Notes under the pieces: model-generated
What the model was told of the DNA's origin: nothing
Seen by the model: only the letters and a program-made list of their open reading frames with translations
Database searches by the model: none
Position numbers and translations under genes: made by a program
Shown here: positions 1 to 64,000 of the stretch, in pieces
How the letters are laid out: the number at the start of each line of letters is the position of its first letter
How positions within the stretch are numbered: position 1 is the first letter of the stretch
DNA from: Candidatus Aquiluna sp. IMCC13023
GTDB lineage: Bacteria > Actinomycetota > Actinomycetes > Actinomycetales > Microbacteriaceae
Assembly (NCBI RefSeq): GCF_000257665.1
Contig: NZ_AJKR01000002.1
Location: 1-64,000, forward strand
DNA length: 64,000 nt
Direction: 5' to 3'

Positions 1-22
1 GTTCGAACGCGGTGTCGCTCAT
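1..22 (-). CDS. 5' end of an unidentified gene, cut by the window edge
   Basis: An ATG at 22-20 on the minus strand begins MSDTAFE and runs off the left edge. A GGAG Shine-Dalgarno lies about seven bases upstream. The gene follows the sugar-binding lipoprotein gene in the same direction, so it probably belongs to the same sugar operon. Seven residues are too few to name a family. Confidence 0.55.
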
Positions 23-147
23 GTAAATCTCCAATTAAAATTACTGCTTTTGTGAAATGGGATAAAAACTTATGGGGCATTGGTGCTTCTGTGCTCTTCG
101 AAACTCGTTATTCGGTGCTTATTAAGCTGCTCTGTTGCTGCACCCTT

Positions 148-181
148 ACCGGGTGAGGTCTTTTTCAAGACCCCGCCCGGT
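148..181 (-). other. Intercistronic stem-loop after the sugar-binding protein gene
   Basis: ACCGGG and AGGTCTT on the left pair with AAGACC and CCCGGT on the right around a short loop, with a small internal bulge. In the minus-strand transcript no U-run follows, so it looks more like an RNA-stabilising or partial-termination structure than a full terminator. It lies between the binding-protein gene and the next gene of the operon. Confidence 0.5.
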
Positions 182-227
182 TTGGGTTTGCAACTACTTA
201 GTTTTTGGAACTATTTGTGGCTAGTGT

Positions 228-1259
228 TTACCACTCTGGCGCTACGTCAGCGTCAGATGCGTTGCCAGCGGTTACCTTTACAGAAGGCATGAATCTAACT
301 TCACGCTCTCCAGCAGCAATCTCGCCGGTTAGTACTGCATACATCAAACGAGTCGCGTTGTCGCCATCCCATGAGGATGACTGGAATACGGTTCCGTCTA
401 GGCTGCCTGCAATAACAAGTGGGTTACCTAGGAAGGTGTTACCGATTGAGGTGATGAAGTAGTCAGCTGCGACTACGCCACGTGCCTCTAGAGCTGCGAT
501 TGCACCAGCTGCGATTGAGTCGTCAGCTGCATAGATGCCGCCGATGTTGTCGATACCCTGAGCAGTGATCATCTCTGAGGCAACCTGCTGAGCAGTAGCC
601 TTGGTCCAGTCAGTTGACTCTTCCTGCAAGATGGTTACGTTAGGGCAGTTAGCTGCAACGGTGTCAGTGAAACCATTGTCGCGGTCGATAGCAGTTGCGT
701 TACCAGGTGCACCGTTTAGCTGAATGATGTTTACTGGGGTGTCTCCAACAAGCTCACACATGATCTCGGCTGAAGATACGCCCTGGCCATAAGTGTCTGG
801 TCCTGAGTAACCGAATGATAGAGCCTTGTCAGCGTCGAATAGGTCAGAGTTGGTTACGGTTACAGGAATATCTGCAGCTGCAGCTGCCTCTAGACATGGA
901 CGAACAGAGTCACCAACAGCTGGCCAAAGGATAATTCCGTCTGGCTTTGCTGCAACGGCAATTTCACACTCAGAAGCTTGCTTGTCACCGTCGTACTGTG
1001 AGTTGGTGATGGTCAGGTTAATACCTAGCTCGGCTGCTGCTGCTTCCATTGCTGGAACGTAGAAGGTACCGTATGCCTGGTCTGAACCCTGAGGAAGCAA
1101 TGCGTAAACCTCGTAGGTCTCCGCTACTTCTTCAGTTGAATCGGTTGTGCTACCTGCGTCTGTGGTTGTCTCTTCTTCGGCTGCTGCGCAGCCAGATAGA
1201 ACCAAAGCGGCCGCGGCCAGCATCACTGCTGGAGCGAGTACTAGACGAGATTTTCTCAT
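228..1259 (-). CDS. Sugar ABC transporter substrate-binding lipoprotein
   Basis: Periplasmic-binding-protein-like lipoprotein (Peripla_BP_4 / RbsB type) that should capture a sugar outside the membrane for the importer encoded just upstream. The N-terminus is a signal peptide ending in the lipobox LSGC, followed by a Thr/Glu/Ser-rich linker and a two-lobe binding fold starting near EVYALLPQGSD. I chose the ATG at 1259 (MRKSRLVL) because it gives a normal lipoprotein signal; an in-frame ATG six codons upstream is possible. Last transporter gene of the operon. The sugar cannot be read from the sequence. Confidence 0.9.
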   Translation of the reverse strand: MRKSRLVLAPAVMLAAAALVLSGCAAAEEETTTDAGSTTDSTEEVAETYEVYALLPQGSDQAYGTFYVPAMEAAAAELGINLTITNSQYDGDKQASECEIAVAAKPDGIILWPAVGDSVRPCLEAAAAADIPVTVTNSDLFDADKALSFGYSGPDTYGQGVSSAEIMCELVGDTPVNIIQLNGAPGNATAIDRDNGFTDTVAANCPNVTILQEESTDWTKATAQQVASEMITAQGIDNIGGIYAADDSIAAGAIAALEARGVVAADYFITSIGNTFLGNPLVIAGSLDGTVFQSSSWDGDNATRLMYAVLTGEIAAGEREVRFMPSVKVTAGNASDADVAPEW

Positions 1260-1318
1260 AGTTGCCTCTTTCTTCACTTGATTTCACGATCGACGGCGCC
1301 GATCTTTTTTTCTCTGGC

Positions 1319-2356
1319 CTATTTGGCTAGAGAATTCTTTATTCCTTGGAACGTGGTGCTTAGCGAGCCCCAAACAGCTCGCAGGCTGCTCGGGTCGGTG
1401 ATGACAGCAATAAGCAAGATGCCACCGATGAAGATTTCCTGAATCGGAATCTGAACGCCTGAGATAGTTAGCGCAACCTGGAGCATTCCAAGTGACGCGG
1501 CACCAATTAGGGTTCCAATAATCGAACCCTTTCCACCCTTCAGGTAGTTACCACCGATGATTGCCGCAGCGAAGCTGGCAAGCAAAACGGTGGAGCCTGA
1601 GGTTGGATCGGCGCTGGTTCGCTCAACAGCGTTGATAATTCCAGCGATTGAAGCTACGACACCGGAAATAATGAAACCGGTGAAGATTCTTCGCTTGACT
1701 GGGATTCCAGCATCGTAGGCAGCCTGTCGGTTACCACCAACAGCCAAGAACTCTCGACCTGCCTTGACGCGAGAAACAAAAATCTGGATTGCAATGAAGA
1801 TCAGGAAGAAGATCATGATTCGAGGAGTCAGAGGCCCGAGAAGCGGCTGACCGAAGGCGATTCCCAAGTCGGTGTTCTGAAGCTTCACGGGCGCCTCATC
1901 AGCAATAACAAAGGCCATTCCTCGGAGCGCAAAAAGCATTCCAAGGGTTGCAATGAATGAATTGATTCCAACAATCGCTACGAAGAAAGCATTGATAAGC
2001 GAAACGACGACACCGGCGGCCAGTGCAGCCAGAACTCCAATTGCCATGTTGGTCTGGTTTGCCACCGTGACGGCAATTACACCGGAAACAGCCAGAGTGC
2101 TAGCAACGCTAAGGTCCAGTTCGCCCATCAGAATCACGGCTGTTAGGCCCAGGGCCACAAGACCGATAAGTGCGATTCTTCCAAGTGTTACCTGGTACGC
2201 GGTGAAAACTAGAGGCTGGGAGACGGTAACGAACGTTGCGATAATCGCAAACAATACGACCGCGCGACCTTCAGTGCGCCTGGCCAACAAAGTTCTGGAC
2301 TTGCCCCAGAAGCCTGTGGCCGTTGAGCCGACCTTAATTACGGTTTGATTGGTCAT
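1319..2356 (-). CDS. Sugar ABC transporter permease (RbsC-like)
   Basis: Multi-spanning inner-membrane permease of the branched-chain/ribose type (BPD_transp_2), 345 residues. It has several long hydrophobic segments and the family signatures MGELDLSVAS near residue 77 and GGNYLKGGKGSIIGT near residue 270. The ATG overlaps the stop of the preceding permease gene by four bases, indicating translational coupling. Paired with a second, different permease, it probably forms a heterodimeric channel for the same sugar. Substrate unknown. Confidence 0.9.
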   Translation of the reverse strand: MTNQTVIKVGSTATGFWGKSRTLLARRTEGRAVVLFAIIATFVTVSQPLVFTAYQVTLGRIALIGLVALGLTAVILMGELDLSVASTLAVSGVIAVTVANQTNMAIGVLAALAAGVVVSLINAFFVAIVGINSFIATLGMLFALRGMAFVIADEAPVKLQNTDLGIAFGQPLLGPLTPRIMIFFLIFIAIQIFVSRVKAGREFLAVGGNRQAAYDAGIPVKRRIFTGFIISGVVASIAGIINAVERTSADPTSGSTVLLASFAAAIIGGNYLKGGKGSIIGTLIGAASLGMLQVALTISGVQIPIQEIFIGGILLIAVITDPSSLRAVWGSLSTTFQGIKNSLAK

Positions 2357-3369
2357 TTCTTGGACACCCTTCTGCCGAGTGCGTCCACAGTGACTGCGAG
2401 CACAATCAAGGACCCAATCGCTACCTGCTGGAACCCATAACTAACCTGAACTAGCACCAAGACATTAGACAGAATGCTCACGAACACGACACCTAGCAGC
2501 GTTCTAGGGACACTGCCCTTGCCGCCAAACACGCTGGTTCCACCAACGATGATTGCCGCGAGCGCTTGGAAGTCAAAACCTGTTGCCATGTTTGAAACGG
2601 CAGTATTTGAGAACGCAGCAAGCACAAAACCAGCGAACATGGCAGCCATTGAGGTAACCATGAAGGCCCCGATAACTATCAAGCCGGTGTTGGTTCCCGC
2701 CAACCTGGTTGCGCTACTGTTCACGCCGAACGATCGAATCAGAAAACCGAAGTTCGTTCGGGTTAGTACGAAGGTCAGTATCAATGTGACTGCTACTAGA
2801 ACAACAGCTGAGTAAGGGAAGGGGCCGAGCTTGCTGGTTCCAAAAGTTGCGATTGGTCCATCGGCCGGGCCAAAGACCTGGCTTCCGCCAGATAGCAACC
2901 GCAAGAGACCTAAGCCGATGTAGGTGGTCGCGAGCGTCACAATCACAGCGTTTGCCTTGAAATAACCGACAGCGATGCCGTTTGCAAGCGCAAAGATGAT
3001 CGCTACTACGAAAGCCACTGCGAAAGCAATAATCAGGTTGTAGGCATTGCTGACTGCAATCAGAATCACTCCGGCTGCTGCTGCCTGGGCAACAACTGAA
3101 AGATCCAGGTAGTTACCCGTGATAACCACAAAGGTCATACCCAAGGCAACAATCCCGATGGGAGCTGCACGGTGGAAAACGTCTGTGACATTTTGCAATG
3201 ATGCAAAGCCGTCGACGAAAAGCACCGCTGTAAGAACCAAAATACCGGTGAAGACGAAGATGCCCTTGTCGGCTATGAAGCCAATAAATGAGGTCTTCGG
3301 CTTGGTGGCCTTGGAATCCTGAGGGTCCTTAGCAACGGCCATTGCCTCTGTGAAAGTTTCTTTTGCCAT
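2353..3369 (-). CDS. Sugar ABC transporter permease (RbsC-like, second subunit)
   Basis: Second permease of the importer, 338 residues, with the same fold as its neighbour but clearly diverged. The family signatures GNYLDLSV and GGTSVFGGKGSV are visible. A charged cytoplasmic N-terminus (about 35 residues) precedes the first membrane segment. Its ATG shares one base with the ATPase stop (TAATG) and its own stop overlaps the next start, so all three genes are co-translated. Two non-identical permeases for one ATPase is the arrangement seen here, unlike the single permease of the importer near 33 kb. Confidence 0.9.
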   Translation of the reverse strand: MAKETFTEAMAVAKDPQDSKATKPKTSFIGFIADKGIFVFTGILVLTAVLFVDGFASLQNVTDVFHRAAPIGIVALGMTFVVITGNYLDLSVVAQAAAAGVILIAVSNAYNLIIAFAVAFVVAIIFALANGIAVGYFKANAVIVTLATTYIGLGLLRLLSGGSQVFGPADGPIATFGTSKLGPFPYSAVVLVAVTLILTFVLTRTNFGFLIRSFGVNSSATRLAGTNTGLIVIGAFMVTSMAAMFAGFVLAAFSNTAVSNMATGFDFQALAAIIVGGTSVFGGKGSVPRTLLGVVFVSILSNVLVLVQVSYGFQQVAIGSLIVLAVTVDALGRRVSKK

Positions 3370-4874
3370 TATGCGCCCACCAACTTCTCGCCTGCAGCCA
3401 GCGACATAACTGACTTTTCGGTAGCTTCGGCCCCGGTTAGGGTCCCGGCAATCTTGCCGTCTCGAACAACGTGAATAAGATCTGAAAGCTCCAGGAGCTC
3501 TGGAAGATCGGAGCTGATTACAAGAACTGCAGCGCCATTGTCTGCTAGTTCTTTGACCAGCTTGTGAATCTCGGCCTTGGCACCAACATCAACACCTCTT
3601 GTTGGCTCGTCCAGAACGATGAACGAAGGCTTACGCCCCAGCCACTTAGCAATAACAATCTTCTGCTGGTTTCCACCCGAGTACTGTCCGGCTTCGCGGG
3701 TTACCTCTGGCGGACGAAGATTTACCTTTTCCGAAAGAACCTTGGCGAAGGCAGAAATCTTGCCCTTGGGCATAACACCGGTTGGTGAGATCTCTTTGCG
3801 GTTTGGAAGGAAGATGTTCTCGGCAACAGTCATGGTCAGCGCCAGGCCATCGGTTCTGCGCTCTTCAGGAACATAGGCCACTCCAGCCTTGATCGCAGAC
3901 AGGTAGCCAGTAATAACGCGCTTTTTACCATTTGAGGTAATGGTCACGCGACCCGCGCTTCTTGGGTCCGCTCCGATGATTGCTCTAAGTAACTCGGTTC
4001 TTCCTGCGCCAACGAGCCCGCCTAGGCCAACAATCTGGCCCTTGCTTACCTCTAAGTCGATGCCGTTTACCTTTGGAGCCTTGATGCCCTTTGCGCTTAG
4101 GACTAGCTCGCCCAACTCGCGTGCTGGCCTGCGCTGGGTTAGGTCTAGATGCAGCTCACGTCCAACCATCTGGTCAATAACTTTGTCAGGGGTTAGATCG
4201 CCGATTGAATCGTTTGTTACCAACTTGCCATCTCGAAGAATTGTGACCTTGTTACAGATCTTGAAGACCTCGGGGATGCGGTGAGAGATGTAGATGATTG
4301 CAAGACCCTGGGACGCAAGGCGCTGAAGCATGCTCAATAGGTAATCAGTTTCGGCAGGAGTCAAAGTTGCGGTTGGCTCGTCGAGAATCAGAACCTTTGG
4401 CTTTCTAGCTACTGCTCGGGCTATCTCAACAAACTGACGAAGTGCTACTGAAAGCCTTGAGATGCGCTCATCTAGATCAACCTCGACACCGATTTCTTTC
4501 AAAGTGTCGGCGGCAATCTTTTTCATCTCTTTGGTCTTGGTCCAACCACCGTTGGTGGGAAAAGCGCCGAGCATAATGTTCTCGGCAACGGTCATTTCTG
4601 GAATAAGACTTAGTTCCTGGTGAACGAGTGAAATACCGGCATCAATGGAAGCCTTGGCACTGTTCTCAATTTCTTTACCGTCAATGCGGACGGAGCCACT
4701 GTCTGGTGTCTCAACACCGGCAAGGATACGCATCAAGGTGGATTTTCCAGCGCCATTCTCTCCGATTACGGCGTGAATTTCTCCAGGCATAACGCTGACC
4801 GATACATCGTCAACTGCCCTTACTCCCCCAAAACTCTTCACTATGTTTCTAGCCTCAATGACAGGTGAGGTCAT
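3369..4874 (-). CDS. Sugar ABC transporter ATP-binding protein (RbsA-like, two ABC domains)
   Basis: Double-domain ATPase that powers the sugar importer at the cytoplasmic membrane face. Domain one has Walker A GENGAGKST and Walker B LILDEPTATL; domain two has the degenerate P-loop GLVGAGRTE typical of RbsA/MglA, the signature SGGNQQK and Walker B FIVLDEPTRG. The ATG at 4874 has a good AAAGGAG upstream; a longer upstream start lies inside the regulatory palindrome and is unlikely. First gene of the operon. Intergenic DNA upstream carries candidate operators for the adjacent XRE-cupin regulator. Confidence 0.92.
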   Translation of the reverse strand: MTSPVIEARNIVKSFGGVRAVDDVSVSVMPGEIHAVIGENGAGKSTLMRILAGVETPDSGSVRIDGKEIENSAKASIDAGISLVHQELSLIPEMTVAENIMLGAFPTNGGWTKTKEMKKIAADTLKEIGVEVDLDERISRLSVALRQFVEIARAVARKPKVLILDEPTATLTPAETDYLLSMLQRLASQGLAIIYISHRIPEVFKICNKVTILRDGKLVTNDSIGDLTPDKVIDQMVGRELHLDLTQRRPARELGELVLSAKGIKAPKVNGIDLEVSKGQIVGLGGLVGAGRTELLRAIIGADPRSAGRVTITSNGKKRVITGYLSAIKAGVAYVPEERRTDGLALTMTVAENIFLPNRKEISPTGVMPKGKISAFAKVLSEKVNLRPPEVTREAGQYSGGNQQKIVIAKWLGRKPSFIVLDEPTRGVDVGAKAEIHKLVKELADNGAAVLVISSDLPELLELSDLIHVVRDGKIAGTLTGAEATEKSVMSLAAGEKLVGA

Positions 4875-4911
4875 AGATTCGGCTCCTTTGCCTTTTTCTG
4901 GGTATTCGAAC

Positions 4912-4931
4912 TTGTTCACAAGTGTAAACAA
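4912..4931. promoter_or_regulatory. 20-bp palindrome upstream of the sugar operon (candidate operator)
   Basis: TTGTTCACAAGTGTAAACAA is an inverted repeat with eight of ten positions paired, about 38 bases upstream of the ATPase start. Its size and place suit a dimeric repressor. Which protein binds it is unknown; the adjacent XRE-cupin regulator or a LacI/ROK protein elsewhere are options. Confidence 0.5.
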
Positions 4932-4934
4932 GGA

Positions 4935-4942
4935 GAGAACAC
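4935..4942 (-). promoter_or_regulatory. GTGTTCTC motif, copy 1 (candidate XRE-cupin site)
   Basis: GAGAACAC on the plus strand, immediately beside the 20-bp palindrome and upstream of the sugar operon. The same 8-mer recurs at 4987-4994 and, in opposite orientation, in front of the regulator gene. Confidence 0.35.
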
Positions 4943-4986
4943 AATGTTAAATAGAGACCATTATGTGACTAAATTGTTATCTCTGG

Positions 4987-4994
4987 GAGAACAC
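4987..4994 (-). promoter_or_regulatory. GTGTTCTC motif, copy 2
   Basis: GAGAACAC on the plus strand, 52 bases from copy 1, between the regulator gene's stop and the sugar operon start. Confidence 0.35.
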
Positions 4995-4999
4995 TAGGG

Positions 5000-5051
5000 A
5001 CTCAGGTGTTTTTAAGCAAAAACCAACTCAGGTGTTTTTAAGCAAAAACCA
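5000..5051. repeat. Perfect 26-bp tandem duplication with an internal hairpin
   Basis: Two exact 26-bp copies occur at 5000-5025 and 5026-5051, directly after the stop of the XRE-cupin gene. Each copy contains GTTTTTAAGCAAAAAC, a six-pair A/T-rich stem with a four-base loop. It may be a duplicated weak terminator of the regulator gene or simply a recent slippage product. Confidence 0.75.
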
Positions 5052-5056
5052 AAGGG

Positions 5057-5749
5057 CTAATAAATGTGGCGGGCTTCCATTGCCTCGGCGGCACTGGCGT
5101 CCGAAGCGCCACCCTGTTCCGAAATAAACCAAATCGCTCTTACTTGCTTATCGGTTGCGTTCCAGAAACGATGCGGGATACTGCAATCAAAAGCCACTGA
5201 GTCCCCCTCGGTTAGAACCGAAATACTCAGGCCGACTTGAATAGTCAGCTCACCGGAAATGATGATCCCGTACTCCCTACCGACATGCCTAACAACCTCG
5301 CTTGGAGGATTGGAGGCGTGAACAGAAGGTTCGTAGACAACCTCGATAAATTCTGCGTTTGTTTCGACCCTGCCAGTTAGCCGCTCCCAGGTCAGGCCAG
5401 AAGTTAGATCGAGCTTTGGCCTTGATTCAACCCGCTGAATGACACCGGCTTCCTCAAGGGAAACCTCTCCGGCTGCCGCACGTTGTTCCTCTGCAAAGTC
5501 AACCGAAGCCTTTGGCTTGCCGGGGTCTTCAAAGAGACTGTCCATCGAGATACCAAGTTCCTGAGCAACTCGATAAAGAGTTGGAACGCTGAAGGAGGCT
5601 AAGCCTCTCTCGACCTGAGAAACATGTGACGCTGAAACTTCAATTCTTCTGGCTAGTTCGCGAACGCTGATCCCAGCTGCTTCACGGGCAATGCGGATAT
5701 TTTCACCCGACCTGCGCCAGTGCCCATCTTCGCCAGTAGTAATAGTCAC
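5057..5749 (-). CDS. XRE-family transcriptional regulator with C-terminal cupin domain
   Basis: DNA-binding regulator, 230 residues. Residues about 14-70 form a helix-turn-helix (RIAREAAGISVRELARRI, then SASHVSQVERG). After a linker the C-terminal half is a cupin fold with VRHVGREYGIIISGEL and GDSVAFDCSIPHRFWN, probably the small-molecule sensor. The GTG start at 5749 has a clear AGAGGATA Shine-Dalgarno. It lies upstream of the sugar ABC operon in the same orientation, and a shared GTGTTCTC motif flanks it, so it plausibly controls that operon and itself. The effector is unknown. Confidence 0.88.
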   Translation of the reverse strand: MTITTGEDGHWRRSGENIRIAREAAGISVRELARRIEVSASHVSQVERGLASFSVPTLYRVAQELGISMDSLFEDPGKPKASVDFAEEQRAAAGEVSLEEAGVIQRVESRPKLDLTSGLTWERLTGRVETNAEFIEVVYEPSVHASNPPSEVVRHVGREYGIIISGELTIQVGLSISVLTEGDSVAFDCSIPHRFWNATDKQVRAIWFISEQGGASDASAAEAMEARHIY

Positions 5750-5794
5750 TCTTATCCTCTAAATCTTTCATCTCTTATGCTACCGACTAACAGG

Positions 5795-5802
5795 GTGTTC
5801 TC
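5795..5802 (+). promoter_or_regulatory. GTGTTCTC motif, copy 3, upstream of the regulator gene
   Basis: The motif lies about 45 bases upstream of the regulator's GTG start, inverted relative to the two copies before the sugar operon. This suits autoregulation by the XRE-cupin protein, but binding is inferred only from recurrence. Confidence 0.35.
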
Positions 5803-5911
5803 TAAGACCAAACAGTAAACATCGTAACTTTCTTGGCCACGAGCTTTCGATACCAGAATCAGATGATTGCAAAGACTCAATGCTGAAAGCAGCTGCTGAT
5901 AATCTCAACCC

Positions 5912-6928
5912 ATGGGACTAAAGCGTGTAATTGGAATCACGACCACCGCACTTATTGTTGTTGTTGCAGGTGGCGCACTGGCAGTTGGTAACTACGTGTA
6001 CACCTCTGGCACTGAAGTTGCCTGCGCCGTGAACGCGGACGATGTGAACAACTTTCCAGAGCAGTTCTTCACTGCTCCTTCTGGAGAAGGCCCCTACCCA
6101 GGACCTGGTTGGGAAAAGTGGGTTGGCTATGACCTAAGTAGTTGGTGGCTACAGGATTACCCATACGATTCGGTGAGAATTCCGGTTGCCGACCAGGTGG
6201 AGCTAGCTGCCTGGTGGATAGACGCCAAGAACCCCGACTCAAACAAGACCGTGATGGTGACCCACGGAATCGGCACTTCCAAACAAGACTTCAACACCCT
6301 GTTACCAACTGCAATGCTTGTGAAAAACGGCTTCAACGTGCTGTTGGTTGATCAAAGAGACACCGGCGAATCCACCTGCGTAGATGGTCGTCACTCCGCT
6401 GGTCAAGAAGAATCCAGCGACTTTGCAGTGGTTGCCGATTGGCTGATCGCCAATAAGGGCCTCTCGGCTGCAAACATAGGAATGTTTGGTGTTTCTGGGG
6501 GAGCTATTGCCACCTCGCTGCTTCCAGCAAAATCAACCAATGTTTCAGCCTTCGCGATGGAGGGCACGATCTTTGACTTCAATGCCGCTGCCACTCAAGA
6601 GGTTGAGTTCCAGGGTTTCCCTGGATTCCTATGGCAGTTTGCACTCATTTCCGCGCGGCTTTTCCACGGCACTAACCTTTCAGAAACTTCAGTTAAAGAA
6701 GGCATTGATTCGGCAGGAACTAGGCCAATGCTCATCCTGCACGGAGAAATTGACCAGAGACTTCCCTACCAAAGCTCAGTGGACTTTTATGACTACGCAA
6801 AATCGGTGGGCGCTGACATTGAATTAGAGAGCTTTGCAAACGCCGATCACACCGAGGGCATGCTTACAGAGACCGATCGCTATGCCAGCGTATTAGCGGA
6901 GTTTTTTGGCAGGTCCCTAGCGAACTAG
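5912..6928 (+). CDS. Membrane-anchored alpha/beta hydrolase
   Basis: Serine hydrolase fold, 338 residues. An N-terminal hydrophobic segment (about 6-30) should export or anchor it with the catalytic domain outside. The nucleophile elbow GVSGG is near residue 193, the likely acid Asp is in LHGEIDQRLPY and the His is in NADHTEG. No Shine-Dalgarno precedes the ATG, but GATAAT lies eight bases upstream, so the mRNA may be leaderless. Substrate unknown. It converges end-to-end with the nitroreductase gene. Confidence 0.85.
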   Translation: MGLKRVIGITTTALIVVVAGGALAVGNYVYTSGTEVACAVNADDVNNFPEQFFTAPSGEGPYPGPGWEKWVGYDLSSWWLQDYPYDSVRIPVADQVELAAWWIDAKNPDSNKTVMVTHGIGTSKQDFNTLLPTAMLVKNGFNVLLVDQRDTGESTCVDGRHSAGQEESSDFAVVADWLIANKGLSAANIGMFGVSGGAIATSLLPAKSTNVSAFAMEGTIFDFNAAATQEVEFQGFPGFLWQFALISARLFHGTNLSETSVKEGIDSAGTRPMLILHGEIDQRLPYQSSVDFYDYAKSVGADIELESFANADHTEGMLTETDRYASVLAEFFGRSLAN

Positions 6929-7795
6929 CTAATTCTTCAGCTTCTCAATTCGAAGAACCTCTTGAACTGGTTTCCTAATAGATGGCGCCGGGATGATGTC
7001 CCGGTCTTCTTCGCCCACTGACACAAAGCAAATGATCTCTTCGTAGTCTGCGATATCTGCAAGCTTCCGAAGCTTGTTGGCTTGAGTGTTGGTGGAAGAG
7101 AAATTCATTGGGCAGCTTGCCCAACCTAAGGCCTGAATTGACAGCAGTAGCTGCTGCAAGAAAATGCCACCGTCAATCCACATCTGGCTTCGCTCATTCG
7201 ATCCGGTGAAGTTTCTAATGTCCACCGTGACTAAAAGCAACACCGGAATAGGAGAATTACCAACGTTTCCATTTTGAAGCTTCAAAATGTCAGTTATGTC
7301 TTGGGAATCTCGATAGGCCCTAACGCTCCAGCTCTGAGTGTTTGAAACGCTAGGGGCTTGAACAGCAAGTGAAATTACTCGCTCCAGCTCTGCATCACTT
7401 ATCTGCTTATCAGACCCGAACGCTCGAACCGAGCGCCTAGAAACAAGGAACTTTTCAACCCCAGTTGCCGCTGGCAAAGTTATTTGCTTTGGCCTTAGTC
7501 CCTTGTCGTTCCAAGAATTTCGATTGTCTAAGACAGTCTTTGCCTGGGACAAAAGGTTCTTTCCTAGTTGATCCCCGTAATTGGCGATTATGTCCTCAAC
7601 GCGCTTCACAGGAGCATTACCAAAAGGCCTCCTTGGTTCTGGCAGCGCTAAAGCGCGTTCAATCAGGTGAATGTCTTTTTGCAGTTCGGCTTTTGCTTGA
7701 ATCAGGTTCTTAGGAGATCGAAACAAACCAAAATGCTTAGCTCGCCTAACCGAGTCCCGAAGGCCCTCGATTATTAGTTTCGCCGCCTGCAGCAA
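6929..7795 (-). CDS. Nitroreductase-family flavoprotein
   Basis: FMN-dependent NAD(P)H oxidoreductase family, 288 residues. An N-terminal helical region of about 110 residues precedes the nitroreductase domain, which begins at VEKFLVSRRSVRAFGSDK with the FMN-contacting R-R-S-V-R-F pattern and continues with QAPSVSNTQSW and ALGWASCPMNF. The start is uncertain: the longest frame begins with a TTG at 7795, with no clear ribosome binding site, 11 bases after the SPFH gene's stop. The electron acceptor cannot be read from the sequence. Confidence 0.82.
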   Translation of the reverse strand: MLQAAKLIIEGLRDSVRRAKHFGLFRSPKNLIQAKAELQKDIHLIERALALPEPRRPFGNAPVKRVEDIIANYGDQLGKNLLSQAKTVLDNRNSWNDKGLRPKQITLPAATGVEKFLVSRRSVRAFGSDKQISDAELERVISLAVQAPSVSNTQSWSVRAYRDSQDITDILKLQNGNVGNSPIPVLLLVTVDIRNFTGSNERSQMWIDGGIFLQQLLLSIQALGWASCPMNFSSTNTQANKLRKLADIADYEEIICFVSVGEEDRDIIPAPSIRKPVQEVLRIEKLKN

Positions 7796-7806
7796 GGAAT
7801 TGACGA

Positions 7807-8733
7807 TTACGCTTTTGGCCCGAATGTCCTTGCCAAGCTTGCTGCTGCTGCAGAGAGCTCAGTTGGGATAAACCAGACCTTATTGGAATCGCCCTGTGCC
7901 AACTCCTTGAGTTGGTCAATGTATTTGTAGGCAAGAGCCTGGTCCGTGACTGACGCAGCCGCTAAGGCATCGAAGACCTTTTGAATTGCTTGGGATTCAC
8001 CGTCAGCAACCAGTGCTTGAGATTCGGCGTCAGCACGGGCGTTTAGGACCATTGCCTTGGCACTACCTTCAGCGCGCAAGATGTCCGCTTGCTTATTTCC
8101 CTCAGCGGTCAAGATTGATGCTTGCTTAGTTCCTTCGGCAAGCAAAATTGAAGCGCGCTTTTCTCGCTCTGCCTTCATCTGCTTCTCCATGGAGTCACGA
8201 ACTGACTCCGGTGGAACGATGTCCCTGATTTCAACCCGGTTCACGCGAACTCCCCACTTACCAGTGGCTTCGTCCAGAACGGTTCTTAGCGCTTTATTAA
8301 TAGTGTCTCTGGATGTCAGAGCACTTTCTAAATCAAGACTTCCCACCACGTTACGCAGCGTTGTGACGGTCAGCTGTTCGATACCCAGGACAAAGTTGTT
8401 GATCTCATAGGTGGCGGACTTTGAATCGGTCACCTGGTAGTAGATAACGGTGTCGATTGAAACAACAAGGTTGTCCTCGGTAATAACCGACTGCGGCTTG
8501 AAATCAACGACTTGTTCGCGGAGGTCAATTGTTCTTCTAATAACGTCGATGAAAGGAAAGACCAGGTTCACACCAGCATTTAGAACTTTATGGAAGCGGC
8601 CTAAGCGCTCAACAACCCCGGCAGTTGCCTGAGGAATGATTCGAATCGATCGGATCAAGAGCAGTGCGATAACAATCAGCACAACTGCGGTTACCAAGCT
8701 CCCAAAATCAAAGGAATTTAGAATATCTATCAT
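7807..8733 (-). CDS. SPFH/Band 7 (stomatin-like) membrane protein
   Basis: A single N-terminal membrane segment (about residues 14-32) is followed by the Band 7 domain (IPQATAGVVERLGRFHKVL, VIRRTIDLREQ) and a long Ala/Glu-rich coiled coil with repeated ILxAEGxKQA units around residues 190-240. This is the QmcA/stomatin group, thought to form membrane scaffolds that organise lipid microdomains or proteases. It directly follows an NfeD-like gene (two bases apart), the usual partnership of these families. Confidence 0.92.
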   Translation of the reverse strand: MIDILNSFDFGSLVTAVVLIVIALLLIRSIRIIPQATAGVVERLGRFHKVLNAGVNLVFPFIDVIRRTIDLREQVVDFKPQSVITEDNLVVSIDTVIYYQVTDSKSATYEINNFVLGIEQLTVTTLRNVVGSLDLESALTSRDTINKALRTVLDEATGKWGVRVNRVEIRDIVPPESVRDSMEKQMKAEREKRASILLAEGTKQASILTAEGNKQADILRAEGSAKAMVLNARADAESQALVADGESQAIQKVFDALAAASVTDQALAYKYIDQLKELAQGDSNKVWFIPTELSAAAASLARTFGPKA

Positions 8734-8734
8734 T

Positions 8735-9145
8735 TCAACTCACTATCAACGTCACGCCATCGATTTTTTCGATGACTACTTTGGATCCAACCTCTTTGAT
8801 GCCCGAACCAGTCCTTGCGCCCCAGGTTTCTCCCTGAATTTTCACGTAACCGGCGACTTGGCTTACTTCTTCGAGGACAAATGCGTCTTTGCCAACCATT
8901 GCGGCAGCATTCGTCATTGTTTCTGGCTTCTCGCCCTGAAGCTTTGTGATTACCGGCCTAACGAATACCAGTGCCACAATGGCGGCGGCCAGAAAGCCCA
9001 GCGCCTGAACCCAGATATCAAGACCAAGAAGAGAAAGCACCAGCGGAACTAGGGCCGCTGCGGCAAGAGCCGCGAAATACAAGCCATAGGTAACTAGCTC
9101 TATAACTACCAGTGCTGCGATAACTCCCAGCCAGATTAATGTCAC
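8735..9145 (-). CDS. NfeD-like membrane protein
   Basis: 136 residues: hydrophobic helices over about the first 65 residues, then a small beta-barrel (OB-like) domain from about residue 80 with the NfeD signature GKDAFVLEEVSQVAGYVKIQGE and GVTLIV at the C-terminus. GTG start with GAGGGA upstream. NfeD proteins are short membrane partners of SPFH proteins, and the SPFH gene follows immediately. This form lacks the ClpP-like protease domain of long NfeD proteins. Confidence 0.88.
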   Translation of the reverse strand: MTLIWLGVIAALVVIELVTYGLYFAALAAAALVPLVLSLLGLDIWVQALGFLAAAIVALVFVRPVITKLQGEKPETMTNAAAMVGKDAFVLEEVSQVAGYVKIQGETWGARTGSGIKEVGSKVVIEKIDGVTLIVS

Positions 9146-9228
9146 TTTGGTCCCTCTCGCTCTATAACGAGCCTAACCGACAACGCCGACTGTTTACTGG
9201 GAGCTTCGTTCGCTAGTGGGCTTGGCGG

Positions 9229-10134
9229 CTAAGCGCGGTGACTAGGTTTCGGAGTTAGCTCATTAGAAACAACAGCCTGGGCTGGCAAGTTCTGGTTTAG
9301 ATAATCAAAGTCAGCATTCGAAAGCTCTATTTCTGTCGCGGTGATGCAATCCAGAATGCTCTCTGCCCTTGTTGCTCCCGGTATGGGTAGCACCGATGAA
9401 GAGGTCTTCATCTCCCAGGCAAGAGCAATTGCATAGGGCGAGACTGAATACTTGCGTCCCATTTCATCAAATGCGCTCGATTCGGAAATAGCTGCCTTTG
9501 TATTTACTCCACCCAGCGGTGACCAAGGAAAGAATGCAATCCCATATTCTTCGCAGATCTCCAGAACATCCAGATCGTGGCGGTAGCGGGGGCTGAATTC
9601 ATTTTGAATTGACACCAGGCCACCTTGATCTGGTGTCCCGCCTATTTCAATCGCCTTTAGAAGCTGCTTAGCGTCATAGTTTGAGACACCGACCTGCTTG
9701 GCTAGCCCGCGGTCTTTTAGGACCATTACATTTTCAAACTGGGTCTCGAAGTCAATGTTTGGATCTTGCCGGTGGTGCTGCCAAAGATCTAGCTGCTCAA
9801 CCCCGAGTCGAAATGCCGAGGCTTCTGCTGCACGCAAGAAATGATCAAGGCTTCCGTTTCGACCCCAGACTTCGCCTTCACTTCTGGTGATGCCACCTTT
9901 AGTGGCAATGAGAACTTTGTCCTTTTGCTCCTTAGTGCCGGACCATGTTCTGAGCGCCTCGGCAACAAAGACTTCGTTGTGACCAATATCGTCCCAGGTT
10001 GGAGCATAAATATCGGCTGTGTCCAGCAGGGTAATGCCCGCATCTAGGCCAGCGTGGATTGCAGGAATTGCCGATTCGAGTCTCCGGACCGGATCAAGGG
10101 CTGCGCCATTTGTGAAGATCCACGAAACATTCAT
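9229..10134 (-). CDS. Aldo/keto reductase, 5' end frameshifted by a tandem duplication
   Basis: NADPH-dependent TIM-barrel oxidoreductase. Visible catalytic residues are Asp and Tyr in DTADIY, Lys in IATKGG and His in LWQHHRQDP. The reading frame as it stands can start only at the internal ATG 10134. The natural start appears to be ATG 10202, which has an AGGAG site and begins MKQQRLGNK. A 14-bp tandem duplication at 10162-10189 shifts that frame into a TAG at 10142-10140. Removing one copy restores MKQQRLGNKEVSAIGLGC joined to the open frame. As it stands the protein lacks its first 18 residues, including strand beta-1, so it may be inactive. Confidence 0.8.
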   Translation of the reverse strand: MNVSWIFTNGAALDPVRRLESAIPAIHAGLDAGITLLDTADIYAPTWDDIGHNEVFVAEALRTWSGTKEQKDKVLIATKGGITRSEGEVWGRNGSLDHFLRAAEASAFRLGVEQLDLWQHHRQDPNIDFETQFENVMVLKDRGLAKQVGVSNYDAKQLLKAIEIGGTPDQGGLVSIQNEFSPRYRHDLDVLEICEEYGIAFFPWSPLGGVNTKAAISESSAFDEMGRKYSVSPYAIALAWEMKTSSSVLPIPGATRAESILDCITATEIELSNADFDYLNQNLPAQAVVSNELTPKPSHRA

Positions 10135-10161
10135 GCAGCCTAAGCCGATGGCTGAAACCTC

Positions 10162-10189
10162 TTTGTTGCCAAGTCTTTGTTGCCAAGTC
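10162..10189. repeat. 14-bp perfect tandem duplication in the aldo/keto reductase 5' end
   Basis: TTTGTTGCCAAGTC occurs at 10162-10175 and again at 10176-10189. Fourteen bases is not a multiple of three, so the copy breaks the frame between ATG 10202 and the rest of the reductase gene. Confidence 0.92.
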
Positions 10190-10223
10190 TTTGCTGCTTC
10201 ATCTAGTGGCTCCTAAGTGCGGG

Positions 10224-11267
10224 TCAGATGGTGCTCGCATCAATCACAAAACGATAGCGAATGTCGCTATCCACCACTCGAGCATAAGCATCATCAATGG
10301 TTTTTGGATCGCTGGCATCAACCATCTCGATGGTTGAAACAATGTTGTGCTCACCACAGAAATCAAGCATGTCTTGGGTGGCGGCAATGCTGCCTGTATT
10401 CGCTCCCGCAATTGAGCGCAGTCCGGTAACCACGCTAAATGCATGGAACTCCTGCTTATTTGGGGAAATCCCAACGGTCACAAATGTTCCTCCAACTTTC
10501 AACATGCCAAGCAAAGAATCAAGATCAAGATCGGTGCTGGTGGTGTTTAGGATCACGTCGAAGAAGTCTTTGTGGGTTTCGAAGATCTCGGTGGTCATAA
10601 GGTAATCCTTGGCACCGAACTCTTTTGCATCCTGCACCTTAGACAGGCTGTGACCAAGAACATAAGTCTCGGCTCCCATGGCTGCAGCAAACTTCACTGC
10701 CATGTGGCCAAGGCCACCTAGGCCCATGATCGCGACCTTCATACCAGGTCCTACTTTCCAGTGCTTCAGTGGTGAGTAGACGGTTATTCCGGCGCAAAGC
10801 AAAGGAGCAGTTGCTGCGTAATCAAGATTTTCTGGAACCCTTAGAACAAAGGTCTCTTTGACAACGACGTCTTTGGCATAACCGCCATAAGACTCTTCGC
10901 CGTCATAGTGACGGCCGTTGTAGGTCTGAACGTTGCCGATTCGGCAGTAGTTCTCCATGCCTAGCTTGCAAGGCTCACAGGTCCCACAGGAATCAACGAA
11001 GGTTCCAACGCCTACTCGGTCGCCAACCTTGAACTTGGTGACTGCGTCGCCAACGGCCGTTACTTCACCGACAATTTCGTGACCCGGAACCATTGGGAAG
11101 ATGCCCTCGAACCACTCATCTCTTGCCTGGTGGATATCTGAGTGACAGATACCTGAGTACTTGATGTTGATGGCAACTGAATCGGCAGTTAGCTCTCTGA
11201 CTGGCATTTCTGCTTTTTCAAATGCTGCACCTGGTGCACTGACGATGAGGGCGTGGGTCTTTGACAA
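10224..11267 (-). CDS. Zinc-dependent alcohol dehydrogenase (YahK/cinnamyl-alcohol type)
   Basis: MDR-family NAD(P)-dependent alcohol/aldehyde oxidoreductase, 347 residues. Catalytic zinc ligands are Cys in YSGICHSDIH and His-Glu in VPGHEIVGEV. The structural zinc loop is CGTCEPCKLGMENYC. The nucleotide-binding motif GLGGLGHMAVKFA sits near residue 178. TTG start at 11267 with AAAGGAG five bases upstream. It lies directly upstream of the aldo/keto reductase gene, so the two may share a transcript for carbonyl reduction. Substrate unknown; broad aldehyde reduction is common in this subgroup. Confidence 0.92.
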   Translation of the reverse strand: MSKTHALIVSAPGAAFEKAEMPVRELTADSVAINIKYSGICHSDIHQARDEWFEGIFPMVPGHEIVGEVTAVGDAVTKFKVGDRVGVGTFVDSCGTCEPCKLGMENYCRIGNVQTYNGRHYDGEESYGGYAKDVVVKETFVLRVPENLDYAATAPLLCAGITVYSPLKHWKVGPGMKVAIMGLGGLGHMAVKFAAAMGAETYVLGHSLSKVQDAKEFGAKDYLMTTEIFETHKDFFDVILNTTSTDLDLDSLLGMLKVGGTFVTVGISPNKQEFHAFSVVTGLRSIAGANTGSIAATQDMLDFCGEHNIVSTIEMVDASDPKTIDDAYARVVDSDIRYRFVIDASTI

Positions 11268-11371
11268 TTGATCTCCTTTGGTCTTGCTTAGATGCTAACC
11301 CAGCTAAGACTGCAAGCGTAACCACTTACTGACAAGATACTGTCCTTGGGGTTTTGTGGTTTGCTTCTCTC

Positions 11372-12337
11372 ATGAAAACTCGCACCAAGGTAATCCTCAG
11401 CGTCATTGCAGCGGTGGTTCTCATTGGACCCTTTGCGATTCCGGTAGAGACCTCCGGAACTCTCACCAACAAAGAGGCTGCGGCTCTTAGTTGGGACGGG
11501 GAATCGCAGTTTGTCGACATTGCAGATCACAGCGTTCACCTGGTTACTAAAGGCGATCCAGCATCCGACACCCTCATCGTGCTGCTCCACGGCTTTGGTG
11601 CTAGCGCCCTTACTTGGCAGGACGTTTTAGAGCCACTAAGTGCAGTTGGCTTTGTGGTTGCCTACGACCGGGCAGCTTTCGGTTTCACCGAAAGGCCCAC
11701 CAAAATTGGAGACGTAAACCCATACTCCTCAGCCGGGCAGCTGCAGGTTTTGGATCAGGTTGTTGAAAAATATGGTGACCAGAAAAAAGTAGTTGTCCTG
11801 GGTCACAGCGCTGGCGGATCTCTGGCTTTGGGATATGCACTGGATAACCCAAACAAAGTTGACCGATTGATTCTTGAGGCGCCGGCTATTTATGGGTCTG
11901 GTGGTGCTCCGGAGTGGTTGAACTGGGTTTTTAATATTCCACAACTAAACCATTTGGGGCCGTTGGCAGTTTCTTCTATTGCCACTAGCGGTTTGCAGAT
12001 TTTGGATCAGAGCTATTACAACAAAGACTTGATCACTGAAAAGGTCAGGGACAACTACACCGCTCCGTTAGCTGTGATTGGTTGGGAGCGAGCGTTCTGG
12101 GAGTTCAATAAGGCCCCGCGATCCCTTGATCTAGTTGACCGGCTCGGTGAACTAAATGTTGAAACCCTGATCATCACCGGTGACAACGATGAAATCGTTG
12201 CAACCGCTGACTCAGTGAAGCTTTCTAGCGAGCTTTTAGGATCAACCCTTGAGATTGTGACTGACTCCGGCCACCTTCCCAACGAGGAAAAGCCAGCAAA
12301 ATTTGTTGAGTTGGTAATCGGCTTCTTGGCTAAGTAG
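11372..12337 (+). CDS. Alpha/beta hydrolase, probably exported
   Basis: About 321 residues. N-terminal hydrophobic segment, oxyanion region VLLHGFGASALTW, nucleophile elbow GHSAGG near residue 148, acid Asp in ITGDNDEIV and His in DSGHLPNEEKP. ATG 11372 (MKTRTKVIL) gives a compact positive-then-hydrophobic N-terminus; an in-frame TTG six codons earlier is less likely. Substrate unknown. Divergent from the alcohol dehydrogenase gene, with about 100 bases between for both promoters, and followed after 15 bases by a membrane protein gene. Confidence 0.85.
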   Translation: MKTRTKVILSVIAAVVLIGPFAIPVETSGTLTNKEAAALSWDGESQFVDIADHSVHLVTKGDPASDTLIVLLHGFGASALTWQDVLEPLSAVGFVVAYDRAAFGFTERPTKIGDVNPYSSAGQLQVLDQVVEKYGDQKKVVVLGHSAGGSLALGYALDNPNKVDRLILEAPAIYGSGGAPEWLNWVFNIPQLNHLGPLAVSSIATSGLQILDQSYYNKDLITEKVRDNYTAPLAVIGWERAFWEFNKAPRSLDLVDRLGELNVETLIITGDNDEIVATADSVKLSSELLGSTLEIVTDSGHLPNEEKPAKFVELVIGFLAK

Positions 12338-12352
12338 CGATAGGTTCTTGAA

Positions 12353-13006
12353 ATGCTAACTAAAGGTGTGTTTGGGGCTCTAAGAACCTTGCTTGGTCTT
12401 GCGCTGGTTGGCAGCGTGATCTGGCAGGTTGCTGACAGGATTCGGGTCGATTTATTTCGGCCAACCGAGTACTTTGCATACTTCTCTATTACCTCGGCCA
12501 TCTTCGCCGGCTTGGTGCTGTTAGTTAGCGGCCTGGTGTTACTTCGAGGCAAGAGTGAATCTGAGCGCTTGAACGTAATTCGCCTGATTGCAGTTGTCTC
12601 AATGATCATTGTCGGGGTTGTCTACCATGCACTACTTGGTGATTCAGCTCTTGACCCAAGAGACATTGGCTATGACTGGCCAAGGGTTCCGAACGCGATA
12701 ATCCACACCTATGCGCCGGTTCTGATTGTGGTCGATTACTTGTTCTCACTCAAAGGCCCAAGACCAAAGTTACGCAAAGCGCTTTGGGTGGTTATCTACC
12801 CACTTGCATGGCTGGGTCTGTCAATTATTCGTGGGCTAAGTGATGGCTGGTGGCCCTACTGGTTTATAAACCCAGGTAGTGAGGGTGGCGTGGTTGGCAT
12901 GCTCACCTACATTGCGGTTATTGCTGCTGCCTTTATTGTTTTGGGCTTTATCGTGCTCGGGATGAGGCTTGCGATAACGAGAGTGCTTACAGCTTCTGGC
13001 TCATAG
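12353..13006 (+). CDS. Pr6Pr-type integral membrane protein
   Basis: 217 residues with about six membrane segments. The pattern YFAYFSITSAIFA near residue 42, then VYHALLG and NAIIHTYAPVLIVVDYL, resembles the Pr6Pr/FAR-17a-like family, whose function is not established. It follows a hydrolase gene by 15 bases and is probably co-transcribed. No catalytic motif can be assigned from the sequence. Confidence 0.72.
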   Translation: MLTKGVFGALRTLLGLALVGSVIWQVADRIRVDLFRPTEYFAYFSITSAIFAGLVLLVSGLVLLRGKSESERLNVIRLIAVVSMIIVGVVYHALLGDSALDPRDIGYDWPRVPNAIIHTYAPVLIVVDYLFSLKGPRPKLRKALWVVIYPLAWLGLSIIRGLSDGWWPYWFINPGSEGGVVGMLTYIAVIAAAFIVLGFIVLGMRLAITRVLTASGS

Positions 13007-13212
13007 TCCGGCCAATCAGAAGGTGCCAGCCGATTCACCACCACGCTGTAAATACCCAGATGCGAGTTATTCCGCGCTGCATGATGTCCTCGACTAGTTC
13101 GAGTAAACAGGGGGGGGTAACGGTCATGCCGCAAGGCGGCACTAGCTAACCGGCCCCACAAGCAAGTAGCGATCATGAAATTAGTTTGCCCGCAGCGCTG
13201 TTGTTGGTTGAC
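13007..13212. other. Non-coding gap with a GC-rich hairpin
   Basis: About 200 bases between the membrane protein gene and the thiol peroxidase gene. It contains a run of eight G at about 13111-13118 and the hairpin TGCCGC-AAG-GCGGCA at 13127-13141, with no U-tail. No convincing promoter or reading frame seen. Confidence 0.4.
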
Positions 13213-13692
13213 ATGCTTACTAATCAAACTCTCACGATGCTCGATGGCACAACCAAAGAGCTTTCCGACTACCAGGGGCAACTCCTAATGGTGGTAAACG
13301 TTGCCTCTAGATGCGGACTTGCTCCGCAGTACGAAACTCTAGAGGCTATGCAGAAAAAGTATTCCTCACGGGGCTTCACTGTCTTAGGCGTTCCATCTGG
13401 GTCTTTTATGCAAGAACTTAAAAACAGCGAAGACATCTCTGAATACTGCTCCACAACCTGGGGCATTACCTTCCCGATGCTTGAAAAGGCCGACGTGAAT
13501 GGTCGCAAGCGCCACCCGCTCTACAAAGAGTTAGTCAAAACAAAAGACGGGATGGGTCTTGCCGGTCCAGTGGTGTGGAACTTTGAAAAGTTCTTAGTGG
13601 CGCCAGATGGCAACATCATGCGCTTTAGGCCTCAAACCAAACCGGACGCCGAAGAAATTATCGAGGCTATTGAGGCAAACCTGCCGCGCTAA
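13213..13692 (+). CDS. Glutathione-peroxidase-family thiol peroxidase
   Basis: Thioredoxin-fold peroxidase of about 159 residues that reduces hydroperoxides with thiol donors, probably thioredoxin or mycothiol rather than glutathione in this lineage. The peroxidatic Cys is in NVASRCGLAPQYE, the Trp-Asn motif is VVWNFEKFLV and a possible resolving Cys is in SEYCSTTWGITFP. The usual FPCNQF loop is VPSGSFMQE here, so the canonical Gln of the catalytic tetrad is not conserved. ATG 13213 (MLTNQTLTML) matches the family start; an upstream TTG would add nine residues. A Nudix gene follows after nine bases. Confidence 0.88.
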   Translation: MLTNQTLTMLDGTTKELSDYQGQLLMVVNVASRCGLAPQYETLEAMQKKYSSRGFTVLGVPSGSFMQELKNSEDISEYCSTTWGITFPMLEKADVNGRKRHPLYKELVKTKDGMGLAGPVVWNFEKFLVAPDGNIMRFRPQTKPDAEEIIEAIEANLPR

Positions 13693-13701
13693 TCTTGCCT
13701 C

Positions 13702-14097
13702 ATGGCAATAACGGTGGTGGCGGGGATCATTCAGGATTCTGAAGGTCTCTTGCTTTGTGCCAAGCGCGGTGACTGGAAAGATGCTGCCGGCAAATGGGAG
13801 TTTCCCGGGGGTAAGCCTCTAGAAAACGAATCGCTCGAAGATGCCTTGATTCGCGAGCTAAGAGAAGAACTTGCGATTGAAATCAAACCACTGCGTATCT
13901 TTGATCGGTCGACCACAATTGTCGACGATATTGCAATAGACCTTGTTTGCTTTAGCGCGGTTCTAGTGAGCCCAAAGCCAACTGGATCCAGCGACCACTC
14001 CGAAATTCGCTGGCTGAAAGAAACGGAATTATCTGGTCTAGATTGGGCGGCTCCCGACATGCCCGCGGTAAAAAAGCTAACAATGCCTTTTTGTTAG
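13702..14097 (+). CDS. Nudix hydrolase (MutT-like)
   Basis: 131-residue pyrophosphatase. The Nudix box spans GGKPLENESLEDALIRELREEL (about residues 36-57, so G-x5-E-x7-REx2EE fits). Short size and the N-terminal VVAGIIQDSEGLLLCAKR fit MutT-type enzymes that hydrolyse oxidised nucleotides such as 8-oxo-dGTP. It sits nine bases after the thiol peroxidase gene, consistent with an oxidative-damage pair. It overlaps the convergent TM2 gene by four bases. The exact substrate is inferred. Confidence 0.87.
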   Translation: MAITVVAGIIQDSEGLLLCAKRGDWKDAAGKWEFPGGKPLENESLEDALIRELREELAIEIKPLRIFDRSTTIVDDIAIDLVCFSAVLVSPKPTGSSDHSEIRWLKETELSGLDWAAPDMPAVKKLTMPFC

Positions 14098-14450
14098 GCC
14101 AGCTTGAATCCTTCTTTATCGTCTAGCTTTTTGACCGCAATCAAAATGATGTCGATGATTGTCCAGACACCCAGACCACCAAACGTGATTAGCTTCAAGA
14201 TTCCAGTGCCGATTTTGCCAATATAAAAACGATCAACGCCGAGCGTTCCGACTATCACCGACAACACAAGAGCGATTAGCCATTCTCTTTTCGAAAATAC
14301 TCCCGGAATCTGCTTGGCATTCCAATGCTCCCCATTTGCATCGACGACGATCGAATCGCCTGTAATTTTTCCGGCGCTTGCCCATGTTTTGAGTTCTTCG
14401 GTGCTTAGTTTGTGCTCATTGCCTGGCAGCTTCAGTGTCCAATTACTCAT
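14094..14450 (-). CDS. TM2-domain membrane protein with N-terminal GYF_2-like domain
   Basis: 118 residues. The first ~55 residues (NWTLKLPGNEHKLSTEEL to GEHWNAKQIP) look like a small GYF_2/DUF4339 domain. The rest is a TM2 hairpin with the family signature GTLGVDRFYIGKIGTGILK and a second hydrophobic segment GVWTIIDIILIAV. The function of TM2 proteins in bacteria is unclear. Its start overlaps the end of the ion-channel gene upstream by eight bases, so the two are translationally coupled. Confidence 0.82.
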   Translation of the reverse strand: MSNWTLKLPGNEHKLSTEELKTWASAGKITGDSIVVDANGEHWNAKQIPGVFSKREWLIALVLSVIVGTLGVDRFYIGKIGTGILKLITFGGLGVWTIIDIILIAVKKLDDKEGFKLA

Positions 14451-15120
14451 TATTTTGCCTTTCTCTCTCGAGCTCTAACCTACGCTCTCCCATCACCCAC
14501 GCTGCCATGAGTGCTGTGAGCGCGGAAAATAAGGCGATTCCAACCACCATCAAAAGGCTTGCGATAAACCGCCCATCCGGGGTAATCGGAAACTTATCCC
14601 CGTAGCCCACGGTCGTGACCGATGCTATTGACCACCAAATGGCGTCACCGAAGGTATTTATGTTCGAGCCAGCAACCCCGCGCTCGGCCTCTAAGGCAGC
14701 GACTGCTGCGGTGAAAAGAGTCAAAGGCAAGCTAACCGCGACCACAAGGCCAACCTTTGATGCTCTGGTTCTGAAAAACGGCGCAAATCCACGTATGACA
14801 AGCAGCACGCCAAAGACCCGGAATGCCCTAAATGCTGGCAGGATTGCGGCGGCAATTGCCAGCCAGTTCCGTTTCACAAACCGCATAAACCCGGCAAGGG
14901 TTAGCAGATCTTTGCCGGCTCCAATAAGACGCAAGATTAAATCCAGAACGAAGAAGGCGTAGATCAAAGCCTGAATGATACTCAGCGCATCGTATGCGGT
15001 GCCAGCTGGCTGAGCCAGCACTTGATATGCGTAGACGGCAAGAAAGGAAAAGCCCAGGACCAGCAAAACAGGCTCTATTTTGTCAAAGTATGAATTTAGC
15101 GCGCGCTTCATTAGTGCCAT
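14443..15120 (-). CDS. Voltage-gated-like potassium channel
   Basis: 225 residues, six-segment ion-channel architecture. The selectivity filter TTVGYGDKFP is near residue 168, following a pore helix (DAIWWSIASV). The region FVKRNWLAIAAAILPAFRAFRVF, with spaced Arg residues, lies where the S4 sensor is expected. The C-terminus is a short charged tail (ERRLELERERQNNE) without an RCK domain. ATG at 15120; a second ATG three codons later is possible. Role: probably K+ flux and membrane-potential control. Confidence 0.88.
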   Translation of the reverse strand: MALMKRALNSYFDKIEPVLLVLGFSFLAVYAYQVLAQPAGTAYDALSIIQALIYAFFVLDLILRLIGAGKDLLTLAGFMRFVKRNWLAIAAAILPAFRAFRVFGVLLVIRGFAPFFRTRASKVGLVVAVSLPLTLFTAAVAALEAERGVAGSNINTFGDAIWWSIASVTTVGYGDKFPITPDGRFIASLLMVVGIALFSALTALMAAWVMGERRLELERERQNNE

Positions 15121-15156
15121 GGTTAGTCCCTATCTATAAGTCCCTAGGAACTCAGG

Positions 15157-15726
15157 CTAGTCGAGGGTGTGAAGCGGGAACCTAAGGTAGGCGGCCTTCC
15201 ACCTGAGTGCCTCTGACCGCCAGGCAAGGTCATCGGCCAGCTCGGCAATCGTGGCCCAGTAAAAAATGGTCAGCAAATCAACGCTCAAATAGCTGATGGT
15301 GTCGCCAGGAAAGGCCTTTGCCAAGCAGCGCTTGATGACCGCTGGCATGTCCCCGAGACCGTGCTCGTGAATTTGCGCCCTGACATCAAGCTCTATTTCT
15401 CTAGCTCGTCTTGGGTTCCAAGGCGTCATCGGGTTTGGGTAGTGGAGCATGTCGCTTAGCTGGAGTGCTTCGCGATAGCGAACCTCTTCTAGCCGATCAA
15501 AGATTGGCTCGAACCGCTCCATCTCGTAACCGGCTTTTCGCATGTCCAAGATATCTGGGTAGGACAAAAAGCGGTAAAAGGGAACGTGAGGACGCACAGC
15601 CTGATAGGGCCTGGAAGTGAAGCTAGCAAGAAGTGGGTCAACACCAATAGCCGCAGCACCCCAAGTGTTGAAGGCTTCATCCGGATAGGGGATCTTCTCC
15701 AGCTCTTCAGGTGTCGGTTCACTCAT
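15157..15726 (-). CDS. Conserved-looking hypothetical protein
   Basis: I do not recognise this 189-residue protein. It is soluble in appearance, rich in Pro, Arg, Tyr and Trp, with no signal peptide or membrane segment. Notable stretches are RPHVPFYRFLSYPDILDMR, a charged helix PIFDRLEEVRYREALQLSD, and a C-terminal half with DTISYLSVDLLTIFYW. It stands alone in the gap before the channel gene. Codon use and length support a real gene; ATG at 15726 has only a weak upstream purine stretch. Confidence 0.75.
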   Translation of the reverse strand: MSEPTPEELEKIPYPDEAFNTWGAAAIGVDPLLASFTSRPYQAVRPHVPFYRFLSYPDILDMRKAGYEMERFEPIFDRLEEVRYREALQLSDMLHYPNPMTPWNPRRAREIELDVRAQIHEHGLGDMPAVIKRCLAKAFPGDTISYLSVDLLTIFYWATIAELADDLAWRSEALRWKAAYLRFPLHTLD

Positions 15727-15778
15727 CTTTAATATTGTCTTCCAATTGGGTCAGTTTTGAACTGAAAAACGAGGAATT

Positions 15779-15877
15779 GTGGAAATCGTTGTATTCCTTG
15801 GCCTAGTTGCTAATTTTGGTATCGCGCGAATAAGACACAACAACGCAAGGCCACCGCAAAGTCCTCATCTGACATAG
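15779..15877 (+). CDS. Possible 32-residue small protein
   Basis: GTG at 15779 with GAGGA a few bases upstream opens a 32-codon frame. The first half is hydrophobic (VEIVVFLGLVANFGIA) and the second is basic and polar, as in small membrane peptides. It lies divergently beside the hypothetical gene. There is no further support; chance is quite possible. Confidence 0.25.
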   Translation: MEIVVFLGLVANFGIARIRHNNARPPQSPHLT

Positions 15878-16004
15878 CAAAAGAACGAAGGCGCTACGGC
15901 GCTAATGTGACCCTCTTGCAAGCCTGATCGCGGGTGAAAGCTGCTCCCAAGAAGTGTCTTTGCAACAGGCTTTTAAAGAGGTGCTTGATTATTTAGGCTG
16001 CTGG

Positions 16005-17330
<1,326 letters not shown>

Positions 17331-17350
17331 TTATCGGCCCTTTTTCAAGT

Positions 17351-18016
17351 CTACCCAAAAACGTGCTGCATCACCCAGGTGTGCATGGTTATTGAGGCCG
17401 CAGCTGAAGCGTTTATCGACCTAGTCGAACCAAACTGGGTAATTTCCAAAACCATGTCGGCTGCATCGAGCGCTAATTGACTGAGCCCCGGGCCTTCTTG
17501 ACCAAACAAGAATAGGCACTCGGCAGGCAGCTTCACATTCTCAAGCTGCTTGCAGCCTGGAACATTATCGATTGCAATAATCGGTAACTTGCCTCCGTTA
17601 GCTGCTCCTGTTTCTGCCCAAGCCACCAACTCCTCGATGGTGGGGACATGCCTAACGTGCTGGTAGCGATCCGTAACCATCGCGCCGCGACGATTCCAGC
17701 GTTTATTGCCTACTATGTGAACTTCTTTTGCTAGAAAAGCGTTGGCGGTTCTCACAATCGAACCGATGTTCAGATCGTGCTGCCAGTTCTCAATTGCAAC
17801 GTGATACGGATGGCGCTTGGTATCAAGGTCAGCAACGATTGCGCGCATGGTCCAATATCGATATTCGTCCACCACGTTTCTGGTATCGCCGTTTTGAAGT
17901 AGCTCTAGATCAAACTTTTCGAAGTCCGGGTGGGTAGGACCGGGTAGCTTGCCTGGCCAAGGTCCGACTCCCCAAGTTGGCTGCTCTTGGGTTCCGGTCA
18001 CGTTTTCATCACTCAC
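17351..18016 (-). CDS. TrmH/SpoU-family RNA 2'-O-methyltransferase
   Basis: SPOUT-fold methyltransferase acting on tRNA or rRNA ribose. The three family motifs are visible: motif 1 NIGSIVRTANAF near residue 90, motif 2 LFGQEGPGLS near residue 170, and motif 3 STRSINASAAASI near residue 198. 221 residues including an N-terminal extension of about 70. GTG start at 18016. Its 5' end lies only about 30 bases from the divergent HAD gene, so both promoters must overlap the other gene. The target nucleotide is unknown. Confidence 0.92.
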   Translation of the reverse strand: MSDENVTGTQEQPTWGVGPWPGKLPGPTHPDFEKFDLELLQNGDTRNVVDEYRYWTMRAIVADLDTKRHPYHVAIENWQHDLNIGSIVRTANAFLAKEVHIVGNKRWNRRGAMVTDRYQHVRHVPTIEELVAWAETGAANGGKLPIIAIDNVPGCKQLENVKLPAECLFLFGQEGPGLSQLALDAADMVLEITQFGSTRSINASAAASITMHTWVMQHVFG

Positions 18017-18046
18017 GGGCTAAAGCCTAAAGCTATGGTTGTACTT

Positions 18047-18817
18047 ATGAGAGAACGATCTGAAATTATTAGCTGGCTTACCGACATGGATGGTGTGCTT
18101 TGGCACGAAGGTAAGGCGATCCCGGGGGCCCCGGAGCTAATAAAAAAGTGGTTGGAGGCCGAGACTAAATTCTTGGTCCTGACTAATAACTCGATCTACA
18201 CGCCTCATGATCTTTCGATTCGCCTGAAATCAGGCGGATTGAACGTTCCAGAAAGCTTGATTTACACCTCCGCAATGGCAACCGCTGATTTTCTAAACCA
18301 CCAGTCACCAAAAAGCACCGCCTACGTAATTGGTGAAAACGGACTGATCACCGCAATGCACGAAATCGGTTATGTTCTCACCGAGTCCAAGCCCGAATAC
18401 GTGGTCCTCGGCGAGACTCGAAACCTGAGCTTTGACAGCTTGACCAAGGCCGCCAGATTCATAAACGCAGGCTCGAAGTTCATCGCTACCAACCCGGATG
18501 CGACTGGCCCAAGCAAAGACGGTGTTCTACTAGCAACCGGCTCGGTTGCTGCCCTTTTAACTAGAGCTACCGGCAAGGACCCATACATTGTTGGCAAGCC
18601 AAACCCAATGATGTTCCGATCTGCAATGCGAAAAATTGGTGCTCACTCAGAAACTACGGCAATGATCGGTGACCGCATGGACACCGACGTTGTTGCAGGT
18701 ATTGAGGCTGGTCTTCACACCATTCTTGTGAGAACAGGTATCTCGGATGACGCAGAAATAGCTAGGTATCCGTTCCGCCCAACCGAAATCATGGATTCGG
18801 TGGCTAACCTGCTATAG
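18047..18817 (+). CDS. HAD-superfamily subfamily IIA phosphatase (NagD-like)
   Basis: About 256 residues. Motif I is WLTDMDGVLWHE with the nucleophilic Asp, motif II is LTNNSIYTPHDL, the conserved Lys lies in VGKPNPMMF and motif III is IGDRMDTDVVAG. The large C2 cap between motifs is typical of NagD-type phosphatases for nucleotides or sugar phosphates. ATG 18047 (MRERSEI) matches homologue starts; ATG 18035 is possible. No clear Shine-Dalgarno precedes either. The 3' end overlaps the convergent MFS gene by 14 bases. Substrate unknown. Confidence 0.9.
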   Translation: MRERSEIISWLTDMDGVLWHEGKAIPGAPELIKKWLEAETKFLVLTNNSIYTPHDLSIRLKSGGLNVPESLIYTSAMATADFLNHQSPKSTAYVIGENGLITAMHEIGYVLTESKPEYVVLGETRNLSFDSLTKAARFINAGSKFIATNPDATGPSKDGVLLATGSVAALLTRATGKDPYIVGKPNPMMFRSAMRKIGAHSETTAMIGDRMDTDVVAGIEAGLHTILVRTGISDDAEIARYPFRPTEIMDSVANLL

Positions 18818-20039
18818 GAATTTCTTCCCGGGCATCTATCGACTTGATGTGTCGATTGAATGACACAAGCAGACCGGCTATCAAAACTGTTACAGCCAAC
18901 ACGGTGTATGTGGGCCGAATCCCGAATCCATCAACGGCCGAGCCGACCGCCACCATTGAAATAAGTGGTCCGGCATTCCAAATTGCCATTTCAAGAGCAA
19001 ACACTCGGCCGCGCTTGTTGGCGGGGATTTTGCGCTGAATAACGGTGTTTAGAAGCGGCAACAGCGGGCCCCAGGCCAGACCCAAAACCAACGCCCCAAC
19101 AAACATGGCCCACTGAGCTGGGAGTTGGCTCATCGGCAGCATCGCCAGCGGAACACCGAGGATGCCGATTCTCAAAATAGTTGAGTAGCTCAAGAACTTA
19201 TGAATCTGTTCGAAGAACAGTGCTCCGACAATCGATGCTGCCGCCATGGCGGAAATCAGCAGACCTAGGCCCGCTGGGTCACCGAGTGAGCTGTAATAGG
19301 CTGGCAAAACCACCATCTCGGTTGGTAGATAAATAACAGCCAAAATCGAAATCGCCACCATCATCACCAAAACAGAAGGGGTGGCAAACAAAATCTTGAA
19401 GCCTTGCAACGCATAGCGATAAAAAGGCTCTTTCTCACTTGCATCGTTTGGCTCGTGCTGTTCAACAACTCTCACGAACGACGCGGTCAAGCCGCTTGCT
19501 AATGCAAAGGCGGCGACCACTATGAAAGTTTCAGCTGACCCGATTACAGCAATACAGAAAGTTGCTAGGGCAGGACCGAAAGCAAAGCCGGTCGCAAAGA
19601 CACCCTCGTGTATTGAATTAGCGCGGTCAAGTGTCATCCGGGCAGGGACTGCGATGTCTGGAACCAGAGACTTTCTTGCGGTGGGCCCCGCTGCCGCGAG
19701 AACGTTTTTGAGAGTCGCAAGCACTATGAGCCAAGCGATTGTTAGCTCCCACAGGCTAGCAACCAAAGGCAGCAGCAGCGTGAGTGCTCCGGTGATTAGC
19801 TCAGCCCATACGGCCACTCGTTTTCTGCCGTACTTATCGATAATCGAACCGATGACAGGTATGACAACTAAGCCTGGTATTGCTGTTAGAGATACAACTA
19901 AGCCGGCTTGAGCCGCTGAACCACTGATTTCAAGCGCTATCCAAGGAATGGCAATAAACACCATCGAACCCGCGGTCACACTCATAAAGTTTGCAAGTTG
20001 GGTTAGGACAAAGGGCGCAACGCGACGCTGCACTTCCAC
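18804..20039 (-). CDS. MFS transporter
   Basis: 411 residues with about twelve membrane segments in two halves. It has the typical loop IIDKYGRKRVAVWAEL between segments 2 and 3 (motif A position) and a cytoplasmic middle loop around HEPNDASEKEPFYRYALQ. It resembles the macrolide-efflux/enterobactin-exporter group of MFS proteins, so drug or small-molecule export is likely. GTG start with AGAAGG upstream, seven bases after the pyrE stop, so it is probably co-transcribed with pyrE. Confidence 0.87.
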   Translation of the reverse strand: MEVQRRVAPFVLTQLANFMSVTAGSMVFIAIPWIALEISGSAAQAGLVVSLTAIPGLVVIPVIGSIIDKYGRKRVAVWAELITGALTLLLPLVASLWELTIAWLIVLATLKNVLAAAGPTARKSLVPDIAVPARMTLDRANSIHEGVFATGFAFGPALATFCIAVIGSAETFIVVAAFALASGLTASFVRVVEQHEPNDASEKEPFYRYALQGFKILFATPSVLVMMVAISILAVIYLPTEMVVLPAYYSSLGDPAGLGLLISAMAAASIVGALFFEQIHKFLSYSTILRIGILGVPLAMLPMSQLPAQWAMFVGALVLGLAWGPLLPLLNTVIQRKIPANKRGRVFALEMAIWNAGPLISMVAVGSAVDGFGIRPTYTVLAVTVLIAGLLVSFNRHIKSIDAREEIPIAG

Positions 20040-20045
20040 CTTCTT

Positions 20046-20606
20046 CTACAGACCGAGATCACCGAGCGTGATTGCTGTTAGATAAGGATACCCCGCCGCC
20101 TCGATTGCCTGGCGTGCTCCAGTATCACGATCCACTACCGTTGCGACAGCCACCACCGTCGCCCCCGCTGCAATCAATGCCTCAGCTGCAGTCAAAGGTG
20201 AGCCTCCGGTGGTGGAAGTGTCCTCCAAAACAATTACTCTTTTCCCCTCGACACTTGGACCCTCAACCTGCCGGGCCATGCCGTGGGCCTTGGCTTGCTT
20301 GCGGACAACAAAGGCGTCTAGCTCAATACCTCTGGCTGCCGCCTGATGAAGTAGAGCGGTTGCAACGGGGTCGGCGCCCATTGTGAGGCCGCCAACGGCA
20401 TCGATGTTGCCGAAGCTATTTGCCTCTAGAAGTTCCAGCATCACCTTGCCAATCAAAGGTGAGGCCTCGTGGTGGAGAGTTGCTCTTCTTAGATCAACGT
20501 AGTAATCGGCCTCAAGTCCAGAAGACAGGGTTACTTTGCCGTGGACAATGGCAAGGTCTTTTATCAGCTCAACTAGACGTGGCTTGTTACTTGAATCAAA
20601 GCTCAT
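20046..20606 (-). CDS. pyrE: Orotate phosphoribosyltransferase
   Basis: Pyrimidine biosynthesis: orotate + PRPP gives OMP. 186 residues. The PRPP-binding motif is VIVLEDTSTTGGSPLTAAEA near residue 125, the Lys/His loop is VRKQAKAHGMARQVEG, and the N-terminus LSSGLEADYYVDLRRATL is typical. No other pyrimidine genes are adjacent; an MFS gene follows closely. Divergent from xth with 15 bases between the two starts. Confidence 0.96.
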   Translation of the reverse strand: MSFDSSNKPRLVELIKDLAIVHGKVTLSSGLEADYYVDLRRATLHHEASPLIGKVMLELLEANSFGNIDAVGGLTMGADPVATALLHQAAARGIELDAFVVRKQAKAHGMARQVEGPSVEGKRVIVLEDTSTTGGSPLTAAEALIAAGATVVAVATVVDRDTGARQAIEAAGYPYLTAITLGDLGL

Positions 20607-20621
20607 AGTTAGAGTTTAGAG

Positions 20622-21398
20622 ATGCAAATCGCCACCTGGAACGTAAACTCCGCTCGAGCACGGCAAGGTCGCATTGTCGAATTCCTTCAACGCACCAAGG
20701 TTGACGTGCTTGCAATGCAGGAAATTAAGTGCAAACCAGAGCAGTTTCCCTATGAAGCATTCGAGGCAATCGGCTACAAGGTCTTGGCTCACGGGCTAAA
20801 CCAGTGGAACGGTGTGGCCTTTGCTTACCGCGAAGACCTGGTTCCAGAGGATATTGAAACTTCCTTTTATCAGCAGCCCGAATTCAAAGATGTCCAAGAA
20901 GCCAGAGCCCTTGGAGCAACCTTCAATGGCGTCCGAGTCTGGTCAATCTACGTTCCAAATGGCCGCGAACTTGATGACCCCCACATGCAATACAAGCTTG
21001 AATTCCTAGACCGCCTTGCAGCGACAATGGCCGAGCAGCTTGAAATGGACCCCAGCCTCGAGATTGCAGTGGTGGGAGATTTCAACGTTGCTCCGCTAGA
21101 TGAAGATGTCTATGACCTAAGCATGTTCGAGACTCATGTTTCTCAGCCCGAGCGTGATGCCTTCGATGCATTTGAGCAAGTTGGGCTTACCGACAAGGTC
21201 CGTGAGCTTGTCCCTAATGCCTATACCTACTGGGACTACAAGGAGCTGTGTTTCCCAAAGAACAACGGGATGAGAATCGACTTCATGCTCACCTCAGAAG
21301 CTCTCACCGAGCGCATCACCGCCGCCACGATTGAGCGGGATGAGCGCAAGGGAGAGCTCCCGAGCGATCACGTTCCTGTTGTTTTGACTATTAGCTAG
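20622..21398 (+). CDS. xth: Exodeoxyribonuclease III (AP endonuclease)
   Basis: Base-excision-repair nuclease of the EEP fold, 258 residues. Conserved motifs: ATWNVNSARAR (metal Asn), LAMQEIKCK (catalytic Glu), SIYVPNGRE (Tyr), AVVGDFNVAP (Asp-Asn), MRIDFMLTSE and the terminal SDHVPVV (Asp-His). The ATG at 20622 lacks a Shine-Dalgarno but has TAGAGT six bases upstream, suggesting a leaderless mRNA. Divergent from pyrE. Acts on abasic sites in the nucleoid. Confidence 0.97.
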   Translation: MQIATWNVNSARARQGRIVEFLQRTKVDVLAMQEIKCKPEQFPYEAFEAIGYKVLAHGLNQWNGVAFAYREDLVPEDIETSFYQQPEFKDVQEARALGATFNGVRVWSIYVPNGRELDDPHMQYKLEFLDRLAATMAEQLEMDPSLEIAVVGDFNVAPLDEDVYDLSMFETHVSQPERDAFDAFEQVGLTDKVRELVPNAYTYWDYKELCFPKNNGMRIDFMLTSEALTERITAATIERDERKGELPSDHVPVVLTIS

Positions 21399-21783
21399 CG
21401 CCTGCCTTCACCCCAAGAGGGGCGCGCTTCCAGCGACCCCAGACGATGAAGGACAGGGTTAGAACTAGAGCAATGTTTAGAGGACCGGTGGTTGCGAAAC
21501 TACCGTGCTGTGTGTGCCAAATCATGGCGCCGAACATAACAAACACCAGACCGAGAGCTGCCAATGGAACCAAAAAGGCAAATCGCTTGATGAATCCAGG
21601 AATCAGCAGGCCAAGACCACCCAGGATTTCTAATGTGCCAGAAATCAAGTGAAGCTCTGGACTTAGCTCATACATCCAAGCCATCGCAGCTGGCAAGCCA
21701 GCCGGCAAAATAAAGTGGGTAATTCCAATTGCTACCCAGTAAAGCCCCAGGACTATTTGCAGAACCCAAAGAAATCTATTCAT
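21391..21783 (-). CDS. DoxX-family membrane protein
   Basis: 130 residues, four membrane segments. The N-terminal pattern VLQIVLGLYWVAIGITHF and LHLISGTLEILGGLGLLIP is typical of DoxX/DoxD-like proteins, often linked to redox or thiol stress though with no firm biochemical role. ATG with AGAGGA upstream. It is divergent from an HxlR regulator gene and shares its promoter region, so it is the likely regulatory target. Confidence 0.85.
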   Translation of the reverse strand: MNRFLWVLQIVLGLYWVAIGITHFILPAGLPAAMAWMYELSPELHLISGTLEILGGLGLLIPGFIKRFAFLVPLAALGLVFVMFGAMIWHTQHGSFATTGPLNIALVLTLSFIVWGRWKRAPLGVKAGAS

Positions 21784-21800
21784 GTTTATTCCTCTTCTTA

Positions 21801-21828
21801 TTGATACTTAGTTACTATTAGATACAGT
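21801..21828 (+). promoter_or_regulatory. Candidate HxlR promoter and operator in the DoxX/HxlR divergent gap
   Basis: TTGATA at 21801-21806 and TACAGT at 21823-21828 are separated by 16 bases and read towards the HxlR gene. Between them lies the palindrome TAGTTACTA (21809-21817), similar to sites reported for HxlR-family repressors, and GATAC occurs twice. It fits autorepression plus control of the divergent DoxX gene. Confidence 0.5.
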
Positions 21829-21896
21829 GTAGGAGTGAGGTTCCCGGCACTTCAACGTGAGTGAGTAACCAAAAGGGAACCGAGGGAGAGGTGTCC

Positions 21897-22262
21897 ATGG
21901 ACTGCGAGAGCCACAATGTGCCGGTTTTGCAGAAGCTCTTCAGCAAGCTCGGTTCCAAATGGAGTCTGCTCATCTTGATATTTCTGGAACAAAACCCTCC
22001 TCACATTCGCTTCACTGAACTGAAGCGCCAAATCAAGGGCGTTTCCCAAAAAATGCTGGCTCAAACCCTGAAGGAGCTTGAGCGGGACGGATTAGTGGCA
22101 CGTCAGATGCACGCGGAGATTCCCCCTCGCGTGGAGTATTCCCTCACCGAACTTGGCAAAAGCCTCCTGCCGGTCGCCCGAGGCTTCGCCGAATGGGCAT
22201 TGAAGAACGAGACTGTCATCGAGCAAAAGCGGGAAGAGTTCGACCTTCGTTTTGCCGACTAG
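21897..22262 (+). CDS. HxlR-family winged-helix transcriptional regulator
   Basis: About 121 residues. Cys near the N-terminus (MDCES) followed by the HxlR winged helix: VPVLQKLFSKLGSKWSLLIL, then RFTELKRQIKGVSQKMLAQTL and the wing VEYSLTELGKSLLPV. Regulators of this family sense aldehydes, quinones or oxidants, often through such a Cys. ATG 21897 has GGAGAGG at proper spacing, better than the upstream in-frame GTG. It probably controls the divergent DoxX gene. Confidence 0.9.
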   Translation: MDCESHNVPVLQKLFSKLGSKWSLLILIFLEQNPPHIRFTELKRQIKGVSQKMLAQTLKELERDGLVARQMHAEIPPRVEYSLTELGKSLLPVARGFAEWALKNETVIEQKREEFDLRFAD

Positions 22263-22315
22263 GCCTCAAGAACCCTAAAACCCTCGCATCACTTACGTTT
22301 CACCAGAGCCAGAGA

Positions 22316-22330
22316 ACGCTAAGTTAGCGT
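22316..22330. other. 15-base palindrome between the HxlR and clpB genes
   Basis: ACGCTAA-G-TTAGCGT has seven perfect pairs around one central base, in the gap where two genes converge. The loop is too small for a normal terminator hairpin and no U-run follows; a protein-binding site or chance are the alternatives. Confidence 0.4.
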
Positions 22331-22393
22331 GCGATCATGCTGCAGCAAAATGAGGGATGGGCTTCCCCGAGTGCCTTGCAGGCAGAATCGCGA

Positions 22394-24550
22394 TTAGTCG
22401 TGCGTCTCCGCTAAAACGCTCAGGTGTTCGCCATCTACTGCAACATCGGCCTTCACAATTGACCCATCCTCGACTTGACCGTCAAGGATCAGGTTCGCAA
22501 GCTTGTCATCAATCTCTCTTTGCATAAGTCTGCGCAACGGTCTCGCCCCATAAACAGGGTCATAACCGTTTTCTGCCAACCACAATCTTGCAGCCGGCGT
22601 TACACCGAGTGTTAGGCGCTTGTCTTCAAGCCTTGCCGTGAGCTTCTCGATGTTTAGATCGACAATGAAGCCAAGCTCTTCAACGCTTAGTGCATCAAAC
22701 AGCACGATGTCATCGAGCCTGTTTAGAAACTCTGGCTTGAATGCACTTCGCACCGATTCCATAACAGCCTGTGACTTCTGGTCATCAGATAACTCCTGAT
22801 CTATCAAGAACTGAGAACCAAGGTTTGAAGTCATAATCATGATCACGTTTCTAAAATCAACCGTTCTGCCCTGACCGTCGGTTAGGCGACCGTCGTCAAG
22901 AACCTGCAGCAATACATCAAAGACCTCGGGGTGAGCCTTTTCGATTTCATCAAAAAGAATCACCGAGTAGGGCCTGCGCCTAACCGCTTCAGTCAGCTGT
23001 CCACCCTCGCCATATCCGACATAACCCGGAGGAGCTCCGATCAGACGGCTAACGCTGTGTTTTTCGCCGTACTCGCTCATGTCGATCCGAACCATGGAAC
23101 GCTCGTCGTCGAACAAGAAATGCGCTAGCGACTTCGCAAGCTCAGTCTTACCAACACCAGTTGGACCGAGAAACAAAAACGAACCGGTTGGTCTATCTGG
23201 ATCGGAAATGCCTGCTTTAGTTCTGCGAACTGCATCGCTAACAGCCTTGACCGCCTTTGATTGCCCAATAAGTCTCTTGCCAAGCTCTCGCTCTAGATTC
23301 AGTAGCTTTTTGGACTCTCCAGCAAGCAACCTTCCGGTTGGAATGCCGGTCCAAGCAGAAACAACAGCCGCAATCTCGTCTTCGGAAACCCGATCGCCAA
23401 CCATTCGGTCGGCAGATTGGGTTTCAGTTTCTGCTCGTTCTGCTTCGCTAAGTTCTTTTTCAAGGGCTGGAATCTCCCCGTATAGCAGCTTGGAAGCCGC
23501 CTCTAGGTTTCCCTCACGCTGAGCGCGCTCTGCTTGAATCCTCAGGGAGTCCAATTTGGTCTTGAGATCACCGATTTTATTGAGCTCGCTGCGCTCTTTT
23601 TCCCAGCGGACATTTAGAGAATCAAGCTTTTGCTGTTTCTCACCCAAATCCTCTTGAAGTTTTTCTAGACGCCTCTTGGAGGCTTCGTCCTTCTCTTTTT
23701 TCAAGGCAAGCTCTTCAAGCTTTAGCCGATCTACTGACCGCCTAAGTTCGTCGATCTCAACCGGAGCAGAGTCAATCTCCATGCGTAGCCTGGAGGCTGC
23801 CTCATCAACTAGGTCAATTGCCTTGTCTGGCAACTGTCGACCGGTTATGTAGCGGTTGGAAAGCCCGGCTGCTGCAACCAAGGCACTATCTGCAATGGTG
23901 ACTTTGTGGTGAGCCTCGTAGCGCTCTTTTAGGCCGCGAAGAATCGCAACCGTGTCCTCTACTGATGGTTCTCCCACGAAAACTTGCTGGAATCTGCGCT
24001 CGAGGGCGGAGTCTTTTTCAATCCGCTCGCGGTACTCATCAAGTGTGGTTGCACCAATTAGGCGAAGTTCGCCGCGCGCAAGCATTGGCTTGAGCATGTT
24101 CGAGGCATCCATTGCGCCATCAGCTGCTCCAGCTCCCACCAGAGTGTGAATCTCGTCAACGAAAGTGATGATGCCGCCCTCGGCATCCTGAATTTCCTTA
24201 AGAACTGCTTTTAGGCGCTCTTCAAACTCGCCACGAAACTTGCTGCCGGCAACCATTGCCGATAAATCAAGGCTTATCAGGGCCTTGTTCTTTAGGCTTT
24301 CTGGCACATCGCCCGCCACTATTCTTTGGGCTAAGCCCTCTACAACTGCCGTCTTTCCAACACCTGGTTCACCGATTAGGACCGGGTTATTCTTGGTCCT
24401 TCGCGATAGCACTTGGCTAACCCTGCGAATTTCGGCGTCTCTGCCGATAACGGGATCCAGCTTGCCCGCTCTTGCAATTGCTGTCAGGTCAATCCCAAAT
24501 AGTTCAAGGGCGCTTTTTTGCTGTTCTTGCCCCTGCTGCCCTTGACTCAT
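22394..24550 (-). CDS. clpB: ClpB-type disaggregase lacking the N-terminal domain
   Basis: Hexameric AAA+ chaperone that works with DnaK to dissolve aggregates. First ATPase domain: Walker A GEPGVGKT near residue 65 and Walker [12 protein letters not shown] coiled-coil M domain spans about 265-385 (many Lys/Glu). Second ATPase: GPTGVGKTE near residue 460 and [12 protein letters not shown]. At 718 residues it is short: it begins with a Gln-rich stretch and [20 protein letters not shown], so the ~145-residue Clp_N domain of full-length ClpB is missing. The ATG immediately follows the hspR stop. Last gene of the heat-shock operon. Confidence 0.94.
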
Positions 24551-24961
24551 CTAACGCCTCTTCCATAGCACTACCGAGCCCGAGCGCTCAGGGCGTTGTC
24601 CCGGGTTGAGTCTGATTACGCCTTGCTCACCGGCTGCAAACACCCGGTTCCCCGGTTGACTCATTACCTGGTTTGCTAATTCGCGCTCGAGATCTCTCAC
24701 GCGGGCATTAAGAGCAGTGTTTTGGTCCACGAGTTCTAGGACTCGCCTAATGCCCTCAAGAGAGACCCCCTCGGCACTCAACCTTGCGACTTCGCGGAGA
24801 TGGGCTACGTCTTGCATTGTGTAGCGGCGAGATTTACCGGAGGTTCTAGTGGGGGAAACTAAACCAATTCGGTCATACTGCCTCAGGGTTTGTGGGTGCA
24901 TGCCGCATAGCTCTGCGGCCACTGAAATCACAAACAGTGGTGTGTCCTGGCTAATATCCAC
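24551..24961 (-). CDS. hspR: MerR-family heat-shock repressor HspR
   Basis: 136 residues. MerR-type helix-turn-helix: LFVISVAAELCGMHPQTLRQYDRIGLVSP, then SRRYTMQDVAHLREVARLSAEGV and a coiled coil with LVDQNTALNARVRDLERELA. In actinobacteria HspR binds HAIR elements upstream of dnaK and uses DnaK as co-repressor. Two such elements are present at 28.4-28.5 kb. GTG start with GGAGGGG. Located between dnaJ and clpB in the operon it should repress, forming a feedback loop. Confidence 0.94.
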   Translation of the reverse strand: MDISQDTPLFVISVAAELCGMHPQTLRQYDRIGLVSPTRTSGKSRRYTMQDVAHLREVARLSAEGVSLEGIRRVLELVDQNTALNARVRDLERELANQVMSQPGNRVFAAGEQGVIRLNPGQRPERSGSVVLWKRR

Positions 24962-24970
24962 AACCCCTCC

Positions 24971-25873
24971 TTACAGAAGTCCTGCCCTACTGATAAGTGT
25001 CGCTCGTGGGTCTTCGACCGGTATTTCGCTGTCGAAGGCCCGAAGCGCCTCTTCGGCTTTCTTGCTGATTCGGTTTGGAACCAAAATATCCACCGAGGCC
25101 AATAAATCGCCCTGGTGAGATTCGTGTTGAACACCCTTGCCCTTTACGCGCAGGGTCCTGCCGTTTGGTGTTCCGGGAGCAACCTTTAGCTTCACTGGCT
25201 CGCCGCCGAGCACCGGAACTGAGATAACTGCGCCAAGTACTGCTTCGGCAAAAGTAACCGGCACCACCACTCGGACATTGTCGCCGTCCCTAGTAAAAAC
25301 CGGGTGCGGTCTGACCTTGATAGTCACGACAAGATCTCCGGCTTGGCCACCATTCGGTGATGGCTGTCCTTTGCCCTTGAGTTTGAGCTTTTGACCATCC
25401 TGAATACCAGCCGGCACCTTCAAGGTCACCGGTTTTCCGGAAACGGTTAGCTTGATGTTGGTGCCGTGAATCGAGTCAATGAAGTCAACGCTCGAGGAAG
25501 TAGTTAGGTCTTGGCCGCGCTGCGGAGCAAAGCCGCCGCCGCCAAAGCCGCCGCCGCCGCCACCGAAGAAGTTTGAAAACACATCTTCAAAGCCGCCGCC
25601 TTGACCTCCACGACCACCGGCCTGGAAACGAGCACCGCCGCCCATTGCGCGAACAGCGTCATACTCCTTGCGTTCGGTGACATCGGATAGAACGTCGTAG
25701 GCCTCTGAGATATCCTTGAACCTCGACTCGGCTGCCTGGTCTCCGGGGTGAAGGTCAGGGTGATTATCCTTAGCTAACTTCCGATAGGCCTTTTTGAGGT
25801 CAGCATCGCTAACGCCCTTGGTGACCCCAAGGATTTTATAGAAATCCTTTTCAATCCAGTCTTGCGACGCCAT
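24971..25873 (-). CDS. dnaJ: DnaJ co-chaperone without zinc finger (class B, CbpA-like)
   Basis: J domain at residues about 9-75 with the HPD motif in KLAKDNHPDLHPGD, then a Gly/Phe-rich linker (FFGGGGGGFGGGGF) and two C-terminal substrate-binding beta domains. No Cys occurs at all, so the CxxCxGxG zinc-finger repeats of classical DnaJ are absent. 300 residues fits class B/CbpA. It stimulates DnaK ATP hydrolysis and delivers clients. ATG with AGAGGTGAG, 12 bases after grpE. A separate class A DnaJ may exist elsewhere in the genome. Confidence 0.93.
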   Translation of the reverse strand: MASQDWIEKDFYKILGVTKGVSDADLKKAYRKLAKDNHPDLHPGDQAAESRFKDISEAYDVLSDVTERKEYDAVRAMGGGARFQAGGRGGQGGGFEDVFSNFFGGGGGGFGGGGFAPQRGQDLTTSSSVDFIDSIHGTNIKLTVSGKPVTLKVPAGIQDGQKLKLKGKGQPSPNGGQAGDLVVTIKVRPHPVFTRDGDNVRVVVPVTFAEAVLGAVISVPVLGGEPVKLKVAPGTPNGRTLRVKGKGVQHESHQGDLLASVDILVPNRISKKAEEALRAFDSEIPVEDPRATLISRAGLL

Positions 25874-25885
25874 CTAACTCACCTC

Positions 25886-26473
25886 TTATTCGGCTGGTAA
25901 GAACACAGCGACCTTGGCAGGTCGCAATAGTCGATCTTGAATCTTGTAGCCGGGCTCAATCACGTCTGCCACTTCGGCCACGGTCACCTCGGGGTTTGGG
26001 TTTTGAACCAAAGCATCATGAAGCTCTGGGTCAAAGCGGTCACCCTTGGCTCCGAAGGACACCAGACCAAATTTTTCACCGGCAGCCCTTAGCTTTTGAG
26101 CAACTGCTGCCATCGGCGACCCCTCAGGCAAATCGCCATGCGATTCGGCTCTGGTTAGGTCATCAAGGGCAGGCAGGAAAGCTCTAATTGCTTCTGAGAT
26201 AGCAGACTGACGCTCGGCACCTCGGTCGCGCTCCACGCGCGAGCGATAGTTCACAAAATCAGCCTGCAACCGCTGCATGTCCTGGAAGATCTCTAGTTCG
26301 CGGTCAACCGCGTCCTTTTGCTCATCCTGAACATCAGCACTGGCGTTGACGTCAGCATCGGCATCTGAATCAACTGAAGAATCAGAGGTTGGCTCCACTG
26401 GGGAGCCCTCCTCTTTCATCTCTTCGGTCTGATTTCCCTCATTGTGCTCGGGGTCGAGGTTCTTATCAGACAT
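25886..26473 (-). CDS. grpE: GrpE nucleotide-exchange factor
   Basis: 195 residues. An acidic, low-complexity N-terminus (about 60 residues rich in Glu/Asp/Ser) is followed by a long helix (ELEIFQDMQRLQADFVNYRSRV) and the beta-wing end with DRFDPELHDALVQ, EVADVIEPGYKIQDRLLRPAKV. It promotes ADP release from DnaK. Its ATG shares one base with the dnaK stop (TAATG), showing tight coupling. Confidence 0.96.
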   Translation of the reverse strand: MSDKNLDPEHNEGNQTEEMKEEGSPVEPTSDSSVDSDADADVNASADVQDEQKDAVDRELEIFQDMQRLQADFVNYRSRVERDRGAERQSAISEAIRAFLPALDDLTRAESHGDLPEGSPMAAVAQKLRAAGEKFGLVSFGAKGDRFDPELHDALVQNPNPEVTVAEVADVIEPGYKIQDRLLRPAKVAVFLPAE

Positions 26474-28371
26474 TACTTCTTGTCCTTGGTGTTCTCTTCT
26501 GGAGCATCATCTTCAGGAGCGTCTTCGGTAGTTGGTGCTTCAGCCTCATCGTCTTCGACGACTTCAGCGTCCACTACGTCTTCTTCTGCCTCTGGAGCAG
26601 CCTGTTCTTCGCCTTCAGCCGGCTGGTTGGCATAGATTGCTTCTCCAAGCTTCTGGGCAGAGGTTGATAGCTTCTCTTGAGCAGCCTTGACCGCATCGGC
26701 GTCATCACCCGCGAGCGCCGCCTTGAGTTCGTCAACGTCTGCCTGAACCTCAGTTTTCACGTCCTCGGGTAGCTTCTCGTCATTTTCCTTGATCAACTTG
26801 TCGGTTGAGTAGGCAAGCTGTTCTGCTTGGTTGCGGGTTTCTGCTTCTTCGCGGCGCAGCTTATCTTCGGCAGCGTGCTCTTCGGCGTCCTTCACCATGC
26901 GCTCAATGTCTTCTTCAGACAGTGAGGAGCCTCCGGTGATGGTCATGGACTGCTCCTTACCGGTTCCCTTGTCCTTGGCGGACACGTGCACAATTCCGTT
27001 AGCGTCAATGTCAAAAGTGACCTCAACCTGAGGGATGCCACGTGGCGCTGGGGCAATACCGGTTAGCTCGAAGTTTCCAAGACTCTTGTTGTCCCTGGTG
27101 AACTCGCGCTCACCCTGGAAAACCTGAATGGAAACACTTGGCTGATTGTCATCAGCGGTTGTAAAGGTTTCGCTTCTCTTGGTTGGAATCGCGGTGTTGC
27201 GATCAATCAACCTGGTCATCATGCCACCCTTGGTTTCGATACCAAGTGCAAGTGGGGTCACATCAATAAGTAGAACGTCTTTACGTTCTCCCCTGATAAC
27301 GCCGGCCTGCAGCGCTGCTCCAACAGAAACAACCTCATCCGGGTTTACGCCCTTGTTTGGCTCTTTACCGCCAAGCAATTTGGTTACCAACTCGGTGACC
27401 GCTGGCATACGAGTTGATCCACCGACCATAACAACGTGTGCAATGTCAGCCACCTTCACTCCGGCTTCCTTTACTACGTCAAGGAACGGCTTACGCGTTC
27501 TCTCAAGTAGATCGGAGGTCATGTCTTCAAACTGTGCTCTGGTGAGGGTTTCATCTAGGTTCGCAGGACCTGCGTCGGTCAGGGAAAGGTATGGCAACTG
27601 AAGCTGCGCAGTCGTTGACTGGCTCAGTTCTTTCTTTGCCTGCTCAGCGGCTTCTTTTAGTCGCTGCAGCGCGATCTTGTCCTTTGAAACATCAACACCC
27701 GTTGTCTCTTTGAACTTCTTGACCAAGTAGTCGACCACTCGCTGGTCCCAGTCATCTCCACCAAGCTTGTTATCTCCGCTTGTTGAACGGACCTGGATAG
27801 TTGAGAAGTCATCATCTTTGCCAACCTCGAGTAGCGAAACATCGAATGTTCCACCACCAAGGTCAAACACCAGGATTAATTCATCTTCCTTGCCCTTGTC
27901 CAAGCCGTAGGCAAGTGCTGCGGCGGTTGGCTCATTGATAATGCGAAGCACGTTTAGGCCGGCAATCTCGCCGGCTTCCTTGGTTGCCTGACGCTCAGCG
28001 TCGTTGAAATATGCCGGAACGGTAATGACCGCGTCGGTGACACTCTCGCCAAGGTAGGTCTCAGCATCACGCTTGAGCTTCATCAAAATACGCGCTGAGA
28101 TTTCCTGCGGGGTGTAATCCTTGTCTTCGACCTTGAACTTCCAGTCGGTACCCATGTGACGCTTCACCGATGAGACGGTGCGGTCTACGTTTGTGACAGC
28201 TTGGCGCTTCGCTGTTTCACCAACTAGGACATTGTCGTCCTTAGTGAAAGCAACCACCGATGGGGTGGTGCGGAAACCTTCTGCGTTTGAAATGACCTTT
28301 GGTTCGCCAGCTTCCAGCACCGTGACAGCGCTGTTTGTGGTTCCTAAGTCAATGCCTACTGCTCTACCCAT
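26473..28371 (-). CDS. dnaK: Molecular chaperone DnaK (Hsp70)
   Basis: 632 residues. ATPase domain begins [16 protein letters not shown], with [16 protein letters not shown] near residue 170 and [16 protein letters not shown] near 310. The linker [16 protein letters not shown] leads into the peptide-binding domain, then a helical lid and an acidic C-terminal tail ending [11 protein letters not shown] 28371 has AGAAGGAG; longer upstream frames can be ignored. First gene of the dnaK-grpE-dnaJ-hspR-clpB operon, driven by a promoter between two HAIR-like elements. Confidence 0.98.
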
Positions 28372-28426
28372 TTGTTGCTCCTTCTTTGTGAAAGCTATTT
28401 TTGAAACTCGTGAACTTATGGCCCAA

Positions 28427-28447
28427 GTTGAGCCACATGCGCTCAAG
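28427..28447 (-). promoter_or_regulatory. HAIR-like element 1 upstream of dnaK
   Basis: GTTGAGC-N7-GCTCAAG is a seven-base inverted repeat (one mismatched end) close to the HspR consensus CTTGAGT-N7-ACTCAAG. It overlaps the predicted -10 region and transcription start of dnaK, as expected for a repressor site. Confidence 0.8.
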
Positions 28448-28474
28448 TTTGTCCTAGGGTCTAAAACTTGTCAA
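28446..28474 (-). promoter_or_regulatory. dnaK promoter
   Basis: On the minus strand, a perfect -35 TTGACA (28474-28469) is followed after 17 bases by CAAACT (28451-28446), a weak -10. It sits between the two HAIR-like repeats. Confidence 0.55.
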
Positions 28475-28490
28475 GGATGGCTGGCTGAGA

Positions 28491-28511
28491 GTTGAGTGTG
28501 AATGACTCAAC
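28491..28511 (-). promoter_or_regulatory. HAIR-like element 2 upstream of dnaK
   Basis: GTTGAGT-N7-ACTCAAC is a perfect seven-base inverted repeat matching the HspR site consensus except its outermost base pair. It lies just upstream of the -35 box, so HspR dimers could bracket the promoter. Confidence 0.82.
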
Positions 28512-28634
28512 TTTGAAAATTCTAGAGCTTGGTTGCGAGGATCGTCACTTAGTTCATGCCTGCCTGGTTGCCAAAAAGTGAATTTTTGGTCTGTTGGGGC
28601 CTAACTGAGCCTCCTATAGGAGTAATGTCAGGCC

Positions 28635-29954
28635 ATGACCAACAACGACGTTGCACAAGCTCGGCCAAAAGGAACATTCTCATGGGCACTCTGGGACTGG
28701 GCATCACAAGCCTTTCCGACAGTTGTCACCTCCTTTATCTTCGGCCGCTACATAACCAGTGAATTCTTTGCTCCTGCTGGCTACTCAATAGAGGAAGCCG
28801 GCCAATACACAGCCTTCTGGCTTGGTATCTCCGGCGTTGTAGCCGGAGTGCTGATCGCTCTCATTGCTCCGATTGTTGGCCGCAGGGCTGACACCTCGGG
28901 GCGCAAGAAGTTCTGGCTGATGGTCAACACTTATTTGTTTGCAGGCACCATCGGTTTGATGTTCTTCGTGGCACCCTCAAGTGACTTCTTTGTATTTGGC
29001 CTAGTGCTGCTGGCAGCAGGAGGCATCTTCTTCGAGTTTGCGACCGTGAACTACAACTCGATGCTGAATGAGGTCGCCAGACCTCATGAGCGGGGCAAGA
29101 TCAGCCAGTTTGGTTGGGGACTTGGCTACATCGGCGGAATCATCCTTTTGGTGATGGCGCTCTGGATCATTCAGTTCGGCGGGGCTGAGCTGCTGGGCAT
29201 CCCAGACACTGATGCACTGTCGGTCCGAGTGGTGATGGTTCTCAGTATGTTCTGGGTGATTATCTTCTCGATCCCCTTGATGTTGAAGGTTCCAGAAGCA
29301 AAGCCGATTGCTGGCACTGAGAATGAAGGCGTACTGCTCGCTTACAAAAAGCTGATTCGCTCGCTTGTAATCATGCGGAAAGAAAACCCAAACCTTTTGA
29401 AGTTCTTGATTGCCTCGGCTGTCTACCGCGATGGACTGAATGGTGTCTTTGCCTATGGTGCGGTGCTGGGTGGCATCGCCTTCGGCTTGGACTTGACCGA
29501 AATAATCCTGTTCGGAATTGCGGCAAACATAGTTGCCGGAATTGGTGCATTCGTCGGATCGTTCTTTGAGGATCGAGTTGGCTCGAGAAGAATTATTTTT
29601 GTATCGCTAGTTGGAGTGATAGTCGGTGGCTTCGGGGTGTTTGTATTTGAGAGTGCTGGAACGATTGCCTTCTTTAGTTTTGGTTTGTTCCTCTGCACCT
29701 TCGTGGGTCCTGCTCAGGCAGCGTCTAGAACCATGATGTCCAGGCTCTCAGCCGATGACAAGCAGGGTGAGGCCTTCGGCCTTTACGCCACCACCGGAAG
29801 GGCCGTTAGCTTTTTGGCTCCTGCGGCCTGGGCCATCTTCGTGGGGCTGTTCTCACCGATCTATGGAATCCTCGGCCTGATGCTGATTTTGGTGGTTGGT
29901 TTGCTGCTACTTATTTCGGTTAGGGCTATAGCTGCTCCCACAGCAACCAACTAA
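28635..29954 (+). CDS. MFS transporter of the UMF1/Atg22-like family
   Basis: 439 residues, about twelve membrane segments. The N-terminal block FSWALWDWASQAFPTVVTSFIFGRY is characteristic of the UMF1/Atg22-like group, as is GIFFEFATVNYNSMLNEVA with RGKISQFGWGLGYIGG near residue 160. Substrates of this group in bacteria are not established; amino-acid or small-molecule efflux has been suggested for relatives. Divergent from dnaK. It marks the left border of the sugar island that follows. Confidence 0.87.
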   Translation: MTNNDVAQARPKGTFSWALWDWASQAFPTVVTSFIFGRYITSEFFAPAGYSIEEAGQYTAFWLGISGVVAGVLIALIAPIVGRRADTSGRKKFWLMVNTYLFAGTIGLMFFVAPSSDFFVFGLVLLAAGGIFFEFATVNYNSMLNEVARPHERGKISQFGWGLGYIGGIILLVMALWIIQFGGAELLGIPDTDALSVRVVMVLSMFWVIIFSIPLMLKVPEAKPIAGTENEGVLLAYKKLIRSLVIMRKENPNLLKFLIASAVYRDGLNGVFAYGAVLGGIAFGLDLTEIILFGIAANIVAGIGAFVGSFFEDRVGSRRIIFVSLVGVIVGGFGVFVFESAGTIAFFSFGLFLCTFVGPAQAASRTMMSRLSADDKQGEAFGLYATTGRAVSFLAPAAWAIFVGLFSPIYGILGLMLILVVGLLLLISVRAIAAPTATN

Positions 29955-30218
29955 CTTGTTTCTGCACGCCGTGGAGCCTGACTAATGTCAAAGCGCAAGA
30001 AGCACGAGCTGGATTCTTGCAATCTGTTCTGGAACTGCAGCGAAAGACTCGCTCACCGGGTTGTTCAGGGGGCCAAAACGATGAGGCGCGTCGAGTAGTC
30101 GACATGGTCAGTTGGCCTTGCTATCATGGCATCTGAGTACTTCGTCTAACCCCACGCGCTCACATGAAACCGTGAAACAGCGACGGACTGATTTTGAAGC
30201 TCAAGCGAAGGGGAATAT

Positions 30219-30641
30219 ATGTTGAAGAGTATTGACCCGGTTCTCACCGGAACGCTTCTCAAAGCCTTGGACGAAATGGGCCACGGAGACAGAATTGCGA
30301 TAGTTGATCGAAATTACCCAAGCCTCAGCGCTGGGCCACAGGTGGTTCACCTCGGAGAAATAAGTATCGTGCGCGCCGCGGAAGCAATTTTCAGTGTGCT
30401 CCCGCTGGATTCCTTCATTGACAATCCTCTCCTGAGAATGGAGGCCGACGACCAGTCTCCAGCTAGTCCCACGCATGAGAAAGTTCTCGATACTGCCAGG
30501 AAGCACCACTTGCGTCCCTTGGAATTCGCCCTCATCCCGAGGCAGGATTTCTATGTCGCAGCGACTCAATGTTTGCTTATAGTGCAGTGCCTTGAAACGG
30601 CCCCGTATTCCTGCTTTATAGGTCAAAAAGGAGTGGTGTGA
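30219..30641 (+). CDS. RbsD/FucU-family sugar mutarotase
   Basis: 140 residues. The pattern VLTGTLLKALDEMGHGDRIAIVDRNYPS at the N-terminus includes the catalytic-site GHGD and DRNYP of FucU/RbsD; PLEFALIPRQDFYVAA is near residue 100. These enzymes interconvert alpha/beta or pyranose/furanose forms of a free sugar before isomerisation or phosphorylation. ATG with AAGGGGA. It overlaps the AGE-family gene by four bases (GTGA), so the two are coupled and should act on the same sugar. Confidence 0.88.
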   Translation: MLKSIDPVLTGTLLKALDEMGHGDRIAIVDRNYPSLSAGPQVVHLGEISIVRAAEAIFSVLPLDSFIDNPLLRMEADDQSPASPTHEKVLDTARKHHLRPLEFALIPRQDFYVAATQCLLIVQCLETAPYSCFIGQKGVV

Positions 30642-31843
30642 CAACGGCGCAGGCCCCGCGCGAGCCGCTGGATCTTCGAAATGTTGCCAGGCTCGTTGAT
30701 TTCGCTAAGAACGCTGCCCTGGTTGACCGAGGATTCGGCCACCTAGACAACGCCGGCCTGGTTGACCCCTCGTTTCCGCCCTCTGTCCTAATCACAGCGC
30801 GCATGACGTTTAGCTTCTCCATCGCCAGCGAGCTCGGCTTTGACGACTGTTTTGCCCTCGCAGAGCGCGGAATTACTTCCTTGGCTGGAGATTTCTTCGA
30901 TTCAGAAAATGGAGGGTTTAGAAGTGTCCCCAGTGGATATGAAGGCTCCGAACTGAAGAGTGCCTACGACACTTCCTTTGTCCTGCTCGCGGCCTCCACT
31001 GCTTGCTCGCTTGGTGTTACAAAGGCTAAGCGAGTTGCGGAACTCGCCCTAGAAACACTGTTCGAGCGTTTCTGGAGAGACGATCTGGGTATTTTCGCCA
31101 ACTCCTTCAATGAAGACTTCTCTATAACGGAGCCTTATTTGGGCGCGAATGCAAATATGCATGCTGTGGAGGCTTTGATGGCCGCCAGTAAAGCACTAGG
31201 GGACCACTCTTTGATGGACCGAGCCAGAGAAATTAGCCAGTTCATGATCAACCGGCATGCTCGCTCCTCTCAGTGGATGATGCCAGAGCACTTTGACCCC
31301 GACGGCAACGCGGTTCATGACTTCAACGCTGAGTCACCTGACGATGAATACAGGCCGTATGGCGTGACCATTGGCCATCTTTTCGAATGGTCCCGACTGC
31401 TCCTGGAGCTAAACCACAGTGGGGTGAAGGATTCCGATTGGATGCCTGAGGCGGCGCGAAGCCTCTACGAAACAGCCAAGCGTGTTGGCTGGTCGGCCGA
31501 TGGCAAGCCGGGTTTTGTGTACACGCTTGATTGGGACGGAAATCCCATCGTCACAGAGCGCATGATGTGGGTTGTTGCAGAAGCAATCAGTGCGGCGTCG
31601 GCGATGGAGACAGGTGGTCTCGCGCTGACCGCCCGAGACGATATGGCCAAATGGGACAACCACCTGACATCAATGTTCAAGGACTCGGTCAAAGGTAGTT
31701 GGCACCACCAATTGAGTGCTGAGGGAGAGCCCTCCTCAACCATCGCAAAGGGAAAGCCCGATGCGTATCACCTTCTACATGCCCTTCTGATTCCCCAACT
31801 TCCGCAAGGAAGCGGGCTTCTCGAGCGCATCCGAAACCGATAA
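30638..31843 (+). CDS. AGE-family sugar epimerase/isomerase (mannose-isomerase-like)
   Basis: 401-residue (alpha/alpha)6-barrel protein related to N-acylglucosamine 2-epimerase and the YihS/mannose isomerase group. Motifs: EPYLGANANMHAVEALMA near residue 170, YGVTIGHLFEWSRLLLEL near 245 and GKPDAYHLLHALLIPQLP at the C-terminus, containing the conserved His residues. Likely reaction: aldose to ketose, for example D-mannose to D-fructose or D-lyxose to D-xylulose, on the free sugar. GTG start coupled to the mutarotase gene. The xylulokinase-type kinases nearby make the pentose reading attractive, but this is inference. Confidence 0.85.
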   Translation: MTTAQAPREPLDLRNVARLVDFAKNAALVDRGFGHLDNAGLVDPSFPPSVLITARMTFSFSIASELGFDDCFALAERGITSLAGDFFDSENGGFRSVPSGYEGSELKSAYDTSFVLLAASTACSLGVTKAKRVAELALETLFERFWRDDLGIFANSFNEDFSITEPYLGANANMHAVEALMAASKALGDHSLMDRAREISQFMINRHARSSQWMMPEHFDPDGNAVHDFNAESPDDEYRPYGVTIGHLFEWSRLLLELNHSGVKDSDWMPEAARSLYETAKRVGWSADGKPGFVYTLDWDGNPIVTERMMWVVAEAISAASAMETGGLALTARDDMAKWDNHLTSMFKDSVKGSWHHQLSAEGEPSSTIAKGKPDAYHLLHALLIPQLPQGSGLLERIRNR

Positions 31844-31901
31844 CGGTAACCGGATTGACAAGTCACCTCACAAGGAAGCACATCTAGGAGCTAGGTACCG
31901 C

Positions 31902-32690
31902 CTACACCGGAGAGAGCTGCTGCTCGCTCTCTGGAACGTCTATTGCACCGGTCATAATTCCCACGGCGTCATTCATCGACGCTGACTTAGGTGTAACCAC
32001 CGCAGCCCGCTTACCGAGCCTCTGGACGTGGATGCGGTCGGCAACCTCATAAACCTGCGGCATGTTGTGCGAAATCAACACAACCGTCAACCCGCGATTC
32101 TTTAGGTCTTTGATGAGGTCAAGAACCTTCCCTGACTCGCGCACACCAAGTGCGGCAGTCGGCTCGTCGAGAATGATCACTTGGCTTCCAAAGGCAGCAG
32201 CGCGAGCCACAGCAACAGCTTGGCGCTGACCGCCCGAGAGGGTCTCGACTGCTTGGGTGATGTCCTGAAGAGTGCTAATACCCAAGCTCTTCAGCTGCTC
32301 CGCCGCCTGCAGGCGCATGCCCTTCTTGTCGAGCTGGCGCAAGACTGTTCCCATGAAACCTTTTTTCCTGAGCTCTCTGCCCAGAAACATGTTGGAAGCG
32401 ATGTCGAGCGCTGGGGAGACGGCTAGGGTTTGAAAAACGGTCTCGATTCCGTGATCGCGAGCTGAATGCGTGCTAGCGAATGTCACCTCTTCACCGTTGA
32501 CCCACATGCTGCCGTCGTCTGCGGAGTGAGCCCCAGCAAAACACTTGATTAGGCTTGACTTACCGGCTCCGTTATCGCCGATAACGGCCAGTACTTCCCC
32601 AGGATACAGATCAAAATCCGCTCCGTTGAGGGCGGTTACGGTTCCAAAACGCTTTACGAGACCGCGCGCCTTGACAATGGGCTCCATCAT
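31902..32690 (-). CDS. Sugar ABC transporter ATP-binding protein (single ABC domain)
   Basis: 262 residues. Walker A is GDNGAGKSS near residue 37, the signature is LSGGQRQAVAVARA and Walker B is VIILDEPTAAL. Unlike the ATPase of the first sugar operon it has only one ABC domain, resembling FrcA-type partners of RbsC-like permeases. Its ATG overlaps the permease stop by four bases. Last gene of the binding protein-permease-ATPase operon; converges with the AGE gene. Confidence 0.92.
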   Translation of the reverse strand: MMEPIVKARGLVKRFGTVTALNGADFDLYPGEVLAVIGDNGAGKSSLIKCFAGAHSADDGSMWVNGEEVTFASTHSARDHGIETVFQTLAVSPALDIASNMFLGRELRKKGFMGTVLRQLDKKGMRLQAAEQLKSLGISTLQDITQAVETLSGGQRQAVAVARAAAFGSQVIILDEPTAALGVRESGKVLDLIKDLKNRGLTVVLISHNMPQVYEVADRIHVQRLGKRAAVVTPKSASMNDAVGIMTGAIDVPESEQQLSPV

Positions 32691-33742
32691 ACTTTTACCT
32701 TTCTAATCCACTGATCGATACCGACAGCGGCAATTACCAAGACTCCGATGGCAACCGTTCGGTAGGCCTGGTCCACTCCGGCAAGAGACAATCCCATTTC
32801 TACAGCAACGACAATCATCGATCCGATGAGCGCTCCTACGACTGCACCGCGTCCTCCAAACAAAGATATTCCACCGATTACCGCGGCAGTGATCGACTGG
32901 AGGTTCAACATTGGGTCAACATTCGGAGACGCCGAACCCACACGTCCAATCGTGATCAAGGCTGTGATGCCCATAATCAGCCCGGCTACAAGGTAAACGC
33001 TAAAGAGCACCCGATTGGTGTTAATTCCAGTCAGTTTTGCAGCGATTGGATCATCGCCCACTGCATAAAGGTGCCTGCCCCAAGCAGTGTTCCTGAGGAC
33101 CCAAGCCACGGCGAAGTATAAGGCGAACATGACCAGCAACCCGAAGGTGACGAAGAAGGGGCCCACCGAGAAGCCTTCTCCCAAGGAGAGCATGACTTCT
33201 GGCATCTCTGGACCCTGGATTGTCCGGGCCTTGAAGAAGATAAGGGCAAGGCCCATGAAAACGCTCCAGGTTCCCAAGGTCACGATGAACGGCGGCAATC
33301 CAAAGCGAACGATGAGGAACCCATTGAGCGATCCGGCCGCCGCGGCCGCCAGAATGCCGACGATGATTGCTAAGTATGGATTCTGCCCAGCGAAGGGCGT
33401 AACGTTCGAAGCCACGGCAAACACAGCCATGTTGGCCATCACCATCTGGCCGAAAATCATAATTGACCCGATGGATAAGTCGATGCCGGCCGTCAAAATA
33501 ATGAGTGACTGGGCCAACGCGAGACTTCCAACGATAACGGTCTGCTGAACCATCAAAGAAATAGTTGACGGTAGTAGGAATCTCTCATTGACTAGGCCGA
33601 AGGCCAAAACAACCGAAATGAGAACGGCCAGCGAGCTAAGCCATGGGTAGCGATATAGCGTCTTTTGTATCCGACGCATAGGCGTCAGTCGTAACTCAAA
33701 CTCTTTTCCCACAGCATCTTTGCTCGATGACTTTTCGCTCAC
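32687..33742 (-). CDS. Sugar ABC transporter permease (RbsC/FrcC-like)
   Basis: About 351 residues with eight to ten membrane segments. Family signatures are ILTAGIDLSIGSIMIFGQ near residue 105 and GGISLFGGRGAVVGALIG near residue 290. Start choice: GTG 33742 has a strong GGAGG eight bases upstream and is preferred over ATG 33757, which lies across that site. It follows the binding-protein gene after a gap containing a 15-pair stem-loop. Forms the channel for the island's sugar. Confidence 0.91.
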   Translation of the reverse strand: MSEKSSSKDAVGKEFELRLTPMRRIQKTLYRYPWLSSLAVLISVVLAFGLVNERFLLPSTISLMVQQTVIVGSLALAQSLIILTAGIDLSIGSIMIFGQMVMANMAVFAVASNVTPFAGQNPYLAIIVGILAAAAAGSLNGFLIVRFGLPPFIVTLGTWSVFMGLALIFFKARTIQGPEMPEVMLSLGEGFSVGPFFVTFGLLVMFALYFAVAWVLRNTAWGRHLYAVGDDPIAAKLTGINTNRVLFSVYLVAGLIMGITALITIGRVGSASPNVDPMLNLQSITAAVIGGISLFGGRGAVVGALIGSMIVVAVEMGLSLAGVDQAYRTVAIGVLVIAAVGIDQWIRKVKV

Positions 33743-33843
33743 TCTGTTTACCTCCATGGAAACCTAAATTTTATAAAACAGTACACCACGAAGACGCGGG
33801 TTCTACTACAGCGGCCAACTCTAAGAGGCTGGCTGATTGTGGG

Positions 33844-33878
33844 AATGTTGGAGGGCCACATTCTGGCCCTCCAACATT
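33844..33878 (-). other. Perfect 15-bp intercistronic stem-loop
   Basis: AATGTTGGAGGGCCA at 33844-33858 pairs perfectly with 33864-33878 around a five-base loop. It lies between the binding-protein stop and the permease start. No U-run follows in the transcript. Such hairpins commonly protect the upstream mRNA, giving more binding protein than permease. Confidence 0.75.
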
Positions 33879-33899
33879 TCTACATGTGCCTAGGTGAGA

Positions 33900-35048
33900 T
33901 TAACCCCAGGCGTTTTCGATGCAGTATGCGGAGTCCTCTTGAGGAGCCGCAACCACTGCGTCCTGGGTCTCATCGGTACAGAGCGTAACGCCTGTGTCGA
34001 AGAACTGCCCGTTTGCGGAGGTATTAGCCGGAGCTGCACCACCAGTGGCAATGTCGTAAATTGCCTGGACGCCGTACGAAGCCATTCTCAGTGGATACTG
34101 TTGAGAAGTAGCCTGGATCTGACCATCCTGGACAGCCTTAACACCGGCAAGTCCACCGTCAACCGAGACAACGAGAACATCCTCGCCAATCACTTTTCCA
34201 GCTGCTTTTAGAGCTACGTTAGCTCCGAAGGCTGTTGGTTCGTTGATCGTGTAGACCACGTTGATGTCTGGGTTTGCAGCAAGGCAGCGTTCCATACCAC
34301 TTCGGCCACCTTCTTCGTTAGCACCCGTTGCTTCTAGACAGATGATTTCATAGTCTCCACCGGTACCAGAGGTGTAGCTTCCTGAAGATGCAGCGCTGTC
34401 CATTTCTTCAAGCGTAGGTACGTCAATACCCATGCCCATTAGGAATCCGTTTGCACGACAGTAGTCCACTGGCACGGCGCGGTCATCAAAAATGACTAGC
34501 TGAGCGATAACGGCTTTCTTGCCGTCTAGCTTGCCGGCTGCCCACTGACCAATTGCCTCACCTGCAGCACAGTTGTCAGTTGCAAATGTCGAGCTCACAA
34601 TGTCCGCAGGATCAGTTGGAGAGTCCAACGCGATGACGAAGAGGCCGGCTTCGCGGGCTTTCGTGATCGCTGCGTAAATGTTCGACGACATCGGAGTGAT
34701 TAGGATTCCAGCTTGACCCTGAGCGATTGCTGCCTCAATGAGGTCAATCTGGCCCTGGTCGTCGCCCTCTTCCTTGCTTGCGCCGACGGTCAAGTCAACA
34801 CCGATCTCTAGAGCCTTGGCGCGCGCTCCTGCCTCCATGGCAACAAAGAAGGGGTTGGTCAGGTTCTTCAAAATTAGAGACACAGCCACAGTTTCCTCGG
34901 CCACTGTTCCAGATTCTGCAGAGCTTGATGGAGCTTCAGATGTAGCTGCGCTACATCCCGAAAGAATCAGAGCAGCTGCGCCTGCAGCTGCGAGACTTGA
35001 CACAAATCGGCTCTTTCTGAACCGGCTAGTGAACAACGTTGTCTTCAT
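33900..35048 (-). CDS. Sugar ABC transporter substrate-binding lipoprotein
   Basis: About 382 residues. Signal peptide with lipobox LSGC (LILSGCSAA), Ser/Ala-rich linker, then a type I periplasmic binding fold (Peripla_BP_4) with GILITPMSSNIYAAITKA and VVYTINEPTAFGANVALKAAG. It resembles RbsB/FrcB. ATG 35048 has AAAGG at good spacing; an ATG five codons upstream is the alternative. First gene of the second importer operon and divergent from a sugar kinase gene. The sugar is unknown, but the surrounding enzymes suggest a pentose or hexose. Confidence 0.91.
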   Translation of the reverse strand: MKTTLFTSRFRKSRFVSSLAAAGAAALILSGCSAATSEAPSSSAESGTVAEETVAVSLILKNLTNPFFVAMEAGARAKALEIGVDLTVGASKEEGDDQGQIDLIEAAIAQGQAGILITPMSSNIYAAITKAREAGLFVIALDSPTDPADIVSSTFATDNCAAGEAIGQWAAGKLDGKKAVIAQLVIFDDRAVPVDYCRANGFLMGMGIDVPTLEEMDSAASSGSYTSGTGGDYEIICLEATGANEEGGRSGMERCLAANPDINVVYTINEPTAFGANVALKAAGKVIGEDVLVVSVDGGLAGVKAVQDGQIQATSQQYPLRMASYGVQAIYDIATGGAAPANTSANGQFFDTGVTLCTDETQDAVVAAPQEDSAYCIENAWG

Positions 35049-35197
35049 AGAGTTACCTTTCATTGTTAGTGCTCTTAATTAGTGCCCAGATTTCCTAGGT
35101 CTCTCGAACATACTCCATGTCTTGGAGGGGAACAGCGGCGTCACTCCTGATTGATACCTTTTTGTTATCTCACTAACACAGTCCATCAAAAACCCTA

Positions 35198-35213
35198 CCC
35201 GCGATGGCGCGGG
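35198..35213. promoter_or_regulatory. CCCGCG-ATGG-CGCGGG inverted repeat in the divergent promoter region
   Basis: A six-base perfect inverted repeat lies about 45 bases upstream of the kinase start, in the gap shared with the binding-protein gene. It could be an operator or an RNA hairpin in the kinase leader. No regulator gene is encoded within the island. Confidence 0.3.
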
Positions 35214-35255
35214 AAACCATCTGGCAGAGGAGAGAACTCAGGTAGGATACCGGCT

Positions 35256-36659
35256 ATGGCGACGCTGGGAATAGACCTCGGGACGGGCTCAGTTAAGGCG
35301 GCCGTGGTGTCTGCCAACTCATTGATTCTCTCTCGTTCAAGCAAAACGTACGCGGTGAACTCACCTTTTGTTGGATGGGCCGAAAGTGACCCTCTGGAGT
35401 GGCTTCGGGCTGCGGAGGAAGTAGCACTGCAAGCGATCCAACTCTCCCCACAGTCGCCACAAGCAGTTGGTTTCTCCGGACAGATGCACGGTGTAGTTGT
35501 CACCGACGCGTCCCTGAACCCCCTACGTCCGGCAATTCTCTGGGCCGATACCCGTTCTGCCGCCGAAGCTCAAAGAATGAACGAAGAGTTGGGGTCTACG
35601 GAGATGGCGAAGCTCGGGTCTGCCGCAGTGGCGGGTTTTGCAGCCACAACGCTGGCTTGGCTAAATCGCCACGAACCGGAGGTGATGGCACGGGCTCATC
35701 ACATTCTGCAACCCAAGGACTGGTTACGAGCAGCCCTGGGTGGCAAAATTGGCTCCGAGCCCAGCGACGCTTCCGGGACGCTTCTGTGCGATGTTGCAAC
35801 AGGGCAGTGGGCGAATCTGCCAGTCGAATGGTCTGGAATTGAACCGAGCCTCCTTGCTGAAATTCACCCTTCCCAGGAGGAAGCCGGGCACGTCACCCTT
35901 GGCGGACTTCGAATTCCTTGCGTCTATGGAGGGGCCGATACCGCGTGTGCAATATTGGGTCTGGGGTTAGAACCCGGTGAGGGCTTTGTGGCTGTCGGAA
36001 GCGGCGCCCAGGTTGTCGCTGTAATGAAGGAGCCCACGCTCGACCGATCATTGTCCACTCACACCTTTGCGACGAACGGGAACAAGGGTGCTGGTTGGTA
36101 TCGAATTGGCGCGGTTCAAAACGCTGGCCTTGCCCTAAAACCAACATTGGAACTCTTAGGAAGCTCTTTTGATGAGGCTCATGAAGCTCTCAGTGAAGGA
36201 GTTTCGTCTGATGATCCAATCTTCATTCCCTACCTCTCAGGCGAGCGAACCCCGTTTATGGATCCAAGCCTTCGTGGCTCGTGGCACGAAATTTCGCTCG
36301 GAACGACCCGAAAAATGATTCTTCGAAGTGCTCTAGAGGGTGTCGCTCACGCGGTGGCGCTTGCCGTGCAGGCTGTCAGCGATTCCGGCGGAGAAATGCC
36401 TGAAACTCTGCCCCTGATCGGCGGCGGGTCAACCAATGCCCTGTTTAAGCAGCTGCTGGCCGACTGCGCAAATCGACCCTTGGCAAACGTAGAGGCCGCT
36501 GATGCTGCAGTTATCGGTGCTGCACTTCTCGGATCGGGCCAGACCTCAAACCCCTCCAGACTGAGCCATTCCTCCGTCACCTTCCCGCGTGACAAAGAGG
36601 TGAGCCTCCTAAGCTCCCGCAGGGATAAGATGCTCCACCTCATTGCTAAATCTCGTTAG
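35256..36659 (+). CDS. FGGY-family carbohydrate kinase (xylulokinase-like)
   Basis: 467 residues, actin-like two-domain sugar kinase. N-terminal phosphate-binding MATLGIDLGTGSVKAAVV, the xylulokinase-type substrate loop GFSGQMHGVVV near residue 78, catalytic Asp in YGGADTACA, C-terminal SGERTPFMDPSLRG and LPLIGGGSTN. Probably phosphorylates a ketopentose such as D-xylulose. ATG 35256 has TAGGA upstream; a longer frame exists but lacks homology. Divergent from the importer operon and followed by an AroE-like gene. A second xylulokinase-type gene lies at 38-39.4 kb. Confidence 0.9.
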   Translation: MATLGIDLGTGSVKAAVVSANSLILSRSSKTYAVNSPFVGWAESDPLEWLRAAEEVALQAIQLSPQSPQAVGFSGQMHGVVVTDASLNPLRPAILWADTRSAAEAQRMNEELGSTEMAKLGSAAVAGFAATTLAWLNRHEPEVMARAHHILQPKDWLRAALGGKIGSEPSDASGTLLCDVATGQWANLPVEWSGIEPSLLAEIHPSQEEAGHVTLGGLRIPCVYGGADTACAILGLGLEPGEGFVAVGSGAQVVAVMKEPTLDRSLSTHTFATNGNKGAGWYRIGAVQNAGLALKPTLELLGSSFDEAHEALSEGVSSDDPIFIPYLSGERTPFMDPSLRGSWHEISLGTTRKMILRSALEGVAHAVALAVQAVSDSGGEMPETLPLIGGGSTNALFKQLLADCANRPLANVEAADAAVIGAALLGSGQTSNPSRLSHSSVTFPRDKEVSLLSSRRDKMLHLIAKSR

Positions 36660-36743
36660 AGAATGAGCCGCCCGTGAGGGTGTTTCCAACCAGGTTCCAG
36701 GTGCCACACCGAGCGTGATGTTGCTCAGGACTACACTTGTTGA

Positions 36744-37595
36744 ATGACGAGTTTTCTGAGTGGATTGACAGGATCTTTCTCCTTATCTGCGGCAGAAAAC
36801 CCGACCGTAGCGGTCATGGAGGCCGGGTACGGCGCAAGCAATCTCGACGTGCGATACATCAATTGCGAAGTCGCACCCGAAAAACTCGCGGGCGCTGTTT
36901 CAGGGGCTATTGCGATGGGTTGGTTGGGCTTTAACTGTTCGCTGCCGCACAAAGAGGCAATTCTTGAGTACCTCGATGACCTCGCCCCCAGCGCGAGGCT
37001 AATCGGAGCCGTTAACACGGTGGTCATCAAGGATGGGCGGCTAATTGGAGAAAATACCGACGGCAAAGGCTTCGTCGAGGCCCTAAAAACAATAGAAAAC
37101 CCCCAGGGTTCTAGAACTGTAATCTTTGGAGCCGGCGGAGCAGCGCGAGCGATCGCTATCGAATTGGCCCTTGCCGGCGCGCAAAAAATCACTATCGTCA
37201 ATCGGTCGCCAGAGCGGGGCAAGAAACTGGCACAACACGTCGATTCCCAGACTGAAGCCGACTGCTCATTTGCTGATTGGACAGCCGGATACTCCATTCC
37301 CGAGGATAGCTCGCTCGTTGTGAATGCAACCTCTCTCGGTTTTTACCCCAACCACGAGCAAACCCTCGATGTTGACTTTTCCAGCTTCACCCCAGGATCG
37401 ATTGTCGCCGATGTAGTTGCCAATCCGCCGAAGACCCGATGGTTGCAAGCAGCAGAGACCGCGGGCTGCGTTTCCCTGACGGGAATTGGCATGCTCGTCA
37501 ACCAAGCGCGCGTCAACGCCCAGCTATGGACTGGAGAAACCCTCGACGCCGAAGTGATGCATCGAGCGCTGAATAAGGCGCTTGGGCTTGCCTGA
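36744..37595 (+). CDS. Shikimate-dehydrogenase-like oxidoreductase (AroE family)
   Basis: 283 residues. The substrate domain retains GLTGSFSLSAAENP, NCSLPHKEAI with the catalytic Lys, GAVNTVV and ENTDGKGF with the catalytic Asp. The cofactor domain has the loop GAGGAARAIAIELAL and the NADP-type NRSPERGKKLA. Being encoded amid sugar-transport and kinase genes rather than aromatic-pathway genes suggests a specialised polyol, quinate or cyclitol substrate, or a relocated aroE. ATG 36744 has no good Shine-Dalgarno; TACACT lies upstream. Whether it is the cell's only AroE cannot be told from this window. Confidence 0.88.
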   Translation: MTSFLSGLTGSFSLSAAENPTVAVMEAGYGASNLDVRYINCEVAPEKLAGAVSGAIAMGWLGFNCSLPHKEAILEYLDDLAPSARLIGAVNTVVIKDGRLIGENTDGKGFVEALKTIENPQGSRTVIFGAGGAARAIAIELALAGAQKITIVNRSPERGKKLAQHVDSQTEADCSFADWTAGYSIPEDSSLVVNATSLGFYPNHEQTLDVDFSSFTPGSIVADVVANPPKTRWLQAAETAGCVSLTGIGMLVNQARVNAQLWTGETLDAEVMHRALNKALGLA

Positions 37596-37669
37596 CGTGC
37601 CATTTTCGAAAGGTAAGTAACATGTCGCCATGTCCCGCTCTGAGTGGGCAAGAACGCAGGAGCAACTAG

Positions 37670-37978
37670 ATGTCAGCGGATACTGAACCCGTCACTCTCA
37701 TCGCCACGTTTCGAGCTATAGAGGGACAGGATTCCAAAGTCCTGAGCCTCATTGGGGAGTATGGCTTGGCCGTGCGCGCAGAACCTGGAAATATCTTCTT
37801 TGATATCTACACCGAACACGATGATGACCGTGCGTTTGTCATTGTGGAGCGATACTCAAACCAGCATGCTTTCGATCAACACCTGGCCGGGGATGAGGGC
37901 AAAGTATTCAACCAACAACTGGCACCCATGGTGGAAGGGGAAGGCTCCCAGCTTCAGTTTCTTCGGATCGCCACTTAG
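37670..37978 (+). CDS. ABM-domain (quinol monooxygenase-like) protein
   Basis: 102 residues, ferredoxin-like antibiotic-biosynthesis-monooxygenase fold: VTLIATFRAIEGQDSKVLSLI at the N-terminus, EPGNIFFDIYTEHDDDRAFVIVERY and a conserved His in FDQHLAG. Small YgiN-like proteins of this kind act on quinols or detoxify reactive products; some are carbohydrate-linked, such as the L-rhamnose mutarotase fold. It follows the AroE-like gene by 74 bases. Substrate unknown. AGGAG precedes the ATG by seven bases. Confidence 0.82.
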   Translation: MSADTEPVTLIATFRAIEGQDSKVLSLIGEYGLAVRAEPGNIFFDIYTEHDDDRAFVIVERYSNQHAFDQHLAGDEGKVFNQQLAPMVEGEGSQLQFLRIAT

Positions 37979-38010
37979 CTCAGCTTGGCGCCTGGGGGGA
38001 AACGAGCGCC

Positions 38011-39426
38011 CTAGTCGGTATTTTCCACATACTTTTCCAACAAGTCATCGAACTGGTTCAGCGCAGCAGAGTGAATATCTCCGGTTGGCAGCGCTCGAGA
38101 CTTGAGCTCCCACCCTGGTCGTTTTCCGGTCAAGACCCAGGCCGCCTGTTTAGCGGCCCCGAAAGCCACGTACTCGCCCGGTTCGGGAACGATCACCGGC
38201 AATGACACACTCTGACTTACCACATGCTGAACACCAAAGTTCTGAGCCCCGCCTCCGATGAGCATGAGACGATTTAGTTTTTCCGTTTGTTTCACAATCG
38301 CCTCAAGGCCATGCGAGAGATTTGACACGACCCCCTCCACTGCGGCCCGCGCCATGTTAGCTGGGGTCAGGCTGAACCGGGATATTCCACCGAGTAATCC
38401 GGTCGCATCGGGAAGATTGGGGGTTCTTTCGCCATCAAAAAACGGAAGAAGCGTTAACCCTCCGGACCCTGGAGCCGCACTCTGGACCGCGCTTGAGAAT
38501 TGTTCCCACGACAACCCGAGAAGTTGACGGACGGAATCGATGGGTCTGGAAGCATTCAAAGTTGCAACGAGGGGAAGAAAGCCTCCCGCGGCATCGGCGA
38601 AACCACCAACGGTCCCGGTGGCATCATTGGCAGGCTTCGAAGTCGCAGCAAACACAGTTCCACTCGTACCAAGGGACATCACCACATCCCCAACGTGGGT
38701 TTCGAGCCCAAGCGCCGCAATCGCGTTATCCCCGCCCCCTGGGCCAACAATCCAGCCATTCTCGGTTTTTCCTGCTGATTCGCCAGCGCCGAGGACCTTG
38801 GGAAGCACGGGTCGATGACCGAGAACAAAGTCAAGAATTTGATCGTCGTACGAGTTGTTTACGGGAGAAAAGTATCCGGTACCGCTAGCGTCCGAGCGAT
38901 CTGTCACGAGCTCTTCAAGTTGAGGACCGTAGCGAGAGTCTCTTTTCGGGCCATACCCTCGAAGACGCCACGTCAACCAATCATGAGGAAGCGCAACTGC
39001 AGCGATCTTGGTGGCTAGTTGGGGTTCATGCTGTCGCACCCAGGCGAGCTTCGAGGAAGTGAAAGACGCCACCGGGACTGATCCCGTTCGTTCGGCAAGA
39101 TTCGCAGCGCCGAATTCGGCGATGATGTGCTCAGCTTGCGGCGCGGAACGCGTATCGTTCCAGAGTAGCGCGGGCCTCACGACCTCGCCCGAGGCGTCCA
39201 ATGCGACAAGCCCGTGTTGCTGAGCGCCAATGGAAATTGCCTGGACATCTGAAGTATCAACCTGATCGAGAGCACTTTGAAGGGCGGCCCACCATAGCTC
39301 TGGGTCAATTTCTGTTCCGTCCGGATGCCCGGTCCTGGCTTCTGAGAGAATTTCGCCAGAGTCGACGTCGACTACTAGGACCTTGCAGCTCTGCGTAGAG
39401 GAATCTACACCGATTACGGTCGGCAT
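38011..39426 (-). CDS. xylB: Xylulokinase
   Basis: About 471 residues, FGGY family. N-terminal MPTVIGVDSSTQSCKVLVVD, the substrate loop SIGAQQHGLVALD, RPALLWNDTRSAPQAE, catalytic region GPGGGDNAIAALGL, FFDGERTPNLPDATGLLGG and LMLIGGGAQNF. These match actinobacterial XylB closely. Reaction: D-xylulose + ATP gives xylulose 5-phosphate, entering the pentose phosphate pathway. ATG 39426 is preceded by GAGAGGG. It is transcribed towards the ABM gene and lies downstream of the Gfo/Idh gene in the same direction. No xylA is visible in this window. Confidence 0.92.
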   Translation of the reverse strand: MPTVIGVDSSTQSCKVLVVDVDSGEILSEARTGHPDGTEIDPELWWAALQSALDQVDTSDVQAISIGAQQHGLVALDASGEVVRPALLWNDTRSAPQAEHIIAEFGAANLAERTGSVPVASFTSSKLAWVRQHEPQLATKIAAVALPHDWLTWRLRGYGPKRDSRYGPQLEELVTDRSDASGTGYFSPVNNSYDDQILDFVLGHRPVLPKVLGAGESAGKTENGWIVGPGGGDNAIAALGLETHVGDVVMSLGTSGTVFAATSKPANDATGTVGGFADAAGGFLPLVATLNASRPIDSVRQLLGLSWEQFSSAVQSAAPGSGGLTLLPFFDGERTPNLPDATGLLGGISRFSLTPANMARAAVEGVVSNLSHGLEAIVKQTEKLNRLMLIGGGAQNFGVQHVVSQSVSLPVIVPEPGEYVAFGAAKQAAWVLTGKRPGWELKSRALPTGDIHSAALNQFDDLLEKYVENTD

Positions 39427-39652
39427 CTTCACCCTCTCTTTTTCAGTAACTGATTTATCACATGCTACCCAAAATTCCTCTCCCAAATTCCAGCGCCGAG
39501 GAAACCCTCCGCGGATTCCATAGCCATCTAGAGGAGCTCTCTACCCAGACTGACAGGATGGGAAGCTTCAGCTTTCTTGACCCCTGGTTGTGGGATTGCT
39601 TATTCTGTGGGTCAGCTGATTGCACCGAGGTGAAGGGCACTCCTGTCCCTAG

Positions 39653-39775
39653 TGCCAAACTGAATGGTTCGCACACTTCGTTGCCCAAGAATTTACGGAG
39701 TCGGCAGTGCATGCTCATGAGGAAATTGCTGCGAATCTCGACGTGATGAAAAAATTTGTCACCAACTTAGTCTGA
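39653..39775 (+). pseudogene. Possible C-terminal remnant of a degraded gene
   Basis: The 377-base gap between xylB and the Gfo/Idh gene holds a 40-residue open stretch ending at a stop, with protein-like composition (WFAHFVAQEFTESAVHAHEE, then NLDVMKKFVTNLV). Upstream in this frame are stops, while a neighbouring frame is open from 39462 to about 39746, as expected after frameshift decay. I cannot name the family. It may be only chance. Confidence 0.25.
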
Positions 39776-39803
39776 GCCTCTGGCGCTAATTCTTATTGCG
39801 TTC

Positions 39804-40784
39804 TTAGACCACCCAGTTCAAAACCTGGAGTGCGCGAAGTCCATCATCCACCGTCGCAAGATTTGATGACTTCTTGCCTCTGAGCGTTCCAGTCCATTCC
39901 AGAAGCTCGTTGACATAAGCCTGCCGAAAACGAGCAATCCAGTTTTCTCCGAGTGCGAAACTCGGGTGCGCAGGATGCTCGTGGTTTTTGACTACCGAAA
40001 CGTCGCCCCAAATTCCGACCCTCACGACGCCCTTTTCAAAGGTCAGCTCGCATCGAACGTCGTAGCCATAGGTGTTATTAGCAAAGATGTCGGCGACAAT
40101 CACCACGCCGTTCGAAGTGCTGCCCGTCAGAACAATTGGGTCTTGGGTCCCCTCGGGTGCTGCTGAGGTGGATCGTCCCTTGAGGACCTTGAGGTCCGAC
40201 CACTCATCTGAGAGAAGCCAACGAATCGTATCTACCTCATGTATCGCGATGTTGGTTAGGAGCTCTTCGCTCTTGATGTTCCCAGATGACACGTTGCGAG
40301 TAGAAGCGTTGACATAGAGCACTGCACCTAGCTCTCCGGACTCGATGAGCTTCTTGACTTCGACAAACGGAGGATCAAATCTCCTCATGAACCCCAAATG
40401 AATCAGTGGGCGGCCCACGTCTTTCAGCGATTGCTGTGCCAGGCCCGAAAGCTCTTCGGCATCCTCAAGCGACTGCGCCAAGGGCTTCTCACACAGGGTT
40501 GGCATCTGTCGAGAAAGACATAACCTAATACTTTCGGCATGGAAACGATCAGGCGACGCGACTACAACTCCATCGAGGTCGACTCCATCGAGCATGTCCT
40601 CAAGGGTATTGAAACCCGGGCACGTCAAATTAAAGCGATCTAGGACGGTTTTCCTCAAGCTCTCGTCGGGCTCCGCTAGCGCCGCTACCGTGACACCGGG
40701 AACCTCTCGCGAGAGATACTCGAGGTGACCTGAGCCCATAACGCCCGCACCAACCACACCGATTTTGAGATTACCTTCACCCAT
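39804..40784 (-). CDS. Gfo/Idh/MocA-family dehydrogenase (inositol-dehydrogenase-like)
   Basis: About 326 residues. Rossmann motif KIGVVGAGVMGSGHLEYL, the EKP motif in MPTLCEKPLAQSLED with catalytic Lys, and the His in IAIHEVDTIRWLL. These enzymes oxidise sugars or cyclitols with NAD(P). FMRRFDPPFVEVKKLIESGE resembles inositol 2-dehydrogenases. ATG 40784 has AGGTG upstream; a GTG three codons earlier is possible. It is upstream of xylB on the same strand and marks the right border of the sugar island. Confidence 0.88.
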   Translation of the reverse strand: MGEGNLKIGVVGAGVMGSGHLEYLSREVPGVTVAALAEPDESLRKTVLDRFNLTCPGFNTLEDMLDGVDLDGVVVASPDRFHAESIRLCLSRQMPTLCEKPLAQSLEDAEELSGLAQQSLKDVGRPLIHLGFMRRFDPPFVEVKKLIESGELGAVLYVNASTRNVSSGNIKSEELLTNIAIHEVDTIRWLLSDEWSDLKVLKGRSTSAAPEGTQDPIVLTGSTSNGVVIVADIFANNTYGYDVRCELTFEKGVVRVGIWGDVSVVKNHEHPAHPSFALGENWIARFRQAYVNELLEWTGTLRGKKSSNLATVDDGLRALQVLNWVV

Positions 40785-40972
40785 TAACTGCACCTATCCG
40801 CTCAGTGGTTGGAACAATTCCAAGCCCATTCATAGTCTCTCATGTCTATCTTCACCCAGACTAAGTAATCGGCCGGCTCTCGTTTGTCAGGCGGCTTTCT
40901 GGTTCAATGCGGCCGGCGCGCCTAAGGCCTTAGAGAAAACTGGCCAACCAAGACAGGTGGCCACTCCAGTAC

Positions 40973-41566
40973 CTAGCGGAGTGAGTTGCTATCGGTGTCG
41001 GTGACATGAAAGTTCAGATAGCTCCTGGAGGCAGTTGGACCACGCTGCCCTTGATACCTGGATCCGTAGGCAGAAGTACCGTAAGGATTCTCACTCGCAC
41101 TCGAAAGCTGGAAAAAACACAGCTGACCGATCTTCATGCCCGGCCAAAGCTTTATGGGCAGACTCGCAACGTTGGAAAGCTCCAGGGTCACATGGCCCTG
41201 GAAGCCGGGATCCACAAAGCCCGCGGTTGAATGAGTCAAGAGACCCAGGCGTCCAAGCGAGCTCTTGCCTTCGAGCCTTGCTGCGATGTCATCCGGCAGG
41301 GTCACGTATTCAAAGCTCGACCCCAACACGAATTCACCCGGGTGCAAAATAAACGCTTCGTCTGATTTGACTTCAACCAAACGGGTTAGATCGTCCTGCT
41401 GCTCACGAGGGTCAATGTAGGGATACTTGTGGTTATCAAATAACCGGAAGAATCGATCTAGCCTCACGTCAATGCTGCTTGGCTGCATTAGCCCCAAATC
41501 CAAAGGATCTAGAGCAATACGACCGGCGTCAATTTGGGTTTTGATGTCTCTATCTGAAAGCAGCAT
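40973..41566 (-). CDS. dcd: dCTP deaminase (probably bifunctional dCTP deaminase/dUTPase)
   Basis: 197 residues. Conserved [43 protein letters not shown] containing the catalytic Glu, and the C-terminal [15 protein letters not shown]. It converts dCTP towards dUTP and, in actinobacteria, on to dUMP, feeding thymidylate synthesis. The MMPL transporter gene lies downstream, 10 bases from the dcd start region. ATG at 41566. Confidence 0.96.
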
Positions 41567-41576
41567 GGCTCTAAGG

Positions 41577-43697
41577 TTAGTGACTCAAGCCGATTTTTTT
41601 GTGAACCGCCTTGAGCCACTTCGGCGCCCACCAGTTTGCATCTCCAAATAGCCGCATTAATGCTGGAACCAACAGTGCCCTGACCACAGTGGCATCAAGC
41701 AGAATCGCGAAGGCAATTCCAAAGCCGAGCATCTTCATAATTGAGACTCCCGAAGATGCGAATGCCCCAAAGGTAACGGCCAAAATAAATGCCGCCGCAG
41801 TGATAATCCTGCCGGAGCGCTGCAAACCAACCGCGACCGAGTTCTCGGTGTTCATGCCGGCGTCATGCTGCTCTTTAATTCTTGAGAGCAGGAACATCTC
41901 GTAGTCCATGGATAAACCAAATGCCACGACCGCGACCATCACCAGCGAAGAAGTGTCGAGGGTTCCGGTGACCGAATACTCGCCAATTAACCATTGCAGG
42001 TGACCATTTTGGAAAATGTAACTAAGCACTCCAACTACTGCGCCCAGCGAAAGCACGTTGAGTGCAATTGCCTTCAGCGGCAACAGCACGCTGCCGGTAA
42101 ACAGAAACAGCAATACATATGCGGTTATAAATATCCAGAGCGCCGCAAGCGGCAGCGCATCTTCAATGCCCTGCTGCGAGTCGGTGTAATAAGCCCCACC
42201 ACCGCCAATTAGGACTTGATCTAGATCGGAATCAAGACCCCTGAGTGAAACCGTTTGATCGTAACCGTCTGGGCTTCTGGGCTCCACTAACGTGATCGCA
42301 TTAATCCTGACCCACGCGGTGTCCTCGGCAGTTGGGACGATAGCCACCCTGGCGACATCTGGCTGCTCTTGAACCAAAACAATGTAGTCATTTATCGCCT
42401 CATCGCTACCTTGAACAAGTATTTCTATCGGCGAAGACGCCCGGCCATCAAAGCGCTCTCTCAATAGATTAGAGGCAACCGAAGCGGGGCTATCCTGTGG
42501 CAATACTCGGTCATCCACTTGACCAAATACCGCATCGGTTGACAGCGAGAACATACCCGAAAGGCCAAGTATCGTCACAAACAGAATTGGCAAAGGTCTG
42601 CGCATTGTGAAGCGGGCAATCTTCTCCCAAATGCCCTTGTCGCTTGGAACCAGCTTGCGCTTAAAGATCCTTATCGAGTCGACCTTGTCGCCCAGAAGAA
42701 CTAGCTGAGCCGGAATCACAATAGCTGCTCCGATAACCGCCAGTGTCACAACCGTGAACCCGGCAAGTGCGAAGGACTGCAAGAAATACTGCGGGAAAAA
42801 TGCCATTGAAATCATAACGAGTGCGACGGTCAGGCCCGAGAAGATAACCGTCTTGCCGGCGGTAGTTATGGTTGCAACCGTTGATTCTTCAACGCTGTTT
42901 CCGGCCGCTCGCTCCTCACGGAAACGGTTCACCACCAGCAGGCTGTAATCGATGCCTAGACCAAGACCAAGACCAGTGATCAAGTTCACAGCAAAAATCG
43001 ACACGTCGGTAAACTCGCTTACGCCCCAGACCACGAAGAATGAACCCACGATCGCAAGTCCGCCAACAAATAGCGGCAATCCGGCTGCAACTAGAGAACC
43101 AAAGACAAACAACAACAGCAAAAGCACAATTGGTATGGCAATAATTTCTGCCCTAATCAGGTCCTGCTCAATGGTTTCGGTGATTGCTTTCGCCACAGCA
43201 CCGAAGCCGGCGATGTGAACCTCGGCCCCCAGGTAGTCACCGGTGAATTCGTCAATGATCAGTGCGGTGGGAACAGATTGGCTGATGCCATTTTGAAGAT
43301 CCACTAGGACATAGACCAACTTGCCGTCAGTGGAAATAAGTGAGGCGGGTGACCCAAGGGAGTAGTAGTTATCAACCGAGATAACACCATCAATTTTTGC
43401 TAAGTCATCACTTAGTTCCGTGACCAGTTCAAAATACTTTGGCGCTCCATTGGCATTTAGCTCGTTGGCGTCACCTGGTAAATCAACTAGGACTATAACC
43501 TCGGCCGGATCAAGAGCAAACTCAGTGCCAAGGAGCTCACTGACTGTTGCCGAATCTGAGTTTGGGTCGTCATAGCCGCCGCCCTGTAGGTTGCCAAAAA
43601 CCTGGAAGCCCCAAACGCTGCTGAGCGCGATAAGCCCTATAAATCCAAAGAGCACAAACTTGGCACGACGGACGATGAAGTTAGCCAGGGAGAGCAT
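41577..43697 (-). CDS. MMPL/RND-family transporter
   Basis: 706 residues with the RND duplication: one membrane segment, a large external loop (about 40-180), five segments, a second external loop (about 400-515) and five more segments. MMPL signatures [19 protein letters not shown] near residue 238 and [20 protein letters not shown] near residue 595 carry the proton-relay Asp-Tyr pairs. Likely exports lipids, glycolipids or drugs. ATG 43697 with AAAGGAT; a longer upstream frame is not supported. Divergent from an esterase gene. Confidence 0.9.
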
Positions 43698-43757
43698 TTG
43701 ATCCTTTACTTCGTTTACTTGAAGATAAAGCCTTGTGGTTCGTGGAATGATTCCAGC

Positions 43758-44876
43758 ATGTTCAAAAAACACATCGTTCGATCAAGAATTTACTTTGCCG
43801 TTGCCGCTTTGGGTCTAGTGACCGCGTGGGTGCTGAATGCACTCGCCGTAACCCAAGAAGCAGACTACCTCAATGCCTGGTTTGGGTCCTACGTGGATTG
43901 GGTGCTGTCTCTAGATTTGCTGGTGGTTGGCATCGCGGTCATCACCTTGATGTTGGTTGAAGCAAAGCGTTTAGGCATGAAGCGAGTCTGGCTTTACTTC
44001 CTGCTTTCTGGAATCACCGCCATGGCATTTACTTTCCCGCTCTTTATGGCATTTCGAGAAAGAAAGCTTCTAGAGCGACGCCTGGCCGGCGGCTCAATGG
44101 AGAAATTCGAGTTCGATAACCACCGCGTTGATGTTTGGGCACCGAAAACCATCACGGCCACAACACCAATTTTGATAATGCACGACGGCAGAAACCTGTT
44201 TGACGAGAAAGACTCCTACAAAGGCAAGACCTGGGAGATCCTCACAGCCATGAGAGAAGAGGTTAGAGGGCCGCAGCCAATAGTTATCGGACTCTGGGGC
44301 CTGAGCGATTTATCGAGGCTTAGAGAGCTGGCTCCGCAGAAGATTTTAGATAACCACCAAGAAATCTGGGATCACATGCCCGAGGAATATAAGGATTCCC
44401 CCGGAGAATCACTTGGGGATGCTTATGTTTCGTTGATGGCAGATGCGATTATCCCGTTTATTTTGGACAGGCATCAGATCACCCACCACCCGGACCGCAC
44501 TGCAGTCATGGGCTCATCCATGGGTGGGCTAATGTCGCTATACGCAATGAGCAAGCGCCCGGAGGTTTTCGGCACTGCAATTGGGTTCTCTACGCATTGG
44601 CCTTTTGGTGGCGACTTCATGGTCCAAGAGCTAACTGATCTACTGCCTCAAGATGGCAACCACCGGATCTGGACCGACACCGGGACCATTGAGCTTGATG
44701 AAAACTACGCTCCGTTTCACGAAGCGGCCCTTGAGAAAATAAAGGCCAAAGGTTACCTCACGCCCGACTCACTTGTTGGCGCCACCTACCCAAACACTGG
44801 TCACCACGAAAGCTACTGGGCTAGAAGGGTGGCAGAAGCTCTGAACTGGTGGCTTCTATCTGGGCCCCGGACATGA
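43758..44876 (+). CDS. Membrane-anchored putative esterase (esterase D/EstA-like)
   Basis: About 372 residues. Three hydrophobic segments in the first ~105 residues precede an esterase domain (PF00756 type) with PILIMHDGRNLFDEKDSYKG and the nucleophile elbow AVMGSSMGGLMSLYAMS near residue 255; the likely His is in YPNTGHHESYW. ATG 43758 (MFKKHIV) is chosen over an upstream frame overlapping the MMPL gene. Similar proteins act as carbohydrate esterases or mycolyl-transferase relatives. The 3' end overlaps the convergent helicase gene by 56 bases. Confidence 0.85.
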   Translation: MFKKHIVRSRIYFAVAALGLVTAWVLNALAVTQEADYLNAWFGSYVDWVLSLDLLVVGIAVITLMLVEAKRLGMKRVWLYFLLSGITAMAFTFPLFMAFRERKLLERRLAGGSMEKFEFDNHRVDVWAPKTITATTPILIMHDGRNLFDEKDSYKGKTWEILTAMREEVRGPQPIVIGLWGLSDLSRLRELAPQKILDNHQEIWDHMPEEYKDSPGESLGDAYVSLMADAIIPFILDRHQITHHPDRTAVMGSSMGGLMSLYAMSKRPEVFGTAIGFSTHWPFGGDFMVQELTDLLPQDGNHRIWTDTGTIELDENYAPFHEAALEKIKAKGYLTPDSLVGATYPNTGHHESYWARRVAEALNWWLLSGPRT

Positions 44877-46200
44877 ACCGGACCACATCCGAATCAACCA
44901 TCACGTCTCGAATCAAGATCGCACGGGTTAGGTAAAGACCGCCCAATGTTCTGACTCTGCTAAGCCCAACATATGTTTGACCTGGCGAGAATGCGCCTCG
45001 GCCCATGTCAATCTGGACCTCGTCGTAGGTTTGGCCCTGAGATTTATGAATAGTGACCGCCCATGCCAGTCGCAGCGGAATCTGCTTGAACTCGGCCAAC
45101 GTCACCGGCACTAGCGTCTCTTTGGTCTTGCCTGTTGATTCGTCAAAGTCCTCTTCGACCTCATAGCGAATCTTTTCCCAGGTCGCCGGCCCAACCTCTA
45201 GTTGCTCACCATCAACATCTACTACTACCAAACCCGATTTCGGCAGGGCAACAACTCGGCCAATGGTTCCATTCACCCAGCGTCTAATGGCCGAACCATT
45301 TGAAGTCTTATTGCTGCTGGCGTCATCGTTTTTAATAAACATCACTTGCGCGCCGACCTTGAGCGCCAATTCTGTCTCAGCAGGTAGTGCTCGCCCAAAG
45401 GCTTTTGCAGCACCGTCTGAGTAGACGGCCTTAAAGATCTTTGGATCGGTTTCTATCAGCTCAATGCGCTGGTGGTTCACGGCATTCACGGTTTCGTTGA
45501 TGGTTGCCAAACGAATCACATCTAGATGCGGTGGGTAACGGTTGCCGGCTTTATTCAAAACATCTAGCATGGCTTGGGTTACCGACCCATCTCGGATCGC
45601 ATTGAGGATTTCTTTGAAGTCGTCATCCGACTGACGGAAGATTTCAGAAAGCTCAAATCGCTCTAGTTCAGAGTTTCGCCATACATGAGCATCAAAAAAC
45701 CAAAGTGACTGGTAGTTCTCAGCGATGTAGTTTTTTTCCGAAGGGTCACGAGGTGGGACGGGGGCTAGTTGGTAGGGATCCCCGAACATCACTATTTGGG
45801 CGCCGCCAAATGGCTCGTTCTTTCTCCCCCTTGCGATTCTAAGAGCCCGATCAATCCCATCCATCAGGTCGGCAGACACCATCGAAATCTCGTCAATTAC
45901 CAGCATGTCCAATGCTCGAAGAATTTCACGAGTTCGCTTATTCAGGTGTCTTGCAATCTCGACTTCACCCAGCAGGCCAATTGGAAAGGTGAATAGCGAA
46001 TGGATGGTGACCCCACCAACATTCAATGCCGCTACGCCGGTTGGAGCACAAACCGCGAAGGACTTTTCGGTATTCGCCGTTAGATGTGAAAGAAGTGTCG
46101 ATTTGCCGGTTCCGGCTCGGCCGGTGACAAAGACGTTGCTGCTTGATTGCTCGATGTATTCAAAAAGAGACTGTTGCTCTTGGCTCAAATCAATAATCAC
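44821..46200 (-). CDS. PIF1/RecD-like superfamily 1 DNA helicase
   Basis: 459 residues. Walker A is GRAGTGKST near residue 30, Walker B is MLVIDEISMVSADLMDGI, motif III is VMFGDPYQLAPV and the C-terminal UvrD_C_2-like part is VTIHKSQGQTYDEVQIDMG with YVGLSRVRTLGGL. PIF1-type helicases unwind 5'-3' and resolve G4, R-loops or replication blocks. The GTG start shares a base with the stop of the CopD-CtaG gene (TAGTG), so it is coupled. Its partner and exact role are unknown. Confidence 0.9.
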   Translation of the reverse strand: MIIDLSQEQQSLFEYIEQSSSNVFVTGRAGTGKSTLLSHLTANTEKSFAVCAPTGVAALNVGGVTIHSLFTFPIGLLGEVEIARHLNKRTREILRALDMLVIDEISMVSADLMDGIDRALRIARGRKNEPFGGAQIVMFGDPYQLAPVPPRDPSEKNYIAENYQSLWFFDAHVWRNSELERFELSEIFRQSDDDFKEILNAIRDGSVTQAMLDVLNKAGNRYPPHLDVIRLATINETVNAVNHQRIELIETDPKIFKAVYSDGAAKAFGRALPAETELALKVGAQVMFIKNDDASSNKTSNGSAIRRWVNGTIGRVVALPKSGLVVVDVDGEQLEVGPATWEKIRYEVEEDFDESTGKTKETLVPVTLAEFKQIPLRLAWAVTIHKSQGQTYDEVQIDMGRGAFSPGQTYVGLSRVRTLGGLYLTRAILIRDVMVDSDVVRFMSGAQIEATSSELLPPF

Positions 46201-48161
46201 TAGTGCTTGTCTCTCGTTTTACTCAGACTATCAAGCATTTGGTTGTAATCCTCAAGGTCCTGGTTTCCACTGCGATCAGATGCTCGATCTAGGCGCTTGC
46301 GCTCTCGATCGTCAGACCTTGACCACTGCGTAACAACTATCAGGGCTATGACGATAGTTGGTATTTCGCCGACTCCCCACGCAAAAGCGCCGCCAATGGC
46401 CTGATCCGCCAATGGGTCATCGCCCCAGGTTCTTCCCATCGCCCCAAACCAGTCGGCAAGCAGCAAGCTTCTTTCGTTCATCAGACCAAGCCCAAAGAAG
46501 GCGTGAAAAGCCATCGTTCCAATCAGGAGCATGAGCTTTATCGGATAACCGGTTCTGTGTGGCTGGGGATCAACACCCATCAGAGACTGCACGAACAGAT
46601 AACCGGTAATCAAGAAGTGAATCAGCATCCACTGATGCCCTATGTGCTCTTCGGTTGCCCACCTAAATAGCGGCGTGTAGTAAAACATCACCAGTGACAG
46701 CGCAAAATTCAGACCAGCAAATAAGGGGTGCGAAACAAACCAAGCGAAAGGTGTGTGAACGGCCCAAAGCACCCACTCACGCATCCCCCAAGATCCGTCC
46801 TTGCGTGGTGCCTGCGCTCTGGATAGCAACGTCACAGGTGCTCCTGGAACCAGCAGGACAGGAACCATCATCGATAACACCATGTGCCCAACCATGTGAA
46901 CACTAAACAGGTACTCCTGGTAAGCGTTCATCGCACCGTTTGTGACATAGAGCAAAACCAGCATTCCGGAAACAAAAGAAATGGTTCTAACCAGCGGCCA
47001 CTTATCCCCACGCTTACGAAGAACGCTGACGCCGTAAAGATAAAGCGCAATTGCCCCAAGGGACACGCTCATCCACAAAACATCAATGTCCCAGACCGTC
47101 ACCCAAGCAAGATCGGTCAGCTCCGGAGGTAACTTGTCGCCGGTTAGGATCTCGGCCGGAGTTAGCGGCACAAATTCTGCAGCATCTAGCGGAGTCTGGG
47201 TTCTAGCCAGTGCCGTCCCCATTCCAACTGCCAGCCCCATGACTCCTAATTCGAAGATCGCCAGTCGCCAAAAGCTAACCGAGCGTTCGGCAAGCTTCTT
47301 CACTAGCCCTAGTCGGTGCCGAGCTCCAAACAGCCCCAGCACCACCACCAGCGAAGCTTTTAGCATCAGTAGCAGCCCGTAGCTAGTAAACAGGTCTGCT
47401 GGCTCATAAAGCCTGATGATGCCGGAGGTCACTCCGGAAACCGCGACCATGATGAACGCCACAAATGCCAAGGTGCTGTATCTAGAAACCAGCACCGCAG
47501 TTCGTTGGTTATCTCCCCTGAAAACCGCATACAGAGCAATAAGCCCGCCAACCCATATGCTGATGCCGACCAGGTGCATCAACAGTGAGTTCACCGCGAG
47601 CGCGTGACCCGCATCGCCAGAAGCGTGCCCGGATGCAGCCAACGGGTAAAGCCCGGCGATGGCGATCGCCGCATTTACGGCATTCATCCTTCGACCGTTG
47701 AAGGCAAGGGTGGAGAGGCTCAGCAGAAACGCGAAGCCTAAATTCCAAACCAAAAGTGTCCCGAGTTCAATCTGGGTGGCAAACAACCAAAGGCCATCAG
47801 AAAATGTTGGGCCATAAGAAATAGCCGAGCCCGAGACGCTTAGGTAGGTCATGACAAAATTAACTGCCGCAGCCCCCGCCCAGAGTGCCGCAGCCGAGCT
47901 TGCGACTCGAGATAATTTGGACCGCTCTTCTAGGTTTCCTGCAAATGCCGAAAGCACCAAAGACCCCACTGTGGTTGCCATCGCAAAATTCATGACCAGC
48001 TTGGCAAATGGGGCTCCCCAGCGAACTACGGGGCCAGGGTCAGAGAACTGCAGGGGCTCTGCACCACCTGCAATAACTAGTCCAACAACAACGCTTATTA
48101 AACCCGCAGCAAGAACAACGGCTATTGCCTGCAGAGCATGATTAGAGGTTTTTAGTTTCAC
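46200..48161 (-). CDS. CopD-CtaG fusion: copper import and cytochrome oxidase assembly protein
   Basis: 653 residues, about 14-16 membrane segments. The N-terminal half resembles CopD (SGHASGDAGHALAVNSLLMHLVGISIWVGGLIAL, SRYSTLAFVAFIMVAVSGV). The C-terminal half is the CtaG/caa3 assembly domain (FSVHMVGHMVLSMMVPVLLV, with conserved His-Met residues, and HIGHQWMLIHFLITGYLF). Together they suggest delivery of copper to the oxidase. This fusion is common in actinobacteria. GTG start overlaps the methyltransferase stop by four bases. Confidence 0.91.
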   Translation of the reverse strand: MKLKTSNHALQAIAVVLAAGLISVVVGLVIAGGAEPLQFSDPGPVVRWGAPFAKLVMNFAMATTVGSLVLSAFAGNLEERSKLSRVASSAAALWAGAAAVNFVMTYLSVSGSAISYGPTFSDGLWLFATQIELGTLLVWNLGFAFLLSLSTLAFNGRRMNAVNAAIAIAGLYPLAASGHASGDAGHALAVNSLLMHLVGISIWVGGLIALYAVFRGDNQRTAVLVSRYSTLAFVAFIMVAVSGVTSGIIRLYEPADLFTSYGLLLMLKASLVVVLGLFGARHRLGLVKKLAERSVSFWRLAIFELGVMGLAVGMGTALARTQTPLDAAEFVPLTPAEILTGDKLPPELTDLAWVTVWDIDVLWMSVSLGAIALYLYGVSVLRKRGDKWPLVRTISFVSGMLVLLYVTNGAMNAYQEYLFSVHMVGHMVLSMMVPVLLVPGAPVTLLSRAQAPRKDGSWGMREWVLWAVHTPFAWFVSHPLFAGLNFALSLVMFYYTPLFRWATEEHIGHQWMLIHFLITGYLFVQSLMGVDPQPHRTGYPIKLMLLIGTMAFHAFFGLGLMNERSLLLADWFGAMGRTWGDDPLADQAIGGAFAWGVGEIPTIVIALIVVTQWSRSDDRERKRLDRASDRSGNQDLEDYNQMLDSLSKTRDKH

Positions 48162-48622
48162 CTACCGAGCCTCGGGAAAAACCGCGGGGTCCTCTCGGCG
48201 TATTGTTTGTATTGCGGGTACCGTTCGCGCAGCATCGTTTCTTCGAAATCCGCCTTTTTGCCAAGCAGCACATAAAGCAGCATCACGACGATGACCTGCG
48301 GCCAGTAGCCAGCATCGAGCATCACTCCAAAGCTCATGACCAGTAATCCAAAATAAATCGGGTGCCTAACCCGTGAGTAAATTCCGTGGGTAACTAACGT
48401 CCCGTTGTCTTTCGGAATCGCAAGGGCGGTCAAAGAATTGCCTAGCCCAATAAAACTAACCAACAACACACCTGATCCAAGAGCGATCAGGCCGACTCCA
48501 AACACGCCAACAATCTCGCTGGCACCGCCGTAAGGAGATTCCTGCCTGGGGGATAACAACAGCAGCGCAATGAGCAGAAACTGCATAAGGACCAGGGTGT
48601 AGGAGCGCGACTTGCTATTCAT
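48158..48622 (-). CDS. Isoprenylcysteine carboxyl methyltransferase (ICMT)-family membrane protein
   Basis: About 154 residues with four membrane segments. The C-terminal signature GIYSRVRHPIYFGLLVMSFG, followed by FEETMLRERYPQYKQYAERTPRFFP, matches the ICMT/PEMT membrane methyltransferase fold that binds SAM near the His-Pro and Glu-Tyr residues. Bacterial substrates are usually unknown (lipids or isoprenoids). ATG 48622 preferred over an upstream in-frame start. Translationally coupled to the CopD-CtaG gene. Confidence 0.85.
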   Translation of the reverse strand: MNSKSRSYTLVLMQFLLIALLLLSPRQESPYGGASEIVGVFGVGLIALGSGVLLVSFIGLGNSLTALAIPKDNGTLVTHGIYSRVRHPIYFGLLVMSFGVMLDAGYWPQVIVVMLLYVLLGKKADFEETMLRERYPQYKQYAERTPRFFPRLGR

Positions 48623-48644
48623 GCACACAAGCTTATTCCAGAGA

Positions 48645-48679
48645 AACAAAAAAGCGGCGTCTAATCAAAGACGCCGCTT
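48645..48679 (-). terminator. Rho-independent terminator after the HU gene
   Basis: AAGCGGCGTCT (48652-48662) pairs perfectly with AGACGCCGCTT (48669-48679) around a six-base loop. On the minus strand the stem is followed by a U-rich tail. It lies 19 bases past the HU stop. Confidence 0.9.
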
Positions 48680-48697
48680 CTTAGTTGAATACTTGAG

Positions 48698-48970
48698 TTA
48701 CTTGACTGACGCCTTTAGCTTGCTGCCTGCTGAGACCTTTACGGTGTTAGCTGCTGCAATCTGAATGGTTGCGCCGGTCTGTGGGTTACGTCCCGCACGT
48801 GCTGCGCGGTGGCCCTTTGAAACGCTTAGGTAACCAGGAATGGTGACCTTGTCGCCTGATGCAATTGATGCGCCGATAGTGTCAAACATTGCGTCGATAA
48901 CTCGGCCTACTGCTGCCTGAGATTCTCCGGTGTGTTGTGCAACTGCGGCAACTAGCTCGCTCTTGTTCAT
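48698..48970 (-). CDS. hup: HU-family nucleoid DNA-binding protein
   Basis: 90 residues, the normal HU length. MNKSELVAAVAQHTGESQAAV at the N-terminus, VTIPGYLSVSKGHRAARAGRNPQTG for the DNA-wrapping beta arm and a Lys-rich C-terminus ending KLKASVK. ATG 48970 has AGGAGG; a longer frame is unlikely. No long Lys/Ala tail as in mycobacterial HupB. Monocistronic, with its own terminator. Bends and compacts DNA in the nucleoid. Confidence 0.95.
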   Translation of the reverse strand: MNKSELVAAVAQHTGESQAAVGRVIDAMFDTIGASIASGDKVTIPGYLSVSKGHRAARAGRNPQTGATIQIAAANTVKVSAGSKLKASVK

Positions 48971-49202
48971 ATGGTCCTCCTGGACAATTTGTGGACAGTT
49001 ATGTCTCAATCAACTTATAGCCCCTACGCCGGTGTCAATGCTCTCGCCTCGGCGTGTTGCACGCTTAGATTTCCGCTATTTTTGGGGGATGTGGGCAGTT
49101 TTGTTGCTTTTTAACAAGAAATTACCCCCGCTCAGGATTTAGGTATCAAGATTCAGAAGAAGTTTCCGCTGCTCCTTTGCCAACAGGCTTTCCCGTGAAA
49201 AC

Positions 49203-49247
49203 AAAAAAATCCCGTCCACCTGGGCATTGGCCTAGGTAGACGGGATT
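49203..49247 (-). terminator. Rho-independent terminator after rpsN
   Basis: ATCCCGTC and ACCT on the left pair with AGGT and GACGGGAT on the right, with one mismatch, around a 12-base loop. On the minus strand a run of about seven U follows. It ends the zinc/ribosomal-protein operon. Confidence 0.88.
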
Positions 49248-49262
49248 AGTTATAAAAAGTAT

Positions 49263-49568
49263 TTACCAGCTTGACTTGGTGATGCCCGGAAGCTCACCCT
49301 TGTGTGCCATGTCACGGAAACGAACACGACTTACACCAAACTTAGACAGCACTCCACGTGGGCGACCATCAATTAGGTCGCGGCTGCGCACTCTAACTGG
49401 GCTTGCGTTGCGAGGAAGCTTCTGAAGTCCCACTCGGGCTGCTTCTTTCTGCTCAACTGTTGAGGTTGGATCAACCAAAGCCTTCTTGAGTTCCAGGCGC
49501 TTTACTGCGTAGCGCTCAACAATTACCTTGCGTTGCTCGTTACGAGCAATCTTCGACTTCTTTGCCAT
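49263..49568 (-). CDS. rpsN: Ribosomal protein S14, long zinc-free form
   Basis: 101 residues; the conserved C-terminus is [20 protein letters not shown], ending [10 protein letters not shown]. No Cys is present, so the zinc ribbon (two CxxC) of short S14 is absent; this is the C-minus type. Located with C-minus rpmG and rpmB downstream of zur and znuACB, the arrangement of actinobacterial zinc-starvation ribosomal proteins. Whether a zinc-binding S14 is also encoded elsewhere cannot be told here. Confidence 0.96.
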
Positions 49569-49572
49569 GTGT

Positions 49573-49740
49573 TTAGCGCTCCTCGCGGAATTCGACGTGC
49601 TTACGCACTACTGGGTCGTACTTCTTCAGGCTGATACGGTCTGGGTCGTTACGACGGTTTTTCTTGGTTACATATGTAAAGCCGGTGCCCGCGGTGGACT
49701 TCAACTTGATGATTGGACGTACGTCCTTATCCTTGGCCAT
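49573..49740 (-). CDS. rpmG: Ribosomal protein L33, zinc-free form
   Basis: 55 residues: starts [20 protein letters not shown] and contains [20 protein letters not shown], the L33 core, ending FREER. The two CxxC pairs of zinc-binding L33 are replaced, so this is the C-minus form. ATG 49740. Four bases separate its stop from the rpsN start, and ten bases from rpmB, so the three are co-transcribed. Confidence 0.96.
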
Positions 49741-49750
49741 CTATTGCTTC

Positions 49751-49987
49751 CTAGATCTTCTCGCCGCGAGAAACCATCTCGGTGATTACCGAGTCGATAC
49801 CGCGAACGTCGATTGTCTTGATGCCCTTCACAGAAAGGGTCAAGGTCACTTTGCGTCCCAATGAAGGTACGAAGTAAGTCTTCTTCTGGATGTTCGGGTC
49901 AAAACGACGCTTGGTCTTGTTCTGAGCGTGCGAAACTTTGTGACCGAACTGCGGTCCTGTTTGCGTCACCTGGCAGTACGCTGCCAT
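49751..49987 (-). CDS. rpmB: Ribosomal protein L28, zinc-free form
   Basis: 78 residues, E. coli-like: MAAYCQVTQTGPQFGHKVSH, then NKTKRRFDPNIQKKTYFV and KGIKTIDVRGIDSVI. A single Cys (position 5) means no CxxC zinc site. ATG with AGGAGG upstream. It begins 122 bases after the zur stop; that gap contains a small GC-rich hairpin (CGGGC-TCCG-GCCCG) and no clear Zur box, so expression may come by read-through from the znu-zur genes or from its own promoter. Confidence 0.96.
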   Translation of the reverse strand: MAAYCQVTQTGPQFGHKVSHAQNKTKRRFDPNIQKKTYFVPSLGRKVTLTLSVKGIKTIDVRGIDSVITEMVSRGEKI

Positions 49988-50109
49988 GTTTCCTCCTAAG
50001 GGCGTGTTTTCCCGAAGCTAATGATTTGGGTTTGAGCGGGCCGGAGCCCGTGCAACCATGCAAGCTTAGGAGGCTGAGGCACCCAAAAGCAAGTCCTGAA
50101 TCAAGAAAA

Positions 50110-50502
50110 TCAAGCCGACATGCCACATTTTTCACAAATGCCGAAAAGTTCGATGCTGTGGGCAACATCTTTATAGCCATGTTTGACAGCCAAAGCGCTC
50201 ACTTCGGCCTCGAAACCATCAAGGTCAAATTCGACTGCATTCCCGCACTTTCGGCAAATCAAGTGGTGATGGTGCTCGTTACTGCAGACTCGATAACGCA
50301 TTTCATTGTCTTCGCCGGCTAAAACATCAGCCTGACCGGCTTCAACTAGATCCGTGAGCGCCCGATAGACAGTGGTGAGTCCCAATTTTTGGCCTCCGAA
50401 CAGGAGCTTTTGGTGCAGCTCTTGGGCAGAAACAAAGATATTGTCCTGGCTCAAAGCCTCAAAGACCGCTGTCTTCTGCCAGGTGGTCCTTCGTATGGTC
50501 AT
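50110..50502 (-). CDS. zur: Fur-family regulator, probably Zur
   Basis: 130 residues. Winged helix at the N-terminus (RRTTWQKTAVFEALSQDN, then LTTVYRALTDLVEAGQ). Metal sites: NEHHHHLICRKCGN with four His and a CxxC, and the C-terminal CEKCGMSA with a second CxxC for structural zinc. Genetic context (znuACB upstream, zinc-free ribosomal proteins downstream) argues for Zur rather than Fur or a peroxide sensor. The ATG overlaps the znuB stop by four bases. It should repress the two znuA promoters when zinc is plentiful. Confidence 0.9.
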   Translation of the reverse strand: MTIRRTTWQKTAVFEALSQDNIFVSAQELHQKLLFGGQKLGLTTVYRALTDLVEAGQADVLAGEDNEMRYRVCSNEHHHHLICRKCGNAVEFDLDGFEAEVSALAVKHGYKDVAHSIELFGICEKCGMSA

Positions 50503-51359
50503 GAGCGCACCACAATCTTTTCTCTTACCCCTTTGGACTTCACGAAAGCTATCAGGCGTGCAGTCAGGTAAATCAAGAACGAAATGGTTGTTACATACGG
50601 GCTAATTGGCAATCCGCCGCCAAGAGCAAGCAGAATTCCACCCAACATCGCCACCAGTGCGAATGAAACACTTAGGACCGGAACCCATAGCTGGCTCTTG
50701 CTCAAGCGAAGCGCGGCCGCAGCCGGCGTGACAAGAAGCGCAAGAACCAACAACGCCCCAACAACCTGGACCGCAGCTGCAACAGCCAAGCCCAGAACTA
50801 GAACAAACACAATCCCGAGCGCCTTGGTGTTCACACCCCTGGCAGCAGCAACCTCAGCATCGAGCGTTGCAAACAAAAGCGGCCGCCACATGATCACCAA
50901 CAAGGTCAGCACCACGGCACTTATCACAGCAAGGGAGGCAAGCTTTGGGTCATCGACGGCAACTATCTGCCCCGTCAGTAAACCAAATTTATTCGCCGCT
51001 CGGCCGGGATAAAGAGCCAGAGCAAGGATTCCAAGGCCCAACCCAAAGGGCATCAGCACCGCCACTATTGAATTTCGATCCTTTGACTTGTCTCCCAGCA
51101 GCGAAAGAATCAGCGCAGCAATCATCGAACCGACAACCGAGCCAAATACCACGTCAAAACCGAACAGCAGAAAAATCGCTGCTCCGGCAAACGAAAGTTC
51201 GGAAATTCCGTGGACGGCGAAGGACAGCTCTCGGTTCATTACAAACACACCAACCAGGCCACCCACTAGGGCTAGCAGCACCCCCGCCCACAGCGAGTTA
51301 GTAACCAGCGGAATTAGGCGGTCATAGTCTGAGAAGTCAAAAACGTCGGAGAGTTCCAT
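50499..51359 (-). CDS. znuB: Zinc ABC transporter permease (ZnuB-like)
   Basis: About 286 residues, eight or so membrane segments of the ABC-3 family: VGGLVGVFVMNRELSFAVHGISELSFAGAA near the N-terminus and VVGALLVLALLVTPAAAALRL in the second half. ATG 51359 overlaps the ZnuC stop (TGATG), which supports it over a GTG three codons earlier. Moves zinc across the cytoplasmic membrane. Metal choice is inferred from neighbours; manganese transporters share the fold. Confidence 0.91.
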   Translation of the reverse strand: MELSDVFDFSDYDRLIPLVTNSLWAGVLLALVGGLVGVFVMNRELSFAVHGISELSFAGAAIFLLFGFDVVFGSVVGSMIAALILSLLGDKSKDRNSIVAVLMPFGLGLGILALALYPGRAANKFGLLTGQIVAVDDPKLASLAVISAVVLTLLVIMWRPLLFATLDAEVAAARGVNTKALGIVFVLVLGLAVAAAVQVVGALLVLALLVTPAAAALRLSKSQLWVPVLSVSFALVAMLGGILLALGGGLPISPYVTTISFLIYLTARLIAFVKSKGVREKIVVRS

Positions 51360-52153
51360 CACAACCACTCTTCGTCATCGTGGTGGTTGTGATCGTGGGC
51401 CCCAAGAACCACGATTCGTCCTTGGTTTCTAACTACGTCGATCTCGGTTCCGTAAAGATTGGAGAGCACCTCGGACTGCATTACTTCATCGGTGGTTCCG
51501 ATTTCGTATCGCCCCTGCGCTAGGTAAAGAACTCGATCGACATAGTCTGCGATTGGGTTGAGATCGTGGGTCACAAACAGCACCGCAGAGCCCTGCTTTT
51601 TAGCCTGGTCAGCAATCAGACCGCTAACTATTTGTTGGTGGTTTAGATCTAGCGCACTAAGCGGCTCATCGGCCAGGATGAGTTTCGGCTTAGAAATAAT
51701 CGCCTGCGCCACTCGAACCCTCTGCATCTCGCCACCGGAGAGCTCAACGATCGGCTTGTCCGCGAGATCTAGGGCGTCAACCTGCTCAAGGGCTGCCAAA
51801 ACAAGCGCTCTAGTATTTTTGCTTGACACAGGCAAACCAAAACGATGACCGTCCAAACCGAACCGAACAGAGTCAAAGACCCTAAGAGGCAGGTGGGAGT
51901 CCGTGGAACGATGTTGAGGAATATAGCCGATCTTGGTGCTGCCGGAAGTCGAGGGCTTCCCAAGAAACTCGATCGATCCTGAGGTAAGTTCCTGTTGGCG
52001 AAGGATTGATTTCAAAAGCATCGACTTGCCGGATCCATTTGCCCCAATTAGCGCAATGAACTCTCCGGGCTGAATCTCAAAATCTAAACCCTGCCAGATG
52101 ACTCGATCATCGAACCGGAGAGTTGCATGTTGGACGCTTAGGACTCCTGTCAT
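51359..52153 (-). CDS. znuC: Zinc ABC transporter ATP-binding protein (ZnuC-like)
   Basis: 264 residues. Walker A is GANGSGKSM near residue 36, signature VELSGGEMQRVRVAQA, Walker B LILADEPLSAL and the His switch in VLFVTHDLNP. The C-terminus is His/Asp rich (GAHDHNHHDDEEW), a likely metal-binding tail. The start directly follows the znuA stop. Energises zinc import with ZnuB. Confidence 0.93.
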   Translation of the reverse strand: MTGVLSVQHATLRFDDRVIWQGLDFEIQPGEFIALIGANGSGKSMLLKSILRQQELTSGSIEFLGKPSTSGSTKIGYIPQHRSTDSHLPLRVFDSVRFGLDGHRFGLPVSSKNTRALVLAALEQVDALDLADKPIVELSGGEMQRVRVAQAIISKPKLILADEPLSALDLNHQQIVSGLIADQAKKQGSAVLFVTHDLNPIADYVDRVLYLAQGRYEIGTTDEVMQSEVLSNLYGTEIDVVRNQGRIVVLGAHDHNHHDDEEWL

Positions 52154-53149
52154 TTAATAAATCGCCTGTTGAAGTCGATCAATAACTGATGCCATCCAAT
52201 CTAAGTAGTCCAAGTCTTCACTCGGAATCACTTCGCTGAGCTCCACAACTGGAGTCCCCACAGATTCGGCCATTTTCACTAGGTCCGTCGAAATCGCATC
52301 TTGAACCTGAGTATTGGTGACAAGTAACACCACAAGCTTATTCTTTATCAAGGTCCTGGCCTCATCGGAGGCTGTTAGAGGAACATCGCGCTCTTCCTCG
52401 ATTGCATCAGCGAGCCTCTGTGGAGTTAGGTCTTCAAAACCGGCATCAGTAAGCATTAGGTTTCCAACGCCCTCAACGGCAATGATGCCTAAGCCCAAAG
52501 CTCGATCCCTTAGAGAATCGATGCGAAGCTGGAGGTTTTCAAGCTCGGATGCGAAGAAATCGTAGTTCTGATTCACATCGTCAAAGGCTTCTGGTCTGAG
52601 TTCATTGATCGCCTCGGCGATCAAGTCCGCGGCCTCTGCGACAGCGTGAAGGTCGTACCAAATGTGTTCGTTCTCATGTGTATCGACTGCGGCAGCCTCA
52701 GCATTAGTGGCATCGTGGTCTTCTTCGGTGTGAGAATGCTTGCCTTCAACCAGCTCTAAAAATATTCTGTCGCCATCGGTTGCAAAAACCAACTGCTCCA
52801 TGAAGTCATCGTAACCGCCGCCATTAGCAATTACTAACTCGGCATCCTGAATTGCTAGCTGGTCTCTGGCGGTTGACTCGTAGGAGTGAGGGTCTTGAGC
52901 GACGTTGCGGATAATTGGCGTTACTTCTACCCAGTCGCCGCCGATAATTTCTATGATGCTTGCCCAAACGTTGGTGGATGCGACAACTTTGATGGACCCG
53001 GTCATACCACCTCTGGTAAGGGTTGGACTCTGTTCAGGGTTTGCAACACTCGTAGCCGGGGCGTCTCTGAAAATAACTGGACCCAGAGTAAAACCAGCGA
53101 TGAGTGCGACAAAAGTCACGATCGCACTACCCAATATCCAGCGTTTCAT
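52154..53149 (-). CDS. znuA: Zinc-binding protein, ZnuA-like (copy 1)
   Basis: 331 residues, cluster A-I metal-binding family. Metal His residues are visible in DPHSYESTARDQL and HIWYDLHAV; a His/Asp/Glu-rich loop (KHSHTEEDHDATN) precedes the second. The N-terminus is hydrophobic (WILGSAIVTFVALIAGFTLG) but has no lipobox Cys, so it is probably anchored by an uncleaved signal or released. ATG with AAGGAG. It begins the znuA-znuC-znuB-zur operon, with a Zur-like box 22 bases upstream of the start. Confidence 0.91.
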   Translation of the reverse strand: MKRWILGSAIVTFVALIAGFTLGPVIFRDAPATSVANPEQSPTLTRGGMTGSIKVVASTNVWASIIEIIGGDWVEVTPIIRNVAQDPHSYESTARDQLAIQDAELVIANGGGYDDFMEQLVFATDGDRIFLELVEGKHSHTEEDHDATNAEAAAVDTHENEHIWYDLHAVAEAADLIAEAINELRPEAFDDVNQNYDFFASELENLQLRIDSLRDRALGLGIIAVEGVGNLMLTDAGFEDLTPQRLADAIEEERDVPLTASDEARTLIKNKLVVLLVTNTQVQDAISTDLVKMAESVGTPVVELSEVIPSEDLDYLDWMASVIDRLQQAIY

Positions 53150-53170
53150 TCTCTAGACACTACTCCTTAT

Positions 53171-53185
53171 TGAAAATGACTGTCC
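53171..53185 (-). promoter_or_regulatory. Zur-like box upstream of znuA copy 1
   Basis: TGAAAATGACTGTCC differs from the actinobacterial Zur consensus TGAAAATGATTTTCA at only a few positions in its right half. It lies 22 bases before the ATG, where repression would block the promoter. Confidence 0.62.
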
Positions 53186-53192
53186 GCGCAAA

Positions 53193-53230
53193 CTCAACCA
53201 ACCAGCGACTTTTGTCGCGGGCTGGTTGAG
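53193..53230 (-). terminator. Hairpin after znuA copy 2, probable terminator
   Basis: CAACCAGC pairs with GCTGGTTG around an inner GAC/GTC stem, within a 38-base inverted repeat starting 12 bases past the stop of the upstream gene. A short TTGAGTTT stretch follows on the minus strand. It would separate the two znuA transcripts. Confidence 0.6.
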
Positions 53231-53241
53231 CAAGCTCTTAG

Positions 53242-54261
53242 CTAGCTAGCGGCAGCAATCGAATCCAGAAGTGAGCCCATCCACTCTTGGTAGTTAGTGT
53301 CGTCTGGCAGTAACTCGTCGAACTTCAGAATAGGGACGCCTGACTCTTCGGCCAGACTCTTGAGCGCTTCGAGGGTGGGAGAAGTGACCTGCTCATTAAT
53401 TGCTAGAAACTGCAGCTTTCCAGAAGAAATAAGCTCCCGGGAGTCTGCCAAGACCCTGGCTGCAGACTCGAGGCCGGCCTCTTCCGCTTCAGCAAGCCCC
53501 TTTGGAGTTAGGTTTTCGTAGTCCAAATCGGTGAATAGCATCGTTGCCAGCGGGTGGGCCTCAAAGTAGTGCACATTAATGTCGGCAAGAGTTTGAACCC
53601 TTTGCTCTAGGACTGAAATGTCGGACACAAAAGCGCCTGCGTTATCGATGAAGTCCTGAGCATTATCAGGCTGTAGAACACCGAGCTTTTCGGCGAGGGA
53701 GATCGCTGCTTGCTCAACCAGGTGAAGGTCATACCAGATATGGTCGGAGCCATCACTCGCGTGAGCATGCTCGTCCGCGTGGTCTTCTTCACCATGCTCG
53801 TCCGCGTGGTCTTCTTCACCATGCTCGTCCGCGTGGTCTTCTTCACCATGCTCGTCCGCGTGGTCTTCTTCACCATGCTCTGTGTCGGTGCTCTCAAGAA
53901 TCTCGAACACGTTGAACACCTCAACGTTCGAAGTGCTGGCTAAAATCAGAGCAAAATCGTCGTAGCCTCCACCGTTCATAACAAACAGGTCGGCCTCAGT
54001 GATTGCAAGCTGATCCCTAGCGGTTGCATCGTAGGAGTGGGGATCTTGGGCGGGGTCGGAAATGATTGCAGTGACATCAAAAAATTCTCCGGCCACCTGG
54101 CCTACAATGTCGGACCAAACGTTTGTGGTGGTAACGATGGAGGGCCTTGACTCGGCTGCAGCTTCGTTCTCCTCGGTTACGGAAGTTCCGCAACCGGTCA
54201 GGGCAACAGTTGTTAGTGCGGCGGCGATTGCAGCGAATGCCTTAGTTGTATTTATTTTCAT
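53242..54261 (-). CDS. Zinc-binding lipoprotein, ZnuA-like with His-rich repeats (copy 2)
   Basis: 339 residues, same family as copy 1 but a true lipoprotein (lipobox ALTGC). Metal His residues are in DPHSYDATARDQL, DHIWYDLHLV and YFEAHPLATM. Between residues about 125 and 170 there is an acidic His-rich loop made of four exact copies of HGEEDHADE, likely collecting zinc or storing it. No transporter is attached; it probably shares ZnuBC. A Zur-like box overlaps its -35 region, and the mRNA appears to be leaderless. Confidence 0.93.
   Translation of the reverse strand: MKINTTKAFAAIAAALTTVALTGCGTSVTEENEAAAESRPSIVTTTNVWSDIVGQVAGEFFDVTAIISDPAQDPHSYDATARDQLAITEADLFVMNGGGYDDFALILASTSNVEVFNVFEILESTDTEHGEEDHADEHGEEDHADEHGEEDHADEHGEEDHADEHAHASDGSDHIWYDLHLVEQAAISLAEKLGVLQPDNAQDFIDNAGAFVSDISVLEQRVQTLADINVHYFEAHPLATMLFTDLDYENLTPKGLAEAEEAGLESAARVLADSRELISSGKLQFLAINEQVTSPTLEALKSLAEESGVPILKFDELLPDDTNYQEWMGSLLDSIAAAS
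53766..53873 (-). repeat. Four exact 27-bp tandem repeats encoding HGEEDHADE
   Basis: The 27-bp unit occurs at 53766-53792, 53793-53819, 53820-53846 and 53847-53873 with no base differences, then a partial copy. In-frame units add nine residues with two His and several Asp/Glu each. Perfect identity means recent expansion or ongoing copy-number change. Confidence 0.95.
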
Positions 54262-54267
54262 GCTCTG

Positions 54268-54297
54268 ATCTTAGCGCTTAATGAAAACGATTGTCAA
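54268..54297 (-). promoter_or_regulatory. Leaderless promoter and Zur-like box for znuA copy 2
   Basis: TTGACA (54297-54292) and TAAGAT (54273-54268) are 18 bases apart and read towards the gene; only six bases separate TAAGAT from the ATG, so transcription should start at the ATG itself. TGAAAACGATTGTCA at 54282-54296 matches the Zur consensus with few differences and overlaps the -35 box, so zinc-bound Zur would block RNA polymerase. Confidence 0.72.
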
Positions 54298-54303
54298 TAC
54301 CAT

Positions 54304-55614
54304 TTAGTCAAGCAGTAGGGCTGGCTCCTCTATAACGCTGGCCACATCCTGCACAAACCTGGAGGCAACATCGCCATCAACCACCCGGTGATCAAAGGTT
54401 GCACCGATAGTTGTTACCTGGCGAACCACAATCTCGTCGTCAACGACCCAGGGCTTTTTACGAATTGAACCGAGAGCCACAATTCCGACTTCACCGGGGT
54501 TCAAAATCGGCGTTCCAGTGTCAACACCGAAAACACCGATGTTGGTAATTGTGATGGTTCCCTCCTTCATGTCCTCGGGCGTGGTCTTGCCCTCTCTGGC
54601 GGTTGCAGCAAGCTTTTCGATCGCTGTTGCCAGCTCGATCATGTTCATGGCGTCGGCATCTTTGATGTTCGGAACTATCAAACCCCTCGGGGTTGCCGCC
54701 GCAATGCCTAGGTTCACAAAGTAGTGAACGATAATCTCGGTGTCCGACCAGGTTGAATTCACCATTCGATTTCTTCTGGCGGCCCAGATTATGGCTTTGG
54801 CCATAATCAAAAGTGGAGTTACTTTCACGCCGGCAAAATCAACCGATGCCTTTAGGCGCTTTACATACTCCATGGTCCTAGTCGCATCGACATCAACAAA
54901 GATGCTGACGTGAGGAGCGGTGAAGGCGCTTTTTACCATTGCGGTCGCAATCACCTTGCGCATGCCCTTGACCGGGATCCGCTCTTCTCGCTCTGAGGAA
55001 ACCGCTGGCGTGGTGAGGTTTTTGAAGACGCTAGCTTGGCTGGCACTGGAAATAACATCTTCTCTAGTTATTTCACCCCGGGTTCCCGAGCCGCTAACGG
55101 TGGCTAGATTCACGCCTAGTTCTTTGGCCATTTTTCTGATTGGTGGCTTGGCGATAATTGAGTCAGATGCCAAAGCCGCGGCACTCACCATTGCCACCGG
55201 CACCGCTGTTGCGGTGGCGGCTGGCTTTACCGGCCGGCCCCTGCGAGATTTAGCTTCACCGGCATCTCCGTAGCCAACCAAAGTTGGGATTTTGTATTCG
55301 GCTCCGGTGTCGGCCTCTTGAGCAACTGCAGGATGGGTGTCTGGCTTATCCGCGACCAACAATGGCGATTCGCCTGAGACTCGAACCGAAATAATCGGGG
55401 TGCCAACTTCGACGGTTTCACCGGCCTGAACCAAGAGCTCGTCCACTTCACCCTCGAACGGGCATGGCAGTTCCACAACTGATTTCGCGGTTTCGATTTC
55501 ACAAATTATTTGATTGACCGTGACGTGATCGCCCGGGGCGACAAGCCAGCTGACCATTTCGGCCTCGGTTAGCCCTTCGCCGACATCGGGCAGTGGGAAC
55601 TTCGCAATGCTCAT
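54304..55614 (-). CDS. 2-oxoacid dehydrogenase E2, dihydrolipoyl acyltransferase
   Basis: 436 residues. Lipoyl domain with the modified Lys in [10 protein letters not shown] near residue 43, a linker, a peripheral subunit-binding domain near 155-190 ([19 protein letters not shown]) and the catalytic domain with [16 protein letters not shown] near the C-terminus. Single lipoyl domain and neighbouring E1alpha/E1beta suggest a branched-chain or pyruvate complex of the Bkd/Pdh A-B-C type. Operon order E1alpha-E1beta-E2; no E3 gene is nearby, so a shared lpd is expected. Confidence 0.93.
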
Positions 55615-55625
55615 TTTGAGACTCC

Positions 55626-56609
55626 CTAGTAGGCCAGAGACCTGTCGATTGCTTCAAGAATACGGTCTGCATCAGGCAAAAATGCTTCTTCTAGCTTTGC
55701 AGGTGGATAGGGGGTGTCAAAACCACCGACACGTATCACCGGTGCTTCTAGGTTGTAGAAGGCCTCGTTGGAAATACGTGCCGCTATTTCGCTCGAGAGT
55801 GAGACATTCGTTGGAGCCTCGTGCACAATCACTGCCCTCGAGGTCTTCTTGACCGAAGCCATGATTGTTGGGTAATCGATTGGAGATAGCGACCGAAGAT
55901 CAATCACCTCGATGCTCACACCTTCTTCGGCACCAATTTCCGCAGCCTGAAGAGCGGCTGTGACCATTGGCCCATAGGCCAAAAGCGTGACCTGGGTTCC
56001 CTCGATCATGACCCTGGCATTGTGAAGCGGCATTGGCGCAGTATCGAGATTTACCGGGCCCTTTTGCCAGTAGCGGCGTTTTGGCTCGAGCATGATCACC
56101 GGGTCCGAAGACTCGATAGCCTGCTGCATCATCCAATAGGCATCGTTTGGATTAGAAGGTGTGACAACCCTTAGGCCAGGTGTGTGGGCAAAATATGCTT
56201 CTGGGCTCTCAGAGTGGTGCTCAACAGCGCCGATTCCACCGCCGTAAGGAATCCTGATAACCACCGGCATCTGCATTGAACCCTCGGACCGGTAGGTGAG
56301 TTTTGCAAGCTGGCTGGTGATCTGGTTGAAGGCTGGAAAAACAAAACCGTCGAACTGAATCTCTACCACTGGGCGATAGCCACGCATGGCCAGCCCGATT
56401 GCGGTTCCAACGATCCCAGACTCTGCAATTGGGGTATTAAATATTCTGCTTTGGCCAAACTCTTTATAGAGCCCCTCCGTTACGCGGAAAACGCCACCTA
56501 ATTCTGCGACGTCTTCACCAAACATTAGAACTTTTTCGTTCTTAAGCATCGCTTGCTGCAGGCCTGCGTTTAGCGCCTTTGAGATTGCCATGTCCTTGTA
56601 GCTACTCAT
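55626..56609 (-). CDS. 2-oxoacid dehydrogenase E1 component, beta subunit
   Basis: About 327 residues. [42 protein letters not shown] and [28 protein letters not shown] are the family blocks; the C-terminal transketolase domain has [21 protein letters not shown] 56609 overlaps the E1alpha stop by eight bases; a longer frame running into E1alpha is spurious. It binds TPP together with the alpha subunit. Located between E1alpha and E2. Confidence 0.94.
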
Positions 56610-57720
56610 GGTCACCCATGCGCGCTTCGTAGGCTTCGAGCCAGGCTCGCTGCTTGTCAATTTCGGGGTGCTGCTCGGTGTAGACGTGGTTGAAGATGTT
56701 TCCCAGTGGAGGATCCTCAAGCGCAAAGGTTTCTGCGCGAATTTTCTTGGCTAGATCATCTCCGGCAACCTTTACCTCTTCGAAGAAGTCATCGCCGATG
56801 CCTTGCCTGCGCAAGAAGATTTCGAACCGCTTGATCGGGTCTTTGGCTTTCCACTCATCAACTTCTGCATCTTCCCGATATTTGCTCGGGTCATCGGATG
56901 TTGTGTGGGCGCCAATTCGATAAGTGAGTGCCTCCAGCAAGAACGGGCCATCTCCGGATCTGGCGTTATCCATGTGAAGCCTGGTTGCCGCATAGCAAGC
57001 CAAAACATCATTGCCATCTATGCGCATTCCTGGAACACCGAAGCCCTCGCCTCGGGTGTAAAGAGGCGCCTTGGTTTGACTGTCAATGTGAGAAGAAATG
57101 GCCCACTGATTGTTTTGGATAAAAAAGACAATGGGTGACTCGTTTACCGCTGCAAACAGCAGGCCTTCGGAAACATCACCCTCTGCGGTTGCACCGTCTC
57201 CAAAATACGAGATGACGGCTAAATCTTTTTCCCGGTCTCCGGTTCCAACTTTGCCATCCAGCTTCACGCCCATTGCATAGCCGACAGCATGTAGAACCTG
57301 GGTCGCAAGAACAATCGCGTAATGGTGAAAACGAGTTTCTTCTGGGTCCCAACCTCCGTGGTTAACCCCGCGCATCATTTTCAGAATAGAGATCAGTTCG
57401 ACTCCGTGAGTCAGAGCAACTCCGTGCTCTCGATAGCTTGGAAAGATGTGATCGTTTTTACCGACGGCATGGCCTGAGCCAATTTGAGCGCCCTCTTGGC
57501 CAATTGCTGGAACCCAAAGACCCAGCTGACCTTGCCGCTGCAAAGCGGTTGCCTCAACGTCAAACCTGCGAATGCGAGCCATGTCGGTATAAAGAAGTTT
57601 GAGGAAGTCTTGATCGAGCTCCTCGATTATCTTTCCGTATGCCTCATAGCCCTTGGGCACGCCGTAGGTTCCGTCGGGAGCTAAAAGCTGCAACATTGGT
57701 GGCTGATTTTCGGGGGTCAC
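56602..57720 (-). CDS. 2-oxoacid dehydrogenase E1 component, alpha subunit
   Basis: About 372 residues. The TPP motif is SYFGDGATAEGDVSEGLLF and continues to QNNQWAIS, and the phosphorylation-loop region is EALTYRIGAHTTSDDPSKYR. The N-terminus (MLQLLAPDGTYG) and GLWVPAIGQEGAQIG fit branched-chain-type E1alpha (BkdA/PdhA). GTG 57720 has AGGTGG upstream and is preferred over the TTG at 57759. First gene of the operon; it decarboxylates the 2-oxoacid. Whether pyruvate or branched-chain acids are used is unresolved. Confidence 0.92.
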   Translation of the reverse strand: MTPENQPPMLQLLAPDGTYGVPKGYEAYGKIIEELDQDFLKLLYTDMARIRRFDVEATALQRQGQLGLWVPAIGQEGAQIGSGHAVGKNDHIFPSYREHGVALTHGVELISILKMMRGVNHGGWDPEETRFHHYAIVLATQVLHAVGYAMGVKLDGKVGTGDREKDLAVISYFGDGATAEGDVSEGLLFAAVNESPIVFFIQNNQWAISSHIDSQTKAPLYTRGEGFGVPGMRIDGNDVLACYAATRLHMDNARSGDGPFLLEALTYRIGAHTTSDDPSKYREDAEVDEWKAKDPIKRFEIFLRRQGIGDDFFEEVKVAGDDLAKKIRAETFALEDPPLGNIFNHVYTEQHPEIDKQRAWLEAYEARMGDHE

Positions 57721-57758
57721 GCCACCTAATTTAGCTCGTTTACTGAAAGAATTGCCCA

Positions 57759-58184
57759 ATGTTGCGATTTCTGGTTAGCACAATTGTTAATGCCGTCGGC
57801 CTATGGGTTGCCACCTCGGTGGTCCCGCAGGTTCAACTAACCCCCTACGGAGGCAGTGGTTTCTGGAACATAGCAGGTTCGTTCCTGTTGGTTGGCGCGG
57901 TCTTTGGGCTGGTGAACGCAATTATTGCCCCGGTAATAAAGGTTCTTGCCTTCCCGCTTTACATAATCACCTTCGGACTTATCGCATTTGTTATCAACGG
58001 TGCGCTGTTGTTGCTCGTGGCTTGGCTGAGCACGGTAATTGGGGTGGATGTCTTCAGCATCGATGGCTTCACTTCTGAGGGCCTCGAAATTGAATCTCTT
58101 GGTTGGGCAATTTTGGCGGCCATAGTCATGAGCATTGCGAGCTTCTTCACCAGAGCGGTCCTAAAGGTATTGAAAATTCGTTAG
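57759..58184 (+). CDS. Phage holin family 4-like membrane protein
   Basis: 141 residues with four membrane segments. The pattern LRFLVSTIVNAVGLWVATSV, NAIIAPVIKVLAFPLYIITFGL and NGALLLLVAW is typical of the YvlD/phage_holin_4_2 family (PF04020), a chromosomal membrane protein group of unknown role rather than a phage gene. Divergent from the E1alpha gene. ATG 57759 with no clear Shine-Dalgarno. purB follows after a short gap. Confidence 0.87.
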   Translation: MLRFLVSTIVNAVGLWVATSVVPQVQLTPYGGSGFWNIAGSFLLVGAVFGLVNAIIAPVIKVLAFPLYIITFGLIAFVINGALLLLVAWLSTVIGVDVFSIDGFTSEGLEIESLGWAILAAIVMSIASFFTRAVLKVLKIR

Positions 58185-58259
58185 CCAATTGAGCTTATAA
58201 ATAACGAACACTTGGATACTCGCAGTGTGCTCAGGCCCCAAGTACGGCAAAATAGAGTC

Positions 58260-59645
58260 GTGACTCTTTCTTCGCAACCCCTAAGCCCTCTAGATGGCCG
58301 CTACCTATCTCAAGTTAGGGAGCTCGGCGAGCACCTCAGTGAGGCGGGTCTCAACAGAGCGAGGGTATTAGTCGAAGTTGAGTGGCTAATTTGGCTGGTT
58401 GAGAGAGATCTTCTCGGAACCAGTAAAGAGTTGTCGCTCGAAGAAAAGACCAAACTGCGTGATTTGGTAAAAGATTTTTCGGACGCTTCAGTGACAGAAC
58501 TCGCCGAAATAGAGGCAACCACTCGCCACGACGTCAAGGCAGTGGAGTATTTCGTAAGGAACGCTTTGTCAGCCATGAAGCGTGAAGATCTGGCCGAACT
58601 GGTTCACTTTGCCTGCACCTCGGAGGACATAAATAACCTCAGCTACGCAATAACTGTTCACGATGCCCTGGAGCGCGTTTGGTTACCGCGAGCCACGGAC
58701 ACAATCGTGAAGATCTCGAGAATGGCCAAGGAAATGGCGGCCATACCGATGCTTTCAAGAACCCACGGCCAACCTGCAACTCCGACAACGATGGGTAAAG
58801 AGCTGGCGGTATTCGCACACCGACTGAAACGACAAACCACAAAGGCCGCCAATCAGCAGATTCTGGGCAAGTTTTCCGGAGCAACCGGAACTTTCGCCGC
58901 CCATTTAGCAGCGGCGCCAAATGTCGACTGGGCCAAAGAGTCAAAAGAATTTGTTGAGCACTTAGGTTTTGACTGGAATCCACTCACCACCCAAATCGAA
59001 TCCCACGATTGGCAGGCTGAGCTTTACGCAACCATCAGCCACTTCAACAGAATCCTTCACAACCTTGCCACTGATGTTTGGGCCTACATCTCAATTGGTT
59101 ACTTCAAGCAGATACCGGTTGCTGGAGCAACTGGATCATCGACAATGCCCCACAAAATAAACCCGATTCGCTTCGAAAATGCCGAAGCGAACCTAGAACT
59201 TTCCTGTGCAGTGCTTGATTCACTCGCTCAAACCCTTGTCACCTCAAGAATGCAGCGTGACCTGACCGATTCCAGTGCTCAGCGAAACATCGGAGTGGGT
59301 TTTGGCCACTCTGTGCTCGCAATCGACAACGTGAACCGCGGTCTTGACGAAATAGCCATCAGTGAAGGTGTTCTCATGGCTGATCTGCTTGAAAACTGGG
59401 AAGTTCTTGGAGAAGCAATTCAAACCGCGATAAGGGCTGATGTGGCACGTGGCACGTCAAAGATTTCGGACCCTTACGCTCTTTTAAAAGAGCTGACGCG
59501 TGGCAAGAGTGTTGGCGAAGATGAGCTGTTGGCCTTTATTGACAAACTAGAGGTCTCTGAGCCAACAAAAGCCCGACTGCTAAAGCTAAAGCCACACACT
59601 TACGTGGGTCTCGCCGAGGCCCTCACCCAGCACCTAGAAGACTAA
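58260..59645 (+). CDS. purB: Adenylosuccinate lyase
   Basis: About 461 residues. It cleaves SAICAR and adenylosuccinate, releasing fumarate, in purine synthesis. N-terminal LSPLDGRYLSQVRELGEHLSE, TSEDINNLSYAITVHDAL, SRTHGQPATPTTMGKELA with the catalytic His, and the signature GSSTMPHKINPIRFENAE. GTG 58260 fits homologues; CAAAAT a few bases upstream and no Shine-Dalgarno suggest a leaderless mRNA. An upstream in-frame start is possible but lacks support. Confidence 0.97.
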   Translation: MTLSSQPLSPLDGRYLSQVRELGEHLSEAGLNRARVLVEVEWLIWLVERDLLGTSKELSLEEKTKLRDLVKDFSDASVTELAEIEATTRHDVKAVEYFVRNALSAMKREDLAELVHFACTSEDINNLSYAITVHDALERVWLPRATDTIVKISRMAKEMAAIPMLSRTHGQPATPTTMGKELAVFAHRLKRQTTKAANQQILGKFSGATGTFAAHLAAAPNVDWAKESKEFVEHLGFDWNPLTTQIESHDWQAELYATISHFNRILHNLATDVWAYISIGYFKQIPVAGATGSSTMPHKINPIRFENAEANLELSCAVLDSLAQTLVTSRMQRDLTDSSAQRNIGVGFGHSVLAIDNVNRGLDEIAISEGVLMADLLENWEVLGEAIQTAIRADVARGTSKISDPYALLKELTRGKSVGEDELLAFIDKLEVSEPTKARLLKLKPHTYVGLAEALTQHLED

Positions 59646-59657
59646 CTAACTAAAAAG

Positions 59658-59870
59658 TTAGCGAAGGCGCGGCTTGTTGGGGTCTGGGTCATCTGGCTTG
59701 AAGCTCAGATCAAGAGTGGCAATAATCACAAGCGAGACTATGAAGGTCACTAGGCCCCAAATAAAAGCCTGCTCAACAAATCTGGTTCCGAAAAGAACGA
59801 TGAGTCCAACAAACAGGGCGGCAATGGTTGACATAACCATATAACTTTTGAGGTTTCCGAATCGCTTCAC
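59658..59870 (-). CDS. Small two-span membrane protein
   Basis: 70 residues with two hydrophobic segments (about 12-30 and 34-52) and a polar tail DLSFKPDDPDPNKPRLR. I do not recognise a family beyond a generic actinobacterial small membrane protein. GTG 59870 follows the previous stop closely; ATG 59840 is an alternative. It continues the short string of membrane genes downstream of dnaB. Confidence 0.7.
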   Translation of the reverse strand: MKRFGNLKSYMVMSTIAALFVGLIVLFGTRFVEQAFIWGLVTFIVSLVIIATLDLSFKPDDPDPNKPRLR

Positions 59871-59879
59871 TCCTCAAGC

Positions 59880-60383
59880 CTACTTCGGTTGAGGTGTGGC
59901 TGCGGCTATACCCCAGAAAACACCGCTAATCGCCAGATATGCACCCAAGAAACCAACGGCACTGACCTCATCGAGTGGAGCAACCAAAAACAGCAACCCA
60001 AGTACCAGGCTGAAACCAGCGCTTATGGCGAAATCTCGCCCAATTCCGACCCGGAAGCCCTCCCGTTTTGCCAGATAGCCCTCGAACGCAGCGAAAGAAA
60101 GCCCGAACAGTCCGACCAGGGGCAAAAACACCAGGGGCTGGATTTCTGAATACAAAAAAGTGCCTGCGCTCAATAATCCAATTAGCGTTGCAATCAACAT
60201 CAGCGGGGCTAATTGCTTGTGGTTTTTGGTGAAAAGAATGTAGGCCAAAGAGCTAAGGCCGACTGCCAACCCGAAACCGGCCACAACTGCCGTGCCGACG
60301 GCAAAAGTGTGAGCTTGACTGAAGGTTATAAACACACCCAGGCCGAAAGCGAAAGCGGCCCTTAGGCCAAAGAGAATTTGCAC
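59880..60383 (-). CDS. Hypothetical multi-span membrane protein
   Basis: 167 residues with about six membrane segments (for example FLPLVGLFGLSFAAFEGYLA and AVGFLGAYLAISGVFWGIAA). Its overall shape resembles DUF308/HdeD-like proteins but I cannot confirm that. GTG start at 60383, four bases after the dnaB stop, so probably co-transcribed with dnaB. Function unknown. Confidence 0.75.
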   Translation of the reverse strand: MQILFGLRAAFAFGLGVFITFSQAHTFAVGTAVVAGFGLAVGLSSLAYILFTKNHKQLAPLMLIATLIGLLSAGTFLYSEIQPLVFLPLVGLFGLSFAAFEGYLAKREGFRVGIGRDFAISAGFSLVLGLLFLVAPLDEVSAVGFLGAYLAISGVFWGIAAATPQPK

Positions 60384-60387
60384 GAGA

Positions 60388-61731
60388 TTAGCTTGGCATA
60401 TTTACAAAGCGCGAGTACTGACCGTGGAATGCAACCGTGACGGTTCCGGTCGGACCGTTTCGCTGTTTTGCAAGGATCAGGTCCGCTTCGCCGGCCCTTG
60501 GGTGATCGCGCTCGTAAATTCCCTCTCGGTGCAACAGCACGACAACATCAGCATCCTGCTCCAGCGATCCGGACTCTCGAAGGTGAGAAAGCTCGGGGCG
60601 CTTGTCCTTGGACTGCTCCGCCTGACGGTTTAGCTGCGATAGCGCAACGACTGGAAGGCCCAACTCTTTAGCCAAGAGCTTGAGCGCCCTTGAGAACTCG
60701 GAAACCTCTTGCTGGCGAGATTCAACCTTCTTGCCGCTGGACATCAGCTGGATATAGTCAATAACCACGAGCTTCAGATCAACCTGCTGAGCCAAACGTC
60801 TGCATTTGGCTCTAATTTCAACCAGGGACATGTTTGGGCTGTCATCAATGTAGAGCGGGGCATCATTGATTCGACCGCGGACGGCTGCAAGCCTGGTCCA
60901 GTCGCCCTCGGAAATTGTTCCCTTACGCATACTTTGGAGGTAAATCGAACTTTCTGCGCTCAACATGCGCATTGCGATCTCGGAACGACCCATTTCCAAA
61001 GAGAAAAAGATTGTTGCCTGATTATGTCTAACCGATGCGTTCCTTGCGATATCCAGGGCGAAGGTCGACTTACCAACCGCCGGCCGTGCGGCGACAATAA
61101 TCAGCTGCCCGGCGTGTAGCCCGTGGGTATAGGCATCAAGATCTGTGAAACCGGTTGGGGTTCCGGTCATCTCCCCGCCACGGTTTTGCGCCAACTCGAT
61201 ATCGTGAATAGCGGCCTCTAGGGAATCGCTCAAGCCCACGTAATCCTCTTTAGATGACTGACTCGAGACTTTGTAGACCTCGGCCTGAGCCTGGTTCACT
61301 AGATCTTCGACCTCACCCTGGCTGTCATAACCGGATTGTGCAATTCTGGTTCCAGCATCAATCAGTCTGCGCAAAATAGCCTTGTCACCAACAATTTTCG
61401 CGTAGTAGCCGGCATTGGCGGCGGTTGGCACGTAGCTGGCCAGGGAGTGAAGGTAGTCAGAGCCTCCGGCTTTTAGTAAGTTTCCCTGCTTATTCAGTTC
61501 GTCGGTAACCGCGATCACATCGGTTGGCTCACCGCGACCGAACAGGTTCAAGATTGCGTTGTAAATAAGTTCGTGTTTGCCAGCGTAAAAATCGACACCG
61601 GCTATTTCTTCAACAACCTCGGCGACTGCCTCTTGGCTCAGCAGCATCCCACCGAGAGTGGACTGTTCTGCCTCAAGGTTGTGAGGTGCTACTCGAGGGT
61701 CAGATGCTGTAACGGTTGACAACATCGACAT
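60388..61731 (-). CDS. dnaB: Replicative DNA helicase
   Basis: 447 residues. N-terminal domain (PHNLEAEQSTLGGMLLSQEAV), linker, and RecA-like C-terminal domain with Walker A AARPAVGKSTFALDIARN near residue 215, Walker B KLVVIDYIQLM, the arginine-containing SQLNRQAEQS and the DnaB signature LRESGSLEQDADVV. No intein is visible. ATG 61731 has GGAGGAA. Upstream lies a cluster of DnaA boxes, so DnaA may control its expression. Unwinds DNA at the replication fork. Confidence 0.97.
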   Translation of the reverse strand: MSMLSTVTASDPRVAPHNLEAEQSTLGGMLLSQEAVAEVVEEIAGVDFYAGKHELIYNAILNLFGRGEPTDVIAVTDELNKQGNLLKAGGSDYLHSLASYVPTAANAGYYAKIVGDKAILRRLIDAGTRIAQSGYDSQGEVEDLVNQAQAEVYKVSSQSSKEDYVGLSDSLEAAIHDIELAQNRGGEMTGTPTGFTDLDAYTHGLHAGQLIIVAARPAVGKSTFALDIARNASVRHNQATIFFSLEMGRSEIAMRMLSAESSIYLQSMRKGTISEGDWTRLAAVRGRINDAPLYIDDSPNMSLVEIRAKCRRLAQQVDLKLVVIDYIQLMSSGKKVESRQQEVSEFSRALKLLAKELGLPVVALSQLNRQAEQSKDKRPELSHLRESGSLEQDADVVVLLHREGIYERDHPRAGEADLILAKQRNGPTGTVTVAFHGQYSRFVNMPS

Positions 61732-61799
61732 AAGATTCCTCCAGAACTAGATAAGACATGTATAGCTTGGGGCAGTGACACTTTGCGTACAAATCAGTC

Positions 61800-61975
61800 T
61801 GTGGATAACTGTGGATAACCCTGTGGAAACACGCCGATGATTTTGGTCTTCGCCTGTGGATAACCTGTGGATAAATAAACTGATATGTACTTTTTGCCCA
61901 GTGTTTTACTGGTTTCTGCCTGTGGATAACAAAATCTCTGAAAAGCCTAAAGCTCAGGCTTAGGGTTGTGGAAAA
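61800..61975. promoter_or_regulatory. Cluster of DnaA boxes upstream of dnaB
   Basis: TGTGGATAA, the complement of the consensus TTATCCACA, occurs exactly at 61800-61808, 61810-61818, 61855-61863, 61866-61874 and 61921-61929, all in one orientation. Near matches are TGTGGAAAC at 61822-61830 and TGTGGAAAA at 61967-61975. The region is A/T-rich in places and lies in the 304-base dnaB/rplI gap. It may be a DnaA titration or transcription-control site. The usual actinobacterial origin is beside dnaA-dnaN, probably beyond the right edge of the window. Confidence 0.9.
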
Positions 61976-61982
61976 CAACCAA

Positions 61983-62023
61983 ATAAAAAGGACAACCCAC
62001 ACTTTTTCGTGTGGGTTGTCCTT
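61983..62023 (-). terminator. Rho-independent terminator after rplI
   Basis: GGACAACCCACAC (61990-62002) pairs perfectly with 62009-62021 around a six-base loop, extended by two A/T pairs. A U-run follows on the minus strand. It ends the rpsF-ssb-rpsR-rplI operon just before the DnaA boxes. Confidence 0.93.
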
Positions 62024-62035
62024 CAGAAAATTGTG

Positions 62036-62488
62036 CTAGTTGGCAGAAACAACCTGCAGCTTTACCCGTGCCACAAGGTCAGAGTTCAAACGAACGCTTG
62101 CCTCGTAGTTACCGGTGGTGCGGATTGAAGATGCAAACTGGATCTTACGCTTGTCAACCTCGCCGAAACCAAGGGCCTGAATGGCCTCAGCCAGGTCAGA
62201 AGTCTTGATTGCGCCGAACAAGCGGCCGTTAGTTCCCGCCTTTGACTTGATTGTAATTAGAGCGCCCTCAAGCTTGCCCTTAATCTCCAGTGCCTCTTCT
62301 TCAGATGCAATGGCACGGGCGTCGCGGGCGTCGCGGATCTGGGTGACCTGCTTCTCGCCACCGCGGCTCCAGATAACTGCTAGTCCGGTTGGGATCAAAA
62401 AGTTACGTGCGTAACCGTTCTTTACCTCAACAATGTCACCGGCTGAGCCGAGACCTTGGACCTCGTTGGTCAAAATTAATTTCGACAT
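62036..62488 (-). CDS. rplI: Ribosomal protein L9
   Basis: 150 residues, normal length: MSKLILTNEVQGLGSAGDIV and EVKNGYARNFLIPTGLAV form the N-terminal RNA-binding domain, joined by the long helix (REARDARAIASEEEALEIKG region) to the C-terminal domain. ATG with AGGAG. Last gene of the rpsF-ssb-rpsR-rplI operon. Confidence 0.97.
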   Translation of the reverse strand: MSKLILTNEVQGLGSAGDIVEVKNGYARNFLIPTGLAVIWSRGGEKQVTQIRDARDARAIASEEEALEIKGKLEGALITIKSKAGTNGRLFGAIKTSDLAEAIQALGFGEVDKRKIQFASSIRTTGNYEASVRLNSDLVARVKLQVVSAN

Positions 62489-62499
62489 GTGATTCTCCT

Positions 62500-62754
62500 C
62501 TAGCGTCCAGCACCGGAGTATGGCATTATCGCCATCTCGCGAGCGTTCTTGATGGCCTTAGCAATTTTGCGCTGGTCCTGTGGAGTCGCACCAGTGATGC
62601 GACGGGCACGGATCTTGCCTCGTTCGGTTACGAACTTGCGCAATGTTGCGACGTCCTTGTAATCGATGAATTCGATCTTGATTGTTTTTGCCGGAGCAAG
62701 CTTGTCGAACTTACTGTTCATCTGCTTGCGGCGGTCAGCTGACTTTCCTGCCAT
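62500..62754 (-). CDS. rpsR: Ribosomal protein S18
   Basis: 84 residues. Core [20 protein letters not shown], then [19 protein letters not shown] and a basic C-terminus. No Cys in the N-terminal part, so this is the C-minus (zinc-free) form. ATG with AGGAG. Follows ssb after 20 bases. Partner of S6 in the 30S platform. Confidence 0.97.
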
Positions 62755-62774
62755 TTTTTTCTCCTAGGTCTTTT

Positions 62775-63266
62775 CTAAAAAGGTGCTTCGTCGGATGGGG
62801 CTTCTGCTGGGTTAGCCCAAGCATCCGCTCCAGAATTGGCCTGCTTCTTTTCTGCCTGAGCTCCACCCCATGGGGATTCAACCTGTGCAGAGCCTTCACG
62901 GGCACGCTTTGTAACAGTTGCTGTTGCATAGCGAAGTGATGGTCCAATTTCGTCAATCTCTAACTCGAGTGAAGCCCTGGCTTCACCCTGAGCGGTTTGG
63001 TAAGCAGAAGCCGGCTTCATGCGACCGGTGACTACAACTCGTGCTCCCTTGGTTAGTGACTGAGCAACATTCTCGCCAACCTCACGCCAAGCGGTGCAGC
63101 GAATCCATACGGTTTCGCCGTCAACAAACTCGTTTGTCTGACGGTTGAAGGTTCTCGGGGTTGAGCCAACGCGGACTGAGGCCACGGCGATTCCGCCCTG
63201 CGTGTAGCGCAGTTCCGGATCGTCAGCTAGGTTGCCAACGATCGTTATGACTACTTCGCCAGCCAT
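62775..63266 (-). CDS. ssb: Single-stranded DNA-binding protein
   Basis: 163 residues. OB fold with VVITIVGNLADDPELRYTQG, VWIRCTAWREVGENVAQSL and GARVVVTGRMK. A flexible linker and the acidic protein-recruitment tip DEAPF follow at the C-terminus. ATG shares a base with the rpsF stop (TAATG). Between rpsF and rpsR, the standard bacterial arrangement. Confidence 0.97.
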   Translation of the reverse strand: MAGEVVITIVGNLADDPELRYTQGGIAVASVRVGSTPRTFNRQTNEFVDGETVWIRCTAWREVGENVAQSLTKGARVVVTGRMKPASAYQTAQGEARASLELEIDEIGPSLRYATATVTKRAREGSAQVESPWGGAQAEKKQANSGADAWANPAEAPSDEAPF

Positions 63267-63676
63267 TAGTCGGCCTTAGCGCCTGTTGGACGCTTGCCAC
63301 CGCGAGCGCCGCCGCCACGAGGGCCACCACGGCCTGCGCGAGGAGGCTTCTCTTCGGGAACGAATTCGATTGGGTTGATGCTGAAAATTGCTTCTTCCAG
63401 ACGGAGCACCTTGGTGCGAAGAATTGACTCGTTCAGATTTAGCTGACGGTCAAGCTCTTGCACGGCTGCAGAAGTGGTGTTCATGTTAACCACTGCGTAG
63501 AGCCCTTCGGAGTGCTTCTGGATCTGATACGTCATGCGACGTCGGCCCCAAATGTCGATCTTGTCCAAGGTGCCACCAGCTGCGGTGATTACCGTTAGGA
63601 ACTTGTCGAGTGTTGGAGCGACAATGCGCTCGTCTAGTGAGGGGTCCATAATGACCATTAGCTCGTAGTTATGCAT
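63266..63676 (-). CDS. rpsF: Ribosomal protein S6
   Basis: 136 residues, longer than the ~96-residue core because of a C-terminal Arg/Gly-rich extension ([19 protein letters not shown]). The core starts [17 protein letters not shown] and includes [21 protein letters not shown]. First gene of the operon with AGGAGGTGGG upstream. Binds S18 and 16S rRNA. Confidence 0.96.
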
Positions 63677-63707
63677 TTATAACCCACCTCCTTCGGTCTA
63701 AAGCGGC

Positions 63708-63736
63708 CACGGTCTTTCCGTGACAGGAGGGTATTA
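63708..63736 (-). promoter_or_regulatory. rpsF promoter -10 and leader hairpin
   Basis: TAATAC at 63736-63731 on the minus strand is a good -10. The leader then forms the hairpin CACGG-AAAGA-CCGTG (63708-63722), followed by further CCG triplets before the Shine-Dalgarno. In other bacteria an S6:S18 complex binds a CCG-containing leader stem to repress this operon; resemblance here is only suggestive. Confidence 0.45.
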
Positions 63737-63778
63737 GCATTTTTTTTACTTTGGTGTTGCCTAGGCAACCTTTTAACC

Positions 63779-64000
63779 TTAGCGGTTGGACCACCACTCG
63801 AGCAAGAGTTTATTTGCTTGTTCTGGGCCAATCTCGCCCTGATCTAGGCGTAACTCCAACAAATAATCGTAGGCAAGCCCGACCTCGCGACTAGGTTTTA
63901 TCCCTAGGATTTCCATGATTTGAGCGCCATCTAATTCTGGGCGAATTGCATCGAGCTGCTCTTGTTCGCTCAAAATAGCAATTCGCTTTTCCAAATCGTC
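63779..64000 (-). CDS. C-terminal end of a CCA tRNA nucleotidyltransferase-like protein (cut by the window edge)
   Basis: The last ~73 codons of a gene that begins beyond position 64000. The visible segment PELDGAQIMEILGIKPSREV, with the DGxxIMEILGIKPS pattern and the following LELRLDQGEIGPEQA, matches the C-terminal tail of bacterial CCA-adding enzymes or poly(A)-polymerase-like proteins. Its position upstream of rpsF in the same orientation matches actinobacterial pcnA-type genes. N-terminal catalytic motifs are outside the window. Confidence 0.8.
   Translation of the reverse strand, partial: DDLEKRIAILSEQEQLDAIRPELDGAQIMEILGIKPSREVGLAYDYLLELRLDQGEIGPEQANKLLLEWWSNR

Follow-up and report, generated by a model that had tools for sequence, protein, structure and literature searches.

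The rplI-dnaB gap and its DnaA boxes

The window, by which we mean the whole 64-kb stretch of DNA that was analysed (positions 1-64000 of contig C2), belongs to an assembly of 1.36 Mb, 99.46% complete, that was surveyed across its 6 contigs. Within the window, dnaB and rplI are separated by a gap of 304 bp. The genes and features at this locus, together with dnaA and dnaN on the same contig, are the following.

60388-61731, minus strand: dnaB, replicative helicase (NCBIfam TIGR00665)
61737-61742, minus strand: GGAGGA, likely ribosome-binding site of dnaB, read from the sequence
61759-61780, minus strand: TGTCAC-N10-TATACA, putative PafBC-type core promoter of dnaB (from the alignment; motif from the accessible text of PMC8151990)
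61790-61792, minus strand: TTG, shared by all 20 genus gaps in the alignment and sitting where other family members have their -35
61800-61808, minus strand: exact DnaA box, -77 from the dnaB ATG, ending 7 nt before the conserved TTG
61810-61818, minus strand: exact DnaA box, -87, within the run GTTATCCACAG, which does not vary among 19 dereplicated genus gaps
61822-61830, minus strand: degenerate DnaA box GTTTCCACA, -99, 2 mismatches
61827-61836, minus strand: CGGCGTGTTT element, invariant in the 19 dereplicated genus gaps, just upstream of the proximal boxes
61855-61863, minus strand: exact DnaA box, -132
61866-61874, minus strand: exact DnaA box, -143
61921-61929, minus strand: exact DnaA box, -198
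61967-61975, minus strand: near DnaA box TTTTCCACA, -244, 1 mismatch; an exact box stands at the same place in many relatives
61987-62024, minus strand: rplI terminator, a stem of 16 bp followed by a T-rich tail
62036-62488, minus strand: rplI, ribosomal protein L9 (NCBIfam TIGR00158)
62775-63266, minus strand: ssb (NCBIfam)
63266-63676, minus strand: rpsF (NCBIfam)
C2 76397-77914: dnaA
C2 78240-79370: dnaN

The pattern scan bears out what the earlier note had described; the minus strand of the rplI-dnaB gap carries five exact TTATCCACA boxes and two near matches, all pointing toward dnaB. No exact TTATCCACA box occurs elsewhere in the 64-kb window; 0.30 per window would be expected by chance, and five were reached in none of 100 dinucleotide shuffles. 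One-mismatch sites, at 14 in the whole window against a shuffle mean of 9.8, were equalled or exceeded in 9 of 100 shuffles and are thus not unusual. What is unusual about the window is its exact boxes and their clustering, not its one-mismatch total. The genome-wide count that the earlier note had proposed gave 14 exact boxes for the assembly, compared with 7 matches to the reversed pattern; the rplI-dnaB gap accounts for 5 of the 14, and outside it no two exact boxes lie less than 3 kb apart. A chance cluster is rejected on the basis of the window shuffles, the genus-gap shuffles and the density and counts of boxes upstream of dnaB in relatives.

Conservation within the genus and across the class

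The genus sample comprised 22 genomes, 20 of them with a readable dnaB (G008 and G019 were left out). The earlier note had named the absence of boxes from close relatives as an outcome that would speak against its reading; instead, every one of the 20 genus gaps holds 3-7 exact boxes, 91 forward and 0 reverse in all, in addition to 25 one-mismatch sites, whereas mononucleotide shuffles yield 0.035 exact and 0.97 one-mismatch sites per 20 gaps. In the gap alignment, column identity is 0.79 for box columns and 0.62 for the other columns (p=4e-6 by column). Among the 19 dereplicated gaps there are four invariant runs of at least 8 positions, namely CGGCGTGTTT, GTTATCCACAG, AAGCTATACA and, at the distal box, TCCACAAC; the first three are found in the promoter-proximal part, which is the most constant portion of the gap. 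Individual box positions appear and vanish across the genus while the 3-7 exact boxes persist. Most neighbouring boxes (57 of 71 pairs) are spaced at 10-11, 44-46 or 54-56 bp, as if they fell into two helical phase classes. A CGGCGTTTC-like form of the CGGCGTGTTT element is seen in several other family members, including L039-L045.

Beyond the genus, a deep survey looked for TTRTCCACA within 700 nt upstream of dnaB; here, as in the other counts, related genomes are kept as separate rows, so that independence is overstated. Genomes lacking a readable dnaB start were left out (G033 in the family, G045 and G051 in the order, G062, G076, G122, G126 and G148 in the class). Among other genera of the family, the motif was found in 12 of 16 loci (20 forward and 2 reverse; shuffle expectation 0.2, reversed pattern 1); other families of the order had it in 13 of 22 loci (16 forward and 9 reverse; 0.13 and 0), and other orders of the class in 58 of 95 (63 forward and 27 reverse; 0.43 and 6). 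The exact motif is therefore absent from these 700 nt in 4 of 16, 9 of 22 and 37 of 95 loci, respectively, and outside the family the direction of the boxes is mixed. Sparser boxes thus precede dnaB across much of the class.

A second set of 80 named loci, several of them the same genomes as deep-survey rows and not added to those counts, was divided into 39 actinobacterial loci, from which density was calculated, and 41 others (5 acidimicrobial and 36 non-actinobacterial). Box density in the 39 loci is 5.49/kb in the 500 bp upstream of dnaB and 0.028/kb elsewhere in the same loci, an enrichment of about 195-fold. An exact box was found upstream of dnaB in 1 of the 5 acidimicrobial loci (L121) and in 0 of the 36 non-actinobacterial ones. 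In neighbouring genera (L037, L056, L058, L060-L063, L072 and L082), one or two reverse boxes at -281 to -312 face the forward ones. As a further observation, the dnaB match is split within open frames of about 650-1550 codons, in an intein-like manner, in G036, G039, G042, G043, G057 and others.

In this genus dnaB lies 14.0-15.2 kb from dnaA in all 14 genomes with both genes on one contig, and the array might have been kept merely for its nearness to oriC. This possibility is weakened by G022, in which dnaB and dnaA share a contig but are about 450 kb apart, and the core is still found with dnaB. Two other genomes are of no help; G046, where about 268 kb separate dnaB from dnaA, lacks any box in the 700 nt upstream of dnaB, and G038, with about 130 kb between the genes, has two, both reverse.

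The promoter of dnaB and its predicted control

Because the rplI terminator (hairpin of -29.5 kcal/mol, z -7.6) divides dnaB from the ribosomal operon, dnaB probably has a promoter of its own, apart from rplI. Hairpins downstream of rplI can also be seen by eye in the alignment of other genus gaps.

Elsewhere in the family, the boxes stand in a defined geometry; TTG follows exactly 7 nt past the last forward box, and TANNNT comes next at a spacing of 17-18. This arrangement is present in 10 of the 12 loci with a forward box (15 tested; 0.14 in shuffles), and in none of the 20 genus, 10 nearby-genus and 56 order or class loci that have such a box. In the window, 22 nt separate the conserved TTG from the -10, more than a normal -35 would allow. 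We rejected a standard sigma-70 promoter in this gap, since a consensus scan found none and the family geometry is missing throughout the genus.

Downstream of the boxes, and without overlapping them, lies the conserved core TGTCAC-N10-TATACA, with 35 nt from the end of the array to the -10-like TATACA. It fits the PafBC motif, TGTC(GG/AG/AC)-N10-TANNNT in the accessible text of PMC8151990, except for its last base, which is A where the motif has T. Of the 20 genus loci, 15 have the looser motif TGTCR-N11-TA no more than 300 nt from dnaB (0.8 in shuffles), and 5 lack it. It also occurs in 7 of 10 nearby-genus loci (0.5), 6 of 14 family loci (0.3) and 50 of 118 other loci (1.8); many Actinomycetes have a PafBC-like core of this kind ahead of dnaB. 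In addition, two overlapping WYL-domain genes adjoin a tatC-like gene in the genome and resemble a PafB/PafC pair, in an order that we take to match pafB-pafC-tat; NCBIfam profiles assigned no name to the two WYL proteins. Compared with known PafBC (RecA-NDp) promoters, the core in the gap and the two adjacent WYL genes are shared, while the final A of the core and the nameless state of the WYL proteins in NCBIfam set this case apart. The dnaB core promoter of the genus thus looks like a PafBC damage promoter and may be used as one.

On these grounds we consider it likely that the cluster forms the regulatory region upstream of a promoter belonging to dnaB itself and that DnaA controls dnaB transcription, activation being the likelier sign. 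DnaA would bind the array and from there would most likely activate dnaB, and the supply of helicase would thereby track the level of the initiator. The fact that the boxes stop upstream of the core promoter suits an activator. Since the core looks PafBC-type, dnaB would probably respond to DNA damage as well. It counts against promoter control that five boxes exceed the needs of a simple promoter.

DnaA binding before dnaB is already known in mycobacteria. According to the accessible text of PMC7738170, the region upstream of dnaB was among the five most enriched DnaA sites of M. tuberculosis in vitro, and ChIP in M. smegmatis placed DnaA at the homologous site. Moreover, the DnaA mutant I282T bound less upstream of dnaB and uniquely under-expressed the gene, a link between binding and expression that rests on one mutant and a correlated change (PMC7738170). 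The M. tuberculosis/M. smegmatis site and the present one thus share a DnaA site upstream of dnaB, with binding shown there and predicted here; the array differs in that 3-7 perfect boxes, all pointing one way, are packed into a gap of roughly 300 bp. In C. crescentus, dnaB has predicted boxes upstream, belongs to the DnaA regulon and responds to DnaA (PMC8203912, citing Hottes 2005); this is a distant phylum, and an array is not mentioned in the accessible part of that paper. As for DNA damage, the induction of M. tuberculosis dnaB by mitomycin C is partly PafBC-dependent, yet dnaB was still over-expressed when RecA and PafBC were both depleted, and it has a putative SOS box (PMC8151990, in its accessible parts). 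In the literature that could be consulted, chiefly non-subscription papers, nothing was found that describes, for Microbacteriaceae, an array of boxes in front of dnaB, and dnaB is not named in the accessible parts of PMC6789036 and PMC8223512.

The earlier note had raised several readings of the cluster, and the coupling of dnaB transcription to DnaA is the best supported of them, being favoured by the conservation of the boxes with dnaB, by the promoter geometry and by the mycobacterial binding and expression data. Most likely, the array represents a known kind of switch in a form that is unusually dense and well conserved.

Titration, repression and the origin question

Judged by its sequence, the array is a cluster of consensus boxes outside oriC. 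Since oriC is about 16 kb away and the array has five exact boxes against one in the dnaA-dnaN gap, it would probably take up some DnaA, and titration as a side effect of the array is plausible. We regard it as unlikely that titration is the main role, with the array soaking up DnaA soon after oriC is copied and limiting re-initiation, and with its position before dnaB secondary. Such a role would agree with the array being the sole place in the assembly with two exact boxes within 3 kb, with the constant distance of dnaB from dnaA in the genus and with the persistence of 3-7 boxes despite the turnover of single positions, as if number counts. In B. subtilis, moreover, the loss of six clusters outside the origin leads to early initiation (PMC5295017), although their role is played down elsewhere in the same review, as far as its text was accessible. 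Yet the boxes stand at fixed positions relative to the promoter in the family and all point one way in the genus, distant relatives often retain just one or two, and in G022 the core has stayed with dnaB far from dnaA.

Known clusters resemble the array in part. E. coli datA is likewise distant from oriC and dense in DnaA boxes; it requires IHF and promotes the hydrolysis of ATP-DnaA. The D78 locus of Streptomyces coelicolor, a cluster of high-affinity DnaA boxes, shares with the array an actinobacterial setting near oriC; no TTRTCCACA was found within 500 bp upstream of dnaB in three Streptomyces/Kitasatospora loci (L077, L083 and L084). The B. subtilis clusters are also outside the origin, but there are six of them, with early initiation when all are lost, and here there is one, tied to dnaB (PMC5295017, accessible text). 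Perhaps, and we offer this only as a tentative and rather doubtful extension, the 300-bp element joins DnaA activation of dnaB, a PafBC damage input and the chief DnaA sink outside oriC. If this is true, each round of replication would reset the supply of helicase and the availability of the initiator together, and selection would hold the number of boxes while their positions turn over along the helix.

The opposite sign of control, in which DnaA at the array would lower dnaB transcription instead of raising it, seems very improbable. DnaA is able to repress, as at its own promoter (PMC8203912, accessible parts); here, however, the boxes sit clear of the core promoter on its upstream side, and the mycobacterial mutant combined less DnaA binding with less dnaB mRNA (PMC7738170).

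Weakest of all, and very unlikely, is the reading in which replication starts at the array, whether the array acts by itself or as one half of a split oriC together with dnaA-dnaN. The usual position of the actinobacterial origin is between dnaA and dnaN. As the earlier note had expected, the cluster lies outside it; the dnaA-dnaN gap is about 15-16 kb to the right of the array. One of its boxes is exact and three have one mismatch, and its A+T reaches 0.90 over 40 bp. The best 40-bp value in this gap is 0.775-0.925 A+T in 12 of 12 genus loci, while no 40-bp window exceeds 0.75 A+T in any of the 20 genus rplI-dnaB gaps (best 0.625-0.75). The AT-rich element and the usual actinobacterial position place the origin at dnaA-dnaN, and the suggestion in the earlier note that the cluster might serve as an origin is disfavoured by the lack of such an element. 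The single direction of the boxes also speaks against an origin, as does the fact that this gap is one among many box-bearing regions upstream of actinobacterial dnaB, of which one (G022) is far from dnaA.

In favour of an origin at the array are its dense consensus boxes and part of the GC skew, the check that the earlier note had proposed. The raw cumulative minimum falls at 65 kb in this contig (G000), and in G002 it is some 1 kb away from the dnaB gap; the support intervals of a step fit (54-66 kb in G000, 79-93 kb in G002) include the dnaB gap and exclude dnaA-dnaN. With gene direction fitted and all sites used, a switch at the dnaB gap is likewise preferred to one at dnaA-dnaN, by 2.1 (G000) and 1.5 (G002) log units. 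Against this, once gene direction is fitted at four-fold sites, hardly any replichore term remains and all 3 genomes slightly favour dnaA-dnaN, and G007 has no skew switch in the raw or all-site fit. The array is probably not the origin, and GC skew does not settle the matter. In G000, G002 and G007, four-fold sites around dnaA have a C-rich coding strand (-0.16 to -0.18); for the genes that lie between dnaB and dnaA, the corrected four-fold skew is about two standard errors above zero and exceeds that of both flanks.

Control of dnaB by DnaA, which we prefer, would take the mycobacterial observation further, to a pattern shared by much of the class and, in one family, to a defined promoter geometry. 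The small genomes with their single array would offer a setting in which the link between initiator and helicase supply can be tested.
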